DNA of 64,000 nucleotides from SAR202 cluster bacterium bin22 (lineage in GTDB: Bacteria; Chloroflexota; Dehalococcoidia; Lucifugimonadales; UBA3495): positions 62,001 through 126,000 of the forward strand of contig MPMM01000010.1 of the NCBI GenBank assembly GCA_002238505.1. The letters run 5' to 3'. A program made the translations under genes and the position numbers. Shown here in pieces: positions 1 to 64,000 of the stretch (within the stretch, counting starts at the first letter, position 1; each line of letters starts with the position of its first letter). The notes under the pieces are model-generated. The model was not told where the DNA came from. It was given only the letters and a program-made list of their open reading frames with translations, and ran no database searches.

Positions 1-33
1 AATCCGCCCCCCTCTGTGGACACCTCCCCCCAA

Positions 34-60
34 TGTCGCCCTGAGCGCAGCCGAAGGGCC
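34..60. repeat. Dispersed short repeat (Chi-like GAGCGCAGCCGAAGG type)
   Basis: A 27-bp sequence with core CCTGAGCGCAGCCGAAGG recurs identically at 2255-2281. Diverged relatives (CCTGAGCTTGTCGAAGG and CCTGAGCCTGTCGAAGG) occur at 2485-2510 and 4645-4672, and in the tandem array at 12484-12789. All lie outside genes, as expected of a REP/MITE-like intergenic element. Confidence 0.75.
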
Positions 61-227
61 TCAAATCCTCCCCCCTCAACCCGGTTGCGGATCCGAAAGT
101 TGGTTTGCGGGATGTTTTTAATCCCGGCGTAACGCCAATTTCCTCAAAACGCGACTCCCCCGTCGCCAGCAGTCGCTTATGGAGTTGGCGCCAACCCCGG
201 GGACGTCTGGCCGCCCCGGCTTATCCC

Positions 228-1037
228 CTACCTTCTCGTAGCCCTCCCCCGCAACGCCGCCAGGGCCAGGAACAGGCTGAACACTCCCACCCCCAGCGTC
301 GCAATCAGGCCGAATATAATATCGTCCGCCTTCCATCCCTCGGTAATCAGCGACCTCTCGGCCGCCAGGAGGTAGGTCACCGGATTGTAGTCGGCAATGG
401 TGGAAAGCCACGGCGTCATCTGTTCCTGCGGTATGAACAGGGTCGTCATGAACAGGAAAGGGAAGAACAGCAGGAAGGACAGGTTCACCGCGGCCACATT
501 CCCCGTTTTGAAGGCAATGGCGTAAGGAAATCCGTTATATGCCAGGCCCCAAAGCCCTGCCAGGAGCATGAACGTCAAAATTCCCAGCACTCCCGTCTCA
601 AACTGGACACCCACAATAAAACCCATTATCACCACGGGAATCGTCAGGGCTACAATCAGCACAAAGTCTGCCATCAACAGCCCCAGCAGCAGCGCTCCCC
701 GGTTCACCGGAGTTATCACCAGCCGGTCAAAGTAGCCCGACTGTATATCCGTCACCACCGTAATGGCGCGGGACACGCCGGTCACCGCAAACAGCACCGC
801 TACCGGCAACTGAAACGCCCGGTAGTCCAGCCCCGGGATATTCTCCGCAAAGTCCTGCAGCGCTCCCACCGTCACCGCGAACATGAACACTGGGATGCAC
901 AGGGCCGGTATCACTGTTTCCAGGTCCCGCAGCATCGCGCGCACCGCCCGCCGCGCCACGGCAAGAACATCCCTGAAGAACCCCCCCTTGCGGGCGTGTA
1001 CCGTTATCGATGTGGCGCCCGATGCGACGGCCATCAT
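228..1037 (-). CDS. ABC-2 type transporter permease (DrrB-like)
   Basis: This 269-residue polytopic membrane protein has about six hydrophobic segments and the layout of ABC-2/DrrB export permeases. A cytoplasmic N-terminal stretch of about 35 residues precedes the first helix. The ATG follows AAAGGAG closely. It lies 57 nt downstream of the ATPase gene on the same strand, so the two should form one ATPase-permease operon and assemble as a 2+2 exporter in the inner membrane. The substrate cannot be read from sequence; family members move drugs, lipids or polysaccharide precursors. Its length is normal for the family and no damage is visible. Confidence 0.88.
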   Translation of the reverse strand: MMAVASGATSITVHARKGGFFRDVLAVARRAVRAMLRDLETVIPALCIPVFMFAVTVGALQDFAENIPGLDYRAFQLPVAVLFAVTGVSRAITVVTDIQSGYFDRLVITPVNRGALLLGLLMADFVLIVALTIPVVIMGFIVGVQFETGVLGILTFMLLAGLWGLAYNGFPYAIAFKTGNVAAVNLSFLLFFPFLFMTTLFIPQEQMTPWLSTIADYNPVTYLLAAERSLITEGWKADDIIFGLIATLGVGVFSLFLALAALRGRATRR

Positions 1038-1094
1038 TTTCTCCTTTGGTGTATCACGTGGAAAACTATGTCGGCAGGTTAGTCTGTCCGCAGG

Positions 1095-2075
1095 CTAGTC
1101 GTCTTCCTGTCCCGCTTCTTCCCGCTGCAGCCTGGAACCCGTCACCTGCAGGAAGACGTCGTCCAGGGTGGGCGTGCGCAGGGTCAACTCCCTCACGCCC
1201 ACTCCCATTTCATTCAGTTTCAGGGCCACCGCGCTCACCAGGGCCGCCCCATTCCCGGAGCTGACCGTCAGTTCCGATTCGTGCGCATCTACTCCCTCCA
1301 CATTCGGCAATGCCTCCAGCGCGGCCAGCGCCTTGTCCGATACCGGTGCATCCATGTGGATGATTATCAGGTCCGAGCCCCGCGAATGTTTCAGTTCCAG
1401 CGGCGTCCCCTGGACGGCCAGTCGTCCCCGGTCGATTATCCCCACCCGGTGGGCCAGGGCATCGGCCTCTTCCAGGTACTGGGTGGTCAGAAATATTGTC
1501 ACGCCCAGTTCCGTGTTAATCTGTCCCACCTCTACGAAAATCCGGTTCCTGCTTATGGGGTCCAGGCCGGTGGTGGGTTCGTCCAGGAACAGGATTTCCG
1601 GCTGGTGAATCAGGGCCGCCGCCAGGTCCAGCCGACGCTTCATTCCCCCCGAGTAGGTACCAATCATCCGCCCCATTGCATCGCCAATATCAATCAGGTC
1701 GCTCAGGTCGGCCATCCGGGAGGCGATTTCCCGCTCCCTAAGCCCATATAACCGCCCCTGCAGCGTAAGCAGTTCCCGACCCGTCTGATTCTCGTCCAGG
1801 GCCGCTTCCTGCAGTGCGGCGCCGATCCGCAGCCGCACCTGGTCGGGCTGGGCTACCGCGTCAAAGCCGGCCACCGATATGGACCCCGCCGTCGGCGACA
1901 GCAGGGTTATGAGCATCCTGATGACAGTCGTTTTGCCCGCCCCGTTGGGCCCCAGAAACCCGTAAATTTCGCCCCGGTGGACGGACAAGTCTATTCCGTC
2001 CACGGCCCGCACCGCCCCAAACTCCCGCACCAGCCCCCGCGTTACAATTGCATCCTGCTCCTGCGACACGCTCAT
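1095..2075 (-). CDS. ABC transporter ATP-binding protein (DrrA-like)
   Basis: This 326-residue ATPase energises the permease encoded next to it. Walker A (GPNGAGKT) is at residues 42-49, the ABC signature (YSGGMKRR) at 141-148 and Walker B (ILFLDEPTTGLD) at 161-172. The switch region reads TTQYLEEAD, with Gln where many ABC proteins have His; this is usual in the DrrA/daunorubicin-resistance subfamily. About 100 residues after the nucleotide-binding domain match the C-terminal extension of that subfamily. The gene is first in a two-gene operon with the permease. Substrate is unknown. Confidence 0.92.
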   Translation of the reverse strand: MSVSQEQDAIVTRGLVREFGAVRAVDGIDLSVHRGEIYGFLGPNGAGKTTVIRMLITLLSPTAGSISVAGFDAVAQPDQVRLRIGAALQEAALDENQTGRELLTLQGRLYGLREREIASRMADLSDLIDIGDAMGRMIGTYSGGMKRRLDLAAALIHQPEILFLDEPTTGLDPISRNRIFVEVGQINTELGVTIFLTTQYLEEADALAHRVGIIDRGRLAVQGTPLELKHSRGSDLIIIHMDAPVSDKALAALEALPNVEGVDAHESELTVSSGNGAALVSAVALKLNEMGVGVRELTLRTPTLDDVFLQVTGSRLQREEAGQEDD

Positions 2076-2254
2076 CTCACCCCAGCTCTACGAAACCAGA
2101 ACCCTATACCACGAATTACAACCACAATTCTCCACCCAGCTTCCGCAACTGATACTACCATACCCGCATTCAGCCAACTACACCTCCACTCTGGCAGGAC
2201 AATCGCGTTCTAGATTCAACATAAGGGTTGCAGGCCACCACTGGCCATAAGTCA

Positions 2255-2281
2255 TGTCGCCCTGAGCGCAGCCGAAGGGCC
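2255..2281. repeat. Dispersed short repeat, copy 2
   Basis: Identical over 27 bp to positions 34-60. Both copies lie in non-coding sequence flanking the DrrAB-like operon. Confidence 0.75.
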
Positions 2282-2484
2282 TAAAATCGCCGCCACATTA
2301 CAAGCCAGGGGTAACTCAACCACCGCCATCGGTAGTCTCTCCGCAATGAAATCATGTCATCCTGATCCCAGCCAAAGCCCCCAACCCCCAGTAGGGGCAC
2401 ACCCACGTGTCTGCCCTGTGTCCCACCCATTCAACCAACCCCAATTCGCGAAAATTCATGCCCCTTCGTGGACTAACTTTCCCC

Positions 2485-2510
2485 CGTTCGTCCTGAGCTT
2501 GTCGAAGGAC
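2485..2510. repeat. Dispersed short repeat, TTGTCGAAGG variant
   Basis: CGTTCGTCCTGAGCTTGTCG followed by AAGGAC. It is the same element family as the unit of the array at 12484-12789, in the opposite orientation. Confidence 0.7.
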
Positions 2511-2619
2511 ATCCCCCTGCCTGGAAAACTCCCCCCACTGACACCACCCCCTTCCCACCCTGGATAACCCACCCCTACCATCAAAAGACAATACCCAAAA
2601 GAGAGCCGCCCCAACCGTA

Positions 2620-2642
2620 GGGGCGGGTTTGAAACCCGCCCC
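2620..2642. repeat. Palindromic dispersed repeat (GGGGCGGGTTT arms)
   Basis: A perfect inverted repeat with 11-bp arms GGGGCGGGTTT/AAACCCGCCCC and a one-base centre. A near-identical copy is at 12843-12863. Degenerate relatives occur near 49381, 62815, 32571 and 33110. All are intergenic. Confidence 0.75.
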
Positions 2643-2826
2643 TGACCCTGGCCCACAAGGGAACCAAAAATGACCCCATGCATCGCCAATAACCAAATTT
2701 CACCCCTCTCCCTCTGGGAGAGGGGCCGGGGGTGAGGGCCCCCGCACAAATGAGCGCAAATAACCCCGAAAAACTAATTTTCCCCAATCCCCACCAGCAA
2801 ATAAATTCTCTAACCGGAGCAAACCC

Positions 2827-3411
2827 ATGTACACCATCACCCAGATCCGCAACCGCGTTAACACCCTCAAGCGCAAGTACGCCACCGAACTCAAGATCCT
2901 CAAGGTCTTCCCCATCGCCGAGGAACTCTCCCTCGACTGGGCCTGCATGGCCGCCGACCGCCTGCCCCTGCCCGACAGCCACGACTTCATCCGTCACCTG
3001 GCATCCTGGGGCTTCCGCTTCAACACCTACACCAACCTGTTCCAGTACCTGGAACGCTGTCGTGAGCAGGGCGACATCCCCGACGCCCAGGGCATCCTGG
3101 CCAGCCTCTTCCCCGAGGTGCCCCGCGAGAAACTGGTAAAACTCCTGCCCTACAACCGTCCTCCCCGGGAGGACCGGGGATGGTATGCTGCCAAGAGCCG
3201 TCAAATCGTCTGCGCCGCCGCCATGGTCCTTGCCAGCATGCGCCGGCTCACCGCGCCCCGGTCCGGCAGGCCCCTGCCCCGCCCGGCCACTGGTCCCGCC
3301 CCGGTCGCTGCTGTCGAACTCCGCAGGCTCTACGTGCGCCGGCTTTGCCAGGCCCCTTCAGCCCGCACCATTCCTACCGGCCCGCGAAGCTGGCGACCTC
3401 TTCGCCGTTAA
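2827..3411 (+). CDS. Hypothetical protein, possibly with a spurious C-terminal half
   Basis: The ATG follows CCGGAG. Residues 1 to about 115 look like a genuine small soluble helical protein, with basic and acidic residues mixed and several aromatic residues (LDWACMAADRLPLP, RFNTYTNLFQYLERC). Residues beyond about 120 become Arg/Pro/Ala-rich and lose protein character, and the last 38 nt overlap the 3' end of the convergent lipoprotein gene. I do not recognise the family. The N-terminal half could be a full-length ancestral gene whose stop codon was lost; this is inference. Confidence 0.5.
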   Translation: MYTITQIRNRVNTLKRKYATELKILKVFPIAEELSLDWACMAADRLPLPDSHDFIRHLASWGFRFNTYTNLFQYLERCREQGDIPDAQGILASLFPEVPREKLVKLLPYNRPPREDRGWYAAKSRQIVCAAAMVLASMRRLTAPRSGRPLPRPATGPAPVAAVELRRLYVRRLCQAPSARTIPTGPRSWRPLRR

Positions 3412-4534
3412 ACCTGACCGTGTATTGCTGGCCGCTCCTGAAGTGGCGCCCCAGCGGTATAACTGTTTCCTCCACCGGGTAGTCGGTAATACAGATTATG
3501 GAACCTTCATCCGGCGCCACCCGGTAGTAAGTCAGGGTGACATCAATGACCTCGGCCTCCCGGCGGCTCACGGTGAAGCCGTCCGGATGGGAACACCCGC
3601 TGCCTGCGGCAATCCCGTAGGTCACCGCCAGCTCATACATGAGAGGCGGACCTTCAATGGTCCGGAGTTCCGCCTCCACAATGTCAGCCTGCACGTTCAC
3701 CGGAAAGGGAAAGTCGTCAGGAGGACGGGAGAATGTGCCGGTTATGTTGCCGTTCACAAACAACGTGTATGTCTTGCCCGGTTCTATAAGGCCGGTCAGA
3801 TCAATGTGCTCATCCAGCTCAACCAGGTTCTCGTCGCAGGGCCTCGCCCACTCGGCCGCCGGCGGGACCATGTGGGTCAGGCTGACTACTATATCGCCGT
3901 CGTTGACCATTACCATCTGGTCGCGCCGCCTGGAGCAGTTCTCGGTCTGGCTTTGCAGGTACCAGACCCGGAGGAAGTCTCCTTCGTGGGGAGGCAGCAT
4001 TTCCGCCCCCACCACCGGATACTCCTTCTCAACCCAGGCGTTGGGGTCCACCGGTTCCTCGCCGGATTCGGGAGGCGGCGGCTGGACCATCACCAACAGC
4101 ATGTCCAGCTTGCTGGGGTTGCCCCGGGTGATTACGTCGTAGGCAGTGTCGTTTATGAAGGCCAGCCGCCCGTCCGACTCGGTGATACGGGCCTGGATCG
4201 AGTAGGTGTTGCGGTCACTGATGTCGTCCCGGCTGTATTCCAGCTTGAAACTGATGGGTACCTGCCCGGGATTCTCTATGACCTGCTCGGCTATGAGGGG
4301 AGCGGCAGCGTCCTGGAGCGATGTATCGCGAAGCTGGACTTCCAGCCGTGCCCCGGGCGTCAAAGCCAGCCGTTCCCTGTAGGTAAAGGTGCCCGAAACC
4401 GAGGCATTGGGACGCTTGCCCGAAGTTACCGTGCTGGTGGAATTGCCAGATCCCGTATCGCCCTGGCAGGCTGCCACCGCCACGAGCATCACGGACAGTG
4501 CAAGGAGAACAACGAAGGCCAGTTTGGGGGTCAT
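3374..4534 (-). CDS. YbaY/YscW-type lipoprotein
   Basis: A 386-residue exported lipoprotein. The signal peptide ends in the lipobox VAAC with Cys23, so the mature protein should be anchored to the outer face of the membrane. Residues of about 45-145 show the YbaY/YscW pattern: a tyrosine-containing strand, LTPGARLEVQLRD, then IENPGQVPISF, then FINDTAYDVITRGNPS. These domains are beta-sandwich modules in secreted or surface lipoproteins. The remaining 240 residues are Cys-containing, acidic and not recognised. The ATG has GAGGCG upstream. Role is unknown; an envelope chaperone or binding role is inferred from the family. Confidence 0.8.
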   Translation of the reverse strand: MTPKLAFVVLLALSVMLVAVAACQGDTGSGNSTSTVTSGKRPNASVSGTFTYRERLALTPGARLEVQLRDTSLQDAAAPLIAEQVIENPGQVPISFKLEYSRDDISDRNTYSIQARITESDGRLAFINDTAYDVITRGNPSKLDMLLVMVQPPPPESGEEPVDPNAWVEKEYPVVGAEMLPPHEGDFLRVWYLQSQTENCSRRRDQMVMVNDGDIVVSLTHMVPPAAEWARPCDENLVELDEHIDLTGLIEPGKTYTLFVNGNITGTFSRPPDDFPFPVNVQADIVEAELRTIEGPPLMYELAVTYGIAAGSGCSHPDGFTVSRREAEVIDVTLTYYRVAPDEGSIICITDYPVEETVIPLGRHFRSGQQYTVRFNGEEVASFAGR

Positions 4535-4644
4535 CTTTGCGCCTCAAATTGAAAGAGTTTATGGGTACTTTCTCAATTATAGAGACGCAAGGAACCGGCG
4601 GTTGGTTCCAGGGTCTTTCGATTATTCTGATAGAGGCTCTTCCA

Positions 4645-4672
4645 CCGTTCGCCCTGAGCCTGTCGAAGGGCC
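4645..4672. repeat. Dispersed short repeat, CCTGTCGAAGG variant
   Basis: CCGTTCGCCCTGAGCCTGTC followed by GAAGGGCC. It is the reverse complement of the core unit in the 12484-12789 tandem array and lies in the gap between the lipoprotein and the MFS gene. Confidence 0.75.
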
Positions 4673-4778
4673 GCCCGGAATGGTTGTCCAGGCTCACTAC
4701 GAACTGACCCAGGGAGTTGCCATCGACAATCGAAAGACCCTGCGATTGGTTCCCGCCGGAGGCCGGGAATTTCGGAGA

Positions 4779-5966
4779 TTATGTCGCCGGAACACCCGGC
4801 GGAGGCCGCAGGGGTGTAAGGGCCAGCGCCACCGCTCCTCCCACCCAAAGCACAGCGGCGTAGGTGAACACGGAACCGATCCCGTACTGGTTTACCACCA
4901 CGGCGGCGATCAGGGGAGCCACGCCGCTGAGGACGCTGTTGACGCCCATGACGATGCCCATGGTCACGCCCTCGGTGCCCCGTCCCACCTGGTCCAGCAC
5001 CGTGGCCTGCAGAATCTGGTTCATGGAGGAACTGAACAGCCCGATAGCCAGTACGATGGCCATCAGCATGAAGCCGGCGCCCACGGGTTCTATGGCCAGC
5101 GACAGGAGGCCCACGGCGGTCAGGCATGGTATCAGGATCAGCTTCCGCCCAAAGCGGTCGGACAGCAGCCCTGCTATGGGAGAGGAAACCACCCCCAGTA
5201 TCAGGAGCAGAGTAAGGTGCAGCCCCACCATAAAGGCCGAAAAGCCCAGCCCGCCCTCGGCAACCGGGTCGTGCAGGTACTTGGCCAGCCAGAACATCAA
5301 CACCACCGACCCCATGTCCCGCAGGCTGCTCACCAGCACCAGGGCCAGGATTGCCGGCTTGTGCAGCAGGCCTCCGGCGTCCCTGAACCGCTGGCCCATA
5401 TCAGTACGCGGGCCTGCGTCCTCCCCGTCTCCACCCAGGTGGAAGAGGGCCCAGAAGACCACGCCGGTCATCACCACGGCGGGGAACACGTACACTACGG
5501 CAACCGGCCGCCAGGCGCCGGCGAACAGCGTAAGCAGCGCGCCCACTATCAGCGGCCCAATGCTGTCGCCGACCTGACCTCCCACGCCGTGCATGGACAG
5601 GCTGAATCCTCGCCTGGCCGGGAACCGCTGCGAAATGGCTGCGATGGCCGGCATATGCCACACCGTTCCAGGCAGGGGCAGCAGGATGAACACCAGCGCC
5701 AGAACGACAAACCCCGGCGATGCGGCCACCAGTCCGTACCCAACTGCCGCCACCGCCATGCAGAGGGTCAGCATCAACCCCCACCGGCGGCGGAAGATGT
5801 CCACGATGAAGCCGGTCGGTATGTTGGCCACACCCCCGCTGATGCTCAGAATGGCAATCAGCGCGCCGAACTGGAAGTTGGTGAAGCCCATAGCCGTCTG
5901 GATGATGGGCAGCAGCACGACTATGCTCTGGCCGTACCAGTGGGTAAAGCCGTGGCCGATGGACAA
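4779..5966 (-). CDS. MFS transporter
   Basis: A polytopic protein of about 395 residues with 12 hydrophobic segments. The loop after helix 2 reads FIVDIFRRRWG, a form of the MFS signature. The equivalent loop in the second half is LLSDRFGRK, as expected of the two six-helix repeats. The start is uncertain. A TTG at 5966 opens inside what should be helix 1. Upstream codons (R-Y-R-R-G-G-P-F-I-L-T-N) look like genuine protein and stay open for about 40 codons with no ATG or GTG, so translation may begin further upstream at a rarer codon. Substrate is unknown. Confidence 0.82.
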   Translation of the reverse strand: MSIGHGFTHWYGQSIVVLLPIIQTAMGFTNFQFGALIAILSISGGVANIPTGFIVDIFRRRWGLMLTLCMAVAAVGYGLVAASPGFVVLALVFILLPLPGTVWHMPAIAAISQRFPARRGFSLSMHGVGGQVGDSIGPLIVGALLTLFAGAWRPVAVVYVFPAVVMTGVVFWALFHLGGDGEDAGPRTDMGQRFRDAGGLLHKPAILALVLVSSLRDMGSVVLMFWLAKYLHDPVAEGGLGFSAFMVGLHLTLLLILGVVSSPIAGLLSDRFGRKLILIPCLTAVGLLSLAIEPVGAGFMLMAIVLAIGLFSSSMNQILQATVLDQVGRGTEGVTMGIVMGVNSVLSGVAPLIAAVVVNQYGIGSVFTYAAVLWVGGAVALALTPLRPPPGVPAT

Positions 5967-6255
5967 ATTGGTGAGAATGAAGGGCCCGCCTCGCCGGTAG
6001 CGGGGCTGGCCTCCCAGAGAGTTTTGCGGTGCCGAAGCTTCCAGTTCAGACCTCCATTGCTTGCCGTCTAGGGGGTGTCGTCAAGAACCAAGTTCCGTCT
6101 TTCCGGCGCAGTCCGGAATCCAGAGCCGTCGTAAGAAAGGATGACATGCGCAACGATATACCAGGACTCTGGTATGTCGCCTGCTTACAACCGATACCCA
6201 ACCAGCAGGAAGGACTAATTTGACTACAACCGCAAAGGCGATTGATCATTTTGAA

Positions 6256-6426
6256 TCACCCGCCAACAAACCGTTCCAGCGCCCGCTCCAGACCTTGGTA
6301 CGCGTCGGAACGGGTGCCCAGGATTATCAGCAACCCGCCCGTCAGCGCCAGCGCAGCCACAAAAACGCTGCCGGCCAGCCCCAGCAGGAAACGGGAACCC
6401 TTAAAAACATGAGTGTCGTCAGCCAT
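6256..6426 (-). CDS. Small single-pass membrane protein (56 aa)
   Basis: A short ATG-initiated ORF. A charged N-terminus of about 12 residues is followed by one strongly hydrophobic helix (residues about 13-37, ending GGLLIILG) and an amphipathic tail ending ERALERFVGG. It lies 24 nt downstream of the PPOX-fold gene on the same strand and could be co-transcribed with it. Codon use resembles its neighbours. The SD sequence is weak. No family is recognised; a membrane micropeptide or anchoring role is only a guess. Confidence 0.5.
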   Translation of the reverse strand: MADDTHVFKGSRFLLGLAGSVFVAALALTGGLLIILGTRSDAYQGLERALERFVGG

Positions 6427-6450
6427 GCCAATTGCCAGGTCAGCTTGTTA

Positions 6451-6873
6451 CTAAGTCAGCTTCCCGTAAACCGTTTCGGGGGTTACCAGGATGGCCACCG
6501 AGTCTTGCTTTACCATGGCCTCGTCGTACTCTTCCCAGTCCGGGTGTTCGCTGCCGCTGCAGGCGCGGAAAATGTCCCTCAGCAGCAGGCGCAGTTCCTC
6601 GGCATCGGTGTTGAAGGCTCCCTTCAGCTCCGCCTTGCCCTCCACCACCGCGTAGGTGCGCCAGTCGGGGGTGATGCACAGCACGGTGCACTGGGGATTG
6701 CGGCGCAGGTTGCGCACCTTCTGCGACCTGGGATATACCGACGCCAGGGCCATGTAGCCCTCGTAAGCCCCGCAGACTACCGCGCTGGCGTGTACCGCCC
6801 CGCTGGGCCGGATGGTTTGCACTATGGCCCGATGGTTGGTTTCCAGGAAGGAACGAATGTCTTCAAACTCCAT
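6451..6873 (-). CDS. PPOX-fold flavin/F420-binding protein
   Basis: A 140-residue protein of the pyridoxamine 5'-phosphate oxidase-like split-barrel superfamily. Early strands read AIVQTIRPSGAVHASAVV. A middle stretch (RSQKVRNLRRNPQCTVL) matches the cofactor-phosphate-binding segment of the TIGR03618-type subgroup, and WRTYAVVEGKAEL forms a later strand. Such enzymes bind FMN, heme or F420 and reduce small molecules; which cofactor is used here is not clear. GAGGTG lies 6 nt before the ATG. The small membrane ORF follows directly. Confidence 0.8.
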   Translation of the reverse strand: MEFEDIRSFLETNHRAIVQTIRPSGAVHASAVVCGAYEGYMALASVYPRSQKVRNLRRNPQCTVLCITPDWRTYAVVEGKAELKGAFNTDAEELRLLLRDIFRACSGSEHPDWEEYDEAMVKQDSVAILVTPETVYGKLT

Positions 6874-7008
6874 ACTTGCACCTCTACAATGGTCGCCCGC
6901 AAGGACCGCCGGGGTTCAAACCTGGTGCCGCCTCGGCCGAAATCGTTGCAGGCCGTCGTCACAAACTCATGCCGCCGCCGGGGCCCCATGGTAAGCCCCG
7001 TAGCGCCG

Positions 7009-7308
7009 TCAGGTGTCCGTCTTCTGCAGGGCTGGCAGGATCTTGGTATTCCAGTAGTCGCGGTCTCCCGCCTCGCGCAACTCCTCTACCAGATCCGCGG
7101 TTTCCGAACCCACAGAGCCGCTCAGTTCGGCGGTGGAACGGTCTCCCGCCAGTTCGGTAACGGCAGTCCGCAGCTTCATCACGTACTCGGCCACCTCAAT
7201 GGCTGCCTGGTCCGATGCAGACCTGGCCTGCAGGGCCTCCAGCTTCTCCAGCCATTCGAGGCCTCTTTCGGCATCGTCAAACATGTCTTCCAGGGTAGTA
7301 GTGGTCAT
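7009..7308 (-). CDS. Hypothetical acidic helical protein (99 aa)
   Basis: A soluble, strongly acidic, almost entirely helical protein with no Cys and no clear motif. It starts MTTTTLEDMFDDAERG behind a GAGGGGGG tract. It lies between the PPOX-fold gene and an FAD oxidoreductase on the same strand. I do not recognise the family. Its composition and clean start support a real gene. Confidence 0.6.
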   Translation of the reverse strand: MTTTTLEDMFDDAERGLEWLEKLEALQARSASDQAAIEVAEYVMKLRTAVTELAGDRSTAELSGSVGSETADLVEELREAGDRDYWNTKILPALQKTDT

Positions 7309-7460
7309 CCGGCGGCCCCCCTCATTACCAAACGTGGCACTATTCTACCCTACTGCCGGGTCAACTTGGAATTGGAACCCGGTCCAGGCTGTACCCCGGC
7401 TGGAATCGAAGCTGGTATGAAACTGGAACAAGGCTGCCATGTGCCGGCTTCAGGCCCCTG

Positions 7461-8663
7461 TCAGTCGCCAGGGACTGACACGCACCTGGCCGCATCCGAT
7501 TCAGCCAGCGCCGGCGGTCTGTGGCCAGTGTGGATGTAGTCGGCTATCAGCTTGCCGGCCATGGGCCCCCGCCCGAACCCGGACGAGGCCAGCCCACTGA
7601 CGATGTACAGGTTCTCGACTTGGGGTATCTTGCCGATGACCGGCTTGCCGTCCAGGGAAAAGGGCATCAGGCCAGCCCATGTTCTGGCAATGGATACCTG
7701 CCCCAGCATGGGCAGAATCTCCCTGGCGTGGCCAAAGTTCACCTCGATGCCCTCGGGCTCGACCGTCTTGTCGAAGCCGGCCAGTTGCCGGTCTCCGCCA
7801 AAGATGATCTCGCCATCCCTGGTCTGCCGGCCGTAGAGATGCCTGGTAATCCGCCGGTCTCCATCGTGCGTAAGCTCGGGAGGCGTAGTAGCGTCGCTGG
7901 CCGGACCCTTCTGCCACTGCAGGGGAGACTGGGCCGCCGACAGGGAGAAGAAGATCCTGGGAGGCAGCGGTTCCGTGGCCCACATCTGGCCCCGAACCGG
8001 AGCTATGCCGATACGCAAACCCAGCATCTCGCCCACCGGCCTGCACCAGGCGCCGGCAGCCAGTACCAGGCTCCTCGCCGTGTGGACTTCCCCGGCGCAG
8101 GCAACCCGAAACTCCCCGTTGGCCTGCGGGGACACCTCGGTTACTTCCCGACCGGTCTTGACCTGGGCTCCCAGGTTACGGGCAGCCGCGGCCAGTGCCT
8201 GGGTTGCCTTAACCGGATCGGCCTGGGCTCGCAGGGGGAAATGCACTGCCCCAGGCAAGTCCGGATTCAGTTCCGGCTCCATGCCCCGCGCCTCTGCCGT
8301 GGAAAGCAACTCCAGGGTGTAACCGGCAGACTTCAGGGATAGCACGGCATCCCGCGAGAACTCGTACTGCTCCGGTGTCTGAATGACCTGCAAAGCGCCC
8401 GACGCCCGAAACTCGATGTCGTAGCCAAGTTCCAGTTGCAGGCTGCGGAATATCTGGAGGCTGCCCATCGTCAGATATGACTGCAGGTTGGGGATATGTC
8501 CCCAGCCGAGCGCGCCAATTCCCCCGGCGTTTACGCCCGAGGCTTCCGAGGCAATGTCGCCTCGCTCCAGCAGCGTAACGCTGCGGCCGTGCAGCGCCAG
8601 ATGGTAGGCGGTAGAAACCCCGGCAATGCCTCCGCCAATGACAATCACTTCCGACTCTGCCAT
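7461..8663 (-). CDS. FAD-dependent oxidoreductase, DAO family
   Basis: A 400-residue flavoprotein of the D-amino-acid/sarcosine/glycine oxidase group. The dinucleotide-binding motif IGGGIAG is at residues 9-15, followed by an acidic residue at the end of strand 2 (LLERGD). The C-terminal part has the family's second FAD contact region (TWAGLMPFSLDGKPVIG, then YIVSGLASSGFGRGPMAGKL). These enzymes oxidise secondary or primary amines with FAD. The ATG follows GGGAGGGG. It is divergent from an LLM oxidoreductase and a second DAO-family gene, suggesting a local catabolic cluster. Substrate is unknown. Confidence 0.88.
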   Translation of the reverse strand: MAESEVIVIGGGIAGVSTAYHLALHGRSVTLLERGDIASEASGVNAGGIGALGWGHIPNLQSYLTMGSLQIFRSLQLELGYDIEFRASGALQVIQTPEQYEFSRDAVLSLKSAGYTLELLSTAEARGMEPELNPDLPGAVHFPLRAQADPVKATQALAAAARNLGAQVKTGREVTEVSPQANGEFRVACAGEVHTARSLVLAAGAWCRPVGEMLGLRIGIAPVRGQMWATEPLPPRIFFSLSAAQSPLQWQKGPASDATTPPELTHDGDRRITRHLYGRQTRDGEIIFGGDRQLAGFDKTVEPEGIEVNFGHAREILPMLGQVSIARTWAGLMPFSLDGKPVIGKIPQVENLYIVSGLASSGFGRGPMAGKLIADYIHTGHRPPALAESDAARCVSVPGD

Positions 8664-8849
8664 TTCCAGCCCCCTCCCTTCATCTTCCTAACTATACGCT
8701 GGGCATGAAGCCGGCTTCAACGACCGAACCAGCAAGGACAAGGGCAAAGTCCCTCACCCACAGGCAAGGAGAGATTTGCCTCAAAGGGGAGATTAAAGAT
8801 AAACTCGGCCTGCCCCCAACACGTCAGCCCGAAGGAGGCTTTCAACGCC

Positions 8850-9899
8850 ATGAAGTTTGCCCTGTTCTTGCTGGGTTCCTGGACGGAACAGGAGACCAGC
8901 GCCCAAAGCCGCATCTTCGGCGAGATGATGGAGCAGGTCGAGTACGCCGAAGAGGTGGGCTTCGACTCCATCTGGATTGCCGAGCACCATTCCAGCCGGT
9001 ACGGCATCTGCCCTTCCCTGATGCCGCTGCTGAGCCACATCGCCGCCCGCACGAAGAAGATCCGCCTGGGCGCCGGGGTCAGCGTACTGCCCTTCCATAA
9101 CCCCATATTCCTGGCAGAAGAGAGCGCCATGCTGGACGTGCTGAGCAATGGACGGCTGGACTTCGGGGTTGGACGCGGCTCTGCGGACTACGAGTACGGC
9201 AACTTCCACATAGACTTCGACACCCGGGACGTCCGGACCCAGGAAGCGCTGGACATCATCCTGGGGCTTTGGACTCAGTCCGATTTCTCCTACGACGGGG
9301 AATTCTACCAGGTGAGGGACCTGACCATAGCCCCTTCCCCACTGCAGCAACCCCACCCTCCCGTGTACCTGGCCGTATCGAGGACGGCCGCCAGCGTGGA
9401 CGTGGCCGTTGAGCGGGACCTGCCAATCCTGACCAGCTTTTCCATGCCCGAGGTCGATAACCTGGGCCTCCTTTCCCTGTATGAAGAGCGGTGCGCCGCA
9501 GCAGGGAAGGACCTGTCGATCCAGGCAATGCCCTACTTCCGGTTCGTGTATCTGGATGAGGACGAAGAGGCGGCCAGGGAGTACCCCCGCCAGTCCCTGA
9601 CCTGGGTTCGGGATCTGGGCGGCTACCGGCGCACCATCACCCACGGCGACGAAATCAACGTGGACCTGGACCACTGGCGGAGCATCCGCACGGTGGAACC
9701 GGCCACCTACGAATCGGAACTGGAGACCACTGCCTACTTCGGAACCCCGGACCAGTGCGTCGAGAAGATTACCAGGCTGCGGGATGACTACGGTATAGGA
9801 TACTTTGGAGCCAGTATGTCCTTCGGCAGCATGGAGCACTCCCGGGTAATGCGCTCCATGGAGCTGTTTGCCAGGGAAGTAATGCCCAGGTTCCAGTAA
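8850..9899 (+). CDS. LLM class flavin-dependent oxidoreductase (luciferase-like)
   Basis: A 349-residue bacterial-luciferase-like TIM barrel. Family landmarks include the N-terminal strand MKFALFLLG, EEVGFDSIWIAEHH, the ARTKKIRLGAGV strand, NPIFLAEESAMLDVLSNGR, LDFGVGRG and the C-terminal FGTPDQCVEKI. These enzymes use FMNH2 or F420H2, most often as monooxygenases. GAAGGAGG precedes the ATG by 11 nt. The next gene, a DAO-family oxidase, starts 44 nt downstream and is probably co-transcribed. Multiple LLM paralogues are characteristic of SAR202-type Chloroflexota; a second is at 37853-38902. Confidence 0.9.
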   Translation: MKFALFLLGSWTEQETSAQSRIFGEMMEQVEYAEEVGFDSIWIAEHHSSRYGICPSLMPLLSHIAARTKKIRLGAGVSVLPFHNPIFLAEESAMLDVLSNGRLDFGVGRGSADYEYGNFHIDFDTRDVRTQEALDIILGLWTQSDFSYDGEFYQVRDLTIAPSPLQQPHPPVYLAVSRTAASVDVAVERDLPILTSFSMPEVDNLGLLSLYEERCAAAGKDLSIQAMPYFRFVYLDEDEEAAREYPRQSLTWVRDLGGYRRTITHGDEINVDLDHWRSIRTVEPATYESELETTAYFGTPDQCVEKITRLRDDYGIGYFGASMSFGSMEHSRVMRSMELFAREVMPRFQ

Positions 9900-9943
9900 C
9901 CGCTACCGGCCGAACCCATGCCGGAACCAAGGAGAGGCTATTC

Positions 9944-11146
9944 ATGGTGACTCCCCATATGCCAGGAAGTGTGGCCGTCATTGGCGCTGGAATCTTGGGC
10001 GCTGCCATCGCGTGGCGACTGGCCGGGAGGGGCGTGCAGGTAACGTTGCTGGACAAGGGGGAGCCTGGGCATGGGGCGTCCAGCCACAGCTTTGCGTGGA
10101 TAAATGCCGGGGCCAAGGAGCCCATTGGCTACCACGACCTGAACCGACGCTCCCTGGACATGTGGGCCCGCTTTGCCGCCGCCATCGGCGATGACGGGGA
10201 CCCGGCAAGCACGGGGCTTCGCTGGGGCGGCAAGGTGTCGTGGGTAGCCCGGGCGAAGGACGTTGAACCCCTGGCAAGCCGCGTGAGACAGCTTCAGTCG
10301 TGGGGGTACCCGTCGCGGCAGATCGATGCGGCCGAACTGGCTGGGCTGGAACCGGCGCTGGAGACAGGACCCGTAGCTGCCGCCGAGTACAGCCCCAACG
10401 AAGGGCAGGTGGAGCCACAGATGGTGGTGGACGTATGCCTGCGCCGCCTCCAGGAAATGGGATGCGCAGTACGGACAGGTACGGAGGTGGTCGGTTTTGA
10501 GCGGGGAAGTGATGGCCGCACTCACGGTCTGGACACGTCCTCGGGGCCGCTGCAGGTGGACGCGGTGGTTATAGCAGCAGGGACAGACACCACGGCCCTG
10601 GCCGCCATGGCCGGCGTCAACGTGCCCCGGGCGGAGAGCCCCGGAGTGGTCATACGAACCGACTCCCTGCCGCCGCTGCTGCGCAACGTGCCGGTGGTGT
10701 ACGCGCCACCCCTGGAGGACGGCCGAAGGGAAATTCACATACGGCAGTGCGCCGACGGCCGGATGATGATCGGGGAAGGCGACCAGGAAAGCCTGGCCGA
10801 AGACGATTCCCAAGCCCACGCGGATGACCTGCTGGACCGGGCACGCCGCTACCTGCCAGGGCTGGCCGGGGCCAGGGCAGTACCAGTGCCGGTGGGCTGG
10901 CGGCCCATGCCCCTTGACGGATACCCGGTGATGGGATTCACGTCCGAAGCGCCTAACGTGTACGTAGCCCTGACCCACAGCGGCGTTACCCTGGCTCCGG
11001 TGTTAAGCCAGCTGGCCTCCCAGGAAATGTGCGGCGGCACGCCAGCGGACGCGGTCCTGGGCCCATACCGCCCCCAGAGGTTCGCCAACTTCACGCCGGA
11101 ACAGGCAGCGGCCATCCCTCATCCCCGGGCCGCCAAACGGGCATGA
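9944..11146 (+). CDS. FAD-dependent oxidoreductase, DAO family
   Basis: A 400-residue flavoprotein with IGAGILG at residues 13-19, LLDKGEPGHGASSHSFAW (second FAD contact, DadA/SolA-like), and a C-terminal GWRPMPLDGYPVMG followed by YVALTHSGVTLAP. This layout matches D-amino-acid or N-methyl amino-acid oxidases. AGGAGAGG lies just upstream of the ATG. It follows the LLM gene by 44 nt, so the two probably form an operon for oxidation of an amine-containing compound. The substrate is inferred only at class level. Confidence 0.87.
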   Translation: MVTPHMPGSVAVIGAGILGAAIAWRLAGRGVQVTLLDKGEPGHGASSHSFAWINAGAKEPIGYHDLNRRSLDMWARFAAAIGDDGDPASTGLRWGGKVSWVARAKDVEPLASRVRQLQSWGYPSRQIDAAELAGLEPALETGPVAAAEYSPNEGQVEPQMVVDVCLRRLQEMGCAVRTGTEVVGFERGSDGRTHGLDTSSGPLQVDAVVIAAGTDTTALAAMAGVNVPRAESPGVVIRTDSLPPLLRNVPVVYAPPLEDGRREIHIRQCADGRMMIGEGDQESLAEDDSQAHADDLLDRARRYLPGLAGARAVPVPVGWRPMPLDGYPVMGFTSEAPNVYVALTHSGVTLAPVLSQLASQEMCGGTPADAVLGPYRPQRFANFTPEQAAAIPHPRAAKRA

Positions 11147-11685
11147 GGGGCCAGGCAGGGCCTGCACCGGAGGGCATTGCCAGGGATTTTTCAGGACAGG
11201 TGGCAGGGCAATCCCGCGACGGTTTTTTCCCTAACAGGGAAGCAACGAAGGAAAAAATGAAAATCCCAGCCTTTTTCGCCCATCTTCACTCATTTCATAT
11301 CTGGAGATGGTCTCCTGGTGAGCACAGCCAGCAGACAGATGAATGGTTGTTCCGTTTCTGACCTGCCCAAGCACAGGGATGAACGACCGCAATAACGCTC
11401 AAGATTACTAAGGACTACCAGGTCTTCCTCTCTCGAGTTTCTGAGTCAATGGTAGGCAAATGCAAACCAGCATTGCCAGGGGCAAATGTCAGTAATCCGG
11501 TAGTTCAGTGCATGGCAACTGAATTTAAAAACCGAAGCGTCAAATCCTGTCCGGGCAAGGGCCTTCGCGCCAGGGCAGGCAAACGGGCAGGGCAAGAGTC
11601 AAGATGGTGGATATAGCCGGAGTGACCGGCGCTGGCAAACAGTCGCAGGTCGAGGGACGGACCAGTTAGCCAGGGGAGGGCTGCT
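11147..11685. other. Intergenic region, no gene seen
   Basis: About 540 bp with only low-complexity short ORFs. No tRNA, strong hairpin or known repeat is visible. GGGGAGGG at the right edge is the ribosome binding site of the SDR gene. Confidence 0.6.
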
Positions 11686-12450
11686 ATGGGTCAAATGGAT
11701 GGAATGGTCGCGGTTGTCACCGGCGCCAGCCGGGGTCTGGGGAAGGCCATTGCGGCGGAGTACGCGCGGGAGGGGGCCAGCGTGGTGATTTGCGCGCGCA
11801 GCCAGTCTCCCACGGGCCTGGCCGGCACCCTGCAGGAAACGGTGCAGGAGATTCAGGATGCCGGCGGGGATGTTCTCGGCGTCAACTGCGACGTCACTGA
11901 CGAAGAGCAGGTCAACGAAATGGTCCGTCAGGCCAAGGAGCGCTACGGCAAGATAGACGTCCTGTTCAACAACGCCGGGACCATGGTGCTGGGGGAGACT
12001 ATCCTGGAGATTGACCCGGCCCGGTGGGACCAGCTAATCCAGATCAACGTGGGCGGCCCATATCGCTGCAGCCGGGCCGTACTACCCATTATGATGGAGC
12101 AGGGTCAGGGCAGCATCATCAACCTCGGCTCGCGGATGGCCACCGACCCGGCCCAGGGAGGCGGCGTTCTGTACAGCGCGAGCAAGGCGGCGGTGCACAT
12201 GTTCAGCCTGTGCCTGGCCGACGAGGTGAAGGACTACAATATTGCGGTCAACATCCTGAGCCCCGGCTCCATGCGCAGCGAGGGTTCCGCCGCCATTCCG
12301 TGGACCCAGCGGGACTGGCACGAGCGGGTGGAACCCAGCGAGGTTGGCCCCTGCGCGGTGTACCTGGCCCTGCAGGATGCCAGCACCTTCACCGGCCAAC
12401 TGGCGGCCCGCGCCGACTTTGGGACCACCTGGGGGCCCGGGATCGGGTAA
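11686..12450 (+). CDS. Short-chain dehydrogenase/reductase (SDR)
   Basis: A 254-residue classical SDR. The NAD(P) motif TGASRGLG is at residues 12-19, the NNAG stabilising motif at 95-98, the active-site Ser at about 149, and the catalytic Tyr163-x3-Lys167 in YSASK. It interconverts an alcohol and a carbonyl using NAD(P)H; the Arg after the Gly-rich loop may favour NADPH. A typical Shine-Dalgarno (GGGGAGGG) precedes the ATG. The tandem repeat array starts 33 bp after the stop. Confidence 0.9.
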   Translation: MGQMDGMVAVVTGASRGLGKAIAAEYAREGASVVICARSQSPTGLAGTLQETVQEIQDAGGDVLGVNCDVTDEEQVNEMVRQAKERYGKIDVLFNNAGTMVLGETILEIDPARWDQLIQINVGGPYRCSRAVLPIMMEQGQGSIINLGSRMATDPAQGGGVLYSASKAAVHMFSLCLADEVKDYNIAVNILSPGSMRSEGSAAIPWTQRDWHERVEPSEVGPCAVYLALQDASTFTGQLAARADFGTTWGPGIG

Positions 12451-12483
12451 TGCGGCATTGGGGTGTTGAGGGATAAGCGGGTG

Positions 12484-12789
12484 ACCCTTCGACAAGCTCA
12501 GGGCGAACGGGTTTGGGGCAGACACAGCGAACGGACCCTTCGACAAGCTCAGGGCGAACGGGTTTGGGGCAGACACAGCGAACGGACCCTTCGACAAGCT
12601 CAGGGCGAACGGGTTTGGGGCAGACACAGCGAACGGACCCTTCGACAGGCTCAGGGCGAACGGGCTTGGGGTAGGCTCAGCCAACGGACCCTTCGACAGG
12701 CTCAGGGCGAACGGGCTTGGGGTAGGCTCAGCCAACGGACCCTTCGACAGGCTCAGGGCGAACGGGCTTGGGAGAAGCGCAGAATCGGG
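12484..12789. repeat. Tandem array of six 51-bp units built on the dispersed GAAGG element
   Basis: Six head-to-tail units start at 12484, 12535, 12586, 12637, 12688 and 12739. Each begins ACCCTTCGACA(A/G)GCTCAGGG and continues with CGAACGGG. Units 1-3 share one sequence version (AAGCTC and GGGCAGACACAG). Units 4-5 share another (AGGCTC and GGGTAGGCTCAG), and unit 6 diverges at its end. The period is 17 codons, so ORFs appear open on both strands, but the translation is only the repeat. Confidence 0.9.
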
Positions 12790-12842
12790 CAGCATCCGGA
12801 TTCAGGTGAGGTCGTCCTGGGAGAATTGTTGGGGGGCGACGA

Positions 12843-12863
12843 GGGCGGGTTTGAAACCCGCCC
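12843..12863. repeat. Palindromic dispersed repeat, copy 2
   Basis: GGGCGGGTTT-G-AAACCCGCCC, the same palindrome as at 2620-2642. It sits between the tandem array and the next MFS gene. Confidence 0.75.
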
Positions 12864-13006
12864 CTACGGGTGTTAACCACCTGATGGGCATACGAAGGCT
12901 AACCACGTGATGGCGAAGGCTGCCCGGGGCTGACGGGGCTTTACGTCTATCCGAGGGGTCAGACCATCGGATCCTGGGGTGCCGCAAATCCAACGGGGAG
13001 AACCAC

Positions 13007-14281
13007 TTGCCGCCACTTTCCAGCTTTCCGGTCCTGGTAATCCTGCAGAACCCGAATTTCCGCCTGATGTGGGCGGCGCGGTGGGTGCACGAAATCTCCC
13101 GCCGCATGGAACTGCTGGTCCTGGGTTACCTCATCTACGAACTCACCGACTCAGTCTTCCAGGTGGGGCTGATTTCGGCCTTTCTCAATGGCCCCCGCCC
13201 TCCCCTTTCCCTGATGGCGGGAATGCTGGCCGACCGCCTGGACCGGTGGCGCATCCTGACCGGGATCCACGTTTTCTACCTGCTGGTGGCCTCGGGGCTG
13301 CTGACCCTGCTGCTCATGGACAAGATTCACCCCTGGTTTGTATTCCTTGCCATCCTGCTGCAGGGCACGGCCAAGGTACTGGACGACCCCACGCGTAGGG
13401 CGGCCCTGTTCGACCTGGCGGGACAGGACCGCATCGCCCACGCCATGTCGCTGGAGACCATCACCAACAACGCGGGGAAAATCGTGGGCCCCATAATCGG
13501 CGGCCTGCTCCTGGCCTTCTTTGGCTTCACCGGGGCCTACCTGGTGCTGGTGGTTTTGGACCTCATCGCCGCACTCCTGATGTTCAAGCTGCGGCTGCCC
13601 CAGGCGGCAATGCTGGTGGGACGGGACCGGGAGTTCTGGCAGGGCATCAAGTCGGGCATCGGCCACTCCTTCTCCAACAAGTTTGTGCTGGGCGTGCTTT
13701 CCATATCGCTGATTATGAACGGGATGGTGCTGCCCTTGCAGTACTTCATTCCGGTCATCGCCACCGAGATACTGCTGGTGGGTCCGGCCTTGGGGGGTGT
13801 CATCGGGGCGGCGGAAGGCATCGGGTCGCTGGTGGGGGCAGTATTCCTGGGGTCGCGCCGCAACAGTTACACCTTCCACGGACGCTACTTTGCCATAGGG
13901 GCGATGAGTGTGGCGGTGTTCGTGGCCGTCGTGGCCTGGTCGCCCTGGTTCCTGGTCACCTTCCTGCTGCTGTTTGGCGCCGGTGTGGCGCAGTCGGGGT
14001 TCAGCACCATGCAGAGCACCATCCTGCTGCTGTCGTCGCCGGCGGAAATGCGAGGCCGGATAATGGGATCGCAGGGGCTGGTCAACGGGCTGGGGCATCT
14101 CATCGGCGGCGTGGAAATCGGGGCCATAGCCCAGACCTTTACCATCTCGATAGCCCTGGGCTTCAACGCTGGCATCGGCCTGCTGCTAATGCTGCCGGTG
14201 GTGGCGCTGACCCCGCTGGTAAAGAGGCCGGTGGAGGTCTATTACAACCAGGTGAAGGCCGTTGGGGAGACCGCTGAGTGA
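13007..14281 (+). CDS. MFS exporter (EntS-like MFS_3 type)
   Basis: A 424-residue 12-helix transporter. The N-terminus NPNFRLMWAARWVHEIS, the loop MLADRLDRWRIL and the region KVLDDPTRRAALFDL match MFS_3/EntS-like exporters of small molecules. Translation starts at TTG 13007 with GGGGAG six nt upstream, a convincing start without ATG. A conserved Gly-rich helix reads NNAGKIVGPIIGG. Export of a small metabolite or drug is inferred from the family. Confidence 0.85.
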   Translation: MPPLSSFPVLVILQNPNFRLMWAARWVHEISRRMELLVLGYLIYELTDSVFQVGLISAFLNGPRPPLSLMAGMLADRLDRWRILTGIHVFYLLVASGLLTLLLMDKIHPWFVFLAILLQGTAKVLDDPTRRAALFDLAGQDRIAHAMSLETITNNAGKIVGPIIGGLLLAFFGFTGAYLVLVVLDLIAALLMFKLRLPQAAMLVGRDREFWQGIKSGIGHSFSNKFVLGVLSISLIMNGMVLPLQYFIPVIATEILLVGPALGGVIGAAEGIGSLVGAVFLGSRRNSYTFHGRYFAIGAMSVAVFVAVVAWSPWFLVTFLLLFGAGVAQSGFSTMQSTILLLSSPAEMRGRIMGSQGLVNGLGHLIGGVEIGAIAQTFTISIALGFNAGIGLLLMLPVVALTPLVKRPVEVYYNQVKAVGETAE

Positions 14282-14449
14282 TGAGGGAGGGGTGAGGGTG
14301 TGAGGGACAATTGCAAATCAGCGTTGGAGACAAACCGCAGTTCCTGCAAATCCGGGAACCTAGAGCATTAGCTGAGATAATTGCGATATTCCTGGAAGAG
14401 CCGGACCACAGGCCTGCAGGTTTCCCTTAACCGGGGGTTTGACGTATTG

Positions 14450-14477
14450 CCTTACTATTGTTAGGGTAATGGTAAGG
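14450..14477. promoter_or_regulatory. Inverted repeat, probable autoregulatory operator of the VapBC-like pair
   Basis: Arms CCTTACTATT (14450-14459) and AATGGTAAGG (14468-14477) match at 9 of 10 positions with an 8-bp spacer. The right arm overlaps the ribosome binding site of the AbrB-like gene. AbrB/MazE-type antitoxins usually bind such palindromes; binding here is inferred. Confidence 0.5.
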
Positions 14478-14485
14478 AGTTGACG

Positions 14486-14728
14486 ATGCTAGTCAAGATT
14501 ACAGCCAAGAGGCAAGTGACCTTCCCGGCCCGCATACTAGACGCGATGGGCGCCAAGCCAGGGGACTACCTGGAAGTTTGCCCCGCCCCGGGCGGTTTCC
14601 TGCTCAAGCCCAGGCGTATAGATGAATCTCGCCTGGCGCCACTGAAGGAACTGATACCGGCAGACCACCCGGCCTTTAACATAAGCGATTTCCGAGAAGA
14701 TACCTATGCCGCTGCGCTACGGGACTGA
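14486..14728 (+). CDS. AbrB/MazE-fold antitoxin (VapB-like)
   Basis: An 80-residue DNA-binding antitoxin. The N-terminal swapped-hairpin AbrB pattern is clear (VKITAKRQVTFPARILDAMGAKPGDYLEV), followed by an acidic C-terminal arm that would wrap the toxin. The ATG at 14486 has GGTAAGGAG seven nt upstream and is preferred to the TTG two codons earlier. The stop overlaps the start of the PIN-domain gene by 23 nt, indicating translational coupling. The palindrome upstream suggests autorepression. Confidence 0.8.
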   Translation: MLVKITAKRQVTFPARILDAMGAKPGDYLEVCPAPGGFLLKPRRIDESRLAPLKELIPADHPAFNISDFREDTYAAALRD

Positions 14729-15104
14729 CACCTCGGTCCTGATGAGACTTCTGACCGGCCATCCCGAGGACGAGTACCAGAGATGCCGCCAGGAGCTGGG
14801 CCGGCTGGTAGAAGAGGACCAGGCCGAGATCTTCGCCTCCAACCAGGTTGTCGGCGAAGCCTACATTGCGCTGCAGCACCACTACGGCATATCCAAGGCA
14901 GACGCGCGGCGGGCCCTGACGCAGGTTCTCACTTCCGGGCTCATGGGACCACTCAACGGACCGCCAGTATTGAACGCACTGTCGGAACCGGGAGGGGCCG
15001 GCTTGCTGGACCGATTGATAGCCGACGATTACTCACGGCAAGTCGGGGAAACCCTGACCCTTGACCGACGGATGGCAAGACTGCCAGGCGTGCGAGCGCT
15101 ATAA
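14706..15104 (+). CDS. PIN-domain toxin (VapC-like)
   Basis: A 132-residue PIN domain, probably a Mg-dependent ribonuclease inhibited by the antitoxin encoded just upstream. The first catalytic Asp is in YGTDTSVL (Asp8), the central Glu in NQVVGEAY, and later acidic residues lie near LIADDYS and LTLDRRMA. VapC toxins usually cut tRNA or rRNA; the target here is unknown. Length is normal for the family. The 23-nt overlap with the AbrB-like gene supports a bona fide toxin-antitoxin operon. Confidence 0.8.
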   Translation: MPLRYGTDTSVLMRLLTGHPEDEYQRCRQELGRLVEEDQAEIFASNQVVGEAYIALQHHYGISKADARRALTQVLTSGLMGPLNGPPVLNALSEPGGAGLLDRLIADDYSRQVGETLTLDRRMARLPGVRAL

Positions 15105-15735
15105 CTGTCCGCAATCTACTCCGACCGACGACCGGACCGCGCGAGATGCCAAGAGGGTCTCGATTCCGAAACCAGATAAAATGCTATTACTGCCATCTGC
15201 AGTTCGACCCCGAAGACCAGGGCCACCCCTGCCGGAAGGGCCCCGTACCTACACCCGGCCTCACGGAAGAAATACCTGGAGGACGAAACCCTCAGAGACA
15301 CAGTGGAGCAGGCAAAATTCATGGCCCAGGGCGTCCACTGATCTCACGAATTGCTGGATATGCAGACTCTGCCGGAGGGCGCTACCTCAGCGAGGATGAA
15401 AGGCAGGGCTACAACGACGAACTGGGCAGCATACGCCCAGAGAGGCTGCGTCCGGCGCCAACTCGAAGAAGAAGCATGGTACTTGGAAAACCGAGGGTTC
15501 GGAGAAAGAAGCCGTTACTGAAGAGTGTACCGTGGTAGAGACTGGTGGCAGTTGATAAACACCCGGAAACCGGCCTGCCGCACACAAGTAGAGAAGAGCC
15601 CGTTAAACGGGAGCTGCAATTGCCCCGGCCCCAAAGGGCAGGGAAAAGGCAGAGAGTTTCGCAATTCTCTGATTAGCCGAGGAGGGTGGAAACGGGAGCA
15701 ACCGGTCTCCTTTCTCACGGCCTCCCTAGGTACCC
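15105..15735. other. Intergenic region with possible gene remnants
   Basis: About 630 bp without an intact gene. Short protein-like stretches occur in different frames (a Cys-rich piece near 15176, EDETLRDTVEQAKFMAQGVH ending at 15341, and a 42-codon ORF at 15396-15524 ending ENRGFGERSRY). Fragmentation across frames suggests decayed accessory genes downstream of the toxin-antitoxin pair. Confidence 0.45.
15146..15341 (+). pseudogene. Possible frameshifted small Cys-containing gene
   Basis: One frame from ATG 15146 gives a zinc-finger-like stretch (CYYCHLQFDPEDQGHPC). About 70 nt later protein-like sequence resumes in the next frame (KKYLEDETLRDTVEQ) and runs to a TGA at 15341. This is consistent with a single frameshift near 15250-15265. 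No family is recognised, and chance is possible. Confidence 0.25.
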
Positions 15736-16326
15736 CTAAGTACGCCCAATCACCCCGCAGGCCAGGCGCGTGCCGGTGTTTGACTCAGCGTCTCCATACG
15801 AATCTGGGAATTCGTGCACAATTATGGCGGAGCCGTCAGCGTCAAATATGGAGTGGCTCAGGTCCGTGTCCAGGGTGATGCCCTGGGAGAAGAAGTCGGC
15901 GCGAGCGGAGCCGTCGGAGGCGGCGTAGATATTGGGGAGATCGCCACCGTGGGCCTCGCCCGGACTGCCGCGTTTCCAAGAGGGATGAATAAAGCCGTGT
16001 TCGGTTTCGGCGGGGTTGAAGTGGTCGCCGGCAGCGTCAAAGTCGGGGGCGCAGGAGCCGACCTGGTGGATAATGAAAGCATGGCCCCCCGGAGGCAATT
16101 CCTGCAATTCGGCCATGATCAGTACGCCGTTGGCCGCCTGCCGGAACTTCACAGAGCCCATGAAATCTCCGGACGGTGATTCCAAAGTGGCCTCGGCAGT
16201 CAGGCCAACTACGGGTTGGGCCGCTTCGCCTGACCGGTTGCCAAACAGTTGCACGCTGGCCACCAACATCAAGCCTATGACAAAGACAGGCACCAGGAAA
16301 ACAGCCAGATTCATTCTCGCAGGCAA
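15736..16326 (-). CDS. Cu/Zn superoxide dismutase-like protein lacking one copper ligand
   Basis: A 196-residue exported protein with an N-terminal hydrophobic signal or anchor (residues about 7-28) and the Cu/Zn-SOD core. By alignment to the classic enzyme, His82, His87, His102, His110, His126, Asp129 and His171 correspond to His43, His48, His63, His71, His80, Asp83 and His120. The disulfide Cys pair (92, 190) and active-site Arg187 are kept. The residue equivalent to copper ligand His46 is Ile85 (HAFIIHQ rather than HxFHxHE), so normal copper chemistry is doubtful. Translation starts at TTG 16326 with AGGAGGT eight nt upstream. Confidence 0.82.
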   Translation of the reverse strand: MPARMNLAVFLVPVFVIGLMLVASVQLFGNRSGEAAQPVVGLTAEATLESPSGDFMGSVKFRQAANGVLIMAELQELPPGGHAFIIHQVGSCAPDFDAAGDHFNPAETEHGFIHPSWKRGSPGEAHGGDLPNIYAASDGSARADFFSQGITLDTDLSHSIFDADGSAIIVHEFPDSYGDAESNTGTRLACGVIGRT

Positions 16327-16724
16327 ACCAGGGCACCTCCTGGGCTAATGCTGCCTGGACAGCTACAAAAGCCTCAACTTCCCCTCAGGGAGTAGAAGCC
16401 TTTCGCTGCCCTGCCAGGTCAGACAGTGATCATACCTGGGAACAGAATAATACCATATAGTAATGATATTGAGTATTCGCTAGTTCCGGTTCTTCCTGGA
16501 TACGGCGAATATATTGCCGGCTGTCCTGGACAAACGAAAACCATAAAGATTGAGTATCATTCATAGTGGACAGCCACCACAAGGCGCCGGGCTGAGGCCG
16601 CCCTGAAACGCCCCATTGCCCCGCCTTCCTGGCCGACCTGGCGTTTGCCCCACCTCCTGCCCCTACCCTTTCCCGTCTTCAATAGTCCATACTAACCCGC
16701 ATCAATTCCCCAGGAGGCCCCAGG
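16327..16724. other. Intergenic region with AT-rich promoter-like stretch
   Basis: About 400 bp without a gene between divergent transcription units. An AT-rich part near 16440-16480 and again near 16540-16565, both containing ATTGAGTAT, may hold the promoters. AGGAGG at 16712-16717 is the ribosome binding site of the hydantoinase gene. Confidence 0.45.
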
Positions 16725-19700
16725 TTGTTCAAGATTGGCATTGACGTGGGCGGCACTTTTACCGACTTTGTGGTCGTGGGCGACGGCGGGCAGCCACGGT
16801 TCTTCAAGACCCAGTCCACCCCTGATGACCCTTCCGTGGGGGTGATGGCCGGGCTGGCGGAGGCGGCCGACGGCTACGGGCTGTCTCTGGAAAAATTCCT
16901 GGGTGAGACGGACCTGGTCATCCACGGGTCCACGGTCGCCACCAACACCCTGGTGGAACGGAAGGGGGCCCGGGTGGGTCTGCTTACCACCGACGGTTTT
17001 CGAGACCTGCTGGAGATGCGCGAGGGGCTGAAGGAGGACCGGTACAACCTGCGGATGAAGCCGGTGGAACCGCTGGCGGCCCGCTACCTGAGGGTGGGCG
17101 TGCCGGAACGGGTGCGGGCCAGCGGCGCGGTGGAACAACCCCTGGACGAAGCGGCCCTGGCCGAAGCCCTTGACTACCTGGCCAGGGAGGGGGCCGAAGC
17201 CCTGGCCGTGTGCTTCCTCTTCTCCTACCTGAACCCCGACCACGAACGGCGGGCCGGGGAAATCATCCGGCGCCGCTTCCCAGACACCTATACTTCACTT
17301 TCCCACCAGGTTATTCCCCAAATCAAGGAGTTCGACCGACTCAGCACCACCGTCATCAACTCCTACGTGGGCCCCGTCTTCAGCCGCTACCTGTCCCACC
17401 TGGCGGAGCGGTTCGCGGCCTACCCTCAACTGCGGGACGTGCTGATAATGCAGTCCAACGGCGGGGTGGCCCCCATCGAGGACTCGGGGCGCATGGCCGT
17501 CCGGGCCATCCTGTCCGGCCCTGCCGGAGGGGTCAGCGCCGCCGCCTGGCTGGGGCAAATGCTGAACGAGCCCAGAATTATCGCCTTCGATATGGGCGGC
17601 ACCAGCACCGACATCTCCCTCATCGAGAACGGCGTCCCACACATAACCAACGAGAAGTTCGAGGCTGGCTGGAAGATCGCCGTGCCCATGATTGACATCC
17701 ACACCCTGGGGGCCGGTGGCGGCAGCATCGCACGGGTGGACGACGGGGGGATTCTCCACGTGGGGCCGGACAGCGCCGGGGCCGAACCCGGGCCGGCCTG
17801 CTACGGCAAGGGCGGTGAACGGGCCACGGTCACCGACGCCAGCCTGGCCCTGGGTTACCTGGACGGCGCCAACTTCCTGGGCGGGCGGGCTGCGCTGGAT
17901 GCCGCTGCCGCCCACGAGGCATTGGCGCGGGACGCCGGCAGGCCGCTGGGCTTGTCAGGGGCAGAGGCCGCTTTCGGTGTCTTCAAGGTTGTCTGCACCA
18001 CCATCGCCGAGGGCATTCGCCTTATGTCGGTGCAGCGGGGCGTGGACCCGAGGGAATTCACTATGATGGGATTTGGCGGCGCTTCGGGTCTCCACGCCGC
18101 CGAGGTGGCGCGCCAGTTGCAGGTAAGCGACGTGTACATCCCCGCGTCGGCCCCCGTGCTGTCCGCCTACGGAATGCTGAACACGGACATTAAGTACGAT
18201 TTCTCCCGCTCCTATCCCGTCAGCCTGGACCGGATTGACCTGGACGAACTCCGGTCCATTCTGGGCGAACTGTCCGACCAGGGGCGGGACAAGCTGCTCA
18301 ACCAGGACCTGCCCCCGGAATCGGTGGAAATTGTCTGCTCAGCCGACATGCGGTACCTGGACCAGATTTACGAAGTTACCGTGCCCCTGCCCGATACAAC
18401 GCTGGACGACTCCGATTTCCTGGCCCAACTGACCGCCAACTTCCACCGGCGGTACCAGGAGCTATATTCCTACAACCAGCAAGACCAGGAAGTGCGCCTT
18501 GTCACCCTGCGGGTATCGGCGGTGGGACGACTGCCCCGGATAGCCCAGCTGGACCGGACCGGCGGCGAAATGGCGGCCCAGCCCACCGGCTCGCGCCAGG
18601 TCTTTATGAGACAGTGGCGGGAGGCCCCCACCTACTCCGCCGAGGCTCTCCCCGCGGGCACGGAAATACCAGGGCCCGCCATCCTGGAATCGGACTTCAC
18701 CACCATCCTGGTGTGGCCCGGCGACTCCGCCGCCGTTGATTCCATGGGCGGCATACGGCTGCGCGTGAACCTGGACGCCGCGTCGCATTCAGGAGATGCA
18801 GGCTCCTCCTCAGACGCCGTTGATGGCGAAGGGCCCGCCTATGACGACCCAATAACCCTGGCGGTGGTGGAACCCCGGCTGGAGTCCATTGCCCGGGAGA
18901 TGACCGAAGCCATGCTGAGAACGGCCATGTCCCAGATTCTCAATTCCAGCCGCGACTTCTCGACGGCGATTCTGGACGGCGACTGCCAGTTGGTAGCCCA
19001 GGGCGAGGGCATACCGGTGCACATCAGCGCCCTGCCAGTGGCGGGAGCCGCCGTCCGCGACTACTTTGGCGACGACATTGCCGACGGCGACCTGTTCATC
19101 CTCAACGACCCCTACTTCGGGGGCAGCCACCTGCCGGACATCACCATCATCCGCCCCATTTTCCACCAGGGCCGGCTGCTGTTCTACGGGGTTAACCGGG
19201 CCCACCACAACGATGTGGGCGGCGGCACCCACGGCGGTTACAACCCCGGCGCCAACGAAATCTTCCAGGAAGGCCTGCGCATCCCTCCACTGAAACTCTA
19301 CGACCGGGGACAGCCTCGAGAGGACCTGCTGCAAATGCTGGCGGCCAACGTCCGCCAGTCGGAGAACTTCCTGGGCGACCTGAACGCCCAGATCGGTTCG
19401 GTTATGCTGGCCGCCCAGCGAATCCAGTCCCTGCTGGAGGACTATGGCGCCGACCGGTTGATGGCCGTGGTGGCCAATATCCTGGCGGCCACCGAGCGGC
19501 AGGTGCGGCAGTTCATCGCCGGATGGCCCGATGGGGTGTATTACGGCGAGTCACTGGTGGACGATGACGGTTTCAGCAGCAAGCTCGTGCCCATCCGCGC
19601 CAGGGTAACCATAGCCGGCGACGGGATGACCATTGACCTGGGCGAGTCCAGTCCCCAGGTGGAGGGGTTCATCAACAGCGCCTACGCCAACACTCGCTCC

Positions 19701-20477
19701 CTGGCCCACGCCGCCATAATGTACCTGGCTCCCCTGGACGTGGCACGCAACGAGGGTTCCATGCGGCCAGTCCAGATAATCGCGCCCAGGGGCCTGGTGG
19801 TAAATGCCAACCCTCCCGCGCCGGTGTGCATGAGCACCAACCACTGCGCCGAGGAGGTGGTTGAGGCGGTGTTCAAGGCCCTGGCGCCCGCCATACCTGG
19901 TGCCGTTTCCGCAGGCTTTTCCCGCCGCCTGCGTTACGCGATCACCGGCATCGACCCCAGGTCCGGGCGCAGGTTCATCTGGCACTTCTTCCTTGCCCGG
20001 GGCGGCGGTGGCGCTTCCGAAGGCTTCGACGGGTGGCCCAATGTGGGCGAAATCAACGTGGCCGGGGGGATACGGTCTCCCAGCATTGAAGTAACGGAGG
20101 AAAGGTTCCCCTTCTTCATCCTGCGGCACGAACTGCGGCCGGATTCCGGGGGCGTGGGCCGGTGGCGGGGCGGCCTGGGAGCGGTGTGCGATCTGATTTA
20201 CGAGGGCGATGGGCCCGCCCTGCTCAACACCGCCGGCGACGGCATCGTGGTGCCGCCCTTTGGTCTGTTTGGCGGCGACGACGGTCTGCCCCACCATTAC
20301 AAGATTGTTTCCGCCGACAGAGACCGGGTTCTCGGCTCCAAGGAAGTGGGGGTATTGGTGAATCCCGGCGACCACATTGTCTGCCTCTCCTCGGGAGGCG
20401 GGGGCTACGGCCGTCCTGAAGAGCGGGACGCTGAATCGGTCAAGCGGGACACAAAAAACGGTTACGTGGCAGGCTAA
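16725..20477 (+). CDS. Fused hydantoinase/oxoprolinase (HyuA-HyuB)
   Basis: A 1250-residue ATP-dependent cyclic-amide or related hydrolase/carboxylase-type enzyme. The N-terminal half is HyuA: GIDVGGTFTDF at residues 5-15 and a second actin-like phosphate loop, DMGGTSTDISL, at about 289. The C-terminal half is HyuB, starting near residue 705 with ITLAVVEPRLESIAREM. In most bacteria these are separate subunits; the single chain resembles eukaryotic-type 5-oxoprolinase. It starts at TTG 16725 with AGGAGG seven nt upstream. Candidate substrates are hydantoins, 5-oxoproline, N-methylhydantoin or acetone-like compounds; sequence alone does not decide. Confidence 0.9.
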   Translation: MFKIGIDVGGTFTDFVVVGDGGQPRFFKTQSTPDDPSVGVMAGLAEAADGYGLSLEKFLGETDLVIHGSTVATNTLVERKGARVGLLTTDGFRDLLEMREGLKEDRYNLRMKPVEPLAARYLRVGVPERVRASGAVEQPLDEAALAEALDYLAREGAEALAVCFLFSYLNPDHERRAGEIIRRRFPDTYTSLSHQVIPQIKEFDRLSTTVINSYVGPVFSRYLSHLAERFAAYPQLRDVLIMQSNGGVAPIEDSGRMAVRAILSGPAGGVSAAAWLGQMLNEPRIIAFDMGGTSTDISLIENGVPHITNEKFEAGWKIAVPMIDIHTLGAGGGSIARVDDGGILHVGPDSAGAEPGPACYGKGGERATVTDASLALGYLDGANFLGGRAALDAAAAHEALARDAGRPLGLSGAEAAFGVFKVVCTTIAEGIRLMSVQRGVDPREFTMMGFGGASGLHAAEVARQLQVSDVYIPASAPVLSAYGMLNTDIKYDFSRSYPVSLDRIDLDELRSILGELSDQGRDKLLNQDLPPESVEIVCSADMRYLDQIYEVTVPLPDTTLDDSDFLAQLTANFHRRYQELYSYNQQDQEVRLVTLRVSAVGRLPRIAQLDRTGGEMAAQPTGSRQVFMRQWREAPTYSAEALPAGTEIPGPAILESDFTTILVWPGDSAAVDSMGGIRLRVNLDAASHSGDAGSSSDAVDGEGPAYDDPITLAVVEPRLESIAREMTEAMLRTAMSQILNSSRDFSTAILDGDCQLVAQGEGIPVHISALPVAGAAVRDYFGDDIADGDLFILNDPYFGGSHLPDITIIRPIFHQGRLLFYGVNRAHHNDVGGGTHGGYNPGANEIFQEGLRIPPLKLYDRGQPREDLLQMLAANVRQSENFLGDLNAQIGSVMLAAQRIQSLLEDYGADRLMAVVANILAATERQVRQFIAGWPDGVYYGESLVDDDGFSSKLVPIRARVTIAGDGMTIDLGESSPQVEGFINSAYANTRSLAHAAIMYLAPLDVARNEGSMRPVQIIAPRGLVVNANPPAPVCMSTNHCAEEVVEAVFKALAPAIPGAVSAGFSRRLRYAITGIDPRSGRRFIWHFFLARGGGGASEGFDGWPNVGEINVAGGIRSPSIEVTEERFPFFILRHELRPDSGGVGRWRGGLGAVCDLIYEGDGPALLNTAGDGIVVPPFGLFGGDDGLPHHYKIVSADRDRVLGSKEVGVLVNPGDHIVCLSSGGGGYGRPEERDAESVKRDTKNGYVAG

Positions 20478-20674
20478 CCGACAGCGCCGGCAAAAGTTAT
20501 TCCCTTCACCCTCGCTTTCCGGGGGAAGGGCCGAATACCGGTGTATTTAAGACAACCGGGGTTGGGGCATGGGCCAGTGGCCCTCAGAATGAGGGACAAG
20601 GATAGCGCCGGTAGAAACACTTCCGGTGCCCCAACCGCCGCCGCCGAGAACGAAGATATCGCCTGCTCTTGCCA

Positions 20675-20700
20675 GGCCCCGGAGATTTGACTCCGGGGCC
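20675..20700. terminator. Perfect hairpin, possible terminator
   Basis: Stem GGCCCCGGAG/CTCCGGGGCC (10 bp) with a 6-nt loop, followed by GTATATTTT. It lies about 200 bp after the hydantoinase stop and could end that transcript. Confidence 0.45.
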
Positions 20701-21395
20701 GTATATTTTGGGGGCAGAAGGGTCCTAGCGCAGGTACCCCGGCGGTACCGAGCAGGCCGGCAGCCTGCGCGCCGAGTCCCGGTGCGGACCGAACGCCCGG
20801 AAGGCTTCACGAACGCTCATCATTTCCACAATGCGGGTCCGGCGGACTCGGGCGTAAAGCCCCCCGTGATACATCCATAACGCCTTTCCTAGAGTCACAA
20901 TCAGCCCGGCGGAAGGCGGCGGCCGGTACGATTTGCCGCCGTCCCAATTCGTCCAGCAGAGCCGCTCACCTGGTCCACTTTGTCACCGCCTCTTACGTTC
21001 ACAACCGGCATCCAGTCGCGGGATACATCGGGGACAGGGAAACAGCACGTTTACCCTTCCGTAATTCAAGCCGACCGGCGTCGCACGTCCCCTCAGTTCA
21101 CCAATCCAAATGACCGGCCGCGCCGGCCACTGCGCTTTTCTTCGAGGCCGTTTCCTGGCCTGACGCCGTCCAGCGACCGTCAACCCTCCCGAATTCCCCA
21201 TTTCCGTCCGCAGACTGACATTCACGAATGCTGGGTCGCCAACCATTTGCCGCACATGCAAAGGCGGCCGAATGGTCTTCACCCAGCATTGGCGGAGGGC
21301 TGCCAAGGCTCCGGAGCGATATTGCTGAGGCCAGTCAGGCTACCTGTACGGCAACCTTTTACCCTTTTTATGAATAGCAAATGCCCCTTCAAATA

Positions 21396-21440
21396 ACGGG
21401 GCAAATGCCCTTGAAAAAAAGGGCGTTTGCCAATTGACCG
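21396..21440. promoter_or_regulatory. Hairpin leader element A upstream of a large surface-protein gene
   Basis: Stem GGCAAATGCCC (21400-21410) with GGGCGTTTGCC (21421-21431) around an A-rich loop, followed by AATTGACCG. A direct half-repeat (GCAAATGCCC) precedes it at 21377. The same element, including the AATTGAC tail, occurs at 29100-29142 upstream of the second large repeat protein. A cis-regulatory RNA or protein-binding site is inferred. Confidence 0.5.
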
Positions 21441-21879
21441 TCTCCGAGAAAGTCCTGAACACTGGATGTATTAAGTATCGATAAGCAAGGCGAGGCGTGA
21501 TCTTTGGGAAAGCCTGTAAGACGCGCCGTCCTGCGGTCTGGGACAAGAGACTGGCCTGCAAACATCGGGGAGAAAAGAACCAAAAGAACCAATTGTATGG
21601 GAAAGCGGCGACTTCCAGGCGTACCGGTTGCCCGGAGGTCTCGGGGAATCGGTGAAGTCAATGTCTTCACTGGCCTGGCTTGTTCTTTGCCACCAGGCCT
21701 CTAAATGCACAGTTGTATTGATACCAGGTATGTAGAAGGACGGGCTCACGAAGAGATCTCCACCTGCGTGTAAGCCCCGGGCAGGCTGCCCGACCACTCT
21801 TTGGCCCGTTGCGGGCAAAGGATGGGCCGTCCGCCGGGGCTATTCACCAACATCCACCAATTCTCTTCTGGAGGAAAGC

Positions 21880-24800
21880 ATGAGAAAGGTCCATAGAGCA
21901 CTATTCAAGAATCAACCCTGGGTTGTGGCCGTGCTGGCGCTGTCAGCATTGATTGCGCTGGGCGGGGCGGGGGGTCTGTTTGAACCCCAGCCCGTGGCCG
22001 CCGACGAGGCCAAATTCTACCTGGACTGCCCCACCACCGAGGTATGGGAAGGGGAGAATGTGGATGTCTTCCTGGTGCGGGTGACCAACCACCAGCACAA
22101 CGAAGCCTTTGGCGCCAACTGGCACACAGACGCTGGTACGGCGGATGAGACAGACTTCTTCCACCAGGGCTCCGACTTGGTCATGGGAACCAACTCCGAA
22201 AGCCGGGCCAACCGGGTCAAGCGCGTCTTCCGGACGAGGGACGACGGCGAAGTGGAGGGGAACGAGACTTTTACCGCACGCTTCAGTCCCACCGACAACG
22301 TCGTAAACATGGACAACCCAAACCGGGACGACAGGTGCGAAATCACCATCCTCGATAACGACCCCCACATCAAAGAAGTCGAGGTGACCTCGGAACCGGC
22401 CGTGGAAGACACCTACGGCGTGGGAGAGGTCATAGAGATCTCCGCCACCTTCAACAAGAGGGTGGAGGTGGAGGATGGCGGCAATCCCCGTCTTGGCCTG
22501 CGGGTTGGAGACGACTGGAAGCAGGCGCAATACCTGCGTGGGACAGGGACAACGGTCCTGGTCTTCGGCTACAGGGTAAGGGCCGATGACGTGGACACCG
22601 ACGGCATCAGGATGGGCGGCGGCTACCAGGACAGCAACGGCAGCTGGCACAACTTCCCCGGGTACGAAGCCATCACGCACCTGGGGTCGGACACGGTGGT
22701 TTACCGGGCCTACGATGGCTTCGATGACGATGCGGGCCACAAGGTGGATGGCAGCCTGGCGCCCATCGCCACCAGGGTCGAAATCACCTCCACCCCGGAG
22801 ACCGGCGATACCTACCGCTTTGGGGAGACCGTCGAGGTCTCCATCACATTCAGCGCAGCCATGGACGTGGTCGGGAACCGCTACGTGAACTTCCGCTCGG
22901 GACCTGATGGCGATACCGTCTGGAGGGGCGGGAATTACAGCAGGGGGTCCGGCACCGACACGCTGGTGTTTGCACACGATGTCGTAGCACGTGACCTGGA
23001 CCCCGATGGCATAACCATGGAGGGTACGACATTTGCCGGCATTCGCTTCGGTCCGGACGATGACCCCAGTGGTCTTGGAGGCGACGGGACCATAACCATC
23101 GCGGGCACGGACTCCGAGGTGTATCCGACCTTTGCCGGGCTGACGCAACCCAAGGCTGACCACAAGCTCGACGGCCGGCCCTACCCCAAGGAGATGTCCA
23201 TAACCTCCACGGCCATTTCCGAGACATACACCTACGGGCGGGACGAGAACATCGAGGTCAGCGTTGACTTCGGGCAGCCCGTCACCGCCGGTGATCTCGC
23301 CCATGTGATTCTGGGCCTCGATACAGATCTCAATGAGAAGCTGGCGGAATACGCTTCGGGCAATGGCACCAATGTCCTGGTATTCCGGTACTCAGTCGAT
23401 GAGCGAGACCGCGACGAAGATGGCATCAGCGTTGACCTGCCGGATAACCTGGAAATCACGGCCACCGACAAGGAGGATGTTCCCTACGTCCACAACCCTG
23501 TCGGCGCAATCAATTCTCTGGATGAGGACATTAAGCACAAGGTGGACGGCTCCCTGCTGGATGGGGATGAGACGCCGCCCACGGTCCGGGCCGTCACCTT
23601 TTCCGGCGGCCCAGCCAACAGTGACGACGCATACGTCCTCGGCGAAATGATCGTTGTTCAGGCGTACTTCGACGAGACCGTGGTGGTACAGGGCGAAGCG
23701 CAGATTGATCTGGACATCGGAGGCAAGGTCCGGCAGGCCGTATACCCAAATCCGGCGGTTCCTACCGATCCCGGGGGGCTCACCATAGGCCAAAGGCTCA
23801 GATTCTACTACCAGGTTCAGGAGGGAGACGAAGACGACGATGGAGTCTCAATCATCGCAAGCAGCCTAATGCTTGATGAAGCCACCATTGAGGATGGAGT
23901 CACTATTGCGGATGGAGCCTCCATTGAGGACGAGGCGGGCAACCCTGCCCTCCTGGCCCACCACGGTGTTCCGGACCATCCGGAGCACCTGGTAAGCGCC
24001 CCGGACGACACCGCGCCGACCATTTCGTCCGTGCGCATCGTCAGCGACCCGGGCGACGACGACACCTATGGTGAGGGAGACGTTGTCCTGGCAATTGCTT
24101 TCTTCAGCGAGGACGTCATCGTCACCGGAACGCCGCAACTGGAACTGGACTTCGACGGCACTGCCAAGACGGCAGACTACGTCAGCACCTTTGGAACAGA
24201 GGTAGCGGATCAATCAGAGGTTAAGTTCACCTACACCGTGGCCCTGAACGACAGCGACGCCAACGGCATCGCCATCGGCAACAACGCGCTGACCCTCAAC
24301 GGCGGCACCATCCAGGACGGCTCGGAAAACGAGGCCGACCTGACCCTTAAGTCAATACCATCCCAGTCGGGGCACATGGTGGACGCCTCGGACACCACGC
24401 CGCCCACGGTTTCGTCCATCACCATCACCAGCGACCCCGGTGACGATGACACCTTCGGCCCCGGAGACGACATCGAGGTCACCGTCACCTTCAGCGAGGA
24501 CGTAACTATAACCGGAACGCCCCAGCTGGAGCTGGACTTCGACGGCACGGCCAAGATTGCAGACTACAGCAGGCTAGGCGGGGCGTTCGGTTCAAACAGG
24601 ACGACCCAGTCGAACACTGACATCTACGATTCTACCGTTGTCTTCAGCTACACGGTGGCGCCGGACGAGAGTGACACCGACGGCATCGCCATTGGCGCCG
24701 ACAAGCTGACCCTCAACGGCGGCTCCATCAAGGACGAGGCAGACAACGACGCCACCCTGACCCACGATGCGTTGCCAGCCGACTCCGGACACAAGGTGGA

Positions 24801-25203
24801 TGGTTCGGACACCGTGGCGCCGACCATCTCGTCCATCGCCGTTACCAGCGACCCGGGCGACGATGACACCTACTCCACCGGGGACACCATCCAGGTCACG
24901 GTCACCTTCAGTGAGAACGTAACCGTAACCGGCGAGCCGCAGCTGGAGCTGGAGTTCGCCGACCCCGGCAGCAGCAACCAGCAGGCCAGCTACAGCAGCA
25001 GCAACAGCGGCGGAGCCCGGGTCGTGTTTGAATACACTGTTGCCGTGGGCGACTCGGCCAGCGACGGCCTGGCGATTGCGGCCAACAAGCTGACCCTGAA
25101 CGGCGGCACCATCCAGGATGCCTCCGGCAATGACGCCGTGTTGACCCACAGCGCCTACGGTCCCGATGCGGACCACTTTGTAAACGGGCACGGCGGTGTT
25201 TAG
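21880..25203 (+). CDS. Large secreted repeat protein (Calx-beta-like plus seven beta-sandwich repeats)
   Basis: A 1107-residue, very acidic exported protein. A signal peptide covers residues 1 to about 41 (ending PVAADEAK). Residues about 45-160 resemble a Calx-beta domain (VWEGENVDVFLVRV, ITILDND). Seven repeats of 130-150 residues then begin near 168, 300, 439, 568, 716, 845 and 983. Each has the pattern (I/V)-x-S-x-P, DxDTY-x-x-G-(D/E), a hydrophobic strand, and HKVDGS-like linkers. The last three are most alike (SDPGDDDT, GTPQLELDFDG). No C-terminal anchor is seen. Adhesion, calcium binding or polysaccharide contact is inferred from fold type. SD and ATG are strong. Confidence 0.8.
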   Translation: MRKVHRALFKNQPWVVAVLALSALIALGGAGGLFEPQPVAADEAKFYLDCPTTEVWEGENVDVFLVRVTNHQHNEAFGANWHTDAGTADETDFFHQGSDLVMGTNSESRANRVKRVFRTRDDGEVEGNETFTARFSPTDNVVNMDNPNRDDRCEITILDNDPHIKEVEVTSEPAVEDTYGVGEVIEISATFNKRVEVEDGGNPRLGLRVGDDWKQAQYLRGTGTTVLVFGYRVRADDVDTDGIRMGGGYQDSNGSWHNFPGYEAITHLGSDTVVYRAYDGFDDDAGHKVDGSLAPIATRVEITSTPETGDTYRFGETVEVSITFSAAMDVVGNRYVNFRSGPDGDTVWRGGNYSRGSGTDTLVFAHDVVARDLDPDGITMEGTTFAGIRFGPDDDPSGLGGDGTITIAGTDSEVYPTFAGLTQPKADHKLDGRPYPKEMSITSTAISETYTYGRDENIEVSVDFGQPVTAGDLAHVILGLDTDLNEKLAEYASGNGTNVLVFRYSVDERDRDEDGISVDLPDNLEITATDKEDVPYVHNPVGAINSLDEDIKHKVDGSLLDGDETPPTVRAVTFSGGPANSDDAYVLGEMIVVQAYFDETVVVQGEAQIDLDIGGKVRQAVYPNPAVPTDPGGLTIGQRLRFYYQVQEGDEDDDGVSIIASSLMLDEATIEDGVTIADGASIEDEAGNPALLAHHGVPDHPEHLVSAPDDTAPTISSVRIVSDPGDDDTYGEGDVVLAIAFFSEDVIVTGTPQLELDFDGTAKTADYVSTFGTEVADQSEVKFTYTVALNDSDANGIAIGNNALTLNGGTIQDGSENEADLTLKSIPSQSGHMVDASDTTPPTVSSITITSDPGDDDTFGPGDDIEVTVTFSEDVTITGTPQLELDFDGTAKIADYSRLGGAFGSNRTTQSNTDIYDSTVVFSYTVAPDESDTDGIAIGADKLTLNGGSIKDEADNDATLTHDALPADSGHKVDGSDTVAPTISSIAVTSDPGDDDTYSTGDTIQVTVTFSENVTVTGEPQLELEFADPGSSNQQASYSSSNSGGARVVFEYTVAVGDSASDGLAIAANKLTLNGGTIQDASGNDAVLTHSAYGPDADHFVNGHGGV

Positions 25204-25250
25204 AGCGTACTGTTACGGGCGTTCAGCAGCGAGAAATTGATCATTTAAGG

Positions 25251-25282
25251 GTCCCCGCAGCAGGAACAACTGTTGCGGGGAC
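25251..25282 (+). terminator. Strong hairpin between surface protein and Cache lipoprotein
   Basis: GTCCCCGCAGCAG and CTGTTGCGGGGAC form a 13-bp stem with one G-U pair and a 6-nt loop. It lies 48 bp after the stop of the surface-protein gene and 26 bp before the next ATG. There is no long U-tract, so it may be a terminator, attenuator or mRNA-stabilising hairpin. Confidence 0.55.
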
Positions 25283-25307
25283 TCAACCTGACCAGGGGGA
25301 GCAGTTA

Positions 25308-26576
25308 ATGAGAGGAAGGAAATTCGTGATTGGCGTCGGGGCAAGCGGGATATTGTTGCTGTCCTTTTTAATGGCGGCCTGCGGGGGCGGGGACACCGAC
25401 GCCGGACTTACCAGGACGGAAGTTGAGGCCATAGTACAAGAGGAGATTGCCTCTGCGCCCGTCGCAGTAACTCCAGGTGAGGTTCAAGGTTTGGTGCAGG
25501 CGTCTCTGGAGCAGGCGGCCAGCGCAGAAGGGGAGCAACTAACTGCAGCCCACGTCCAGGAGATCATTCGGGCAGAGTCGGCAAACTCTCCCCAGCCACA
25601 GCGGGAACTCAGCAGGCAGTACCTGGATGATGCCATAAGCTCGGCCCTGGCTGACTTCCGTCAATCCCAGGAGGGAGTGATATCCCGGGAAGTGGAAGAG
25701 GCTGTTGGAGCGGCTTCGGGAGACGCCCCCAAGTCCGGAGAGGGCATTACTGCTCAACAGGCGGAGTTGATAGCCCGAACGGTGGTTGCTTCCACGCCCA
25801 CCAGGTCATCCCCTGCAGACTACACCAAGTTCTTTGTCAGCGGCGCCATCAGCAGGTATGAGATGGCAGGAAGGGATGCCGCTCTGGAGTACTTCAACAG
25901 CCTGGAGAGCATAGACGGGCAGTGGTACATGATAGTCGTTGACGAGTCGGGCAGCGTCCTCGGGCACTATGACGAGCATCTGCGCGGGCTGGACCTGAAT
26001 GGACCGCTGGGGACCGACGTCAACGGCTACCGGTTTGGACCGGAAATCCTCTCGGCCACCGAGGAGGGCAAGTGGGTTTCCTACGTGTACCGCAACCCCG
26101 AAGCCGGCAACCCCTTCGTGGGAGATCTTGGCCAGCTCCAGCTCAAGAACGCCTGGGTGGTGCGGCATGACGACCTGCTGTTCGTATCCGGCTGGCACAT
26201 AGTCGCCGAGGAGTTCACCAGGGCTCTCGTGCTTTCCGCAGTCGAAAGGTACCAGGCCAAGGGTCTGAACGAGACCATGCGGTACTACAACAGTCCGGAG
26301 AGCATTACAGGGGGACTGGCCGCCACTGTCGCATACTACAACAGCGCCACCAGCCAACAGGGCCAATGGGTGGCGTTTATTACTGAGGAAACAGGTACCA
26401 TCGTAGGCATCCAGAATCCTTCCATGGTGGGCCAGAAACTGACCGACGTATTGGGCATTGAGGCTCTTGATGTGCCGGCGGAGGGCGGGTGGATAACCAA
26501 CGGGGGAAGTATGCGCATCTGGGCCATCTCCCAGGACGGCCTGACCTTCGGCTCGGGCTGGTTTCACAAGGAGTAG
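25308..26576 (+). CDS. Lipoprotein with two Cache-like sensor domains
   Basis: A 422-residue lipoprotein. The lipobox MAAC places the lipidated Cys at residue 25. Residues about 30-160 are helical and contain repeated VEAIVQEEI/VQGLVQASL/VQEIIRAE-like units, probably a coiled stalk. Two domains follow, about 170-300 and 305-422. Both carry the Cache pattern of an amphipathic helix (AxxRYxxxGxxxAxxYFNS-like), a central strand with a Gly-Ser turn (VVDESGSVLGHYD; ITEETGTIVGIQ), and a final aromatic strand. Cache domains bind small ligands outside the cell. It has no kinase or methyl-accepting part, so it may act as a ligand-binding partner, perhaps of the kinase encoded convergently. Confidence 0.75.
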   Translation: MRGRKFVIGVGASGILLLSFLMAACGGGDTDAGLTRTEVEAIVQEEIASAPVAVTPGEVQGLVQASLEQAASAEGEQLTAAHVQEIIRAESANSPQPQRELSRQYLDDAISSALADFRQSQEGVISREVEEAVGAASGDAPKSGEGITAQQAELIARTVVASTPTRSSPADYTKFFVSGAISRYEMAGRDAALEYFNSLESIDGQWYMIVVDESGSVLGHYDEHLRGLDLNGPLGTDVNGYRFGPEILSATEEGKWVSYVYRNPEAGNPFVGDLGQLQLKNAWVVRHDDLLFVSGWHIVAEEFTRALVLSAVERYQAKGLNETMRYYNSPESITGGLAATVAYYNSATSQQGQWVAFITEETGTIVGIQNPSMVGQKLTDVLGIEALDVPAEGGWITNGGSMRIWAISQDGLTFGSGWFHKE

Positions 26577-26790
26577 GGCTGGCGCTGAAATTCAAGAGCG
26601 ACAAGGCAGCATTGCGGTTGCGCCGCCGGGCCCTGGATCCGGGCGCGCTTGCCGCCAGCCCGGCACAGGCTGACATCGGCCGGACTGGGTTTAATTCGTC
26701 AAGAGTAAAGCAGACAGCCGCGAACTCCGATGGTCCGAGGCACCCCACTCGTGTAAGAACAACCGCGCTCCGTCTGAGCGACACACCGCA

Positions 26791-26820
26791 TGGGGGCTGC
26801 GTTGTCAGACGCAGCCCCCA
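26791..26820. terminator. Perfect 12-bp hairpin between convergent genes
   Basis: TGGGGGCTGCGT and ACGCAGCCCCCA with a 6-nt loop. It lies between the convergent lipoprotein and response-regulator genes and can serve both as a bidirectional terminator. Confidence 0.7.
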
Positions 26821-26843
26821 GCGTCAATGAAGCCCGTCCGCCA

Positions 26844-27521
26844 CTACCCGCCCGAGACAACGTCGTCCAGGAGGCCATTTCGCACGCACCAGAGCACCAG
26901 CCCCTGCATGGACCGGACCGCCAGTTTCTGCTGAATTCCGTAGATTGCGTTGCGAATGGTCACTGCCTTGACCTCCCGCATCTCGGCTATCTGGGCGTAG
27001 GACATGCCCCGGGAGAAGGCAATGAGTATCTCCCGCTCCCGGGGAGTAAGGCCGGCCGTAGCCGTGGTATCTTCCGCCCCTGTGTTGTCACGTAAAGCCG
27101 CGAAAGTCCTGGTGACCACGTCGGCAGGTAAAAGAAGCTCGCCACGAACCACGCCTCGCACCGCGGACAGCAGGCGTTCCCGGTCCGTTTCCTTTTGGAG
27201 GTAGCCGGTGGCGCCGGCGGCCACGGCCTCCACCACAGCGTCCTCCGCCGTAGAGGCGGTCAGCATCATGACGCGGACCTCGGGCAGGGACTCCATAATC
27301 TCCCGGCAAGCCTCCACCCCGTCCTTCCCTGGCATCATTACGTCCATAATAACCACGTCCGGCGACACCTCGATGGCGACCCGTACCGCCTCTTCCCCGT
27401 CCGAGGCGTGCCCCACGACCTCAAAATCCCCGGCGTGTTCCAGTACCTGTTGCAGGCCGACCCTGACGATGGAGTGGTCGTCAACGATCATCACCCTTAT
27501 GCGTGAGTCTGCTGCCATCAA
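26844..27521 (-). CDS. NarL/LuxR-family response regulator
   Basis: A 225-residue two-domain regulator. The receiver domain has the acidic pair DD (residues 14-15), phospho-acceptor Asp60 in VVIMDVMMPG, the Thr/Ala switch region MLTAS, and Lys in YLQKE. The C-terminal LuxR-type HTH runs from about 155 (LTPREREIL) to 205. The first part of the recognition helix is RNAIYGIQQKL rather than the common NHLxxIYxKL. It is encoded 21 nt downstream of the histidine kinase and so is its cognate partner. Targets are probably in the neighbouring surface/sensor cluster; that is inference. Confidence 0.9.
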   Translation of the reverse strand: MMAADSRIRVMIVDDHSIVRVGLQQVLEHAGDFEVVGHASDGEEAVRVAIEVSPDVVIMDVMMPGKDGVEACREIMESLPEVRVMMLTASTAEDAVVEAVAAGATGYLQKETDRERLLSAVRGVVRGELLLPADVVTRTFAALRDNTGAEDTTATAGLTPREREILIAFSRGMSYAQIAEMREVKAVTIRNAIYGIQQKLAVRSMQGLVLWCVRNGLLDDVVSGG

Positions 27522-27542
27522 CCTCCTCCTGTCACTTTTCTA

Positions 27543-28835
27543 TCACTCCGACGGTATTACGCAGGTTACGCTGGCGCCGCCCAGCCTACCTTGTTCTTCC
27601 ACGACAAGATACCCGCCCAGGCGCTCAGCGGCGATGCTCATGTTATTGAAACCGTGGCCCCGCTCGGCGTAATCTGCGGGCAGCCCGATCCCGTTGTCCG
27701 AGATCGACAGGCTGATGTTTTCGGGGCTGAAGTCCAGGCCAATGCATACCCTGGTCGCCTCCGCGTGCCGGTAAGCGTTGGTCAGCGCATTGTGCGCTAT
27801 CGAGAACAGCACGCTCCTGGTCTCGGTGGAAAGGGGCGGCTCGACTCCCGTCTGCTCAATCTCGGCGGGCACGGTGGTGACGTTGGTAAAGCTGGTGGCG
27901 TGGGACCGCAGGGCCCGGCCCAACTCCCTGCCCTCGTAGATGCTTCCCATGTTTATGGGATGCCTAAGCTCCCAGATGGTGGACCGGGACAAGCGTGACG
28001 TCGCCTCAAGGGTGGCGGCAAGCTCCGGTTGCTCCTCTCCGGCCAGTTCCCTGGCCGTGTCGATGCCCAAGCCGATCATGTAGGCCGACTGGGCCGCGGT
28101 GTCGTGGATATTTTGGGACAGTTCGATCCTCTCCCGCTGCAACGCCTGGGCCAGTTCGAGCCGCTCCTGTTCCAGGGCCCGTTCCCGCTCCTGCGCCTGC
28201 CTCCACCGCAGGCGCTCGAAGTTGGTGGCAAAGTTCACCACCATAACGACCAGGTACATAACCGCTATCCTGGCCAGCAGGTCCTTTTCATCTCTTGTTT
28301 CCAAATCAAGCCCTTCCCCCGCGGTCAGGCTTATCGCCGTGTATATCACCGCCACCAACGTCACCAGGACCATGTTGAGCCTGAAAGAGGAGAACATGGA
28401 CGCGAACGCGGCCAGGGCTGGGTAGTAGAACAGGTGGAAGAAGGGATGGCTGAAGCCGTTGCTTATGGCTATCCCGGCTGAAATCAGGACCAGGTCCAGT
28501 GTGCAGATAGCCATGAGCCAGGGCCAGGCTATCGGCCGGTTGGTGCGGAGACGGTAGTGTATGTAGCCGTTAAGCCCGATCAGCGCCAACAGGAGCAGGG
28601 CATAGACGGCAAACCTGGGAAGCCCGTAGTAAGGACGGTACACCAGTTCGACCAGGCATACGGCTATAACAAACCAGTGCCCAGCTACTGCAATGGTCGT
28701 AACGTATCTCAGCCCTTCGGGCTCGATCTGGCTGGGCGTCCAGTTGCTAGCCTTCAGTGCCCGGGCTGCCTTCGAGATTAGTTGCATGCCCTGGGCGGAA
28801 TGAATTCCGTGAAACATCTCCCCTCTCCAGGCCAA
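27543..28835 (-). CDS. Membrane histidine kinase (NarX/DesK-type HisKA_3)
   Basis: A kinase of about 430 residues with six hydrophobic segments in residues 43-205, a Glu/Gln/Arg-rich coiled coil (about 206-240), the HisKA_3 phospho-acceptor His244 (IHDTAAQS) and a HATPase_c domain with the N-box NALTNAYRHAE and G1 box DNGIGLP. There is no large extracytoplasmic domain, so it senses within the membrane or through a partner such as the nearby Cache lipoprotein. The start is unclear: TTG 28835 lacks a Shine-Dalgarno, ATG 28817 is immediately preceded by GAGAGGGGAG, and ATG 28787 is possible. It is operonic with the response regulator. Confidence 0.88.
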   Translation of the reverse strand: MAWRGEMFHGIHSAQGMQLISKAARALKASNWTPSQIEPEGLRYVTTIAVAGHWFVIAVCLVELVYRPYYGLPRFAVYALLLLALIGLNGYIHYRLRTNRPIAWPWLMAICTLDLVLISAGIAISNGFSHPFFHLFYYPALAAFASMFSSFRLNMVLVTLVAVIYTAISLTAGEGLDLETRDEKDLLARIAVMYLVVMVVNFATNFERLRWRQAQERERALEQERLELAQALQRERIELSQNIHDTAAQSAYMIGLGIDTARELAGEEQPELAATLEATSRLSRSTIWELRHPINMGSIYEGRELGRALRSHATSFTNVTTVPAEIEQTGVEPPLSTETRSVLFSIAHNALTNAYRHAEATRVCIGLDFSPENISLSISDNGIGLPADYAERGHGFNNMSIAAERLGGYLVVEEQGRLGGASVTCVIPSE

Positions 28836-29425
28836 GCACCAGACCGGGCGGTTTGATTAGTTGCGTGAGGGCATCTCAACATTGCTCATAACAATCTAAT
28901 AAGACGAAGCCGTGTCTGCAAGAAGCAAATGCACCTTAAAGACATAGCAAAAGCACCTGTGCCTTGACGCGAAGGTTTAAGAGGTTTGCGCTTTGACGAA
29001 GAATTCCAACGGTTTCTGGACGGCAGCTGGCAACCAAGTTATGCCTCTCGATTGATTTAATGTCCTCCCGCTATTCGAGAGCACTCAGACCTTCCACAGA
29101 CAGGGCAAATGCCTCGTTGAAACAGGACGTTTGCCAATTGACGGGGCCGGTGAGAATCTGGAAAGCTGTCTTGGAGGTTTACTGACCGTGTTTTCAGGCC
29201 GTCATCTGACTGCCGCCATCTCATCAAGATATGCCGCTCCACATCCCAGGCGAGAACTTGCCCGGGCGCCTCCACACTCTTCTTCGAATGTCATAATCAT
29301 CATAACTTCTTCATCTATTATACGGATTCCCTCACTTATTATTCATAATAGTTAGGTAAAATATCATTTATTTGCCTTAATTGAATGATTTTGCCCAACT
29401 GTCATTAGTTCGAGGGATTATCCGA
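28836..29425. other. Intergenic region with AT-rich promoter zone
   Basis: About 590 bp between the divergent kinase and the second surface-protein gene. It contains leader element B (29100-29142). The stretch 29285-29385 is AT-rich and the most likely promoter zone. No gene is seen. Confidence 0.55.
29100..29142. promoter_or_regulatory. Hairpin leader element B upstream of a large surface-protein gene
   Basis: GGCAAATGCC (29104-29113) pairs with GGACGTTTGCC (29125-29135) and is followed by AATTGACGG. It matches element A at 21396-21440 over about 43 positions. Both elements lie 280-480 bp upstream of genes for large, related secreted repeat proteins. Confidence 0.5.
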
Positions 29426-32400
29426 ATGCAGAAAACATCGAGGAAGTCTGAATGGGCAAGGCTGCCGGTTCTGGCGTTGCTGGTCGTCGGCCTGGTGACT
29501 CTGCTGGCGGCGCTGGCGCCTACCCCCGCCCACGCAGTCCGACCCTGGTACGACATGTACTGTCTCGAAGAGCCGGTAACGGAAGGCGACAGTTTCGAAT
29601 TGTGGGTTACTAACAACAGCTGGGGTGGCTATATATCCGAGAATGCAGCCCAACCCTTCGAACTCTACTGGAGAACAACCTCCATTACCGCTGATGATCA
29701 CGACTACACCGCCCTGAGACACGAGAAACAGGTTGGCACCTACCACGAGACCTGGGGAATCAGGAGAATGTCCAGGACCTTCCATACAACTGAGGACGAC
29801 GTGTCGGAAGATACGGAGAAGTACCGGGTGTCGTTCACCTACGTAGGCCAGTCTTATGGTACAACCGCCTGCACCATCACCATCGAAGACGATGACGGCC
29901 CCGGCGCCAAGGAGATCTGGGTGGCTTCGACGCCCAGGGGAGAGGGAGGATACACCGTAGGCGAGACTATTACTTTCAAGCAGCAATTTACCGAGGCTGT
30001 AGAAGTACACGGTGACGATCTGTCCATTGAATTCGGCCTGGGCGAGAAATACTACGGTACTACACGCGATGCGGACTACGTGAGCGGCTCGGGTACGGAC
30101 ATCCTTACCTACGAGTATGACATCCACTGGGGTGACGTTGACGACAATGGCATTGACGTAACCAGTGGAACAATTGAAGGCGACGGTACCATCGTTACAC
30201 TGGCGGACGGCGCCGAGGTCAATTACAACTACCAGGGAATCGGCAACGTGCCGGACCAGAAGGTCTCCGGCAGGCCTTATGTGACGGGAGTAGCGGTCTC
30301 GTCTGCTCCCGCACGCGGAGACATTTATCGTAAGGATGAGACCATCGACATCAGTGTCAACTTCAGCCGGGATGTGGAGGTCGATGGCGACGTTTCCCTG
30401 AAAGTCCAGGTAGGCGAGGGTAAAGAGCGACCTGTCAATTTCCACTATAACCGGGGCTCCGGCACCGATACGCTGGTCTTCCAGCACGTAGTAAAAGTTG
30501 ATGACTATGATCCTGACGGACTCGTGGTTGACAACGGCAACGCCGGGGTCCCGGGTTATAACCTGGGCTTCGGGGGGTCGGGCAAAATCAATGAAGCCGA
30601 CGGTGTACTGCATGCCTTTACGGAATACGAAGGCTTGCCGGTGCAGCCGGAGCACAAGGTGGACGGTCGGCCCTACGTCTCGGGCATTTCCGTAGCCTCC
30701 AGTCCTCCCAACGGTGTTTCATACCGGTTCGGTGAATACATAGATATCGCTCTCCAGTTTGACCAGGTGGTCATGGTTCAGAACCTGCCCTACGTCCCGC
30801 TGTGGATCGGGACAGATACGGCAGGGAGGCGGGAGGAAGCCAAGTATATTTCCGGGTCGATGTCAGATGTGGTGACCTTCAGGTACCACATTGAGGAGAA
30901 CGATCTGGATACAGATGGCGTTTCAGTGCCGGAGCGGACAGGGTTCATCGGGGATGGCAAGATGATGATTCCTGACACAGACCGGGAGATGAACCATTTC
31001 ATTCCCTGCCTGGAAGCGCAGTCCGGCCATACGGTTGACGGCAGTATTCCCTTTATTGAGAGCGCCTCCATTTCTTCCGCGCCCGCCCAGGGGGACACCT
31101 ACCGGCTGGGTGAAGCCGTCGAGGTTTCGCTGACCTTCGACAAGGCAGTCGAAGTCCTGGGCCAGCCCACCATCCGCCTGGAACTGGGCGATGGAGAAGA
31201 CCGGAGAGACGCCACCTACGACCGGGGCGATGGGACCAAAACACTGGTTTTTGCCTATACAGTGCAGGCAACGGACGTGGACCGGGACGGGGTGGCATTG
31301 ACGGCGATGGAAAGCGAAGGGATTGACGGGCCCTACCGTGTTTATGAAGCGGGGACGGAGAACGAAGTAGAGGCCACCATCAACGGCGTAGCCAGCCTGG
31401 ATGGTCACAAGGTGGACGGCAGTCCCTATGTGACCACCGCAGCCATTGACTCAACTCCAGCCAGCGGAGAATCGTATCTCGCCGGTGAAACCATCCAGGT
31501 CTCCCTGACCTTTGACCGGGCTGTTGATGTTAAAGGTGATCCAACCGTCAGGCTGGCAATAGGCGACAACGAAAGACATGCGGAATACCGGGAGGGCACA
31601 GGAACCAGCACCCTGGTCCTGGAATACGAAGTGCAGCACGGTGATTCGGACACCGATGGCGTAACCATCACCGAAGACGGCCTGTCTCCGAACAGCGGCA
31701 GCATCGAAGACGAGTCGGATGTGAGCGCCAGCGTTAACTACGCCGGGGTAACGGCCGATGATCAGTTGGTGGATGCCGTTAAGCCTACTCTCGTCAGCAC
31801 GGCAACCACGGCCGACGGAGGGGAAGTCACACTAACCTTCAGTGAAGCAGTGCATGTGTCTGAACAGCTGCGGATCCTCTCCACCTTTACGGGGGTGGAC
31901 GTGGGAGTGTACCTGCAGGTCGTAATTGACATATTTGCCGATGGGCACCGGATGCATACCTCCGGGGCGGAAGTGTCCGGAACCGACCTGGCCCTGACGC
32001 TGGACACCGCCCTGCTATCGGGTCAGGAGGTAACGGTATCCTATGACAATGTCTTTACGGCGGACCTGCCCGACTTGCTTGTGGACAACGCCGGCAACGC
32101 GCTGGAAACCTTCTCTGCCCACTCGGTGACCAACAACTCCACGGTGGCTGATGACGGCAACTTCCTCTGGCCGGTCCTCAGCGCTCACAGCCTCACCATG
32201 ACGGAAGGCGGTACTTCCACCTACACCGTTGCGCTGGACTCCCAGCCCGATGAAGATGTGACCATTTCCCTGGCGGTAAACCCGGAGAGCCACCTTACGG
32301 CCAGTCCCACCGAGCTTAACTTCACCCCGGAAAACTGGGACACCGCGCAAACGGTGACGCTCACCGCAGCAACCGACGACAGCGGCCAGAGCTTCTGGCA

Positions 32401-32476
32401 GGAGATCATTCACACCTCCGACACTGCGGGATTTGTGGCCGGCCACGTGAAGGTGCTCACCGAAGACAACGGGTGA
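29426..32476 (+). CDS. Large secreted repeat protein (related to 21880-25203), SwmB-like C-terminal part
   Basis: A 1016-residue exported protein from ATG 29426 (GAGG upstream); an in-frame TTG at 29381 would only add a non-signal prefix. The signal peptide ends near AHA-VRP. After an N-terminal Calx-beta-like region there are five repeats of the type found in the protein encoded at 21880. Each carries S-(S/T)-x-P-x-x-G-(D/E)-x-Y and a GET/GEA-(I/V) strand, joined by KVDG/KVSG linkers. A SwmB-like domain (GGEVTLTFSEAV) and a final LTMTEGGTSTYTVAL domain follow. There is no C-terminal anchor; the stop lies inside a dispersed repeat (32467-32501), so the original 3' end may have been lost. Role: adhesion or extracellular matrix, inferred. 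Confidence 0.78.
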   Translation: MQKTSRKSEWARLPVLALLVVGLVTLLAALAPTPAHAVRPWYDMYCLEEPVTEGDSFELWVTNNSWGGYISENAAQPFELYWRTTSITADDHDYTALRHEKQVGTYHETWGIRRMSRTFHTTEDDVSEDTEKYRVSFTYVGQSYGTTACTITIEDDDGPGAKEIWVASTPRGEGGYTVGETITFKQQFTEAVEVHGDDLSIEFGLGEKYYGTTRDADYVSGSGTDILTYEYDIHWGDVDDNGIDVTSGTIEGDGTIVTLADGAEVNYNYQGIGNVPDQKVSGRPYVTGVAVSSAPARGDIYRKDETIDISVNFSRDVEVDGDVSLKVQVGEGKERPVNFHYNRGSGTDTLVFQHVVKVDDYDPDGLVVDNGNAGVPGYNLGFGGSGKINEADGVLHAFTEYEGLPVQPEHKVDGRPYVSGISVASSPPNGVSYRFGEYIDIALQFDQVVMVQNLPYVPLWIGTDTAGRREEAKYISGSMSDVVTFRYHIEENDLDTDGVSVPERTGFIGDGKMMIPDTDREMNHFIPCLEAQSGHTVDGSIPFIESASISSAPAQGDTYRLGEAVEVSLTFDKAVEVLGQPTIRLELGDGEDRRDATYDRGDGTKTLVFAYTVQATDVDRDGVALTAMESEGIDGPYRVYEAGTENEVEATINGVASLDGHKVDGSPYVTTAAIDSTPASGESYLAGETIQVSLTFDRAVDVKGDPTVRLAIGDNERHAEYREGTGTSTLVLEYEVQHGDSDTDGVTITEDGLSPNSGSIEDESDVSASVNYAGVTADDQLVDAVKPTLVSTATTADGGEVTLTFSEAVHVSEQLRILSTFTGVDVGVYLQVVIDIFADGHRMHTSGAEVSGTDLALTLDTALLSGQEVTVSYDNVFTADLPDLLVDNAGNALETFSAHSVTNNSTVADDGNFLWPVLSAHSLTMTEGGTSTYTVALDSQPDEDVTISLAVNPESHLTASPTELNFTPENWDTAQTVTLTAATDDSGQSFWQEIIHTSDTAGFVAGHVKVLTEDNG

Positions 32477-32501
32477 CGCCGTCCCGACAGTCAACGCCGA
32501 A
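32467..32501. repeat. 35-bp repeat, copy 1, overlapping a gene end
   Basis: Begins CAACGGGTGACGCCGTCCCG and continues ACAGTCAACGCCGAA. Copy 2 at 37103-37137 differs at only two of 35 positions. The TGA stop of the surface-protein gene is inside it. Confidence 0.7.
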
Positions 32502-32611
32502 GGAAGTTGCCCCGGCATCAAGGACGGTGGAAACACGTACCAGCCGGGCGGAGTGATGGTGTGCCACCGGATCCACAGGGGCGGATTGGAGGGTAAATCC
32601 GCCCCAGCGGG

Positions 32612-32760
32612 CTACCGCCGGCGCATCCGCAGGTAGTAATAACTGCCGCCGCCACTGACTACCAGCGCGGCCAGGACGACCAGCATCACCCAGACCAGCA
32701 CGCCCCGGCCGCCGGTTGCCACAGTGGCAGGTTCCGCGCCCGACGGGGGTGCGCCGAGCT
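32612..32760 (-). pseudogene. C-terminal membrane-anchor remnant of a surface protein
   Basis: About 48 codons ending in TAG encode a Pro/Ser/Thr-rich linker (GAPPSGAEPATVATGG), a hydrophobic helix (VLVWVMLVVLAALVVSGGG) and a basic tail (YYYLRMRRR). This is the classic wall/membrane anchor layout of large Chloroflexota surface proteins. It has no start of its own and its upstream edge runs into transposase sequence in another frame, so it is a truncated 3' end. Confidence 0.5.
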
Positions 32761-32764
32761 TCCG

Positions 32765-32846
32765 CTGGAGGAAAAGCCTCGTATAGCGATGCCACCCTAT
32801 GGGTATTCAGGTTGTCCAACACCAGGCGGACCACCGGCACATCGGG
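32765..32846 (-). mobile_element. IS630-family transposase fragment
   Basis: About 27 codons read PDVPVVRLVLDNLNTH followed by ASLYEAFPPAEA, matching the DDE region (the DNLNTH Asp and the following helix) of IS630-family transposases. A TAA stop precedes it at 32847-32849 and unrelated sequence follows. It is a dead remnant. Confidence 0.7.
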
Positions 32847-32945
32847 TTAGGCCTAATCCAGCCTCCAGCGCTCCCATCCGCAACGATTTTTTACCCGCTA
32901 TGCAACGCCCAGTCCTCTTCCAGGAATTTGCAAGGCAGACCATGT

Positions 32946-32969
32946 GTTTGACAGTGGATGGTGTCAAAC
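32946..32969. other. Short perfect hairpin
   Basis: GTTTGACA and TGTCAAAC with an 8-nt spacer. It lies in the debris region; it could be an old IS end or a weak structural element. Confidence 0.35.
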
Positions 32970-33183
32970 TGCCCTCTCGATTAGTTACGTGGCATAAGCA
33001 TATTGCCTATGTGTTAGCCGGCTCAATGGGTTCGCGACAGCGCCCGGCAGTGATAGAGGTTCAATGGGCCTAAAATGGATGATCTAACGGGTCGATGGCC
33101 TTAAAGAACCGGGGACGGGAGTATATCCCGCCCCCGGGCATGGGTCCGTTGGCGCGCTTATCTGGAAGAGAAGCCTCTGAGTC

Positions 33184-36100
33184 TTAGCGTCCTGCCAGGG
33201 AGATCTCGAACACTGCCGTGGTCTGGCTCCACTCGCTGGCCATTAGCAGCAGAGGAGTTCCCGTCGGGCTATCCTCTGCCGCCACTACCGCCAGCCCCTC
33301 AGGTCCCAGGTCGCCGGCAGTGAACCGCTCTCCATATGGGTCCACATCGTTGAAGTAGTCCACGAAGCGGGCCTGCTCGGGGTAGGTTACGTCGTATATA
33401 AAGACCCCTCCAGCCCTCTCCAGGCCCACGAAGGCGTAGTGGCGCCCCCACAGCTTGGTAACCGTTACCGCTTCGGGCTCGCTGCCCTTATCGTCGGAGC
33501 GCTGGTCGAACTCGGAGGCGAAGTTGTTGGCGTTGAAGATGACCGGCGCCTCCTCGGCAAGCACCTGGGCCATCAGGCTCCCGCTATCGAAAACCAGGTT
33601 CCCCGAGGTGTCCCAGATAGAGAAGGAGCGTGCCCCGTAGGCGTAGATTACGTCGTGGTCACCGTCGCCATCGGTGTCTCCCAGGGCGGTGGTGGTCTTG
33701 AGACGCCCCAGGCTTTCGTCCTGCTGCAGGGTGCTGGCATTAGGGAATGCGCGTGGGTCGAGGGTGAGGTCACCGACCCTGGTCTCCTCGCTGAACCCCG
33801 CATAGTCCCTTGCATCACCTTCGTTGGCGGTGACCAGGTACATCTGTCCGTCGGCCGCGGTGTAAGACGCCAGGGCATCGGGCTGGTACATCCCCAGCAC
33901 ATCCCAGTTACGGATGTTTATGCTGGCGTCCCGGTTGCTGGCATCCAACTCGTTGCCGGCCATTGAGTGGTCCTTGAAGCCCAGGGGCAGAATGGCGGTC
34001 ACGGTCCCCTGGGCGATGTTGACCTCGGCGATGGCGTTGTTTTCCTGCAAGGTCACGTAGGCTGTGGAGGAGTCGGCGGACACGGCGATGTACTCAGGCT
34101 CCACATCCTCTGCCAGGGAAGAGCCAGGACCAAACACCCTCAGGCCCTGCGTCATCAGCCCAGCCAGGTCGAAAGCTGCGGGATCGAATCCTACCGTTGT
34201 GACGCTGCTCGACCCGATGCCCCCGGATACGTCGATTATGCTGACGGTGCCCGCCGGGTCCATGCTGTAGTCGTCGTTGGGCTCGCCCTCGTTAGCCGTC
34301 AGGACGTACTGGCCGTTGGGGCTGAAGGTAACCATGTCCGGCTGAACGCCGACTTCGGCCGAGCCTACCTGGAGCAGGGTCTCGGTGTCGTAGAAGCTGA
34401 CCATGCCGTTGGCGGCTTCGTCCTCAGCCTGGACGGCTGCTGCCAGCACACCACCATGGACCGCAACACTGGTAACCGAGCCTCCGCCGGTCACCTCAAT
34501 TGCGCTGTGGGCGACGACCTCTGCCGGGTTGGACAGGTCCAGCACTTCGACGCCGCTGCCGACGGTTACGAAAGCCCTTTGAGTTCCTGGGTCGTAGGAG
34601 ACTATCTCGGCGCCCAGTTCGGAACTGAAGCCGCCCAGCCTGCTGAGGGCGATGTTCTGGGGTTCGGTCCGACGCAGCAGTACAATTTGCCCTCCCTGCA
34701 CCAGGTCTCCGAACAGATCGACGTTGAGGCTGTGGGCCTGGACGTTGATCAGCAAGGTGGTGGCATCGGCGCCGAAGAGGGTTGTAACATCCAGCACCCC
34801 GCTGGTCTCCCAATCGCCCAAATCGTCAGGGTCCGTATCAACAGCCCCCTTGGGCAACAGGGCATTGCGGTTCACCTGGGCGATTCGCACGACGCTCCCG
34901 TTGTAGGGGTCCATCTGCCAGATGGAAGCTTCCTGGGCACTGACGCCGCCGAAACCCCCGTAAGACCGGTCTTCTTGCTGGTAGATATAGCCGTCGTTGG
35001 CCCAGTCCAGGTTGTCGGGGCTTCGCAGCCCGAAGTCCGGCCCCATCTGGAACTGCCCACCGCCCGCATCGTCGCCCGAATAAGAGATGGTCACTTCCGC
35101 GCTCAGGTCGGAGAAGTCCACATCTACCACGTACACCGTGCCCCAAAGGTCGTTGGGGTGGCTCCGGTGCCCGGTTGAGTTGAGCACGAACTGGGTCCCG
35201 TCCAAGGGGTTCACGTCCACATCTTCAGGACGGGAAAATTTGAACGCGCCGGCCGCATCAGCCATCTCATCCTGTACTTCCATGGATGCGTACCCGACAG
35301 CGTCCCAGCCTTCCTGGCCGGCCATGCTTTCGTCCAGGATGTTAATCTCCACGAATTTGCCGCTGCGAGTTTCCCCGGTCCTGTAGAAGGTCTCCGAAGA
35401 CCTCTGACCACCGTCCTCTACCCAAACATAGAGGCTGCCTGAGGCGAGGCCGTTCCGGTCCGTGAAGCTGCCGCCCGGAGTCTTGTCTCCCAGGTAGAGG
35501 AGCAGGGGCGCGCTGGCCCGGTCGTCGCCGATGATGATGGCAACCTTTCCGGGATCGCCGGAGTCCAGGAGGGTGACGTTTTCGTAGGCGGCCCGTCCCG
35601 TAGCCGGGACCGCGTAGAGAGTGTTGTTCGCTACATCCTGGGCGTAAAGCTGGCCATCACTAGTTTCCTCGCCCGTGAAGTAGATGTCGTCGGCAAGCCC
35701 GTACTCACCGGCAGCGTAGAAGGCCGAAGAGCAGAGGCGACGCAGGTCGCCAAGGTCCGAGTCACCCAGGTCGACGGTGGCCTGGTCAAGCACCTGGCCG
35801 TAGCGGGTAATTATGGTGTCGTAGGCCAGCCCGGCAGACTTGACTGCCAGAGTCTCCTTATCGATGTCGAAGTATGATACCCGGGCGCCTCGAAGCTCTG
35901 TCCCGTTGTCCAGGGTGTATGCGTACCCCAGGCCGGGCCTGAGCTCATGGTTGGTAAGTACCCGTACCGTATCGACGTCCAGCTCGAATGCGCCGGCCCC
36001 GTCCAGGATTCCCACGGGCTGGTAGTCGCCTACCTTATTCCCGACGGTGAAGATGTGCTGGACCTCCCAGCCCGAGGCGGAAGGTGTGATCATCAAGGAG

Positions 36101-36531
36101 TCATCGGGCTGTGGAAGCCTTTGGGTCATGGCGTCGAGGGATGCCAGGACTCTCCAGCTGTCGTCACCCTCGCCCTCGAATCTCCAGGCAACCATGCCCT
36201 CTTCTACTATGAACTCAGTCTCCCGGGCATCTGCGCCCGGGGAACCATCAGCTCCGGCAGCCCCGGCAGAGGCCCGGAGCCCGGTTTCACCTTGCTGTCC
36301 TGCTGCTCCCTGGGGGCCTGCTGGGCCGGTACGCCCGGCAGCGCCAGCCGGACCCTGGGGTCCGGTCGGGCCGGCTTCGCCTTGGGGACCCACTTGGCCC
36401 TGGGGGCCTGAGGTCCCTTCAGGTCCGGCCTCGACAGCACAGCCCGCCATAGCGAATAAAGCTATAGTGAGCAACACCCCAGCAACCCAGACCAATCTAT
36501 TTCTTGTGGACAGGCACTTCGAGAAATTCAT
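33184..36531 (-). CDS. Lipoprotein with collagen-like, PhoX-like and choice-of-anchor-I regions
   Basis: An 1115-residue lipoprotein (lipobox MAGC, Cys31). Residues about 36-95 are Gly-x-y collagen-like repeats (GPQGQVGPQGEAGPTGPQGP), likely a trimeric stalk. Residues about 130-640 resemble PhoX/DUF839 phosphatases, with the landmark NHELRPG and repeated propeller strands. Residues about 650-1115 match the choice-of-anchor-I domain found in secreted alkaline-phosphatase-like proteins (VTANEGEPNDDYS, VTANEGDARDYAGFSEE, GDTDGDGDHD, RSDDKGSEPEAVTV, DLGPEGLAV). PhoX enzymes release phosphate from organic esters using Ca and Fe; catalytic residues were not verified one by one. The gene is monocistronic. 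Confidence 0.8.
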   Translation of the reverse strand: MNFSKCLSTRNRLVWVAGVLLTIALFAMAGCAVEAGPEGTSGPQGQVGPQGEAGPTGPQGPAGAAGRTGPAGPQGAAGQQGETGLRASAGAAGADGSPGADARETEFIVEEGMVAWRFEGEGDDSWRVLASLDAMTQRLPQPDDSLMITPSASGWEVQHIFTVGNKVGDYQPVGILDGAGAFELDVDTVRVLTNHELRPGLGYAYTLDNGTELRGARVSYFDIDKETLAVKSAGLAYDTIITRYGQVLDQATVDLGDSDLGDLRRLCSSAFYAAGEYGLADDIYFTGEETSDGQLYAQDVANNTLYAVPATGRAAYENVTLLDSGDPGKVAIIIGDDRASAPLLLYLGDKTPGGSFTDRNGLASGSLYVWVEDGGQRSSETFYRTGETRSGKFVEINILDESMAGQEGWDAVGYASMEVQDEMADAAGAFKFSRPEDVDVNPLDGTQFVLNSTGHRSHPNDLWGTVYVVDVDFSDLSAEVTISYSGDDAGGGQFQMGPDFGLRSPDNLDWANDGYIYQQEDRSYGGFGGVSAQEASIWQMDPYNGSVVRIAQVNRNALLPKGAVDTDPDDLGDWETSGVLDVTTLFGADATTLLINVQAHSLNVDLFGDLVQGGQIVLLRRTEPQNIALSRLGGFSSELGAEIVSYDPGTQRAFVTVGSGVEVLDLSNPAEVVAHSAIEVTGGGSVTSVAVHGGVLAAAVQAEDEAANGMVSFYDTETLLQVGSAEVGVQPDMVTFSPNGQYVLTANEGEPNDDYSMDPAGTVSIIDVSGGIGSSSVTTVGFDPAAFDLAGLMTQGLRVFGPGSSLAEDVEPEYIAVSADSSTAYVTLQENNAIAEVNIAQGTVTAILPLGFKDHSMAGNELDASNRDASINIRNWDVLGMYQPDALASYTAADGQMYLVTANEGDARDYAGFSEETRVGDLTLDPRAFPNASTLQQDESLGRLKTTTALGDTDGDGDHDVIYAYGARSFSIWDTSGNLVFDSGSLMAQVLAEEAPVIFNANNFASEFDQRSDDKGSEPEAVTVTKLWGRHYAFVGLERAGGVFIYDVTYPEQARFVDYFNDVDPYGERFTAGDLGPEGLAVVAAEDSPTGTPLLLMASEWSQTTAVFEISLAGR

Positions 36532-36717
36532 ACGCTACCCCGTTTCAATAGCTCTGGAAGTCCCACCTGAGATCCTGAACGTGGCTGTGGGACTCCATGC
36601 AGGGGCTAGGGTAGTGCCCAAAGGAGGAGAGCCGATTAAGGGGCGGTAAAAGTCTCTTTAAGGCCTGGCCAACGTTAGATTAACTGTGAATCGCCTCGGA
36701 ATTTACAGGAGAAAATT

Positions 36718-37209
36718 ATGGAAACTTTCCCATTGACGGTGGAAATTAGCGAGCCCCAGGGGCAGCAATTCGATCCCGTGGAGATGCTGGCAGGTTCCGG
36801 CGCCATGTTCACCAGCATACCCAGCGAGGTCCTGGAAAAGCTCGGAGTGCCCGAAGAGAGGACTGAAACCGTGAGGCTGGCTGACGTCAGGCCTAAACGT
36901 AGAACCAGGGGCAGGACAACAATGAGGCTGCAGGGGGAAGAATTTTCTACGCCGGTAACCTTCGGGGAGCCCGGGGAGCCAGGACTGCTGGGCGACTTGA
37001 CCCTTGGGGCCGCCATACTGGCCGGGAACCCACACACCAGGAGGCTTATCCCGGTTGAGGGCCTGCTGATGACGGAAGGATGCGGTTGGTACCGGTTGAA
37101 GGCAACGGGTGACGCCGTCCCGACTGTCAGCGCCGAATCGAATCGCCCCGGGCAGTACCCGGGGCAACTTCTTGTGCTGGCTTCTATTTCCCAAACCGGT
37201 GACTCCTAG
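36718..37209 (+). CDS. Retropepsin-like protein (AF_0612 family) without catalytic Asp
   Basis: A protein of up to 163 residues. Residues 20-118 follow the clan-AA, AF_0612-type pattern: a hydrophobic strand, the active-site motif, FTSIPSEVLEKLGV, TVRLAD, TPVTFGEPGEPGLLGDLTL, and RRLIPVEGLLM. Where the family has D-T-G-A, this protein has G26-S-G-A29, so the catalytic Asp is missing and proteolysis is unlikely. After Met118 the sequence runs into the 35-bp dispersed repeat and a strong hairpin. The last 40 residues are therefore probably repeat-derived. A conserved non-catalytic role or a decaying gene are both possible. Confidence 0.72.
   Translation: METFPLTVEISEPQGQQFDPVEMLAGSGAMFTSIPSEVLEKLGVPEERTETVRLADVRPKRRTRGRTTMRLQGEEFSTPVTFGEPGEPGLLGDLTLGAAILAGNPHTRRLIPVEGLLMTEGCGWYRLKATGDAVPTVSAESNRPGQYPGQLLVLASISQTGDS
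37103..37137. repeat. 35-bp repeat, copy 2, inside the 3' part of the retropepsin-like ORF
   Basis: Identical to 32467-32501 except for two positions. A 37145-37165 hairpin follows it. In both places the repeat changes the 3' end of a gene. Confidence 0.7.
37145..37165. terminator. Hairpin with GCCCCGGG arms
   Basis: GCCCCGGG (37145-37152), 5-nt loop, CCCGGGGC (37158-37165). It lies directly after the 35-bp repeat, within the annotated C-terminal tail of the retropepsin-like ORF, and suggests that the repeat carries its own hairpin. Confidence 0.45.
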
Positions 37210-37335
37210 AAATGATTCCGGTCGGTTTCCGGGTCATGCTGAGGGGGAAAACCAGATCCAAGGTACGTTGCCGGGGTACTTTCCTGTTGGCTAGAGGAAA
37301 CATAGGAGCAATTGGAACTGAATGAGGGAATATGC

Positions 37336-37425
37336 TGGCGGAGAGAGCGGGATTCGAACCCGCGATACCCTTGCGGGTATACCGGTTTTCGAGACCGGCG
37401 CCTTCAACCACTCGGCCACCTCTCC
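37336..37425 (-). tRNA. tRNA-Ser(CGA)
   Basis: A complete class II tRNA on the minus strand. The acceptor stem starts GGAGAGG and pairs with the CTCTCC end. The D arm reads GCCGAGTGGTTGAAGGC. The anticodon loop CTCGAAA gives anticodon CGA (complement of 37389-37391). A long variable arm (TACCCGCAAGGGTA) is followed by the T arm GGGTTCGAATCCC. The discriminator is G and the 3' CCA is encoded. It reads the Ser codon UCG. Confidence 0.97.
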
Positions 37426-37852
37426 GCGCGGGGCAACTACGAATTATAACCGTGCGCAGCGACGTCGGCAATTTGGCCTTGCGGTTCGGTACCGTTCCCA
37501 TCCAGGTGGTTTCATTTGGGAGACAAGGGCGGACACACAGGTCTGCCCCTGCCGTTCCGGTTGTCCATACCACCTGAAACGAAACCCGGCGTTGCGATTC
37601 CTTTCGCCTGAAACGCCAGGCCTGGCTGGCCCTTCTCCCAGCTTGACTTTGGTTACCAGCGGCAAGATACTATTCCGGCTTTGGCAAAGATTTGGCGGGC
37701 GTGAAGCAGAATCCTGCAAGCCGCCGCCATTCTGCGGTGCAAACCGTTGTCGCGGGGCCCTGGCAGGACCGACACCGATGACCCTGCGCCGACGAACCTG
37801 CACCAACGAACCTGCGCCAAAGAACCTGCGCCGATGAACGAAGGAGAAGGTC
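37426..37852. other. Intergenic region with short tandem repeats
   Basis: About 430 bp without a gene. Four 14-bp tandem units (CCTGCGCCGACGAA and close variants) occupy 37783-37838, ending just before the GAAGGAGAAGG ribosome binding site of the next gene. Confidence 0.6.
37783..37838. repeat. Four 14-bp tandem repeats upstream of an LLM gene
   Basis: Units start at 37783, 37797, 37811 and 37825 with consensus CCTGCRCCRAMGAA. They end 2 bp before the Shine-Dalgarno of the LLM oxidoreductase gene and could affect its expression by copy-number change. Confidence 0.7.
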
Positions 37853-38902
37853 TTGGAACTAACTGCAGCGATTGAATTCGACATCCGCGACGTCAACGAC
37901 CAGCCTGCCGCCTTCCGCGACAGTTTCGAGCAGGTGGACGTGGCGGAGGAATCGGGGTTTCACAGTATCTGGCTGGCCGAACGACACTTCCAGCCCCAGC
38001 GGTCGGTGCTGTCTTCCCCCATCGTGGTAGCCGCCGCCATCGCCAACCGCACCGAACGGGTACGGGTGGGAATCGCGGTGCAGGTGCTGCCGTTGAACCA
38101 CCCCATCCGCATCGCCGAAGAGGCTGCCACCGTGGACCAGATCAGCCAGGGCCGGTTCAACTTCGGAATTGGCCGCAGCGGCCTGACTATCTCCTACAGC
38201 GGCTACAACATTCCCTACTCGGAAAGCCGGGGCCGTTTCTGGGAGTCCCTGGAAGTTATCCTGAAGGCCTGGACCACCGACGAGTTCAGCTACGAAGGCG
38301 AGTTCTACAACTTCCATAATGTGCGCCTTATGCCCAAGCCGGTCCAGCAACCGCATCCTCCCATCCGCATGGCCTGCGCCAGCCTGGAAAGCTTTGCCCG
38401 GGCGGGCAGCATGGGAATACCCATCTTCGTCAACGTTGGCTTTGGCACCTTCTCTGACCTGAAGGCCAGGATTGAGCACTTTTCGGAAGCCTGGCGGGAG
38501 GCGGGAATCGCCGGCGAGCCCGACGTGGGCATCCGCGTGCCGGTTTACACTGCCTCCGATTCGGAGAAGGCCCGCTCGGAGCCCAGGGACAGCATGCTTG
38601 CCTTCTATCAGCGACAGTCCAACTTGATGATTTCGCGGCTGGGAGACGAGGGAGTGACCGACCCCGAGGGCATGCGAAAACGGGCAGAAGCCCTGGGCCA
38701 ACTTTCCTACGACGAGGTACTGGAGTCGCGTGTCGTTTTTGGTACGCCTGACCAGGTTATTGACCGGTTCCAGCATCTGAAGAAGGAACTGGGCATATCG
38801 ATGGTTGTGGGTGACGTCAACGCCGGTGGCCGAGTGCCTCCGGACCAGGTGCTGGAATCCATGCGACTGCTGGGAAAAGAGGTCGCTCCTAACCTGGAGT
38901 GA
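37853..38902 (+). CDS. LLM class flavin-dependent oxidoreductase (second paralogue)
   Basis: A 349-residue luciferase-like TIM-barrel flavoenzyme. Landmarks are VAEESGFHSIWLAERHF, RVRVGIAVQVLPLNHPIRIAEE, GRFNFGIGRSG, LMPKPVQQPHPPIRMA and FGTPDQVIDRFQHL. Compared with 8850-9899 it is a distant paralogue rather than a recent duplicate. It starts at TTG 37853 with GAAGGAGAAGG just upstream. It probably works as an FMNH2- or F420H2-dependent monooxygenase; the substrate is unknown. Confidence 0.9.
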   Translation: MELTAAIEFDIRDVNDQPAAFRDSFEQVDVAEESGFHSIWLAERHFQPQRSVLSSPIVVAAAIANRTERVRVGIAVQVLPLNHPIRIAEEAATVDQISQGRFNFGIGRSGLTISYSGYNIPYSESRGRFWESLEVILKAWTTDEFSYEGEFYNFHNVRLMPKPVQQPHPPIRMACASLESFARAGSMGIPIFVNVGFGTFSDLKARIEHFSEAWREAGIAGEPDVGIRVPVYTASDSEKARSEPRDSMLAFYQRQSNLMISRLGDEGVTDPEGMRKRAEALGQLSYDEVLESRVVFGTPDQVIDRFQHLKKELGISMVVGDVNAGGRVPPDQVLESMRLLGKEVAPNLE

Positions 38903-39475
38903 CTCCTGCGGATCTTCCGCTGGCTAACGGGACCGGACACGGCCATGGGATAACCGCACCGGCGACGCAACACCGGCGAACTCCCCCTCCCGGGCAACGA
39001 TACCCACACCTCGGCCCGGGCGTCCACTGGCCTTGCTATGGCAGTGTTGAGCCATCGGGCCGGCCCAGCGCCGAATTATATCCCCCCACAGGCAACTTAA
39101 CTGCCGCAAAGTATGCTTGCCCTGACCCACGCCCCTTGCCGGTCTGCATAACCCCTGCCTACCATGAATACTTGGCAAGGGACTGACCAAAGCGTGGTAA
39201 GCCCCCGCCGCCCTGGATTCCCGCCCGCGAACCTCACTGACGAATCAGCCACGGAAACCTCTTAGCGGGTGCTAAGTTGTCCGCACTTGGGGGTAAAGGC
39301 TTCAAATACCAAAAGAGCAGAAATTAACGGGAATGGCGGGTATTTCTTAATTTCCGCATGGGCCGGCAAGGCGACTTAAAGACACCGCTGCCAGCGCCGG
39401 GGCCCCTCCCTAAAGTGATTCAACCGGGGAAAGTGCTACACTAATATTCACCAGAAACACTGGCCTGGTGACGGT
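38903..39475. other. Intergenic region, no gene seen
   Basis: About 570 bp. The ORFs present are short and of implausible composition. No RNA gene or strong hairpin is seen. The last 60 bp are relatively AT-rich and may hold the promoter of the membrane-protein gene. Confidence 0.5.
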
Positions 39476-41059
39476 ATGCTTCGGCTGAAAACGCTCCTTT
39501 TCCTCCTTTTCGCGTCCATCGGTATTCTTGCAATGGGCCTTTCCGCGGCCCCCGCATATGCCCACGGCTTCGGCGAACGCTACGATCTTCCCCTGCCCTT
39601 GACATATTTCGTTATCGGGGGAGCGGCGGCGGTGGTCCTGTCCTTCCTGGTAGTGGGCATCTTCCTGCGCGGGGAATACAGCGGCGAGCGGTACCCAAGG
39701 CTGAATCTGTTCGGGTTGGAACCCCTCAGACTGATCCTGTCGGGGCCCTTAACCTGGTTCCTTAAAACGGCTTCGTTATTACTCTTTCTCTTGGTTATTG
39801 CCACGGGGCTGTACGGTTCCGAGCGTCCAGTCAACAACCTGACGCCCACCTTCGTGTGGATAATCTGGTGGGTAGGTATGGGCTTCGTGGTTTCCCTGGT
39901 GGGAAACCTCTGGGCGGTGGTAAATCCCTGGAAGATAATCTTCGGGCTGGCTGAATTCCTCTACCACCGGGTCAATCCGCAGTGGGAGTTGACGCTGGGC
40001 CTGGACTACGCCCACCGGGTGGGGGTGTGGCCGTCCGTGTTCCTGTTCTTCGCCTTTGTGTGGGTAGAGAACGCGCTGCCCGAAAGCGCTTCCCCCGCCC
40101 TGCTGGCCTGGCTGATAATCGCTTACAGCCTGCTGACCCTTGGGGGCATGTTCCTTTTCGGCAAGCACCAGTGGCTAAGGTATGGCGAGGTCTTTACTGT
40201 CATCTACGGCTTCCTCACCCGCTTCTCCATTACCGAGGTGCGGACCAGTGACCCCGTAGTCTGCCACGAGTGTTCCGGGCCCCATTGCAGTGGAGGGACG
40301 AGCAACTACAGGTCCGGCTGCGTGGACTGCTATGAGTGCTTCGAATACGCCCGCGACCGGCAGTTGAATCTGCGCCCCCCGGCAATAGGGCTGCACGCGC
40401 AGGAGTCCTTGCCAGTGGGACTAACTGCGCTGGTGCTGCTGGTGCTGTCCACGGTTACCTTCGACGGCTTCAGCGATACTCCCGAATGGGCCTCGGCGCT
40501 GGGCTGGGCCCTGACCCAGACTCCACAGCTCACATCCCCCTATTTCAATGGCCTGGTAATTGCCAACACCCTGGGCCTCGTCCTCTTTCCCCTGACCTTC
40601 GCTGCGGTTTACTGGGTCTTTTGCGCAATGATGCAGGGGGTAGTAGCGCGCCGGGGCGCACCTGGGCCCACACCGCCGCAACTGATGACGGCCTTTGTGT
40701 ATTCCCTGGTGCCCATCGCCCTGGCTTACCACTTTGCCCACTACCTGGGTTTCCTGCTGATCCAGGGGCAGCTGATAATTCCGCTGGCCTCCGATCCTTT
40801 CGGTAATGGCGCCGACTTCTTTGGCACGGCGAGTTACGTGGTGAACATCACCATTACCAACGCCAGGTTTATCTGGTTCTTTGCCGTCATGTCCATCGTG
40901 GTAGGGCACATAATCGCCGTGTATCTGGCCCATCTCAAGGCTGTGACCATCTACGGAAGCGGCCGACTGGCCCTGAAAAGCCAGGTTCCCATGCTGGCCC
41001 TGATGGTGATATACACCGTAGTGAGCCTGTGGATAATCTCCCGCCCAATTACGGAGTGA
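39476..41059 (+). CDS. Polytopic membrane protein with a Cys-rich loop (fenitrothion-hydrolase-like family)
   Basis: A 527-residue integral membrane protein with a signal-like N-terminus ending HGFGERYDLPLPL and about 11-12 hydrophobic helices. This start motif and layout recall a family in Actinobacteria and Chloroflexota that databases often label fenitrothion hydrolase; that name is from memory and the enzymatic role is not established for this protein. Between helices, residues about 262-287 form a Cys-rich loop with CHEC, HC, CVDCYEC spacing (seven Cys and two His), suited to a zinc or iron-sulfur site. His residues in helices (HHxG-like and AYHFAHYLG) may bind a metal or heme. Role is unknown. 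Confidence 0.7.
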   Translation: MLRLKTLLFLLFASIGILAMGLSAAPAYAHGFGERYDLPLPLTYFVIGGAAAVVLSFLVVGIFLRGEYSGERYPRLNLFGLEPLRLILSGPLTWFLKTASLLLFLLVIATGLYGSERPVNNLTPTFVWIIWWVGMGFVVSLVGNLWAVVNPWKIIFGLAEFLYHRVNPQWELTLGLDYAHRVGVWPSVFLFFAFVWVENALPESASPALLAWLIIAYSLLTLGGMFLFGKHQWLRYGEVFTVIYGFLTRFSITEVRTSDPVVCHECSGPHCSGGTSNYRSGCVDCYECFEYARDRQLNLRPPAIGLHAQESLPVGLTALVLLVLSTVTFDGFSDTPEWASALGWALTQTPQLTSPYFNGLVIANTLGLVLFPLTFAAVYWVFCAMMQGVVARRGAPGPTPPQLMTAFVYSLVPIALAYHFAHYLGFLLIQGQLIIPLASDPFGNGADFFGTASYVVNITITNARFIWFFAVMSIVVGHIIAVYLAHLKAVTIYGSGRLALKSQVPMLALMVIYTVVSLWIISRPITE

Positions 41060-41153
41060 CGGGATTCACCACGAAGTTGCACGAAGTTACACGAAGGCGC
41101 TTCGCCAGCATATCCTCGTCACGGTGAGGTTCACTCCGCCCCCAAAGCAAGAA

Positions 41154-41173
41154 GCCGGGCATAACGGCCCGGC
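41154..41173. terminator. Hairpin between convergent genes
   Basis: GCCGGGC and GCCCGGC with a 6-nt loop, located between the convergent Cys-loop membrane-protein and FAH genes. It may act as a terminator for either. Confidence 0.5.
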
Positions 41174-41219
41174 CTCCCTGCTCTTAGCATGCCTTCCAGT
41201 CTTTCGTGGATGAAGCGGA

Positions 41220-41990
41220 CTAGCCCTCCAGCTTAACCGGATTGCGGAGGATGCCGATGCCGTCAATGTCGATTTCGCAGATGGCTCCGTCGTTCATGTT
41301 GCTGGTGGTGCCGGGAGTGCCGGTGTAGATGCAGTCCCCGGCTTCCAGGGTCACGTAGCGGGATATGAACTCGATCATGGTAGGCACGTCGAAAATCAGG
41401 TGGGCGGTGGACTCGTTCTGCTCCTCGTCGCCATTGACCCGGGTGCGCAAGTGCTGGGCATGGGGGTCCAGGTCAGTTTCGATCCAGGGACCCATTGGCG
41501 AGAAGGTGTCGGCAGACTTGGCCCTCCACCAGTCGGAGTTGTTGTCGTTGCGGTCGCGACGCTGCCAGTCGCGAGCGCTTACATCGTTGCCGCAGGTGTA
41601 GCCGAAGACGTGGTTCAGGGCGTCTTCTTTGGATACGTTCTTGCAGGTGTCCTTGATGATGGCTACCAGTTCGCCTTCAGCATCCAGTCGCTCAACCTCT
41701 TTGGGGCGGACGATAGTGTCCTCAGGGCCAATAACGCTGGTGGGGGTCTTGTGGAAAACCATGGGGTACTGGGGCGCAGGCCGGTCGCCGATGTGGCTGG
41801 TGTAGTTCAGGCCCATCGCCAGGATTTTGCCGGGGACCACGGGGGCCAGCAGCTTGACGTCGCTGAGTTTGTGGACGTGGTCGGTGACGGTGTAGCTACC
41901 GAAAAGGTCGCCCTCAATGGCGGCCACGTTGTCGCCATCAATGACTCCGTAATGAATGCTACCGTGGGCTTCGTACCGGGCTATTCTCAT
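41220..41990 (-). CDS. Fumarylacetoacetate hydrolase (FAH) family protein
   Basis: A 256-residue FAH-fold enzyme. The N-terminal small domain ends near LLAPVVPGKILAMGLNY. The catalytic domain holds the metal-binding ExE pattern in DAEGELVAII, NDVSARDWQ, the Lys-containing segment WWRAKSADTFSPMGPWI and the C-terminal GDCIYTGTPG. The family hydrolyses or decarboxylates acyl-pyruvates and related 2-oxo acids at a Mg site. AAGGAG precedes the ATG by six nt. Pathway partners are not adjacent, so the precise reaction is not assigned. Confidence 0.9.
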   Translation of the reverse strand: MRIARYEAHGSIHYGVIDGDNVAAIEGDLFGSYTVTDHVHKLSDVKLLAPVVPGKILAMGLNYTSHIGDRPAPQYPMVFHKTPTSVIGPEDTIVRPKEVERLDAEGELVAIIKDTCKNVSKEDALNHVFGYTCGNDVSARDWQRRDRNDNNSDWWRAKSADTFSPMGPWIETDLDPHAQHLRTRVNGDEEQNESTAHLIFDVPTMIEFISRYVTLEAGDCIYTGTPGTTSNMNDGAICEIDIDGIGILRNPVKLEG

Positions 41991-42433
41991 CAGGTACTCC
42001 TTGAGTTTGTGCTGAAATTTTCGCCACGTAATGTTAGCACCAAGAAAGGGGGTTGGCTACCGTGGGGGCTGGGGCCAGGCAAACGCATTCTCCCACCACG
42101 CCGGCGTTTCCAGGCAAAGACGAGGGCCGATTCGGCGCTCTTCAAGTTCGAGGTTCTCGACGGCGCAGGAACGACAGAATCTTACAAAGTTAGACGCGTT
42201 GGGCCTGGGCAAGAAGCGTGGTTCAAGGCAAGTATCTCTACCTTTATTGTATGGACCAGCGATTCAGTGTTCTTGCAGGACCTGACCACAATGCTACAAT
42301 CTCGTTTGGGCTGCCCGTCGAGCCGAGGACTCCCAATCTGGGCAATCCCGAGAAAAGACTTCCACACGGCGGTCACAGTCGAGCAATCAGGGGGCGATGC
42401 AACATCGCCCCCGTTCTTGTCGGGGATTCAATT
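41991..42433. other. Intergenic region upstream of the GNAT gene
   Basis: About 440 bp without a convincing gene. The notable element is the strong hairpin at 42390-42412. Confidence 0.5.
42390..42412 (+). terminator. Strong GC hairpin just upstream of the GNAT start
   Basis: GGGGGCGATG and CATCGCCCCC (10 bp) with a 3-nt loop, followed by GTTCTTGT. It ends 21 bp before the GNAT ATG, so it may terminate an upstream transcript or attenuate GNAT translation. Confidence 0.5.
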
Positions 42434-42949
42434 ATGCAGTTCGAGTTTGATGAGTGGCAGGTACGAAGCTTTCGACCGGACGACGCGCCAGCGCTAGCAA
42501 AGTATGGCAACAACCGAGAGGTTTGGCGAAATATATGGGACCAGCACCCTTATCCATACGGAATTGAGGATGCGCAAGAGTGGATACAATATGCGATGCA
42601 GCAAGACCCTGAGACGGTATTCGCCATTGCCAATGCCACCGAAACCATCGGTTCCATTGGCATGTTGCCACAGAGCGACGTGGCCCGGCTTTCCGCCGAA
42701 GTGGGATATTGGCTGGGCCAGTCCTTCTGGGGTCGGGGCATCGCCACCGAGTCACTGAAATTTCTGACCGAATACGCTTTTGCCGAGTTGGGCCTGGTTC
42801 GGTTGTATGCAACCGTTTTGGAATGGAATCCGGCCTCAGCGCGGGTACTGGAAAAAGCGGGTTACGAATATGAGGGCTTGATGCGCAAGAGCGCCATCAA
42901 GGATGGGCAAATCGTGGACCAGTGGCTGTATGCGAAGGTGCGGGAGTAG
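42434..42949 (+). CDS. GNAT-family N-acetyltransferase (RimJ/RimL-like)
   Basis: A 171-residue acetyltransferase. The GNAT fold is seen in VRSFRPDDAPALAKYGNN, the central strand ETIGSIGMLP, EVGYWLGQSFWGRGIATES (acetyl-CoA pyrophosphate loop, Q-x-x-G-x-G/A type) and the C-terminal NPASARVLEKAGYEYEG. This is the RimJ/RimL-like branch that acetylates N-termini or small amines. The ATG at 42434 follows CGGGGAT; longer reading frames upstream lack protein-like content. Confidence 0.88.
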   Translation: MQFEFDEWQVRSFRPDDAPALAKYGNNREVWRNIWDQHPYPYGIEDAQEWIQYAMQQDPETVFAIANATETIGSIGMLPQSDVARLSAEVGYWLGQSFWGRGIATESLKFLTEYAFAELGLVRLYATVLEWNPASARVLEKAGYEYEGLMRKSAIKDGQIVDQWLYAKVRE

Positions 42950-43136
42950 GTTGTCCATGCCAAACCGCATTTGCCGGGCTTTACGAGCTTGAGGCAGGCC
43001 GAACAGGTTCTCTTTTCCCTTATTGGAAAGGGTCAACGTGAGGGGGAAAGCTCGCTGGCAAGCTACATCCCCCATCCTGACCTACCCCCGCCGAAGAGAA
43101 TGGGACTGGCTCAAAGGTTCTCAGGAATGATAACGG

Positions 43137-43961
43137 CTAGCCTGGTTGCGCGTACTGCTGCTGGGCCAGAGTCTGGTAGGTGACCGGCGTCACCTGCACC
43201 AGGCCCGCGTCCACGGGGAGAACAACCCCGTTGACCCAGCGGGCTTCGTCGCTGGCCAGGTACAGGGCGGCGTAGCCAATGTCCCAGGAGTCGCCTTCAG
43301 TGCGAAGGGGGGCGGCGCGGCGGCGGATTTCCCGCAGGTCATCGTCCATGCGCGGTGCCACCATGGGGGAATAGACCAGGCCAGGGGCGATGCAGTTGAC
43401 TCGTATGCCGTCGGGGCCGTGGTCGGCGGCCATGGACATGGTCAGTCCCTGCACTGCAGCCTTGGAAGTGGTGTAGGGAGTGCTGCTGTGGGCCCGCAGT
43501 CCGGCAATGGAAGAAATGTTGATGATGGAGCCCCCGCCGCTTTCGATCATCTTCGGGATGGCATACTTGCTGCACAGGACAATGCTCTTAACGTTGACGG
43601 CCATCACAAAGTCCCAGTCTTCTTCGCTTATCTCCAGGACTGAACCCCGTCGGGAGATTCCCACGTTGTTGTCCAGCACGTCCAGCCTTCCCCAGCGGTC
43701 CACGGCGGCGTCCACCATGCGGCGGCAGTCGTCGGCATCTATGACGTTGGCCTCAAACACTTCTGCCTCGCCGCCCTCATCGCGAATGATGGCCAGGGTT
43801 TCCTCGGCGCGGGCCTGCACGTTGTCCACCAGCAGGACTTTCGCCCCCTCCCGGGCAAAGAGTACGGCGGCGGCCTTGCCGTTGCCCACTCCCGGGCCGC
43901 TGGAACCGGCGCCGGTTACAATCGCTACCTTTCCTTCCAGTCTGCCGCTGCGTTCGGGCAT
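43137..43961 (-). CDS. Short-chain dehydrogenase/reductase (SDR)
   Basis: A 274-residue SDR from ATG 43961, which has CAGGAGT seven nt upstream; the earlier in-frame start at 43985 is less likely. The cofactor loop TGAGSSGPGVGNGKA carries a small insertion relative to TGxxxGxG. NNVG replaces NNAG at residues 98-101. The catalytic Ser150/151 and Tyr163-x3-Lys167 (YTTSK) are intact. It interconverts alcohol and carbonyl groups with NAD(P). Its C-terminal tail is longer than usual and Gln-rich (TLAQQQYAQPG). Confidence 0.88.
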   Translation of the reverse strand: MPERSGRLEGKVAIVTGAGSSGPGVGNGKAAAVLFAREGAKVLLVDNVQARAEETLAIIRDEGGEAEVFEANVIDADDCRRMVDAAVDRWGRLDVLDNNVGISRRGSVLEISEEDWDFVMAVNVKSIVLCSKYAIPKMIESGGGSIINISSIAGLRAHSSTPYTTSKAAVQGLTMSMAADHGPDGIRVNCIAPGLVYSPMVAPRMDDDLREIRRRAAPLRTEGDSWDIGYAALYLASDEARWVNGVVLPVDAGLVQVTPVTYQTLAQQQYAQPG

Positions 43962-44010
43962 GGTTATGACTCCTGATTGAACCATAGGTGGGTTCGTAAT
44001 TGCTGAGCGC

Positions 44011-44439
44011 CTAGGTGATCTCCACCACTTCTATCTCAAAGGTCAGGTCCTTGCCGGCCAGGGGATGGTTGGCGTCCAGCTTCACCTTCTCTTCGGAGAT
44101 TTCCAGCACCGTCATTGTGACCGGCCGACCGCCTGGGCCGTTGGCCTGCAGTTGCATTCCCTGCTGAAGGGGTATGGTGGTGGGAATCTCTGTGCGCTCG
44201 ACTTCGAACACTCCGTCGGGACGGTGGACTCCATAGGCCTGGTCGGCGGCAACAACAATGGTCCGGGTCTCTCCCAGTTCCATGCCGACTACACCCCGCT
44301 CAAAACCCGGGATCATCTGACCCTGCCCGATGGTAAACTGCAGCGGCTCGCCGCCGACGGAAGAGTCAAACACAGATCCGTCGTCGAGCGTGCCGGTGTA
44401 GTGAACCTTAACCGTGTTTCCTTCCTGTACTTCAGCCAT
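44011..44439 (-). CDS. FKBP-type peptidyl-prolyl isomerase (SlyD-like)
   Basis: A 142-residue FKBP of the SlyD type. The N-terminal FKBP strand reads VKVHYTGTLDDGSVFDSS, then LQFTIGQGQMIPGFERGVVGMELGETRTI. The insert-in-flap region follows (IPTTIPLQQGMQLQANGPGG), then the last strand DANHPLAGKDLTFEIEVVEI. It catalyses cis-trans isomerisation of Xaa-Pro bonds and acts as a folding helper. AGGAGG lies five nt before the ATG. The C-terminal metal-binding His/Cys tail of enterobacterial SlyD is absent. Confidence 0.92.
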   Translation of the reverse strand: MAEVQEGNTVKVHYTGTLDDGSVFDSSVGGEPLQFTIGQGQMIPGFERGVVGMELGETRTIVVAADQAYGVHRPDGVFEVERTEIPTTIPLQQGMQLQANGPGGRPVTMTVLEISEEKVKLDANHPLAGKDLTFEIEVVEIT

Positions 44440-44628
44440 AATCGCCTCCTGGGCTAGTGGGCCTACCTTACCACCTGCAAAGGAGGTAAGTCCAATGAAG
44501 CAAAGGAGCGTCTCGCCCCTTTCAACTCTTTCTGGCACAGGTTTCACGTTTCGTGTAACATGAACTGACAAGTACGTCCACCCTCTATCGGGCCATTCCT
44601 GGCCCGGGCAGCAGGAGGAGCCAGTTAT

Positions 44629-45762
44629 ATGAAGAAGCGACGAGTCACCAAGCCGGTCTACGTAGGCGACGTCAAGGTTGGCGGTGGATCCGAAATCACC
44701 GTACAGTCCATGACCAAGACCGATACCAGGGACATCAAGGCTACCGTCCGCCAGATTCACGAACTGGAGGAGGCGGGCTGCGATATCATCCGCTCAGCGG
44801 TACCGGACATGGAAGCCGCCAAGGCAATGGCGGAAATCCGGAAGCAGATTAACATCCCCCTGATTGCCGACATACACTTCCACTACCAGCTGGCCATAGA
44901 GTGCGCCAAGGGCGGGGTGGACTGCCTGCGCCTCAACCCCGGCAACCTGCGCAACGAGGACCAGGTCAAGGAAGTGGTGAAGGTAGCCAAGGAGCGGGAC
45001 ATACCCATCCGCATCGGCGTCAACTTCGGCAGCCTGCCGCCAGTGGGAGGCATAGGGCGTACCCGCGGGTTCTCCCGCCACATGGACCTGGTGAACCAGC
45101 TTCCCAAGGCTGGCGATGCCCAGGAAGGGGAATACAGCATTGTGGACCACATGGTGGCCACTGCCCTGTGGGAAATTACCCTGCTGGAGCAGCAGGACTT
45201 CGACCAGATCAAGATTTCCCTAAAGGCCTTTGACGTGCCCACCACTGTGGAAGCCTACCGGCAATTGGCCGACATGGTGCCCTACCCGTTCCACCTGGGC
45301 ATTACGGAGGCTGGCACCGCCCAGGCGGGTTCCATCCGCACCTCCGTGGGCCTGGGATACCTGCTCTATGAAGGGATTGGCGACACTATCCGCGTCTCCC
45401 TCAGCGACGACTCGAAGGAAGAAGTGGTTGTGGGGTACGAGATTCTCAAGTCATTGAACCTGCGCGTCAAGGGCACCACCCTGGTGGCCTGCCCCAGTTG
45501 CGGACGGGCCGACGTGGACGTACGCAAGCTGGCCAACGACGTGGACGCGCTGCTGAAGAAGACGGACAAGAACATCAAGGTCGCGGTCATGGGCTGCGAG
45601 GTCAACGGCCCCGGCGAGGCCAAGGATGCCGACGTGGGCATCGCCGCCGGCGCCGGTCGGGCCGTAATTTTCCGCAAGGGCCAGAAGGTACGGGTAGTTT
45701 CCGAGGAGGAGATGTTCACCGCCCTGATGGAAGAGGTGGAGAACACGCCGGCGCCACTCTGA
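44629..45762 (+). CDS. ispG: 4-hydroxy-3-methylbut-2-en-1-yl diphosphate synthase (IspG/GcpE)
   Basis: A 377-residue iron-sulfur enzyme of the MEP isoprenoid pathway, reducing MEcPP to HMBPP. The N-terminal TIM-barrel motif reads VQSMTKTDTRD, and the barrel continues with IADIHFHYQLAI and LRLNPGN. The 4Fe-4S ligands are Cys288 and Cys291 (CPSCGR) and Cys323 in GCEVNGPGE, with the conserved Glu330. The length fits the two-domain bacterial type. GGAGGAG precedes the ATG. The toxin gene starts only six nt after the stop, followed by the antitoxin and proS, so one transcript is likely. Confidence 0.96.
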   Translation: MKKRRVTKPVYVGDVKVGGGSEITVQSMTKTDTRDIKATVRQIHELEEAGCDIIRSAVPDMEAAKAMAEIRKQINIPLIADIHFHYQLAIECAKGGVDCLRLNPGNLRNEDQVKEVVKVAKERDIPIRIGVNFGSLPPVGGIGRTRGFSRHMDLVNQLPKAGDAQEGEYSIVDHMVATALWEITLLEQQDFDQIKISLKAFDVPTTVEAYRQLADMVPYPFHLGITEAGTAQAGSIRTSVGLGYLLYEGIGDTIRVSLSDDSKEEVVVGYEILKSLNLRVKGTTLVACPSCGRADVDVRKLANDVDALLKKTDKNIKVAVMGCEVNGPGEAKDADVGIAAGAGRAVIFRKGQKVRVVSEEEMFTALMEEVENTPAPL

Positions 45763-45768
45763 TAGCTC

Positions 45769-46074
45769 ATGTACGACGTGCTGCTCACCCCCGAATTCAG
45801 GGAATGGCTGGATTCCCTGGAGCCCCTCGTGGCAGACCGAGTGTTAAGCGTTCTCGACCGAATCGCAGAAGGAAATTGGGGAGACTACAAGCCTCTGCCT
45901 GGCAATCCTGGAATATTTGAGCGAAGACTTATGGGACGGGGACCGGGATACCGACTGTATTTCTGCCGGCAGAGAGGAAACACTGTGGTAATGCTCACGG
46001 CGGGCGACAAGGCTTCGCAACAGAGAAGAGACATCGGCAGGGCCAGAAGACTCCTGGAGATCTACCAGGATTGA
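45769..46074 (+). CDS. RelE/HigB-type toxin (Gp49-like)
   Basis: A 101-residue basic protein with the ParE/RelE fold pattern of the phage Gp49-like (HigB) group: TPEFREWLDSL, the basic PGIFERRLMGRGPGYRLYF core, VVMLTAGDKASQQRRDI and a C-terminal Arg-rich helix. HigB toxins are ribosome-dependent mRNA endonucleases. There is no separate Shine-Dalgarno and the start is six nt after the ispG stop, so it is translationally coupled. The antitoxin follows, in the toxin-first order usual for HigBA. Confidence 0.82.
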   Translation: MYDVLLTPEFREWLDSLEPLVADRVLSVLDRIAEGNWGDYKPLPGNPGIFERRLMGRGPGYRLYFCRQRGNTVVMLTAGDKASQQRRDIGRARRLLEIYQD

Positions 46075-46090
46075 TGTTGAGGAAGCAGCA

Positions 46091-46291
46091 ATGCTCATGA
46101 ACCACGATGACTACGCCAAAGAGCGGGCCCTCCGTGATCCGGAGTTCGCATCCGCCGTAAAGAAGCGGGCAGTCGGTCTTCTGGAGGGCAATGAGGAAGA
46201 CCGCCGGATTGCATTTCGGATCCTGCAAAACCAGCTTGGCCTTACCGAAGCACAAATAGAAGAACTTGACAATAACAAGGCAACTGCTTAG
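46091..46291 (+). CDS. Antitoxin partner of the HigB-type toxin
   Basis: A 66-residue acidic-basic helical protein (DYAKERALRDPEFASAVKK and LGLTEAQIEEL). GAGGAAG precedes the ATG at 46091; a second ATG two codons later is possible. It lacks the clear XRE helix-turn-helix of classic HigA proteins and is short, so assignment rests mainly on operon position. It starts 17 nt after the toxin stop. Confidence 0.65.
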   Translation: MLMNHDDYAKERALRDPEFASAVKKRAVGLLEGNEEDRRIAFRILQNQLGLTEAQIEELDNNKATA

Positions 46292-46398
46292 CCAACGTCG
46301 TTGTCCATTTCAATGTGCCCCTATCGGATCAGATGGTTCCCTACGCCAGCGGGGAAAACCCGGAAACAGGCGGCTGTGAAATCGGAGGAATCCTTAGC

Positions 46399-48102
46399 AT
46401 GCGTTTAACCCGACTGGTGACCAAGACTTTGCGGGATGACCCGCCCGAGGCGGAAACCGCCAGCCACCGCCTGATGCTGCGGTCCGGCCTCATCTACCAG
46501 GTGGCCGCAGGCGTTTACGCCTATCTGCCCCTGGCCTGGCGCTCCCTGCGCAAGATTGAGAACATCATTCGGGAGGAGATGGACGTGGCTGGCGGCCAGG
46601 AGTTGATGATGCCCGCCCTGCAGCCCCGGGAACTGTGGGAGCAGACGGGCCGCGCCGACGCCATGGGCGAAGTGCTCTTTTCCATGGAAGACCGGCGGGG
46701 ACGGCCCATGGTGCTGGCGCCCACCCACGAGGAAGTGGTTACCAGCATTGTGCGAGCCAACGTCCAGAGCTACCGCGACCTGCCGGTTATTCTCTACCAG
46801 ATCCAGACCAAGTTTCGCGACGAACCCCGTCCCCGCGCCGGACTGATTCGGGTGCGCGAGTTCGACATGAAGGACGCCTACAGCTTCAACGCCGACGACG
46901 ACAGCCTGGACGACAGTTACCAGGCCATGGCCCAGGCCTACCGCAACATCTACCGTCGTTGCAGCCTGCCGGTGCTGATGGCCGAGGCCGACAGCGGGGC
47001 CATCGGCGGCAAGGACTCCCACGAGTTCCTGCTGGCCACTCCTACGGGCGAGGACACGGTGATCACCTGCCCTGGCTGCGGTTACACTGCCAACGCCGAA
47101 AAGGCGGAGGGGGTGTACCCCGAGCAGGAAGCGTCCGCCGAACAGCCCCTGGAAGCGGTGGATACTCCGGGGATCAAGACAATTGCGGCCCTGGCGGACT
47201 ACCTTGGCGTTGCCACCAGCCAGACCCTCAAAGCGGTCTTCTATTCTGCCGACGAGGAGGTAATCTTCGTCACGGTGCGGGGCGACCTGGAGGTTAACGA
47301 GGTCAAGCTGAAGAATTCCCTGCACTGCAACGACCTGCGGCTGGCCACCGATGAGGAAGTGCAATCCGCCGGACTGGTGGCGGGCTCGGCGTCTCCTGTG
47401 GGAATCACCAACGTCCGGCGGGTGGCCGACCCCTCCATAACCCGGGGCAGTAACTTCGTGGTGGGAGCCAACCAGCCCGACACCCACTACCGCAACGCCA
47501 ACTATCCCAGGGACTTTGAAGTGGACATCCTGACCGACATCGCCCTGGCCCAACCGGGCCACCTTTGCCCCCGCTGCGGTACGGCGCTGGAATCCACCAG
47601 GGGAGTAGAGGTGGGCCACATCTTCAAGCTGGGCACCTCTTACAGTGAAGCCCTAGGCGCCATGTACCTGGACCAGGACGGTCAGCAGTACCCAATCACC
47701 ATGGGCTGCTACGGGATTGGCGTGGGGCGATTGCTGGCCGCAGCCGTCGAGCAGAACCACGACGAGCGGGGTATCGTCTTCCCCTCCCCTATTGCGCCGT
47801 ACCAGGTACACCTGGTGGGGTTGAACCTGACCGACGAGGCGGTGGCCGCCGCCGCCGACAAGCTGTACCGGGAGCTGTGGGATAGCGGAATTGAGACCCT
47901 CTTCGACGACCGTCCCGACCAGGCGGCGGGAGTCAAGCTGAATGACGCCGACCTGATGGGGTTGCCCCTGCGCCTGGTGGTGAGTCCCCGCAACCTCCGC
48001 AACAACGCCGTGGAAGTGAAAGGGCGGACGGATGAGGAAGCGACAATGGTCTCGCTGGAGGACGTGGCAGAAGAGGTCAAACGGGTTTTGCAGACAGCCT
48101 GA
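46399..48102 (+). CDS. proS: Prolyl-tRNA synthetase
   Basis: A 567-residue bacterial-type class IIa synthetase that charges tRNA-Pro. It starts at ATG 46399 with GGAGGAA eight nt upstream; an in-frame extension to 46315 is not protein-like. Class II motif 1 contains the invariant Pro in GGQELMMPALQP, motif 2 is FRDEPRPRAGLIRVREFDMKD and motif 3 is GCYGIGVGRLLAA. The insertion (editing) domain covers about residues 225-400, with a CPGC/CPRC zinc-like pair at its edges. A C-terminal anticodon-binding domain follows. It is the last gene of the ispG-toxin-antitoxin-proS cluster. Confidence 0.96.
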   Translation: MRLTRLVTKTLRDDPPEAETASHRLMLRSGLIYQVAAGVYAYLPLAWRSLRKIENIIREEMDVAGGQELMMPALQPRELWEQTGRADAMGEVLFSMEDRRGRPMVLAPTHEEVVTSIVRANVQSYRDLPVILYQIQTKFRDEPRPRAGLIRVREFDMKDAYSFNADDDSLDDSYQAMAQAYRNIYRRCSLPVLMAEADSGAIGGKDSHEFLLATPTGEDTVITCPGCGYTANAEKAEGVYPEQEASAEQPLEAVDTPGIKTIAALADYLGVATSQTLKAVFYSADEEVIFVTVRGDLEVNEVKLKNSLHCNDLRLATDEEVQSAGLVAGSASPVGITNVRRVADPSITRGSNFVVGANQPDTHYRNANYPRDFEVDILTDIALAQPGHLCPRCGTALESTRGVEVGHIFKLGTSYSEALGAMYLDQDGQQYPITMGCYGIGVGRLLAAAVEQNHDERGIVFPSPIAPYQVHLVGLNLTDEAVAAAADKLYRELWDSGIETLFDDRPDQAAGVKLNDADLMGLPLRLVVSPRNLRNNAVEVKGRTDEEATMVSLEDVAEEVKRVLQTA

Positions 48103-48136
48103 CGGCAAGGACATATCGCTGTCGTGACACATACAA

Positions 48137-48163
48137 CGCCGGATGGATTTAAACCATCCGGCG
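48137..48163 (+). terminator. Rho-independent-like terminator after proS
   Basis: CGCCGGATGG and CCATCCGGCG with a 7-nt loop, followed by ACTTTCTTGT. It lies 34 bp after the proS stop and probably ends the ispG-proS transcript. Confidence 0.7.
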
Positions 48164-48237
48164 ACTTTCTTGTCCCATCCGGAGAGACGGCGGCCCTCAG
48201 GGTTTCGCCGACAGTGAATGGTTCACTGGCCTCGGGT

Positions 48238-48744
48238 TCAGTCTCTCCTCAGGCCGAGGACGGAGTCCAGGTAAATCAGATTGGCCTTCAGTTCCGGGGC
48301 GATGTTGCCCTGGCGGGAACTGGAGAGCAGTAACAGCAGCCGAAGCTGGGCCGCCAGGTCGGCCGCCAGCTTTTGCTTGGCTTCGGCTTCCGTGTCCCCG
48401 GCCACCGGGACCCGCAACCCCTGCAGGGGCAGCCTGGTGCGCGACTCCCCTGCCCAGAACTGGTCCAGGGTGTCGATTATCAGCACCGGAATGTCTTTTT
48501 TGACCACAAAGGGGGCTTCCGGAGGCGAGTCCTGCGGACCCAGAGCGTCCACCTTAACCTGGGTAACGTCGCTGTGGTTGATGTGGAAGACGGCGGCGTT
48601 GGGCTGGCTGGCCCCGATAGTACGCCAGTCCCAGTCGGCGGGCGTGGCCATGTCCATTTCGGACTCTATGCGGACGGGGATAGAGTCATGCTCCGCCAGC
48701 CTGCGGTCGTCTTCGGGTTTAGGTTCCATCTGTGGTGAGGGCAT
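48238..48744 (-). CDS. Hypothetical protein (168 aa)
   Basis: A soluble protein with an acidic, Pro-rich N-terminus and a helical C-terminus (EAEAKQKLAADLAAQLRLLLLLSSS). It lies in the same orientation as the DUF3467-like gene and follows it by 39 nt, so the two are probably co-transcribed. GAGG lies four nt before the ATG. I do not recognise the family. Confidence 0.6.
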   Translation of the reverse strand: MPSPQMEPKPEDDRRLAEHDSIPVRIESEMDMATPADWDWRTIGASQPNAAVFHINHSDVTQVKVDALGPQDSPPEAPFVVKKDIPVLIIDTLDQFWAGESRTRLPLQGLRVPVAGDTEAEAKQKLAADLAAQLRLLLLLSSSRQGNIAPELKANLIYLDSVLGLRRD

Positions 48745-48783
48745 CGTAACCTCACTGAAGAATATCAGTCCCTGAACCGTTTC

Positions 48784-49137
48784 TTACTGTTGTTCCATCT
48801 CAATTTCCCAGGCGTTATACACCTGTTCCGGCAGGGTAATGGGGCCCACCGCTTCCTCGTAGTCCTTGACGTGCTTGTTGGCCAGCAGCGCAAAGGCCTT
48901 GAGCATCTGCGGGCTAACCTTAATCCTGGCCCGCAAGATGGGTTCCCGTTCCTCCATCTGCTCCCCGAAGAAGAGGACTGCAGAATAGAGGCTGCTGTAA
49001 ACGTGGAAGGAATCGCAGTAAAAGGTAATGGGTTCCCCGGAAGCCTCTGTCCCCTGGGTATCGCCGGGGTTGACGTAGTTTTCTTCCTGGGGCGGCTGGT
49101 CTTCCGGGGGCACGTAGGGACGCTGGATTATAGGCAT
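48784..49137 (-). CDS. DUF3467-like protein
   Basis: A 117-residue protein from ATG 49137, which has GGGAGG about eight nt upstream; a longer start at 49176 is less likely. The core (ITFYCDSFHVYSSLYSAVLFFGEQ, then ILRARIKVSPQMLKAFALLANKHVKDYEE) follows the DUF3467 pattern of a beta hairpin plus two helices. Function in the family is unknown. Downstream is the 168-residue hypothetical gene. Confidence 0.68.
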   Translation of the reverse strand: MPIIQRPYVPPEDQPPQEENYVNPGDTQGTEASGEPITFYCDSFHVYSSLYSAVLFFGEQMEEREPILRARIKVSPQMLKAFALLANKHVKDYEEAVGPITLPEQVYNAWEIEMEQQ

Positions 49138-49176
49138 TGGATCTGACCTCCCCGATTCTGTTGCTGCGGTTCCCAT

Positions 49177-49649
49177 TATACACAGTGGGGAAACCGGATT
49201 TGTCCCTTAACCACGGCCCATCTTAGTGGGGGAGAAGTAAGAACTGACTCTTCCAGCAAATTGAGCTCATCTTGTATTGGAGTGGCTCTCAAACCCGGCC
49301 CCTGTCCCATAGTGCGAGGGGAGATTTTAGTTTTCAGGGTTGGTTACGGTTCGTTCAAATTTCTTTGCTGCCAGTGTTAAGGGCGGGATTGAAACCCACC
49401 CCTGCCGGAGAGGATGGATTTTTGTTTTTTTCCAGTCATTCCCTTTCATTTCCAGTTATCTTGTAGCTGGGGGTTGGGGGTGGATGACAGGTTTATGAAA
49501 GGGTGGTCCGCCGTTGCCCAGATTGCCCGGTGGCGGAGGTGGGGAATTTTGAGGGTGTCACCCCCACCTGATTTTGCCCCCTGACAGGGGAAGGGATTTT
49601 GAAATGGTTTCGATTGCTTCGCATGGAGGCTTCCGGGCGCAGGCGGCCA
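49177..49649. other. Intergenic region with degenerate repeats
   Basis: About 470 bp with no gene. It contains a degenerate copy of the GGGCGGGTTT palindrome near 49381-49405. The stretch 49500-49600 carries several G/C-rich runs and small inverted repeats but no clean terminator. Confidence 0.5.
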
Positions 49650-50138
49650 TTACTCGGTGCCCCCGCCGTCCGGGCCAAGGGCGGCGATGCTGCACAGGTG
49701 GTAGTAGCCGATGGCCAGAGCTTCCCATTCGGGGGTGGACTTTCGGACTCCTATCAGCCTTAACCGCCGCATCATGGCGTAGGCTAACTGGTCGGGCGGA
49801 ACCCGGGAACGGCGCGCAATGGCAGCCCGCACCTCCTGGGCAGGGTAGGTGTGCAGGGCTAGTTGACGTTCCGACGCCCACTTCACCAGGGAAGCGTCCA
49901 GAAACTCCAGGGCGGGCTCCGGCCAGCGTATGCCCGAGGACTGACCGTAGGCAATTACCCGAGGACTCCACCAGGCTGCCAGGCGGTCCAGCCTTTCCAC
50001 CAGGTGGCTGACCCTGCCGGTAGTGTCCAGGGTTCGGCTGCGCGAAAGCCGGATAATGCCCGTTTCAATGGTTCCGTCGGGGAGCAATACGGCCCAGCCA
50101 GTTTCCCGCACCCCCGCGTCAAGGGCCAGCACCGTCAT
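49650..50138 (-). CDS. RuvC-like (RNase H-fold) protein with altered active site
   Basis: A 162-residue protein from ATG 50138 with AAGGAG upstream; longer in-frame extension has no protein-like character. The first strand MTVLALDAGVRETGWAVLLPDG matches the RuvC superfamily, with Asp7 in the catalytic position. The second acidic position, usually Glu after the hydrophobic strand, reads VIAYGQSSG. The C-terminal acidic site reads PEWEALAIGYYH, where RuvC has D-x-x-DALAIA. Two catalytic residues thus differ and cleavage may be lost or changed. It follows the zinc-ribbon gene downstream of the LexA-like palindrome. Confidence 0.68.
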   Translation of the reverse strand: MTVLALDAGVRETGWAVLLPDGTIETGIIRLSRSRTLDTTGRVSHLVERLDRLAAWWSPRVIAYGQSSGIRWPEPALEFLDASLVKWASERQLALHTYPAQEVRAAIARRSRVPPDQLAYAMMRRLRLIGVRKSTPEWEALAIGYYHLCSIAALGPDGGGTE

Positions 50139-50250
50139 GACAAACTCCTTCCCCGAACATCCATTACCGATACCAATGAGGCCAGGCCACCGATGGGAGT
50201 AAGCCGGGCCGAGGCGTGAAAACATGACCGGACCGGATTCACAGGAGCCA

Positions 50251-50541
50251 TCATCGTTGTATCGCCACCCCCCACATACTGACTGGGGACACCTGACCGC
50301 CAGCACCAGGAGAGGCACAACGGGAATTGAATGCCCGGATACCCCTGGCAGCGTCCTTGGTAACGTCCAGGCCCCGGCCCGTTTCCGGTATATGGCTGAA
50401 TTTGGCCAATGAAGCAGTATCCTGTGGTGGGTAAAGCCCGACATAGTGATATGAACCGCACTGAAGGCAAATCCAGTCGTCGCCATCCAGGGTCAGATCG
50501 CCTTTACACCTGCGACAGGCCTTGAGCAAGAGCTTATTCAA
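50251..50541 (-). CDS. Small zinc-ribbon protein (96 aa)
   Basis: A 96-residue protein with an N-terminal zinc ribbon, CRRC and CLQC separated by 15 residues (KACRRCKGDLTL then WICLQCGSYHY). Short proteins with this ribbon are common in Chloroflexota. The start is TTG 50541 with a GGGGG tract six nt upstream. It lies upstream of the RuvC-like gene on the same strand with about 110 bp between. The C-terminal half is less ordered. The palindrome at 50565-50582 lies just upstream. Confidence 0.6.
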   Translation of the reverse strand: MNKLLLKACRRCKGDLTLDGDDWICLQCGSYHYVGLYPPQDTASLAKFSHIPETGRGLDVTKDAARGIRAFNSRCASPGAGGQVSPVSMWGVAIQR

Positions 50542-50564
50542 TGGTAACCCCCGATCTATGCTTG

Positions 50565-50582
50565 ATAGAACAATTGTTCTAT
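50565..50582. promoter_or_regulatory. Perfect LexA-like (SOS box type) palindrome
   Basis: ATAGAACAATTGTTCTAT is an exact 18-bp palindrome with GAAC-N4-GTTC spacing, the form recognised by LexA in Gram-positive-type SOS boxes. It sits about 25 bp upstream of the zinc-ribbon gene, which leads to the RuvC-like gene. LexA control is inferred; no lexA is in the window. Confidence 0.55.
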
Positions 50583-50824
50583 ATTGTTTTACGCCTTGTC
50601 AAGACTCGGGTGTCGCCTTCCGAGGTAAGCCGCAAGAGCATGAAATTCAGGCGCCCGGGTATTGCCCACGTGGATATTACCGAAAGGAACGCGGTCGAGG
50701 GCAGAGGCTCGAGGCCAGCCAGATCTTCAGTGAAGAAATGACCTGGAGTGGACACAACGGGTACAATTCCCCGGAATTACGTTCAAAGGGCCGAGAGACT
50801 TAACGGGGAGAGAGGTGGCTGGCA

Positions 50825-52066
50825 ATGGATGACGGCGCCGTTGAAAACCAAACGCAGCCCAATCCCCCGCTGGCCCGCCGCCTGGCCGAGGTTGCCTGGG
50901 CCTTCCTGCCCCTGGGCTGGATAGCCTTTGGCGGACCCCAGGCCCATATCGCCCTGCTGCAGGAACGGTTTGTGGCACGGCGGGGATGGCTGGACGAACA
51001 GCGGTTTGTTGAACTGCTGGGCCTGGGGCAGGGGCTGCCTGGTCCCACATCTACCCAGATGGTAGTGGCAGTGGGCACCGCCCGGGCGGGCCCCCTGGGC
51101 GGACTGCTGGCCTTCCTGCTTTTCCTCTATCCCGCGGCCACCATTATGGCCCTGGCCGGCCTGGGTGTGGCTACCTTCCTGGACGACGGGGCGCGTCCCG
51201 ACTGGCTGGATGGCGTGCAGTCGGCGACGGTGGCGCTGGTAGCGGTGGCGGCATGGAGGCTGGGTACCGCAGTAATCAAGACCCGGCTCACCATGGGCCT
51301 GATGCTGCTTGGGGCGGTGGTCACAATCCTGGTGCAGCAGCCGTGGGCCTTTCCCGCCACGCTGGCCCTGGGCGGGTTTGTAACTGCCGTGGCCCTGCGC
51401 GCCCAACGCCACGACACCGATAATTCAGCCAGCGTTCCCCTGGACAACCTGGGCATCAGCCGAGCGGCCGGGGCCCTGCTGCTGCTGCTGTTTTTCGGCT
51501 TGCTGGGCGGACTGATTGTGGCCCGGCTGGCGCTGGACCAGACGTGGCTGCAGCTTCTGGAGTCCTTCTACCGGACCGGGTCATTGATTTTTGGCGGGGG
51601 CCAGGTGGTGCTGCCCATGCTCAGCGCCGAAGTCGTAGAGCCGGGATGGGTCACTGAACAGCAGTTCCTGGACGGTCTGGCGCTGATGCTGGCCCTGCCC
51701 GGGCCTTTATTCAGCTTCAGCGCGTACTTGGGGGCAGTGGCCGGTGGCGTGCCGGGGCTGCTGCTGGCCTTTGTGGGGTTGTTCCTGCCCGGGGTGCTGA
51801 TTATCTACGGAGTGCTGCCCTTCTGGGAGCAGTTGCGGCGGTATCCCTGGGTGCGCATCGCCCTGGTAGGAGTAAACGCCACCGCCATCGGCCTGGTGGT
51901 CGGCGTGGTGTTCCTGCTGTGGCAGAGAGCCGACCCGGGAGCGGCAGGAGCGGTGATCGCGCTGCTGTCCTTCGGGTCGGTTATGTTCTTCCGAGTACCC
52001 GCGCCCTTGGTCATAGTTGGGGCAGGCGTAGTGGGGTGGCTGTTCAGCCTGGCCGAGCTGCTGTGA
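50825..52066 (+). CDS. chrA: Chromate transporter (ChrA family)
   Basis: A 413-residue long-chain CHR-family protein with two homologous halves. Half 1 has FGGPQAHIALLQERFV, WLDEQRFVELLGLGQGLPGPTSTQM and AVGTARAG. Half 2 has FGGGQVVLPMLSAEVV, WVTEQQFLDGLALMLALPGPLFS and FSAYLGAVAGG. ChrA proteins extrude chromate or related oxyanions driven by the proton gradient. The ATG follows GAGAGGTGG. The gene stands alone on its strand. Confidence 0.93.
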   Translation: MDDGAVENQTQPNPPLARRLAEVAWAFLPLGWIAFGGPQAHIALLQERFVARRGWLDEQRFVELLGLGQGLPGPTSTQMVVAVGTARAGPLGGLLAFLLFLYPAATIMALAGLGVATFLDDGARPDWLDGVQSATVALVAVAAWRLGTAVIKTRLTMGLMLLGAVVTILVQQPWAFPATLALGGFVTAVALRAQRHDTDNSASVPLDNLGISRAAGALLLLLFFGLLGGLIVARLALDQTWLQLLESFYRTGSLIFGGGQVVLPMLSAEVVEPGWVTEQQFLDGLALMLALPGPLFSFSAYLGAVAGGVPGLLLAFVGLFLPGVLIIYGVLPFWEQLRRYPWVRIALVGVNATAIGLVVGVVFLLWQRADPGAAGAVIALLSFGSVMFFRVPAPLVIVGAGVVGWLFSLAELL

Positions 52067-52154
52067 GTCTTATCCTTTATTAGGCACAAATAATAGATAC
52101 GAATGTCCCCTATGACATTCTTGTTGCCTGGGGCCTGTCCGTGGCTTGAAAGGA

Positions 52155-52607
52155 CTACTGGCCCGAGAACTCAATGCCCACACCCACTATTTCTATCTGC
52201 ATGGAGCGGGTGTCGGGCGCGCCTTCCGCGAAGGTTACGCCCAGGGTCACGTTGAGGCCTTTCTGAACCTCGGGCGACCCGGGAATTTCAAAGCGGGCGT
52301 CCAGGTTGTCGCCCTGCAAATCCACCGCCATGTGCTCGGCGATCCGCTTCTCACCGTCGTACACAATCACTTCGTGGACTGTGGCGTGGGAGCGGGTGCG
52401 GAAGCTGATCAGGGCCGCCTCGGCCCGGGTGGCATTGCCGTTAGACACTGCCAGGGTTGGTATGGGGAAGTGGACCCAGGTATTCTGCCCGCCGGCTCCC
52501 TCTATGCGGACGAAGGGTCCCGTATGACGCACCGAGGTAATTCGGCTCAGATACTCCACCTGCATTGTGGAACCGTGGACCCACTCAACATACGTGCCGT
52601 CTGCCAT
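52155..52607 (-). CDS. Beta-rich protein of unknown function (DUF6623-like)
   Basis: A 150-residue, Cys-free protein with alternating beta strands, starting MADGTYVEWVHGSTMQVEYL behind AAGGGATGG. The pattern of RTG/RIEG, HFPIPT and a central VHEVIVYDGEKRIAEH strand recalls small secreted or cytosolic proteins labelled DUF6623, though I am not certain of the match. It has no signal peptide. The gene stands alone. Confidence 0.6.
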   Translation of the reverse strand: MADGTYVEWVHGSTMQVEYLSRITSVRHTGPFVRIEGAGGQNTWVHFPIPTLAVSNGNATRAEAALISFRTRSHATVHEVIVYDGEKRIAEHMAVDLQGDNLDARFEIPGSPEVQKGLNVTLGVTFAEGAPDTRSMQIEIVGVGIEFSGQ

Positions 52608-52821
52608 AGTTTACCATCCCTTGCTGTTGAATCTGTGCTGGTCTTATCCGGAAGGTTCCTGAAGGGATTATAGCGGGGAAGCAGGGGCAGGTACAGGGTG
52701 ATTCGCCCCGGGGACAGCGTTCGGATTCAGGAGTTTGCTGGCGAAACAGCATTCAAAGCAAGGGCAGGGGCGGCTGGCGAGCCGCCCTGCAGTAAACGGA
52801 GCAACTGGAAGGCAAACCACC

Positions 52822-54021
52822 TTAAATGAAGCTGCCTCGCCGGCGGCCTCGCGAGTAGGCCGTCCTCATCAAATAGGTGATTGCGCCGGCCAGAACCAGA
52901 ATTCCGACAATTATCAGGATGGGAACCCAGGCGCTGACGCTAGTGGAGTTGTCCAGGTAGGTCACCTGGAAAGTGGCGTTGGGCCGCCGCTGCTGGGAAC
53001 TGTTCCCTCCCCGGGAAGCGCGCCGGTCCAGGAGTTCGCGGGCAGTCACCCGGCCCTGGCGCTCGACAAACTGGGTTGCGCGGGAGAAGTCGTCGGCATA
53101 GACGCGGAAAGTTACCTGGGCCCGTTGAGACTCACCGCCTGATGACAGGTAGATTTCGTCGATCTGCCCCAGTCGGTCGGCAACGAACTGCTGCGTCTCC
53201 GCCAGCCGGGCGTCCACACCGTCAGCTTCAAGGGTAAATCTGGCCATTGGGCCGACGACCGCTGCCGTGCCCCGGGGGAACAGGGCGACGTGGATTGTAG
53301 CCAGGTCCACCTGCCGTTCCAGCAATTCCAACTGCCATTGGGTCCGCTCGATGCTGGTCCTTACGCGGGACAGTTCCCGCTCCACGTTGAGCAACTCGGC
53401 AACGGAACTGCTGCGCTCCAGGAGGGCAGACAGTCCCTGTTCCTCCTGCCTCAGGGAGGACAGCCGGGCCGTCAGGTCAACATGCTGGTCAGTTACGTCC
53501 TCGCTGCCCAGGCTCCGGTACTGCACCTCTCCCAGGAACTCAATCCGCTCCATTACCGAGGCAAACTGGGCCTGGGGGACCTTGAGAATGATGTCGGACC
53601 GGGGAGCTATGGAGCCTCCGGCGCTGGCCATTCGCTCCACGTAACCGCCCAGGCTGCTGGCGATGGACTGGACCTGCAGGGCCGCACCCTCCACCGACTC
53701 CACCTCCAGGATAAGCCGCGCCAGGGATGCGGGGGCCTGTCCTGCCATGCTCGAGTCCCGACCCAGGGAACCGGCCGGCAACCCGACCATCCCTCCACCA
53801 TAGTCCGCAAAGGGAGATGGAACCGCGGCGGCGGGGTAGGCGTAATAATCAGCAGAACGCCCAGGCAATGCGGCGGCGCTGGCGGACGACAAGACACTGC
53901 CATTTTCCGGCGTCGATTCCCTGAGGGTGAGGTTGCGGCCGCTATCCTCATCGGCGGCTCCACAAGCTACCAGGGCAATCAGCAGAAGGGCCATGAGCGG
54001 CAAGGCGACTCTTTTGTACAT
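52822..54021 (-). CDS. DUF4349-type lipoprotein
   Basis: A protein of about 399 residues anchored at both ends. The signal peptide ends in the lipobox LVAC (Cys20 from the ATG at 54021; a GTG three codons earlier is possible). Residues about 100-250 match DUF4349: ARLILEVESVEGAALQVQSIASSLGGYVER, DIILKVPQAQFASVMERI, and a coiled coil (VDLTARLSSLRQEEQGLSALLER). A C-terminal helix (WVPILIIVGILVLAGAITYLM) and a basic tail follow. Such proteins span the envelope; the function is unknown. Confidence 0.8.
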   Translation of the reverse strand: MYKRVALPLMALLLIALVACGAADEDSGRNLTLRESTPENGSVLSSASAAALPGRSADYYAYPAAAVPSPFADYGGGMVGLPAGSLGRDSSMAGQAPASLARLILEVESVEGAALQVQSIASSLGGYVERMASAGGSIAPRSDIILKVPQAQFASVMERIEFLGEVQYRSLGSEDVTDQHVDLTARLSSLRQEEQGLSALLERSSSVAELLNVERELSRVRTSIERTQWQLELLERQVDLATIHVALFPRGTAAVVGPMARFTLEADGVDARLAETQQFVADRLGQIDEIYLSSGGESQRAQVTFRVYADDFSRATQFVERQGRVTARELLDRRASRGGNSSQQRRPNATFQVTYLDNSTSVSAWVPILIIVGILVLAGAITYLMRTAYSRGRRRGSFI

Positions 54022-54280
54022 CAACTGCACTCTTTGGGATAAAATAGTAAGTAGAAGCCGATTTTACTATAAACTTCGGGGCCCCCGGTAACGCAACGGT
54101 TACGGGAATTGGGCAATCGGAAGCGCTGATAGTTTGGGCCCGCAAATCGCTGGCCATGTTTTCGGATAAACGGCATTTGTTTGGTCGGCGGGACTGGAAC
54201 CGGTTCCTTAAATTGATCCCCTTATCGGTCCTGTCGGTACCTTCAACTGAAGCAGGCATCCACTGAGAGAGGTGTTTCAA

Positions 54281-55960
54281 ATGCAAAGATTTTGGCCCAG
54301 CGTAGGGTTCGGAGCCCTTGCCGGCGCCCTGCTCTCCGCTCCGCTTCTGGGGCTGATGTACCTGGCGGACAAGTTACTGGACTTGCCCTTTGTGCCCTTT
54401 GCCCTGTTTGACTGGATTGCCACGGTTACTCCTGGCCCATTGATAACCTTCGGCATCGACATGATGATCGAGTCGTTGCTGCTGTTCAACCTGAGCGTGG
54501 CAGACGCGGCCAAGACCAGCGAGCAGATTGCGGCAGTGTTGATGGTCTTCTTCATCGGCGTGGCGGCCGGCGCCGTTCTGTTTGCGGTATTGCGGGGTCG
54601 CGGCCCCGGCGATGCAGCCTTCCAGGGCGGCTGGCTGGGCAGCATATTTTCCCAGCCGGCGCCAGGGCTGATTGTGGCTGCCGTTGTGGGTCTGCCGCTG
54701 ACCATCGTCAGCCTGCCCATGGGCCAGTCCACCATGAATCCGGTAGTAACCTTCATAGTCCTGGTTATCCTGTTTTTGGTCTGGGGCCTGGGCCTGGGCT
54801 ACCTGAGGCAGAGGCTGTCATCTGCCCAGCCCATTGCCATAGAAGGAGTTGAAGAGGAGGAGCGCTCGGTCAGCGTTATTGACCGCAGACAGTTTCTCAT
54901 TCGCCTGGGGGCCACCACCGCCACCATCACCGTGGCCAGCGCCGGCCTGGGCGCTGCCCTGGGGCAGGGGGAGCAGGCCCGCCTGGCCGAGTCGGTGGCA
55001 GACTCCATGCCTCCCGACGCCATGCCTCCCCGGCGCGCCCTGCCCAACGACGGAGACCCGGTTACCCCGGCTCCGGGCACCCGCCCCGAGTTCACGCCGG
55101 TGGAAGACCACTACCAGGTATTCCTGCGGACCGAGCCCACTTTCATTGACATTTCCAACTGGGTATTGCCCATTCACGGGGCGGTGGCCAACCCCAGGGA
55201 ACTGACCATTGAACAGATCCGCAGTGACTACCCGTCCCGGGACCAGTACGTGACCCTGTCCTGCATCTCGGGGCGCATTGGCACCACGCTGATCAGCACC
55301 ACCTGGTGGACGGGGGCCGTGCTGCAGTCGATACTGGCCGACGTGCAGCCCTTGCCCAATGCCAAGTACCTGGTCATCAAATCGGCCGACGGGTTCTACG
55401 AAACGGTAGCGCTTGACCTGATTGCGTCGGACGAACGGATAATGCTGTGTTACGCCTGGGACGGCGAAGCGCTGCCCTTCGACCACGGCTTCCCCCTGCG
55501 CATCTGGCTCCCGGACCGCTATGGAATGAAGCAGCCCAAGTGGATCGTCGACATTGAAGTGACCGACGAGTACGAGGAAGGATACTGGGTGGAACGGGGC
55601 TGGGACGAAGTCGCCCGGGTCAAGGCCACCTCGGTGATCGATACCGTCGCCGTACGAAATGTTGTGGAAGCCGACGGGCAACGCCTGGTACCCGTGGGGG
55701 GCATTGCCTTCGCCGGCGCCCGGGGCATTTCCGGGGTGCAGGTACGGGTGGACGGCGGTCCCTGGCAGGACGCCCAGTTGAGATCGCCCCTTTCTGAAAC
55801 CACGTGGGTCATCTGGCGGTACGACTGGCCTTTCGCAGCGGGCGACCACACCTTCGAGGTTAGGTGCGCGGAAGCTGACGGCACTCCCCAAATCGAGGAG
55901 GAACAGGGCAACCGACCCAGCGGCGCCACGGGCATTCACAACAGGAAGGCCAGCCTGTAG
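54281..55960 (+). CDS. Membrane-anchored molybdopterin oxidoreductase (sulfite oxidase/YedY-like)
   Basis: A 559-residue protein from ATG 54281 (GAGAGAGG about eight nt upstream; an in-frame GTG at 54272 is possible). The first 180 residues form about five hydrophobic helices. A twin-arginine-like segment (DRRQFLIRLGATTATIT) sits at the junction, so the enzyme domain is probably exported. Residues about 270-440 resemble the SUOX/YedY molybdopterin domain, with the molybdenum-ligand Cys in TLSCISG and the landmarks WWTGAVL and GFPLRIWLPDRYG. A C-terminal Mo-co dimerisation-like domain follows. Substrate may be a sulfoxide or sulfite; heme partner genes are not adjacent. Confidence 0.85.
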   Translation: MQRFWPSVGFGALAGALLSAPLLGLMYLADKLLDLPFVPFALFDWIATVTPGPLITFGIDMMIESLLLFNLSVADAAKTSEQIAAVLMVFFIGVAAGAVLFAVLRGRGPGDAAFQGGWLGSIFSQPAPGLIVAAVVGLPLTIVSLPMGQSTMNPVVTFIVLVILFLVWGLGLGYLRQRLSSAQPIAIEGVEEEERSVSVIDRRQFLIRLGATTATITVASAGLGAALGQGEQARLAESVADSMPPDAMPPRRALPNDGDPVTPAPGTRPEFTPVEDHYQVFLRTEPTFIDISNWVLPIHGAVANPRELTIEQIRSDYPSRDQYVTLSCISGRIGTTLISTTWWTGAVLQSILADVQPLPNAKYLVIKSADGFYETVALDLIASDERIMLCYAWDGEALPFDHGFPLRIWLPDRYGMKQPKWIVDIEVTDEYEEGYWVERGWDEVARVKATSVIDTVAVRNVVEADGQRLVPVGGIAFAGARGISGVQVRVDGGPWQDAQLRSPLSETTWVIWRYDWPFAAGDHTFEVRCAEADGTPQIEEEQGNRPSGATGIHNRKASL

Positions 55961-56006
55961 GTCTGTTCCCTCAGCGCCCAGTCCCTCGACCACAAGCGAC
56001 CAGACA

Positions 56007-56033
56007 GAGGCTCCCGTGAACATCGGGAGCCTC
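56007..56033 (+). terminator. Terminator after the molybdenum enzyme
   Basis: GAGGCTCCCG and CGGGAGCCTC form a perfect 10-bp stem with a 7-nt loop, followed by CTTTAATT. It lies 46 bp after the oxidoreductase stop. Confidence 0.75.
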
Positions 56034-56296
56034 CTTTAATTGGGGAAGTGGCGGAGCCTGGAAGCAGCCAGCTCGTTTCACCCCAGACAAGGCAGTGTGC
56101 CCCTGTGGTTTCTGCGGCGCCGGTTTGTGCGCCGTCCCTACCCCTGGCATCGACTGCTATACCGCTATTGCTGTACCGCCACCCCACCACCGGCTTGACA
56201 GCGCCGCCTTTTGACAATTCCCCGTTGCTTCTCCATGCCTGGTCTGTTAGCCTACGCCGGCTTTTGAGGCCAACCAAATATACAGGAAGGTAAGTT

Positions 56297-56671
56297 ATGC
56301 CCAGGGTAGTGCATTTTGAAGTTTACGCGGACGACATGGACCGGGCCAGCAAGTTCTACGGCGACGTTTTCGGCTGGTCTGTGACCAAGATTGAATTGGA
56401 CGGTGGCGCAGCGTACTGGCTGATCGATACCGGCGAGGAACCGGCCGAGGGAATTAACGGCGGCATGATGCCGCGCCCGACCCCTGAGGCAATTAACACG
56501 GTAGTTCTGGATGTATCCTCGGTGGATGAGTACGTGGAGAAAATTACCGAGGGCGGGGGCACCGTGCTGGTACCCAAGTTTGCCGTGCCGGGCGTGGGAT
56601 ACGCCGCCTACTTTAACGACACGGAAGGCAACCCCTTCGGCATATTTGAGGACAACAACGAGGCTGCCTGA
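56297..56671 (+). CDS. VOC-family protein (glyoxalase/bleomycin-resistance fold), copy 1
   Basis: A 124-residue single VOC domain: VVHFEVYADDMDRASKFYGDVFGW, then the central strand INTVVLDVSSVDEYVEKI, and the C-terminal GVGYAAYFNDTEGNPFGIFE. VOC proteins bind a metal or ligand between two beta-alpha-beta-beta-beta modules. AGGAAGG precedes the ATG. It is about 60 percent similar to the next VOC gene 177 bp downstream, suggesting a tandem duplication. Confidence 0.88.
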   Translation: MPRVVHFEVYADDMDRASKFYGDVFGWSVTKIELDGGAAYWLIDTGEEPAEGINGGMMPRPTPEAINTVVLDVSSVDEYVEKITEGGGTVLVPKFAVPGVGYAAYFNDTEGNPFGIFEDNNEAA

Positions 56672-56848
56672 TACGAGGCAGTCGAGTGTAGCGAAAACCT
56701 GGAGAAGGTTCCAGGTAGCCCAGTTCTGGCGGGGTAATGGCGTTTTTGAATCCCGCCGCTACGGTGACTCAGAGCCTTGGGGCCATTCAATTCCGGCCCG
56801 CCTGGTCCGGTGGACGCGGGTTGGAGCCAGCATTAAGGAGGGCAAACC

Positions 56849-57217
56849 ATGCCCAGAGTAGTCCACTTCCAGATGTACGCAGACAACCCTTCGCGGGCGG
56901 AGAGATTCTATGCCGACGTCTTTGACTGGGAACTGAATCAGTGGGCAGGGGACGACACTTTCTGGCTGATTAATACGGGGGACGATTCGCAGCCCGGTAT
57001 AAATGGCGGCATGCTGGTTAGGCCCGAACCCTCGGCCACCACCACCGTTGTCATGCAGGTGCCGTCTGTGGACGAGTACAGCGAGCGGATTACCGGCGCT
57101 GGCGGGACGGTGACTATCCCCAAGTTTGCCATCCCCGGAGTAGGCTATGCTGCCTATTTCATCGACACCGAAGGCAACCCGATAGGCATCTTCCAGGACG
57201 ACGAGGGCGCGGCCTGA
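56849..57217 (+). CDS. VOC-family protein, copy 2
   Basis: A 122-residue VOC domain starting with nearly the same MPRVVHF as copy 1. It shares the conserved C-terminal PGVGYAAYFIDTEGNPIGIF. The first half is more diverged (NQWAGDDTFWLIN), so the two copies may have specialised. AAGGAGG precedes the ATG. The next gene, an NHL-type propeller, begins 124 bp downstream, and the three may form one transcript. The ligand is unknown. Confidence 0.88.
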   Translation: MPRVVHFQMYADNPSRAERFYADVFDWELNQWAGDDTFWLINTGDDSQPGINGGMLVRPEPSATTTVVMQVPSVDEYSERITGAGGTVTIPKFAIPGVGYAAYFIDTEGNPIGIFQDDEGAA

Positions 57218-57341
57218 CAGATTCCCAATTGACGCTGGCTACCCGTAGCGGTAGTATGAGCCAAACCGCCGGGGCTGCTTTTCCAACGATAAGCGCAAGC
57301 TGCATTACCCTGCGGTTACGACAGACGAGGAGGAGAAAACT

Positions 57342-58286
57342 ATGGCAGAAGTTTTCGGGCATGGAGACTTTCAATATACCTTTGTGGAAGACTGGGTAAA
57401 GCTGCCCGACGGCAAGCGCCTGCTGGAATGTCCTGGCGTGGTCTGCGATTCGGAAGACCGGGTGTTCATACTCACCCGGGGCGAAGACCCAATCATGGTC
57501 TTTGACAAGGACGGCAACTTCCTCCGCTCCTTCGGCCAGGGGTTGTTCAGCAACCGAACCCACGGCCTCTACATCGCCCACGACGATTCCATCCTGGCCG
57601 CCGATGACGGCATCCATACCATCCAGAAGTTCACTCCCAATGGCGAAAAGGTGATGGAGATCGGCGAGCGTAACCATCCCGCGCCCCGCTGGAGCGGCCA
57701 GCCCTTCAACCGGCCCACCTCCGCCGCCATCCGCCCGGCCAACGGCGACATCTACATCTCCGACGGCTACGGCAACTCCCGCATCCACTGCTACACAGGC
57801 GACGGCGAGTACAAGTTCAGCTGGGGCGAGCCGGGCATTGACGCCGGCCAGTTCATTCGTCCCCACAATATTGCCGTGGACGGCGATGACCGGATCCTGG
57901 TTGTGGACCGGGAAGCACACCGGGTCCAGATATTCGATCCGGAAGGTGGCTTCATCACCATGTGGAGCAACATCCACCGCCCCGACGCCATGGTGCTTTG
58001 GCAGGACAATATCTATATCGGTGAACTGAACGGCATGGGCGGAGTGGACGACGCTCCCGGCCTGGGCCACCGCGTAACCATCTACGACCTTGAAGGCAAT
58101 CGCGTGGGCCTGTTCGGGTCCAAGGATGAGGGCGAGGGCGCTGGCGAGTTCATCGCCCCCCACGGCATAGCAGTGGACTCCACCGGCGCGGTGTACGTGT
58201 CGGAAGTGTCCTACACCATCCGCGGCTCCCACATGGACCCACCCCGGGAATTGCGCAGCTTCTCCAAGTACGAACGGGTTAGGTAG
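57342..58286 (+). CDS. NHL-repeat/6-bladed beta-propeller protein (PAL-like)
   Basis: A 314-residue propeller without a signal peptide. Repeated strands include GVVCDSEDRVFILTR, GLYIAHDDSILAADDG, AAIRPANGDIYISDGYGNSRIHCY, NIAVDGDDRILVVDREAHRVQIF and GIAVDSTGAVYVSEVSY. The pattern matches the peptidyl-alpha-hydroxyglycine amidating lyase-like (NHL/SMP-30) group. Several of these are lactonases or Ca-binding enzymes; the catalytic role is not certain. GAGGAGGAG precedes the ATG. It follows the two VOC genes and could act in the same pathway. Confidence 0.85.
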   Translation: MAEVFGHGDFQYTFVEDWVKLPDGKRLLECPGVVCDSEDRVFILTRGEDPIMVFDKDGNFLRSFGQGLFSNRTHGLYIAHDDSILAADDGIHTIQKFTPNGEKVMEIGERNHPAPRWSGQPFNRPTSAAIRPANGDIYISDGYGNSRIHCYTGDGEYKFSWGEPGIDAGQFIRPHNIAVDGDDRILVVDREAHRVQIFDPEGGFITMWSNIHRPDAMVLWQDNIYIGELNGMGGVDDAPGLGHRVTIYDLEGNRVGLFGSKDEGEGAGEFIAPHGIAVDSTGAVYVSEVSYTIRGSHMDPPRELRSFSKYERVR

Positions 58287-58316
58287 GGGTTCGAGTTCCT
58301 TGTAGCTTGATTTTAT

Positions 58317-58350
58317 GGAGGCCAACCCTGTCATGCAGCGGTTGACCTCC
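58317..58350 (+). terminator. Hairpin after the propeller gene
   Basis: GGAGGCCAACC and GGTTGACCTCC match at 10 of 11 positions with a 12-nt loop. It starts 31 bp after the stop. There is no clear U-tract. Confidence 0.5.
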
Positions 58351-58439
58351 TGCCATATTTGACCCCACTGACAAGGCAAACCTGTTTTGTCTCTCGGCCA
58401 GCAAAAGCCGGTATAATATTGCCGGGAGATGTCTGAGCC

Positions 58440-59186
58440 ATGACTTTGATCAATACACCAGAAGAATTCTTGAGGGCCCTCAGGGAAAATCCTGAGTGGC
58501 GTGAAGCGGTGCGCGCCCAGATTTTAGGCGATGAACTTCTTAACCTCCCTGCCGCGCTGCAAGCGTTGACCGAAACAGTCAACAGGTTCGTCGCCAGGCA
58601 GGAACAGTTCAACGAAAAGCAAGAGCAGTTCAACGAAAGGCAGGAACGGTTCAACCTAGGACAGGAGCAGTTTAACGAGAGGCAAGACCAGTTCAACGAT
58701 GACCAACGCCAATTCGGCCGAACTGTACTGACCAGGTTAGACCGGATGGAAGGAGACAGTTCTCGCTTGAAAGGGGATTACTCCCTGAGACGAGTGAACG
58801 AATCTGCCGAATTCATAACTCTTGACCTCGGTTTGCAGTACGAACGGAACATGACCAGGGGCGAAATGGCAAATATTGCCGTAGTTGCAGCGTCGGGTCA
58901 GGCCCTGTCAAGTGACTTGAAAAGCTTCCGAAATGCAGACCTGGTTATAGTCGCCAGAGAAAACGGGCAAACTCAATATCTGGCCGTAGAAGTTTCTTAT
59001 ACGGCCGATCAAAGGGACACCCGGAGGGCCATCCGCAACGCCCGAATCCTTTCGGAGCAGACCGGGCATGTTTCCAGACCTGTGATCGCCAGCGTTCGTA
59101 ATACGCGCGAAGTGCAGGAAGAAGTGGATGCAGGCCAGGTCTATTGGCATCAACTGCCTGACCGTGATTCACAGGATCAGGAATAG
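58440..59186 (+). CDS. Coiled-coil protein with nuclease-like C-terminal domain
   Basis: A 248-residue protein in three parts. Residues 1-55 form a helical head (EEFLRALRENPEWREAVRAQIL). Residues about 56-95 contain five or more heptad-like units built on QEQFNERQ, a long coiled coil. Residues about 110-240 resemble the PD-(D/E)xK-like domain of DUF3782-type proteins (YLAVEVSY, with an acidic residue before the strand, and PVIASVRNTREV). Active-site residues were not confirmed. The downstream TTG gene starts 11 nt after the stop, so it may share the transcript with the UGSC module. A regulatory or nuclease function is inferred. Confidence 0.65.
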   Translation: MTLINTPEEFLRALRENPEWREAVRAQILGDELLNLPAALQALTETVNRFVARQEQFNEKQEQFNERQERFNLGQEQFNERQDQFNDDQRQFGRTVLTRLDRMEGDSSRLKGDYSLRRVNESAEFITLDLGLQYERNMTRGEMANIAVVAASGQALSSDLKSFRNADLVIVARENGQTQYLAVEVSYTADQRDTRRAIRNARILSEQTGHVSRPVIASVRNTREVQEEVDAGQVYWHQLPDRDSQDQE

Positions 59187-59197
59187 AGGAGACCAAA

Positions 59198-60253
59198 TTG
59201 ACCCAAGAAACCACCACCGCAGCATGGAACGACATTTTTGGAGCCGTTGAAGCCCTGTATGACCTGGGCTGGACTGATGGTCTGCCCGTGCTGCCGCCCA
59301 CGGCCGACAAGGTCGCCGAGTTCCTGGCCGCCGGCGGGCGCCAGGGCTCCGAAATTGTCGGTGAGCTGCCCGAACGACGCAGGGAGATAACCGCCGAGAA
59401 GGTAGCCGCCAATGCGGTGATGGCCGGCTGCAGGCCCGAGTATATGCCGGTGGTACTGGCGGCGGCCGAGGCCATGCTGGCGCCGTCCTTTAACCTGGTA
59501 GGCCCCTCCTCCAGCATGGGCGGGGCCGCCGTACTGGCAATCATCAACGGGCCGATCGTCCAGGAACTGGGCATTAATTCCCGCAACAACCTCTTTGGCC
59601 CCGGCAACCGGGCCAATTCCACCATCGGCCGGGCCGTCCGGCTTATCCTGATGAATGCCTGCGCCGCCATTCCCGGCCTTTACGACCGCAGCGTTATCGG
59701 CCACCCGGGCAAGTTCAGCTACTGCATCGCCGAGGCGGAGACGGAGACCCACTGGACTCCCCTGCACGTGGAACGGGGCTTTGCCGCCGACCAGAGCGCG
59801 GTTACTGTCTTTGCTTCCGAAGCGCCGCGACAGGTACGCTCGGTGGGCCATCCGGAAGCCATCCTCTACGCCATAGCCGACGTGGCCTCATCCCTGGGAA
59901 CGTCCCTGTCCACCTCAGGTTCCGTGGGCGACCCGGCGGCAGGCATCCGGCAGGGGGAAACGGTGGTCACCATCGCCGGGAACAGCGGCCTGTGGAAGGA
60001 TTGGACCAAGGCCGGCGTAAAGGAATTCCTTCACTCCCGAATCCAGCGGTCGGTGGCCGATTTCAAGCGGGCGAGGGTGTTCCCCGGGGATCTGGAACCC
60101 GGAGACGAGGAGCGGATGGTACCCCTGACTGCCTCCCCAGAAGATATTCTGGTAGTATTTGCCGGAGGCGAGGAGTCCAACATGTCCTCGGTAATTCCCA
60201 GTTGGGGCCCCAAGGTCGGGTCTACCTCGGTCACCAAAGAAGTGCGCCGGTAG
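59198..60253 (+). CDS. Conserved-looking partner of the UGSC selenoprotein (unknown function)
   Basis: A 351-residue protein without a signal peptide or membrane segment, starting at TTG 59198 with GAGGAGA six nt upstream. It has compact conserved-looking motifs: LGWTDGLPVLPPT, ANAVMAGCRPEYMPVVLAA, NSRNNLFGPGNRANSTIGRAVRL and GHPGKFSYCIAE, with two or three Cys (one in MAGC, one in NACAA, one in SYC). I do not recognise the fold. It is followed 71 nt later by the UGSC gene. The arrangement suggests a two-component enzyme in which the selenoprotein is the small redox subunit; this is inference. Confidence 0.7.
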   Translation: MTQETTTAAWNDIFGAVEALYDLGWTDGLPVLPPTADKVAEFLAAGGRQGSEIVGELPERRREITAEKVAANAVMAGCRPEYMPVVLAAAEAMLAPSFNLVGPSSSMGGAAVLAIINGPIVQELGINSRNNLFGPGNRANSTIGRAVRLILMNACAAIPGLYDRSVIGHPGKFSYCIAEAETETHWTPLHVERGFAADQSAVTVFASEAPRQVRSVGHPEAILYAIADVASSLGTSLSTSGSVGDPAAGIRQGETVVTIAGNSGLWKDWTKAGVKEFLHSRIQRSVADFKRARVFPGDLEPGDEERMVPLTASPEDILVVFAGGEESNMSSVIPSWGPKVGSTSVTKEVRR

Positions 60254-60274
60254 AGGCCTGTCCAGCAATAATCA

Positions 60275-60302
60275 CTTAGTGAACATTCGTGTCTATTCGT
60301 GG
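60275..60302. repeat. Dispersed repeat (ATTCGTG type) upstream of the UGSC gene
   Basis: CTTAGTGAACATTCGTGTCT followed by ATTCGTGG. It is the same element family as the palindrome at 60882-60937 on the other side of the gene (TTAGTGAA...ATTCGTG). Confidence 0.65.
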
Positions 60303-60324
60303 AAAAGAAACGGGAGGAGGGAAT

Positions 60325-60855
60325 ATGAGCGAATACACCCTGATAAATCCTACCACTGAGCCGGTAACGCCGCCCTTCGACGGCGCTCCCCGCCTGCCCA
60401 CCATGGCCGGCGCCAAAGTGGGCATCATTGACGACAGCAAACGCAACGCCGACGTGCTGCTGGAGGAACTGGCGGAAGTGCTGCGGACCCGCTACGAAAT
60501 TAGCGACGTTCAATGGCACCGCAAGCCCAGCGCTTCCAGGCCCGCCGACCCGGCGGCCATCGCGGCCCTGGCCACCGACTGTGACGCGGTGGTCATTGCC
60601 ATCGGCGATTGAGGGTCCTGCAGCGCGTGCAGTGTGCACGACGGGATTCACGTGGAAAAGGCGGGATTGCCTTCAGCCACCATCTGCACCGACCGGTTCA
60701 TCCCCACCGCCAGGGGCATGGCCAAGATGTGGGGAGCCGCCGACTACCCCACCATTTTCACCGAGCACCCAATCGAGAACCTGGACCGCTGGCAACTGCG
60801 GGAACGGGCAGAGGGATTGGCGACCGAGGTGGTGACGATACTGACGGGGAGTTAG
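60325..60855 (+). CDS. UGSC-family selenoprotein (in-frame TGA = selenocysteine)
   Basis: The gene runs from ATG 60325 (GGGAGGAGGG upstream) to TAG 60855 and encodes 176 residues with one in-frame TGA at 60610-60612, codon 96. The local sequence AIGD-U-GSC-SAC-SVHDGIHVE is the hallmark of the UGSC family, where the first residue of the motif is Sec or Cys. Residues 99 and 102 are Cys. The N-terminal half (GAKVGIIDDSKRN, VLLEELAEVLRT, DAVVIAIGD) has a Rossmann-like beta-alpha pattern. The frame is unbroken by indels, so readthrough is more likely than a pseudogene. Function is unknown but thiol/selenol redox chemistry is expected. selA, selB, selC and selD are not in the window. Confidence 0.85.
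60616..60646 (+). promoter_or_regulatory. Candidate bacterial SECIS hairpin
   Basis: Directly after the TGA (60610-60612), an upper stem CGTGCA (60626-60631) and TGCACG (60635-60640) closes a GTG loop. A lower stem TCCT (60616-60619) and GGGA (60643-60646) can form around an internal loop. The loop G lies about 20 nt past the UGA, within the usual bacterial SECIS distance. Folding was done by eye. Confidence 0.55.
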
Positions 60856-60881
60856 GCACTCGAACTGTAGTCCAATAACAG

Positions 60882-60937
60882 CCACGAATATTCACTAATG
60901 GTTCCCCTCGATTCCCTTCATTGGTGAGTATTCGTGG
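60882..60937. repeat. Long palindromic repeat downstream of the UGSC gene
   Basis: Arms CCACGAATATTCACTAATG (60882-60900) and CATTGGTGAGTATTCGTGG (60919-60937) match at 17 of 19 positions with an 18-nt loop. It is related to the half-element at 60275-60302. It may also act as a terminator. Confidence 0.75.
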
Positions 60938-61000
60938 TCTTTCGTGAGTAGAGTGATCCTCGGGTCGCTTCCGTTTCCTTCGAGGAAGATGAAGCCAGGC

Positions 61001-61183
61001 CTACACCCGCATGTTGGGCGGCAGCAGGTTGGGGATGGCGTCGGTGATGGGATAGGTTTCGTCGCAGGCAGCGCAGTAGAGCGAGCCCTCCATAACCTCG
61101 TCTCCCTCCTCCGAGTCCACGGTCAGGGTAAGTTCACCCTTGCAGACCGGACAGGCCAGAATTTCCATCAAGTCTCTCTTCAA
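61001..61183 (-). CDS. Trm112-like zinc-ribbon protein
   Basis: A 60-residue protein from TTG 61183 with GGAGG about five nt upstream. CPVC and CAAC (residues 11-14 and 37-40) form a zinc ribbon (ILACPVCKGELTL ... LYCAACDETYPI, ending IPNLLPP). This is the Trm112/YcaR pattern; eukaryotic members are activator subunits of methyltransferases, bacterial roles are unclear. The next gene (CopD-like) lies just upstream on the same strand and its stop is 36 bp before this start. Confidence 0.88.
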   Translation of the reverse strand: MKRDLMEILACPVCKGELTLTVDSEEGDEVMEGSLYCAACDETYPITDAIPNLLPPNMRV

Positions 61184-61218
61184 GTTTCCTCCAATCCCTT
61201 GCTGCCGCTGCTGGTCAG

Positions 61219-61701
61219 CTAGCCGGCAAGGCTGTTCTCAAACAAGTAGCTAAGCACATCGGCCAGACCAAATATTATCACGCCAAGTACCAGCAATGCC
61301 GTGGGGCCCGTTGCCGCCGCACGCACCCTGGCGCCCCTGCTCGTCATGGCGGATTCGTCGCGCACCCCGGCGGAAGGCCGCCGAAAGCGCATCACCGCAA
61401 ACATGTAAAGGGCCAGGCAGACCTTTAGCACCAGTACCGCCACGTAGGCAATGGTGATTGTATCAACGGTCAGGCGGCTTGCGGTCAGGATGGCGCCGGT
61501 TACCACCAGCACGATGATTGCCGTGTTCACCAGGGCCCGGAACTCTTCGCCTATTGACCTGTTCAACTCCGGCCCCGGGTTGGCGCGTTCAAAAGCAGGA
61601 CGCAGCACCATCAGGTAGAAAATTCCGCCACCCACCCACGCCACTGCCCCCAGGGCATGGGCCCAGCGAATGACTAACAGTATCCAGTCGAGGACGTCCA
61701 T
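61219..61701 (-). CDS. CopD-like four-helix membrane protein
   Basis: A 160-residue integral membrane protein with four hydrophobic helices: WILLVIRWAHALGAVAWVGGGIFYL, TAIIVLVVTGAILTA, YVAVLVLKVCLALYMFAVM and LLVLGVIIFGLADVL. The first helix keeps the His and Gly pattern (WAHALGAVAWVGGGIF) of CopD/DUF2269-like proteins, which are tied to copper or heme handling. The cytosolic loop is Arg-rich (RFRRPSAGVRDESAM). The start is supported by an ATG but a weak Shine-Dalgarno. Confidence 0.75.
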   Translation of the reverse strand: MDVLDWILLVIRWAHALGAVAWVGGGIFYLMVLRPAFERANPGPELNRSIGEEFRALVNTAIIVLVVTGAILTASRLTVDTITIAYVAVLVLKVCLALYMFAVMRFRRPSAGVRDESAMTSRGARVRAAATGPTALLVLGVIIFGLADVLSYLFENSLAG

Positions 61702-62023
61702 GGGAATGCTCTGCTTTCTAGAACTCTCGCGGTTGATTGAAGTGGGGCCGGAACATTTTATGGGCGCCGAATAGCAGGGTCAAACGGCAGGTACAGGCGC
61801 TTAGATTATTCTGGTGGAGTCTCTTCTTCCCTTCGCCTTGGCAAATCCAATGGCAGCCCGGGATGACTCAACAAGGTCACCAGGAACGGTTACCGGAGAC
61901 TGCCATCAATAATCCGCGACCCTGACTTAAGACGGGCTTCCCTTGACTATACCCCGGCTAAGGATACAATCCCAACATTAGCAGCGGACATTTAAGCCGG
62001 CCATTCGCCAAGGAGGCAGCACC
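61702..62023. other. Intergenic region, no gene seen
   Basis: About 320 bp between the divergent CopD-like and SDR genes; it should hold both promoters. The only ORF is short and not protein-like. AAGGAGG at its right edge is the SDR ribosome binding site. Confidence 0.5.
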
Positions 62024-62773
62024 ATGCGACTTGAAGGGAAAGTAGCGTTAATCAGCGGCGGCGCCCGGGGTCAGGGCGCGGTGGAAGCGCGCCTGTTCGC
62101 CACCGAGGGCGCCCGGGTAGTCATTTGCGATGTACTGGAGGACGAGGGACGCCAGGTGGAAGCGGAAATCAATGAGCGGGGCGGCGAGTGCCTCTTCCTG
62201 CGGCTGGACGTGACCAGCGAGGTCAACTGGCAGGATGTGGTGGCAGCCACCGTGGAACGCTTCGGCAAGCTGGACATCCTGGTGAATAACGCCGGAATCT
62301 ACCGCACCGAAACTGTGGAAGAAACCTCCGAGGAGCTTTGGGACCAGGTGATGGACATCAACGGCAAGGGGGTGTTCCTGGGCACCAAGGCGGCCATACC
62401 GGAAATGCGCAAGGCCGGCGGCGGTTCCATCATCAACATCTCATCGGTGGCTGGACTGGTAGGCAGCGAAATGTCGGCGGCCTACGGTTCCTCCAAGGGA
62501 GCGGTACGCATATTCACCAAGGCCACGGCCATCCAGTACGCCGGTGACAGAATCCGGGCCAACTCCATTCACCCGGGCATCATCGAAACGCCAATGACGG
62601 CGCATATGCTGGCCGACGCGGAGCAGTACCAGTACCGCCTGGGCCGGACGCCCCTGGGACGCATTGGCAAGCCAGAGGACGTGGCCTTCGGGGCCCTGTA
62701 CCTGGCCTCCGACGAGTCCTCCTTCGTCACCGGCAGCGAGCTGGTTATAGACGGCGGTCGCACCGCCATGTAG
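62024..62773 (+). CDS. Short-chain dehydrogenase/reductase (SDR), beta-ketoacyl-reductase-like
   Basis: A 249-residue SDR. SGGARGQG is at residues 11-18, VNNAG at 87-91, the catalytic Ser141, and Tyr154-x3-Lys158 (YGSSKGAV). The C-terminal PEDVAFGALYLASDESSFVTGSELVIDGG is typical of the beta-ketoacyl-ACP reductase-like and cyclohexanol dehydrogenase-like groups. The Asp at the end of strand 2 (CDVLED) favours NAD. AAGGAGG precedes the ATG. A degenerate palindromic repeat follows the gene near 62815. Confidence 0.9.
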   Translation: MRLEGKVALISGGARGQGAVEARLFATEGARVVICDVLEDEGRQVEAEINERGGECLFLRLDVTSEVNWQDVVAATVERFGKLDILVNNAGIYRTETVEETSEELWDQVMDINGKGVFLGTKAAIPEMRKAGGGSIINISSVAGLVGSEMSAAYGSSKGAVRIFTKATAIQYAGDRIRANSIHPGIIETPMTAHMLADAEQYQYRLGRTPLGRIGKPEDVAFGALYLASDESSFVTGSELVIDGGRTAM

Positions 62774-62869
62774 GGGTCTGGAGGAAAAGGCGCGACTGCA
62801 AGATTGCCGCAGGGGAGGGTTTGGAACCCGCCCCTGCAGTTTTCGCTCAGCTATGTGGAAGGCGCCCGC

Positions 62870-64000
62870 CTAGCGCCCCAGGGCGTAGTTGTCGCGGCGC
62901 AGGTCGGCGCCCACCTCCAGGGTTTCCCGCTCCCGGTCGATGGTGATGGCACAGAGGGCGCCCATGCTCGGCGTCCAGTCATTCCAGACATCGACAACGT
63001 GGCCACGGCGTTCCAGTTCCCTGATGGTTTCGGGGTCGATTCGGCCTTCCGCCGACATGGCCGCCGGAGTGTAACCGTGGGGAAAACCCGACTCGGGAAA
63101 GCTCCAACTGGCCACCCTCGGCTGCTCAATGGCCTCCTGCACGTCCATGCCAAACTCCGCCACATTCAGGAAAAGCTGGGTCATGGACTGGCACTGAACG
63201 TCGCCGCCCGGGGTGCCGAAGGGCATCCACAGCTTTCCGTCGCGGAAGGCCATGGCCGGATTGGGAGTCAGGCGGGGTCGCTTGCCTGGCATGAGGCAAG
63301 CCGGATGGTCCCGGTCCAGCCAGGTCTGATAGCCCCGGGTGGACATGGCAAATCCCAGCCCCGGTACGGCGGCAGCGCCGGAGAAGCCATCGCTGGGCGT
63401 GGCGGAGAAGCCATTGCCCCACCGGTCAACCACGCAGATGTAGCTGGTGTCCGGCTCCGCCGCGCCAGCAACCGGTTCTGGATGGGCCGGCCGGGCGCCG
63501 TTGCCACCATAACCCTGGTAGGCCCAGGGATCGCCGGCCAATGGCATGTCGGGACAGGCCCGGGCCGGGTCTATTTCCTGCCGTCGCTGGGCCGCGTAAT
63601 CCGGGTCCAGCAGGCCCTTCATGGGCACATCGACAAAGTTGGGGTCGCCGTAGTAAGAGTGGCGGTCGGAGAAGGCCAGCTTCAGCGACTCGATCAGGGT
63701 ATGGAGATAGTCGGGGCTGTTGTGGCCCATACCCTGCAGGTCGAACCCCGACAGGATGCTCAGGGCCTGGATGGTGGTGGGGCCCTGGCACCAGGGTCCG
63801 CAGGTGAACACTTCGATGCCCTTGTAGTCGATGGAAACGGGCGGCTCCAGCCTCGCCTCAAAAGACTCCATATCTTCCATGGACATTAGCCCGCCCTGGG
63901 CCCGGTTGAATTCCACCATCTTGTGGGCCATATCGCCCCGGTAGAACAGGTCTCGGGCCGCCTGCAGGCCTGGCAACCGTCCCTTGCCCGCGGCTGAACT
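62870..64000 (-). CDS. Gamma-glutamyltransferase family protein (partial, 5' end beyond the window)
   Basis: The frame stays open to the right edge, so the N-terminus lies outside the window. The visible part (about 377 residues) is the second half of a gamma-glutamyltranspeptidase-like Ntn hydrolase. EPDTSYICVVDRWGNGFSATPS holds the expected Thr nucleophile (after autocleavage) in the D-T-S-Y context. GPWCQGPTTIQALSIL, HTLIESLKLAFSDRHSYYGDP and PNPAMAFRDGKLWMPFGTPGGDVQCQ are other family landmarks. It would cleave or transfer gamma-glutamyl groups or act as an acylase. Whether it has a signal peptide cannot be seen. Confidence 0.88.
   Translation of the reverse strand, partial: SSAAGKGRLPGLQAARDLFYRGDMAHKMVEFNRAQGGLMSMEDMESFEARLEPPVSIDYKGIEVFTCGPWCQGPTTIQALSILSGFDLQGMGHNSPDYLHTLIESLKLAFSDRHSYYGDPNFVDVPMKGLLDPDYAAQRRQEIDPARACPDMPLAGDPWAYQGYGGNGARPAHPEPVAGAAEPDTSYICVVDRWGNGFSATPSDGFSGAAAVPGLGFAMSTRGYQTWLDRDHPACLMPGKRPRLTPNPAMAFRDGKLWMPFGTPGGDVQCQSMTQLFLNVAEFGMDVQEAIEQPRVASWSFPESGFPHGYTPAAMSAEGRIDPETIRELERRGHVVDVWNDWTPSMGALCAITIDRERETLEVGADLRRDNYALGR

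Follow-up and report, generated by a model that had tools for sequence, protein, structure and literature searches.

Among the described systems closest to the locus reported here are the glycine/sarcosine/betaine reductases, with their GrdB protein, and D-proline reductase, with PrdB. In glycine reductase, GrdA and GrdB are selenoproteins and thioredoxin (Trx) serves as the reductant, according to the accessible part of a 2026 review (PMC13188914). The other relevant body of work concerns UGSC, a selenoprotein family described from metagenomes, for which the accessible part of the 2008 paper by Zhang and Gladyshev (PMC2398784) reports a UGSC/'Unknown_1' fusion and, from the GOS survey, 255 UGSC sequences with selenocysteine (Sec), placing the family among the commoner marine selenoproteins. 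The accessible parts of these same two papers call UGSC Trx-like, and titles and abstract openings in the UGSC literature name no function. The database entries PF24696 and NF041046 name the family and give neither function nor partner; to these we add a near-constant partner protein, a kinship with GrdB/PrdB, the gene neighbourhoods and a paralogue expansion.

The window is a 64,000-nucleotide stretch of DNA from a SAR202 cluster bacterium. In the literature searched, from which subscription papers and preprints fell outside the scope, no account was found of the gene pair, its kinship with GrdB/PrdB or its expansion. The same search returned no report on SAR202 together with selenoproteins, and the accessible parts of three SAR202 papers (PMC5395668, PMC6946804 and PMC10444878) hold nothing relevant on selenium or selenoproteins.

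The locus and its partner gene

The first gene of the pair (59198..60253, forward strand, TTG start) was defined by open reading frame (ORF) reading and family searches, and encodes a 351-residue protein of no named family, hereafter the partner. It lies upstream of the UGSC-family selenoprotein gene (60325..60855, forward strand, ATG start, 176 residues with Sec at position 96), which was defined by its ORF and family profiles. The sequence-only reading had described two adjacent genes with strong ribosome-binding sites, the first encoding a protein with Cys motifs and no recognised fold, and both statements are borne out. The genes stand 71 nt apart, and direct reading of the forward strand finds AGAGGAGA (59185..59192) and GGGAGGAGGG (60312..60321) ahead of the respective starts. 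The window partner contains three Cys residues (78, 155 and 176), and family searches returned no relative: Pfam offered no convincing family for the partner or for 37 of its relatives (lowest E 0.033, reached by a single member), NCBIfam, searched with the window protein alone, offered none either (best 0.034), and neither the single sequence nor a 38-member profile had a relative among PDB sequences (profile best 0.074).

Conservation within the partner family is pronounced at certain positions. Across 93 partner relatives, C78 is kept in 91 and C176 in 85, while D27, N72, C78, N140, R145, E179 and W186 are each kept in 91 or 92. Going by this conservation, the latter set of residues resembles an active site.

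Either side of the UGSC gene are copies of a 19-nt repeat related to ATTCGTG..ATTCGTGG, at window positions 60284-60302, 60882-60900 and 60919-60937, in one instance as an inverted pair. Seven matches with at most three mismatches occur in the window, against 0.31 expected.

Predicted selenocysteine in the UGSC protein

The second protein belongs to UGSC by both available profiles, PF24696 (1.2e-55, 188.8 bits against a cut-off of 25) and NF041046 (148.9 bits against a cut-off of 125). Its frame is open over 176 residues once the in-frame TGA at 60610..60612 (forward strand) is read as Sec, an assignment made by ORF reading and locus comparison that yields U96 in the motif U-G-S-C, within the context IGDUGSCSACSVHDG. 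A genome scan found at least 570 relatives, the best 80 of which were kept, and all of these 80 loci have TGA at the Sec position, having been collected with patterns that leave out the Sec codon. Cys occupies the same column in haloarchaea, Arthrobacter and other plasmid homologues.

Covariation identified a SECIS-like hairpin, CGUGC-AGUGU-GCACG, at 60626..60640 of the forward strand, with its first base at position 17 when the T of the TGA is counted as 1. All five pairs form in each of 47 sequences (100% pairing), and 20 double-sided changes affect two of the pairs: 19 sequences have a C-G to G-C swap and one has both bases of another pair changed. The pairing is lost when the partner columns are shifted, and because the C-G/G-C swap is partly silent in the protein (Val GTG versus GTC), it favours an RNA structure. 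The single-sequence fold of the region is by itself unexceptional (z -0.45), and Rfam searches near the two genes gave only sub-threshold eukaryotic or viral matches, which were rejected. The window genome encodes selA (541.7 bits), selB (348.3 bits) and a tRNA-Sec candidate (67.5 bits) that scores well above its other tRNA-like matches; since this search also gives matches in control-set genomes, it is the score that counts. A phage origin of UGSC was rejected, as the family was not matched in the phage collection.

A conserved pair

The expectation that the partner would recur beside UGSC genes in other genomes was confirmed, and no clear unrelated function emerged for it. In the best 80 of the at least 570 relatives, most of them from one bacterial class, the partner adjoins UGSC in 71 loci. 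Among the nine without an adjacent partner, five are mutually similar (L044, L046, L047, L048 and L051), one has a UGSC gene that is itself broken into frames (L101), one has a UGSC gene beginning at a contig edge (L076), and the others are L067 and L080; all eight of their genomes that were searched carry partners elsewhere. On plasmids, the partner was found in 24 records and UGSC in 11, and the two stand side by side in 17 of 18 fetched loci, 17 of which were taken from the partner list and one from the UGSC list, with L013 and L026 being near duplicates. The exception, L029, has a partner without UGSC.

All four copies in the window genome are paired. Across 245 genomes of the window's class, 73 carry both families, three carry only UGSC (G158, G191 and G202), none carries only the partner, and 169 carry neither (Fisher 1.9e-59, phylogeny ignored). 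Both gene orders occur, with the partner first in 56 of 86 pairs and UGSC first in 30. Moreover, the two proteins have diverged together: in a mirror-tree comparison of the 86 pairs, UGSC and partner distances correlate with r 0.907, whereas 1000 permutations reach at most 0.113. For 27 of 28 same-genome paralogues the nearest neighbours agree between the two distance matrices, which argues against mere species phylogeny; the sole discordant one is a fused copy from the window's own genome (L021).

Natural fusions of the two proteins were also found. A check that covered the UGSC-first order detected stop-free fusions in this C22 copy of the window genome (L021), Acidovorax (L015), Variovorax (L025), Sporomusa (L011) and Vibrio (L014), as well as at L089, L098 and L099. 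Taken as a whole, the two genes are a conserved functional pair, real and widespread.

A different arrangement is found on three haloarchaeal plasmids (L016, L023 and L027), where two different partners surround one UGSC gene in the order partner-UGSC-partner.

Relation to glycine and proline reductases

The Sec domain of UGSC is, by profile comparison, homologous to that of GrdB/PrdB (hhalign 95%, E 4e-8, 97 columns). Both families share a strand, a U-G/P-x-C motif, a helix and an E-x-x-G-[IL]-P motif, which in GrdB/PrdB lie in the Sec-bearing C-terminal domain. Unlike GrdB and PrdB, however, UGSC lacks the GrdB N-terminal half, and its NCBIfam matches to the GrdB/PrdB family are weak (21.5 bits to TIGR01918, below the cut-off of 65.45). 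The possibility that the partner supplies this missing half was rejected, there being no relationship by profile comparison, as was its identity with GrdE/PrdA (hhalign against GrdE 0.1%). PF09338, the family of the pyruvoyl subunit GrdE/PrdA, has no match in the window genome, so the pair cannot activate its substrate in the way glycine reductase does. The best reading is that the pair works like the GrdB/PrdB system without being a member; it fails the family score and has no pyruvoyl partner.

The window genome also encodes short PrdB-like proteins (L144, in C39, and C53:155111-155596) that match only the C-terminal part of PF07355, and the C39 copy has an in-frame TGA.

Predicted structures

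The partner was modelled with high confidence (pLDDT 90.1, pTM 0.91), and Foldseek found no match to the model below E 1e-3. The best match was a two-subunit class I fumarate hydratase (E 2.6e-3, prob 0.63, TM 0.26-0.31, rmsd 16.4), followed by cyanuric acid hydrolases (E 3.7e-3), while VIA-align gave no Z of 8 or above (best 6.1 over 84 residues). The matches to both enzyme types have TM about 0.2-0.3 and rmsd above 12, no sequence similarity to them was found, and the likeness seen in the model is probably one of shared arrangement only. Matches to tubulin/FtsZ, mostly covering about 85 residues, were likewise rejected as reflecting a widely shared arrangement.

The natural fusion L099 (537 residues, modelled with C for Sec) gave a pLDDT of 93.2 and a pTM of 0.92. 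UGSC makes up roughly a third of this chain, so a pTM this high would mean that the two domains are confidently placed against each other. Among the 50 matches listed for the fusion model, the UGSC domain resembles flavodoxin-like proteins at Z 8.7 to 11.3, including a designed protein, a chain of the MCR activation complex, receivers, PurE, LarB and B12 domains, and none has a thioredoxin fold. The modelled UGSC domain thus looks flavodoxin-like, and the model does not suggest, though it may allow, the Trx-like label.

Gene neighbourhood

A thioredoxin-reductase-like gene with CxxC occurs within 3 kb of 6 of the 18 plasmid loci, all six being Cys forms; in Arthrobacter, for example, the order is trxB-trxA-partner-UGSC. 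For Sec-type loci, thioredoxin genes were rejected as constant neighbours, as trxB lies near just one of the best 80 of at least 570, and 8 kb off, and the thioredoxin genes within 3 kb of seven genome loci are on the opposite strand.

Transport and catabolic genes make up another class of neighbours. TctC-type solute-binding proteins account for 6 of 108 neighbour proteins in a mixed and biased set, consisting of 103 of 132 adjacent proteins (those dropped being mostly short) plus five added by hand (one each from L012, L025 and L028 and two from L010), and TRAP or ABC solute-binding types lie near the pair in annotated plasmids. Some loci have CoA transferases, CoA ester lyase, malonyl-CoA genes, aconitase X or DUF6282, and the lyase-type neighbours also include HMGL-like and MmgE/PrpD proteins. 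Reading a substrate from these neighbours was rejected, as CoA transferases, malonyl-CoA genes, aconitase X, PrpD and glycyl radical enzymes all turn up singly or in small numbers.

Paralogue expansion

Twelve further genomes, chosen because their loci hold UGSC, were searched for both families, and all twelve have both. Eleven carry 2-24 UGSC and 2-26 partner matches. The twelfth, G255 (Chloroflexi bacterium NC_groundwater_644, source of L096, about 5.0 Mb), yielded at least 137 matches for UGSC and at least 150 for the partner, these being the 137 of 208 UGSC candidates and 150 of 239 partner candidates that were scored, every one of which matched. Because their match rows are identical, the data suggest that G255 is the same genome as G027 of the 245-genome set, which is from the window's class, 96% complete and 7% contaminated.

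Within 765,001 bases of G255 (L158-L197), mostly chosen for holding matches, 89 UGSC domains were found, of which 85 have the Sec motif, none has Cys and four lack a readable motif. A same-strand partner lies within 500 nt of 88 of the 89. The closest paralogues are 33 to 80% identical (median 68%), and hence are not assembly duplicates. A hairpin of at least five pairs follows the TGA in 82 of the 85 Sec copies, compared to 48 of 85 in a control stretch further downstream and 61% of shuffles. Only 19 of 37 pair fully in the hairpin register of the window family, from which it seems that the other copies use a shifted hairpin. By Pfam, SBP_bac_5 proteins are encoded within 250 nt on the same strand in 45 of 89 cases. 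A local profile finds the family in 49 of the 93 adjacent genes, compared with 53 of the 382 others. Glycyl radical enzymes and PrpD each appear four times among these neighbours. No tRNA-Sec was seen in the 765,001 bases examined.

According to the accessible part of the 2026 review (PMC13188914), the bacterial upper bound is 63 selenoprotein genes, in a Methylomirabilota metagenome-assembled genome (MAG), and was earlier at least 57. The 85 Sec copies of G255, itself a MAG with possibly mixed strains, exceed this published bacterial record.

Two other MAGs, G257 (L099; titled beta proteobacterium) and G260 (L106; Bordetella parapertussis), have 24 and 21 UGSC and 26 and 21 partner matches, respectively.

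A proposed enzyme and its alternatives

Pairing, fusion, co-divergence, Sec decoding signals, Sec-domain homology and neighbourhoods were all computed, and UGSC and the 351-residue protein are very probably one two-part enzyme. On balance, and with little to spare, the best explanation is that they are two subunits of a single substrate-diversified, thiol/selenol-dependent catabolic enzyme, and the complex, nucleophilic reduction, electron route and substrates that we infer for it would be as follows. The two subunits, joined in a single chain in some species, would divide the work: UGSC, as a small flavodoxin-like domain, would present its Sec or Cys where a helix begins, placed as in the selenoprotein B Sec domain, while the partner, with its own conserved polar residues and C78, would bind and activate an imported small organic solute, probably a carboxylate, and so stand in for the pyruvoyl subunit. 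The kinship with GrdB/PrdB suggests that the Sec or Cys would then attack the activated substrate carbon, and that a second thiol, together with thioredoxin, would free it again: once oxidised or substituted, the selenol/thiol would be restored by the second Cys of the U-G-x-C motif with the help of the thioredoxin system. Substrates would differ between paralogue pairs, and each pair would be linked to a transporter binding protein of its own; the several binding-protein families and the numbers of paralogues point to many imported substrates.

The sequence-only reading had already proposed a large subunit with a redox-active selenoprotein small subunit. The fusion model, the GrdB/PrdB kinship and the trxB neighbours of the Cys forms all fit this proposal, in which the complex and its catalysis are still to be taken as conjectural. 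Its further suggestion of an undescribed enzyme needs to be narrowed: UGSC is a named family and the accessible part of PMC2398784 dates the UGSC/'Unknown_1' fusion to 2008, although no description of the pair was found. As in the fusions seen here, UGSC is joined in that paper to a conserved unnamed domain with a conserved Cys, and Unknown_1, set beside our 351-residue partner by description only, is probably the same protein. What that source reports, in its accessible part, is the fusion; the separate-gene pair, its neighbours and the structural model come from the present analysis.

Certain members sit uneasily with the proposed mechanism. The fusions of Sporomusa termitida (L011 7281-9005) and Vibrio europaeus (L014 6323-8008) have Met at the Sec/Cys position (GDMGT), and both adjoin aconitase X/DUF126 genes. 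Some members thus do without the nucleophile, which counts against the best explanation: either the reaction has changed in a subfamily, or it does not depend centrally on the thiol. Also weighing against that explanation are the nine of the best 80 loci (of at least 570) that have no adjacent partner, the plasmid partner L029 that lacks a neighbouring UGSC, the scarcity of trxB near Sec-type loci and the missing GrdE/PrdA match in the window genome. These Met forms, along with the lyase-type neighbours (CoA ester lyase, HMGL-like and MmgE/PrpD) and the partner's weak top fold match to a two-subunit fumarate hydratase (E 2.6e-3, TM 0.26), speak for a non-redox enzyme, such as a lyase, hydratase or isomerase of hydroxy acids, in which Sec or Cys would be useful but dispensable, acting as a nucleophile, base or metal ligand, and thioredoxin genes would merely keep it reduced. 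We nevertheless regard this as unlikely, given that U/C-G-x-C is kept in nearly all members, that the Sec domain is related to reductases, that redox-active trxB genes neighbour 6 of 18 plasmid loci, and that the fold match, with an rmsd of 16, falls below any usable threshold.

It is distinctly improbable that UGSC is a thioredoxin-fold antioxidant or repair protein for which the partner is an accessory factor. Its UxxC-type motif would suit such a role, and the accessible part of PMC13188914 lists UGSC with Trx-fold proteins; however, the 50 matches listed for the model include flavodoxin-like, receiver and B12-domain folds and no thioredoxin, the kinship is with GrdB/PrdB, the neighbours are transport and catabolic genes, and more than 100 copies in one genome are unsuited to housekeeping redox repair. 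Harder still to credit is an accident of gene layout, inherited in one lineage, with the two proteins acting separately. Most of the loci do come from one bacterial class, and 9 of the best 80 of at least 570 have no adjacent partner, but such an accident would not be expected to produce both gene orders, fusions, co-divergence of paralogues inside one genome, occurrence in bacteria and haloarchaea, and adjacency in 88 of 89 cases in one expanded genome.

Returning to the two-subunit catabolic enzyme, it is tempting to suggest, tentatively and at somewhat less than even confidence, that UGSC and its partner form a class of selenium enzyme not described before, one that radiated in the manner of a transporter-coupled catabolic superfamily, and so given rise to the largest selenoproteome known. 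On this same tentative reading, single genomes of some Chloroflexota and Betaproteobacteria would encode tens to well over 100 Sec-containing pairs, many of them accompanied by a dedicated binding protein, for the selenol-driven degradation of different organic solutes. Conceivably, the pair is an overlooked route for the breakdown of dissolved organic compounds, and if it is true that one bacterium makes more than 100 selenoproteins of one family, the supply of selenium could limit the turnover of dissolved organic carbon. Annotation that ends at the TGA conceals such selenoproteins. The near-constant partner, the Cys-form carriers (Arthrobacter, Roseovarius, Variovorax and haloarchaea) and the co-encoded binding proteins make the function of UGSC directly testable.

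Finally, on a Paracoccus plasmid (L026 6378-13125), the annotation divides the UGSC gene at the TGA into two hypothetical proteins, and selB lies about 4.5 kb from the gene.

Follow-up and report, generated by a model that had tools for sequence, protein, structure and literature searches.

A UGSC-family selenoprotein and its partner protein in a SAR202 cluster bacterium: a candidate two-subunit selenoenzyme

Introduction

UGSC is among the most abundant selenoprotein families of the Global Ocean Sampling (GOS) survey, with 255 genes, and is the most frequent one in the non-marine GOS samples (PMC2398784). A thioredoxin-like fold has been given as predicted or likely for it in the GOS paper (PMC2398784) and in a 2026 review (PMC13188914). 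UGSC/Unknown_1 fusions were already seen in that survey in 2008 (PMC2398784). The family is functionally undescribed, as a preliminary description of the present DNA rightly stated.

Several known systems can be compared with UGSC. In PrdB (TIGR04483) and PrdB-like marine selenoproteins, a small selenocysteine (Sec) subunit with a UxxC motif is combined with a second subunit, which in D-proline reductase is of the pyruvoyl-bearing PrdA type. GrdB (PF07355/TIGR01917) is selenoprotein B of glycine reductase, and selenoproteins with a thioredoxin fold (thioredoxin-like and peroxiredoxin-like) carry UxxC at the N-terminus of a helix. For the SECIS element that directs decoding in bacteria, the published model has a loop of 3-9 nt, a stem of 4-16 bp, a distance of 16-37 nt from the UGA and a G within the first two loop positions (PMC13188914).

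Here we describe a UGSC locus in a stretch of 64,000 nucleotides from SAR202 cluster bacterium bin22 (the window), whose assembly comprises 4.39 Mb and is 97% complete. The gene is a new member of an already known family, and what is new lies at the level of the system: a partner protein family, a covarying SECIS hairpin and a relationship of UGSC to GrdB and PrdB. These three points go beyond the preliminary description, and we found no earlier account of them together in the literature, where our coverage of papers on selenoprotein neighbourhoods is incomplete. Compared with the published work on UGSC (PMC2398784, PMC13188914), the partner family is now named, the SECIS is defined and the structural model is flavodoxin-like.

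The UGSC gene

The gene and its Sec codon are located as follows.

60325..60855, + strand: gene for a UGSC-family selenoprotein of 176 aa (Sec96 counted), ATG start, TAG stop
60610..60612, + strand: Sec96 codon, in-frame TGA at codon 96, evidently read as selenocysteine

The frame contains exactly one internal stop, the TGA itself, and the residues around codon 96 read ...AIGD-U-GSCSAC-SVHD..., with the UGSC motif at positions 96-99. A good to strong Shine-Dalgarno sequence, GGAGGAGG, lies 5' of the ATG. Standard ORF calling ends at the TGA and yields a 107-aa ORF at 60289-60612, so that gene callers do cut the gene short, as had been expected. With U at codon 96, the product scores above the cut-offs of both family models, NF041046 ‘UGSC family (seleno)protein’ (148.9 bits, cut-off 125) and PF24696 ‘UGSC’ (188.8 bits, cut-off 25). 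When frame, TGA and family scores were re-derived, the coordinates, codon number and family name of the preliminary description all proved right. Its proposed hallmark, U-G-S-C-S-A-C, holds in part. The motif is present, but its invariant portion is U-x-x-C, and all of 75 aligned members have U or C at the Sec site; the third Cys is found in the window's own clade, while many relatives have W, G or S there.

Selenocysteine decoding

The genome that contains the window also encodes SelA (541.7 bits), SelB (348.3 bits) and a Sec-type SelD (385.6 bits), and a tRNA-Sec with anticodon UCA is called in it; thus all four components that the preliminary description had proposed to look for were found. 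The SelD gene (C57:40142-41065) has an in-frame TGA of its own. The genome has UGSC genes at four places, and all four contain a single TGA. When 393 genomes belonging to this class were searched, UGSC was found in 131, and every UGSC match among the matches listed has one internal TGA. SelA occurs in 121 of these 131 genomes versus 134 of the 262 others; several of the UGSC genomes that lack it are incomplete assemblies or have weak UGSC matches.

The TGA lies at the same codon across dozens of genera. Homologues without it have Cys instead, as seen in fetched loci and plasmids of Natrialba, Natrinema, Halalkalicoccus, Luminiphilus, Mycobacterium gordonae, Nakamurella, Variovorax, Roseovarius, Arthrobacter and Embleya; six plasmid records carry Cys at the Sec position. 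The only exceptions to the Sec/Cys rule are two diverged fusion proteins with Met, from Vibrio europaeus and Sporomusa termitida. SelA is above the cut-off in M. gordonae and Nakamurella, and not in Natrialba and Luminiphilus; the first two thus indicate that the Cys form of UGSC does not require loss of the Sec machinery.

The homologues do not end at the TGA, an outcome that the preliminary description had named as evidence against its reading: conserved sequence continues beyond it. Six close orthologues were compared with the window gene after the TGA. Five of them share 82-93% of the bases at the first and second codon positions and 51-62% at the third; in the sixth, which is more diverged, the values are 71/78/51% for positions 1/2/3. 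Stronger conservation of the first two positions than of the third implies that the part after the TGA is selected as protein. The window has 26 long ORFs (non-overlapping, >300 codons, taken without individual curation), of which 11 end in TGA; the codon is thus an ordinary stop here rather than a reassigned codon.

These observations bear on the simplest alternative, that the TGA is a premature stop in a pseudogene, a sequencing or assembly error, or a codon for some other amino acid. An error or a decayed gene does not fit a TGA shared by dozens of genera, purifying selection downstream and the covarying hairpin described below, and another amino acid does not fit Cys, rather than Trp, in all TGA-less homologues bar the two Met fusions, or the use of TGA as a normal stop. 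We consider this alternative refuted by the sequence, with a practically negligible chance of being right, and decoding of the UGA as Sec is virtually certain.

The SECIS hairpin

A hairpin follows the Sec codon closely.

60626..60640, + strand: bacterial SECIS hairpin, 6-bp stem CGUGCA/UGCACG, GUG loop at 60632-60634, 19 nt after the UGA

Comparison of 12 close orthologues gives 61 degenerate codons whose amino acid is invariant, and just seven of these are also invariant as codons. Six of the seven are contiguous, +5 to +10 after the Sec codon, and spell out CGUGCA-GUG-UGCACG. In an alignment of 73 distinct sequences, the six pairs are formed in 97.7% of cells, compared with 84.5% in shuffles, double-sided changes number 37 (8.6 in shuffles), and C-G/G-C swaps are present in 17 sequences. 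The covariation score of 0.328 (0.109 in shuffles) is reached by none of 500 shuffles, where the relatedness of the sequences means that shuffle counts are not strict probabilities; slid controls collapse. Nearly all sequences have G at the start of the loop.

Unusually stable local folding, relative to synonymous shuffles, is confined to the hairpin site (mean z -1.18); the overlapping +4 window gives -0.75, and other positions lie at about -0.4 to +0.5. The hairpin of the window agrees with the published bacterial SECIS model in spacing, stem, loop and G. Single-sequence folding of the region is uninformative (z 0.24 for the window and 0.76 for L002, the latter on a stretch outside the hairpin), so that the element is revealed only by comparison of many species. 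A search of the region against Rfam gave no match.

The partner gene

Directly upstream of the UGSC gene is a second gene on the same strand.

59198..60253, + strand: partner gene, 351 aa, TTG start

The partner has no match in Pfam or NCBIfam, and neither do 75 of its relatives apart from isolated weak hits. By sequence it has no match in the PDB; neither the partner nor UGSC yielded anything usable there when used as query in phmmer or profile searches. Its most conserved residues include W25, D27, G28, P30, N72, A76, G77 and C78, followed by G118, N140, G144, R145, C176, E179 and W186. The AlphaFold2 model of the partner (mean pLDDT 92.0, pTM 0.92) has no convincing relative among PDB structures in Foldseek or VIA. 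We rejected as noise the Foldseek rows (TM-scores 0.27-0.32), which have the alpha chain of a two-subunit class I fumarase at the top (E 3e-4) and Toblerone cyclic amide hydrolases after it, and likewise the VIA rows, a tubulin C-terminal domain and chorismate mutase, whose Z does not exceed 6.3.

Exactly four partner copies are present in the genome, each linked or fused to a different one of its UGSC genes. The window copy lies upstream of UGSC; of the others, one follows UGSC directly, one follows it after an intervening gene, and one forms a single 573-aa frame with it that contains one TGA. The order of the pair varies, with either gene first, and fusions of ~525-575 aa occur in this genome, Burkholderiales and Rokubacteria. 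With the partner alone as query, 80 loci were fetched from 11.3 million contigs, covering Chloroflexota, Proteobacteria, Rokubacteria, Binatia, Acidobacteria, Actinobacteria, Nitrospinota and haloarchaea. UGSC is present at 74 of them, nearly always within about 1.3 kb, and four of the remaining six are at a contig edge. The other two, L039 and L050, have full flanks and no UGSC domain in about 11 kb; these may be orphan partners, or a distant UGSC may act in trans. In the 393 class genomes, UGSC is found in 131, the partner in 129 and both in 125, compared with 43 expected (Fisher 2.6e-89, uncorrected for phylogeny). Linkage, fusion and co-occurrence make it very probable that UGSC and the partner are a functional unit. 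The Unknown_1 part of the GOS fusions is probably of the same family as the partner.

The two Met fusions are on plasmids (Vibrio europaeus, L123:7368-9050; Sporomusa termitida, L124:7320-9041). In both, Sec is replaced by Met and the Cys of UxxC by Ser, the partner half keeps its conserved Cys, and aconitase X and DUF126 genes are nearby. We offer the reading that they represent a redox-dead or repurposed branch of UGSC-partner proteins.

Fold and relatives of UGSC

Part of the UGSC family matches curated glycine and proline reductase models in their Sec region. Out of 75 members, 24 match the GrdB model TIGR01917 (best 5.8e-7), 13 match TIGR01918, 12 GrdF, 8 GrdH and 3 PrdB, all far below the curated cut-offs; the window protein has 21.5 bits for TIGR01918 (cut-off 65.45) and 20.2 for TIGR01917 (cut-off 602.2). 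Profile-profile alignment with hhalign places Sec on Sec, with pairwise E-values of 1e-5 for PrdB-like and 4.6e-4 for GrdB proteins; both sets came from genomes of this bacterial class. Besides the aligned Sec, UGSC has in common with GrdB the pattern E-x-x-G-[IVL]-P after it and, in the window copy, UxxCxxC. From these alignments, UGSC is likely to be a distant homologue of the Sec region of GrdB and PrdB.

There are also clear differences. Unlike GrdB, UGSC is a stand-alone domain of 176 aa with a different partner, one that has no detectable similarity to GrdB, and no match to GrdA (PF04723) is found in this 97% complete assembly. GrdA is above the cut-off in 6 of 100 class genomes, two of which carry UGSC. 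With PrdB, UGSC shares the plan of a small UxxC-bearing Sec subunit plus a second subunit, but its taxonomic range is much wider than that of D-proline reductase PrdB and includes haloarchaea; its partner has conserved Cys78 and Cys176. Two further PrdB/GrdB-like genes with in-frame TGA are present in the same genome (C53:154886-155524 and C39:37198-37761).

In the AlphaFold2 model of UGSC (mean pLDDT 94.9), five strands alternate strictly with helices, and Sec96 lies where strand 3 gives way to the next helix. Structures that match the model have flavodoxin-like, receiver or lumazine-synthase folds (highest Z 11); thioredoxin is not among the matches listed, and none of the 75 members has a thioredoxin Pfam match. 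UGSC resembles thioredoxin-fold selenoproteins in having UxxC at a helix N-terminus, but differs in model topology and in sequence relatives. The model thus argues for a flavodoxin-like fold rather than the published thioredoxin-like one.

Gene neighbourhoods

Thioredoxin reductase genes lie near the pair in a handful of mostly cultured genomes; the window has none. In an Arthrobacter plasmid, trxB, trxA, partner and UGSC are consecutive, whereas trxB is directly downstream of the pair in a Roseovarius plasmid and three genes upstream in a Variovorax plasmid. In Sheuella amnicola, a transporter-receptor-like gene is followed by the partner, UGSC(Sec), LysR-like and TrxR-like genes, and finally selB. 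On plasmid pBEN of Paracoccus versutus, a region of about 20 kb combines UGSC(Sec) and its partner with two trxB-like genes and both selA and selB. This conjugative plasmid region (L155, pBEN 1721000-1741000) is apparently a mobile selenocysteine island. The sel genes beside UGSC(Sec) in Sheuella and Paracoccus also speak for Sec decoding. On another conjugative plasmid, the IncP plasmid p2-T1 of Acidovorax sp. T1 (L119), UGSC(Sec) and partner are downstream of IS1071 and ISPps1 transposases, amid catabolic-looking genes, and are absent as whole genes from the gene table of the record.

Among the genes that recur near the pair, tripartite tricarboxylate transporter receptors are found at 12 loci, CoA-transferase family III at 11 and luciferase-like monooxygenases at 8. 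Other copies adjoin TRAP transporters and further catabolic genes, some are next to aconitase X and DUF126 genes, and an AhpC/TSA-type redoxin gene is near several close orthologues. Some genomes have nine or more UGSC-partner paralogues. Such variety in the neighbourhoods does not single out a substrate. One neighbour recurs within the window's own clade and is a candidate associate.

57342..58286, + strand: NHL-repeat beta-propeller protein gene

Relatives of this protein are encoded near the partner in 13 other loci. Upstream of the cluster, the window also has a membrane-anchored molybdopterin oxidoreductase of sulfite-oxidase type (54272-55960); a member of the same ORF cluster is near the partner in four other loci.

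Discussion

The selenocysteine and the two-gene unit come out of the sequence comparisons; for the chemistry and the substrate class we infer the following. As the best overall explanation (a probability of roughly 0.55), the pair would be a Sec-containing, GrdB/PrdB-like reductase of two subunits, independent of GrdA. UGSC and partner would form one soluble enzyme in which UGSC, a flavodoxin-like alpha/beta domain whose Sec opens the helix following strand 3, acts as selenol subunit. Its selenolate would attack a substrate held mainly by the partner, and the resulting Se-adduct or selenenyl-sulfide would be resolved by the Cys of U-x-x-C. UGSC would then be recharged by thioredoxin and thioredoxin reductase. 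GrdA would not be required, and no carboxymethyl-selenoether would be handed on; by analogy, PrdB rather than glycine reductase should be the closest mechanistic model. The trxB neighbours, the recurrent neighbouring genes and the absence of GrdA all point to a two-subunit, thioredoxin-recharged selenol reductase, and we regard recharging of a GrdB/PrdB-like reductase by thioredoxin as an evenly balanced call. The substrates may differ from one paralogue to another and be small organic acids or catabolic intermediates related to them, as suggested by copies beside tricarboxylate-type and TRAP transporters, CoA-transferases and catabolic genes; an organic-acid type of substrate is possible, if somewhat doubtful. 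The Met/Ser fusions count against the redox model, being a version of the protein that has no U-x-x-C redox centre. Against the model also stand the small number of genomes with a nearby thioredoxin reductase gene, the GrdB/PrdB matches far under their cut-offs and the dissimilarity of partner and GrdB.

Other functions for the pair must be weighed against this one. A non-reductive enzyme (lyase, isomerase or hydrolase), with Sec as nucleophile or metal ligand, would agree with the fumarase and Toblerone hydrolase rows at the top of the Foldseek output for the partner, with the aconitase X and DUF126 genes beside some copies, and with the retention of the partner in some fusions that have neither Sec nor Cys. 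Those structural scores, like the VIA values, are within noise, however, and the near-universal U or C in a UxxC motif, together with the trxB neighbours, points to redox chemistry instead, so that we judge this function unlikely. Somewhat less likely again is that UGSC is a thioredoxin-like thiol/selenol-disulfide oxidoreductase acting on proteins or peroxides, with the partner as a co-regulated client or chaperone. The UxxC motif, the published fold assignments (PMC2398784, PMC13188914) and the redoxin gene near several close orthologues speak for such a role, but the confidently predicted topology with Sec after the third strand, the flavodoxin-like matches, the lack of any thioredoxin Pfam match among the 75 members and the GrdB/PrdB kinship do not. 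That kinship would also suit a true glycine-reductase module, in which UGSC takes the place of GrdB and transfers a Se-carboxymethyl group to GrdA. With GrdA missing from the genome and rare in the class, we reject glycine reductase proper as very improbable.

Returning to the two-subunit reductase, we tentatively propose that the pair represents a new class of soluble, GrdA-independent selenoenzymes with GrdB/PrdB-type selenol chemistry and recharging by thioredoxin, widespread in bacteria and present in Cys form in haloarchaea, whose paralogues reduce different organic acids or xenobiotic intermediates. A selenoprotein family without an assigned role thereby gains a concrete, testable hypothesis of function, and the partner adds an entire protein family without annotation. 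The near-obligate partner, the relation to glycine and proline reductases and the trxB genes of cultured organisms make of this orphan family a system open to expression and assay. Work without expression of Sec is possible with the naturally fused proteins and with the Cys forms of haloarchaea and actinobacteria that can be cultivated. Finally, mobile copies with their own selA and selB suggest that the capacity to encode Sec can travel along with the enzyme.
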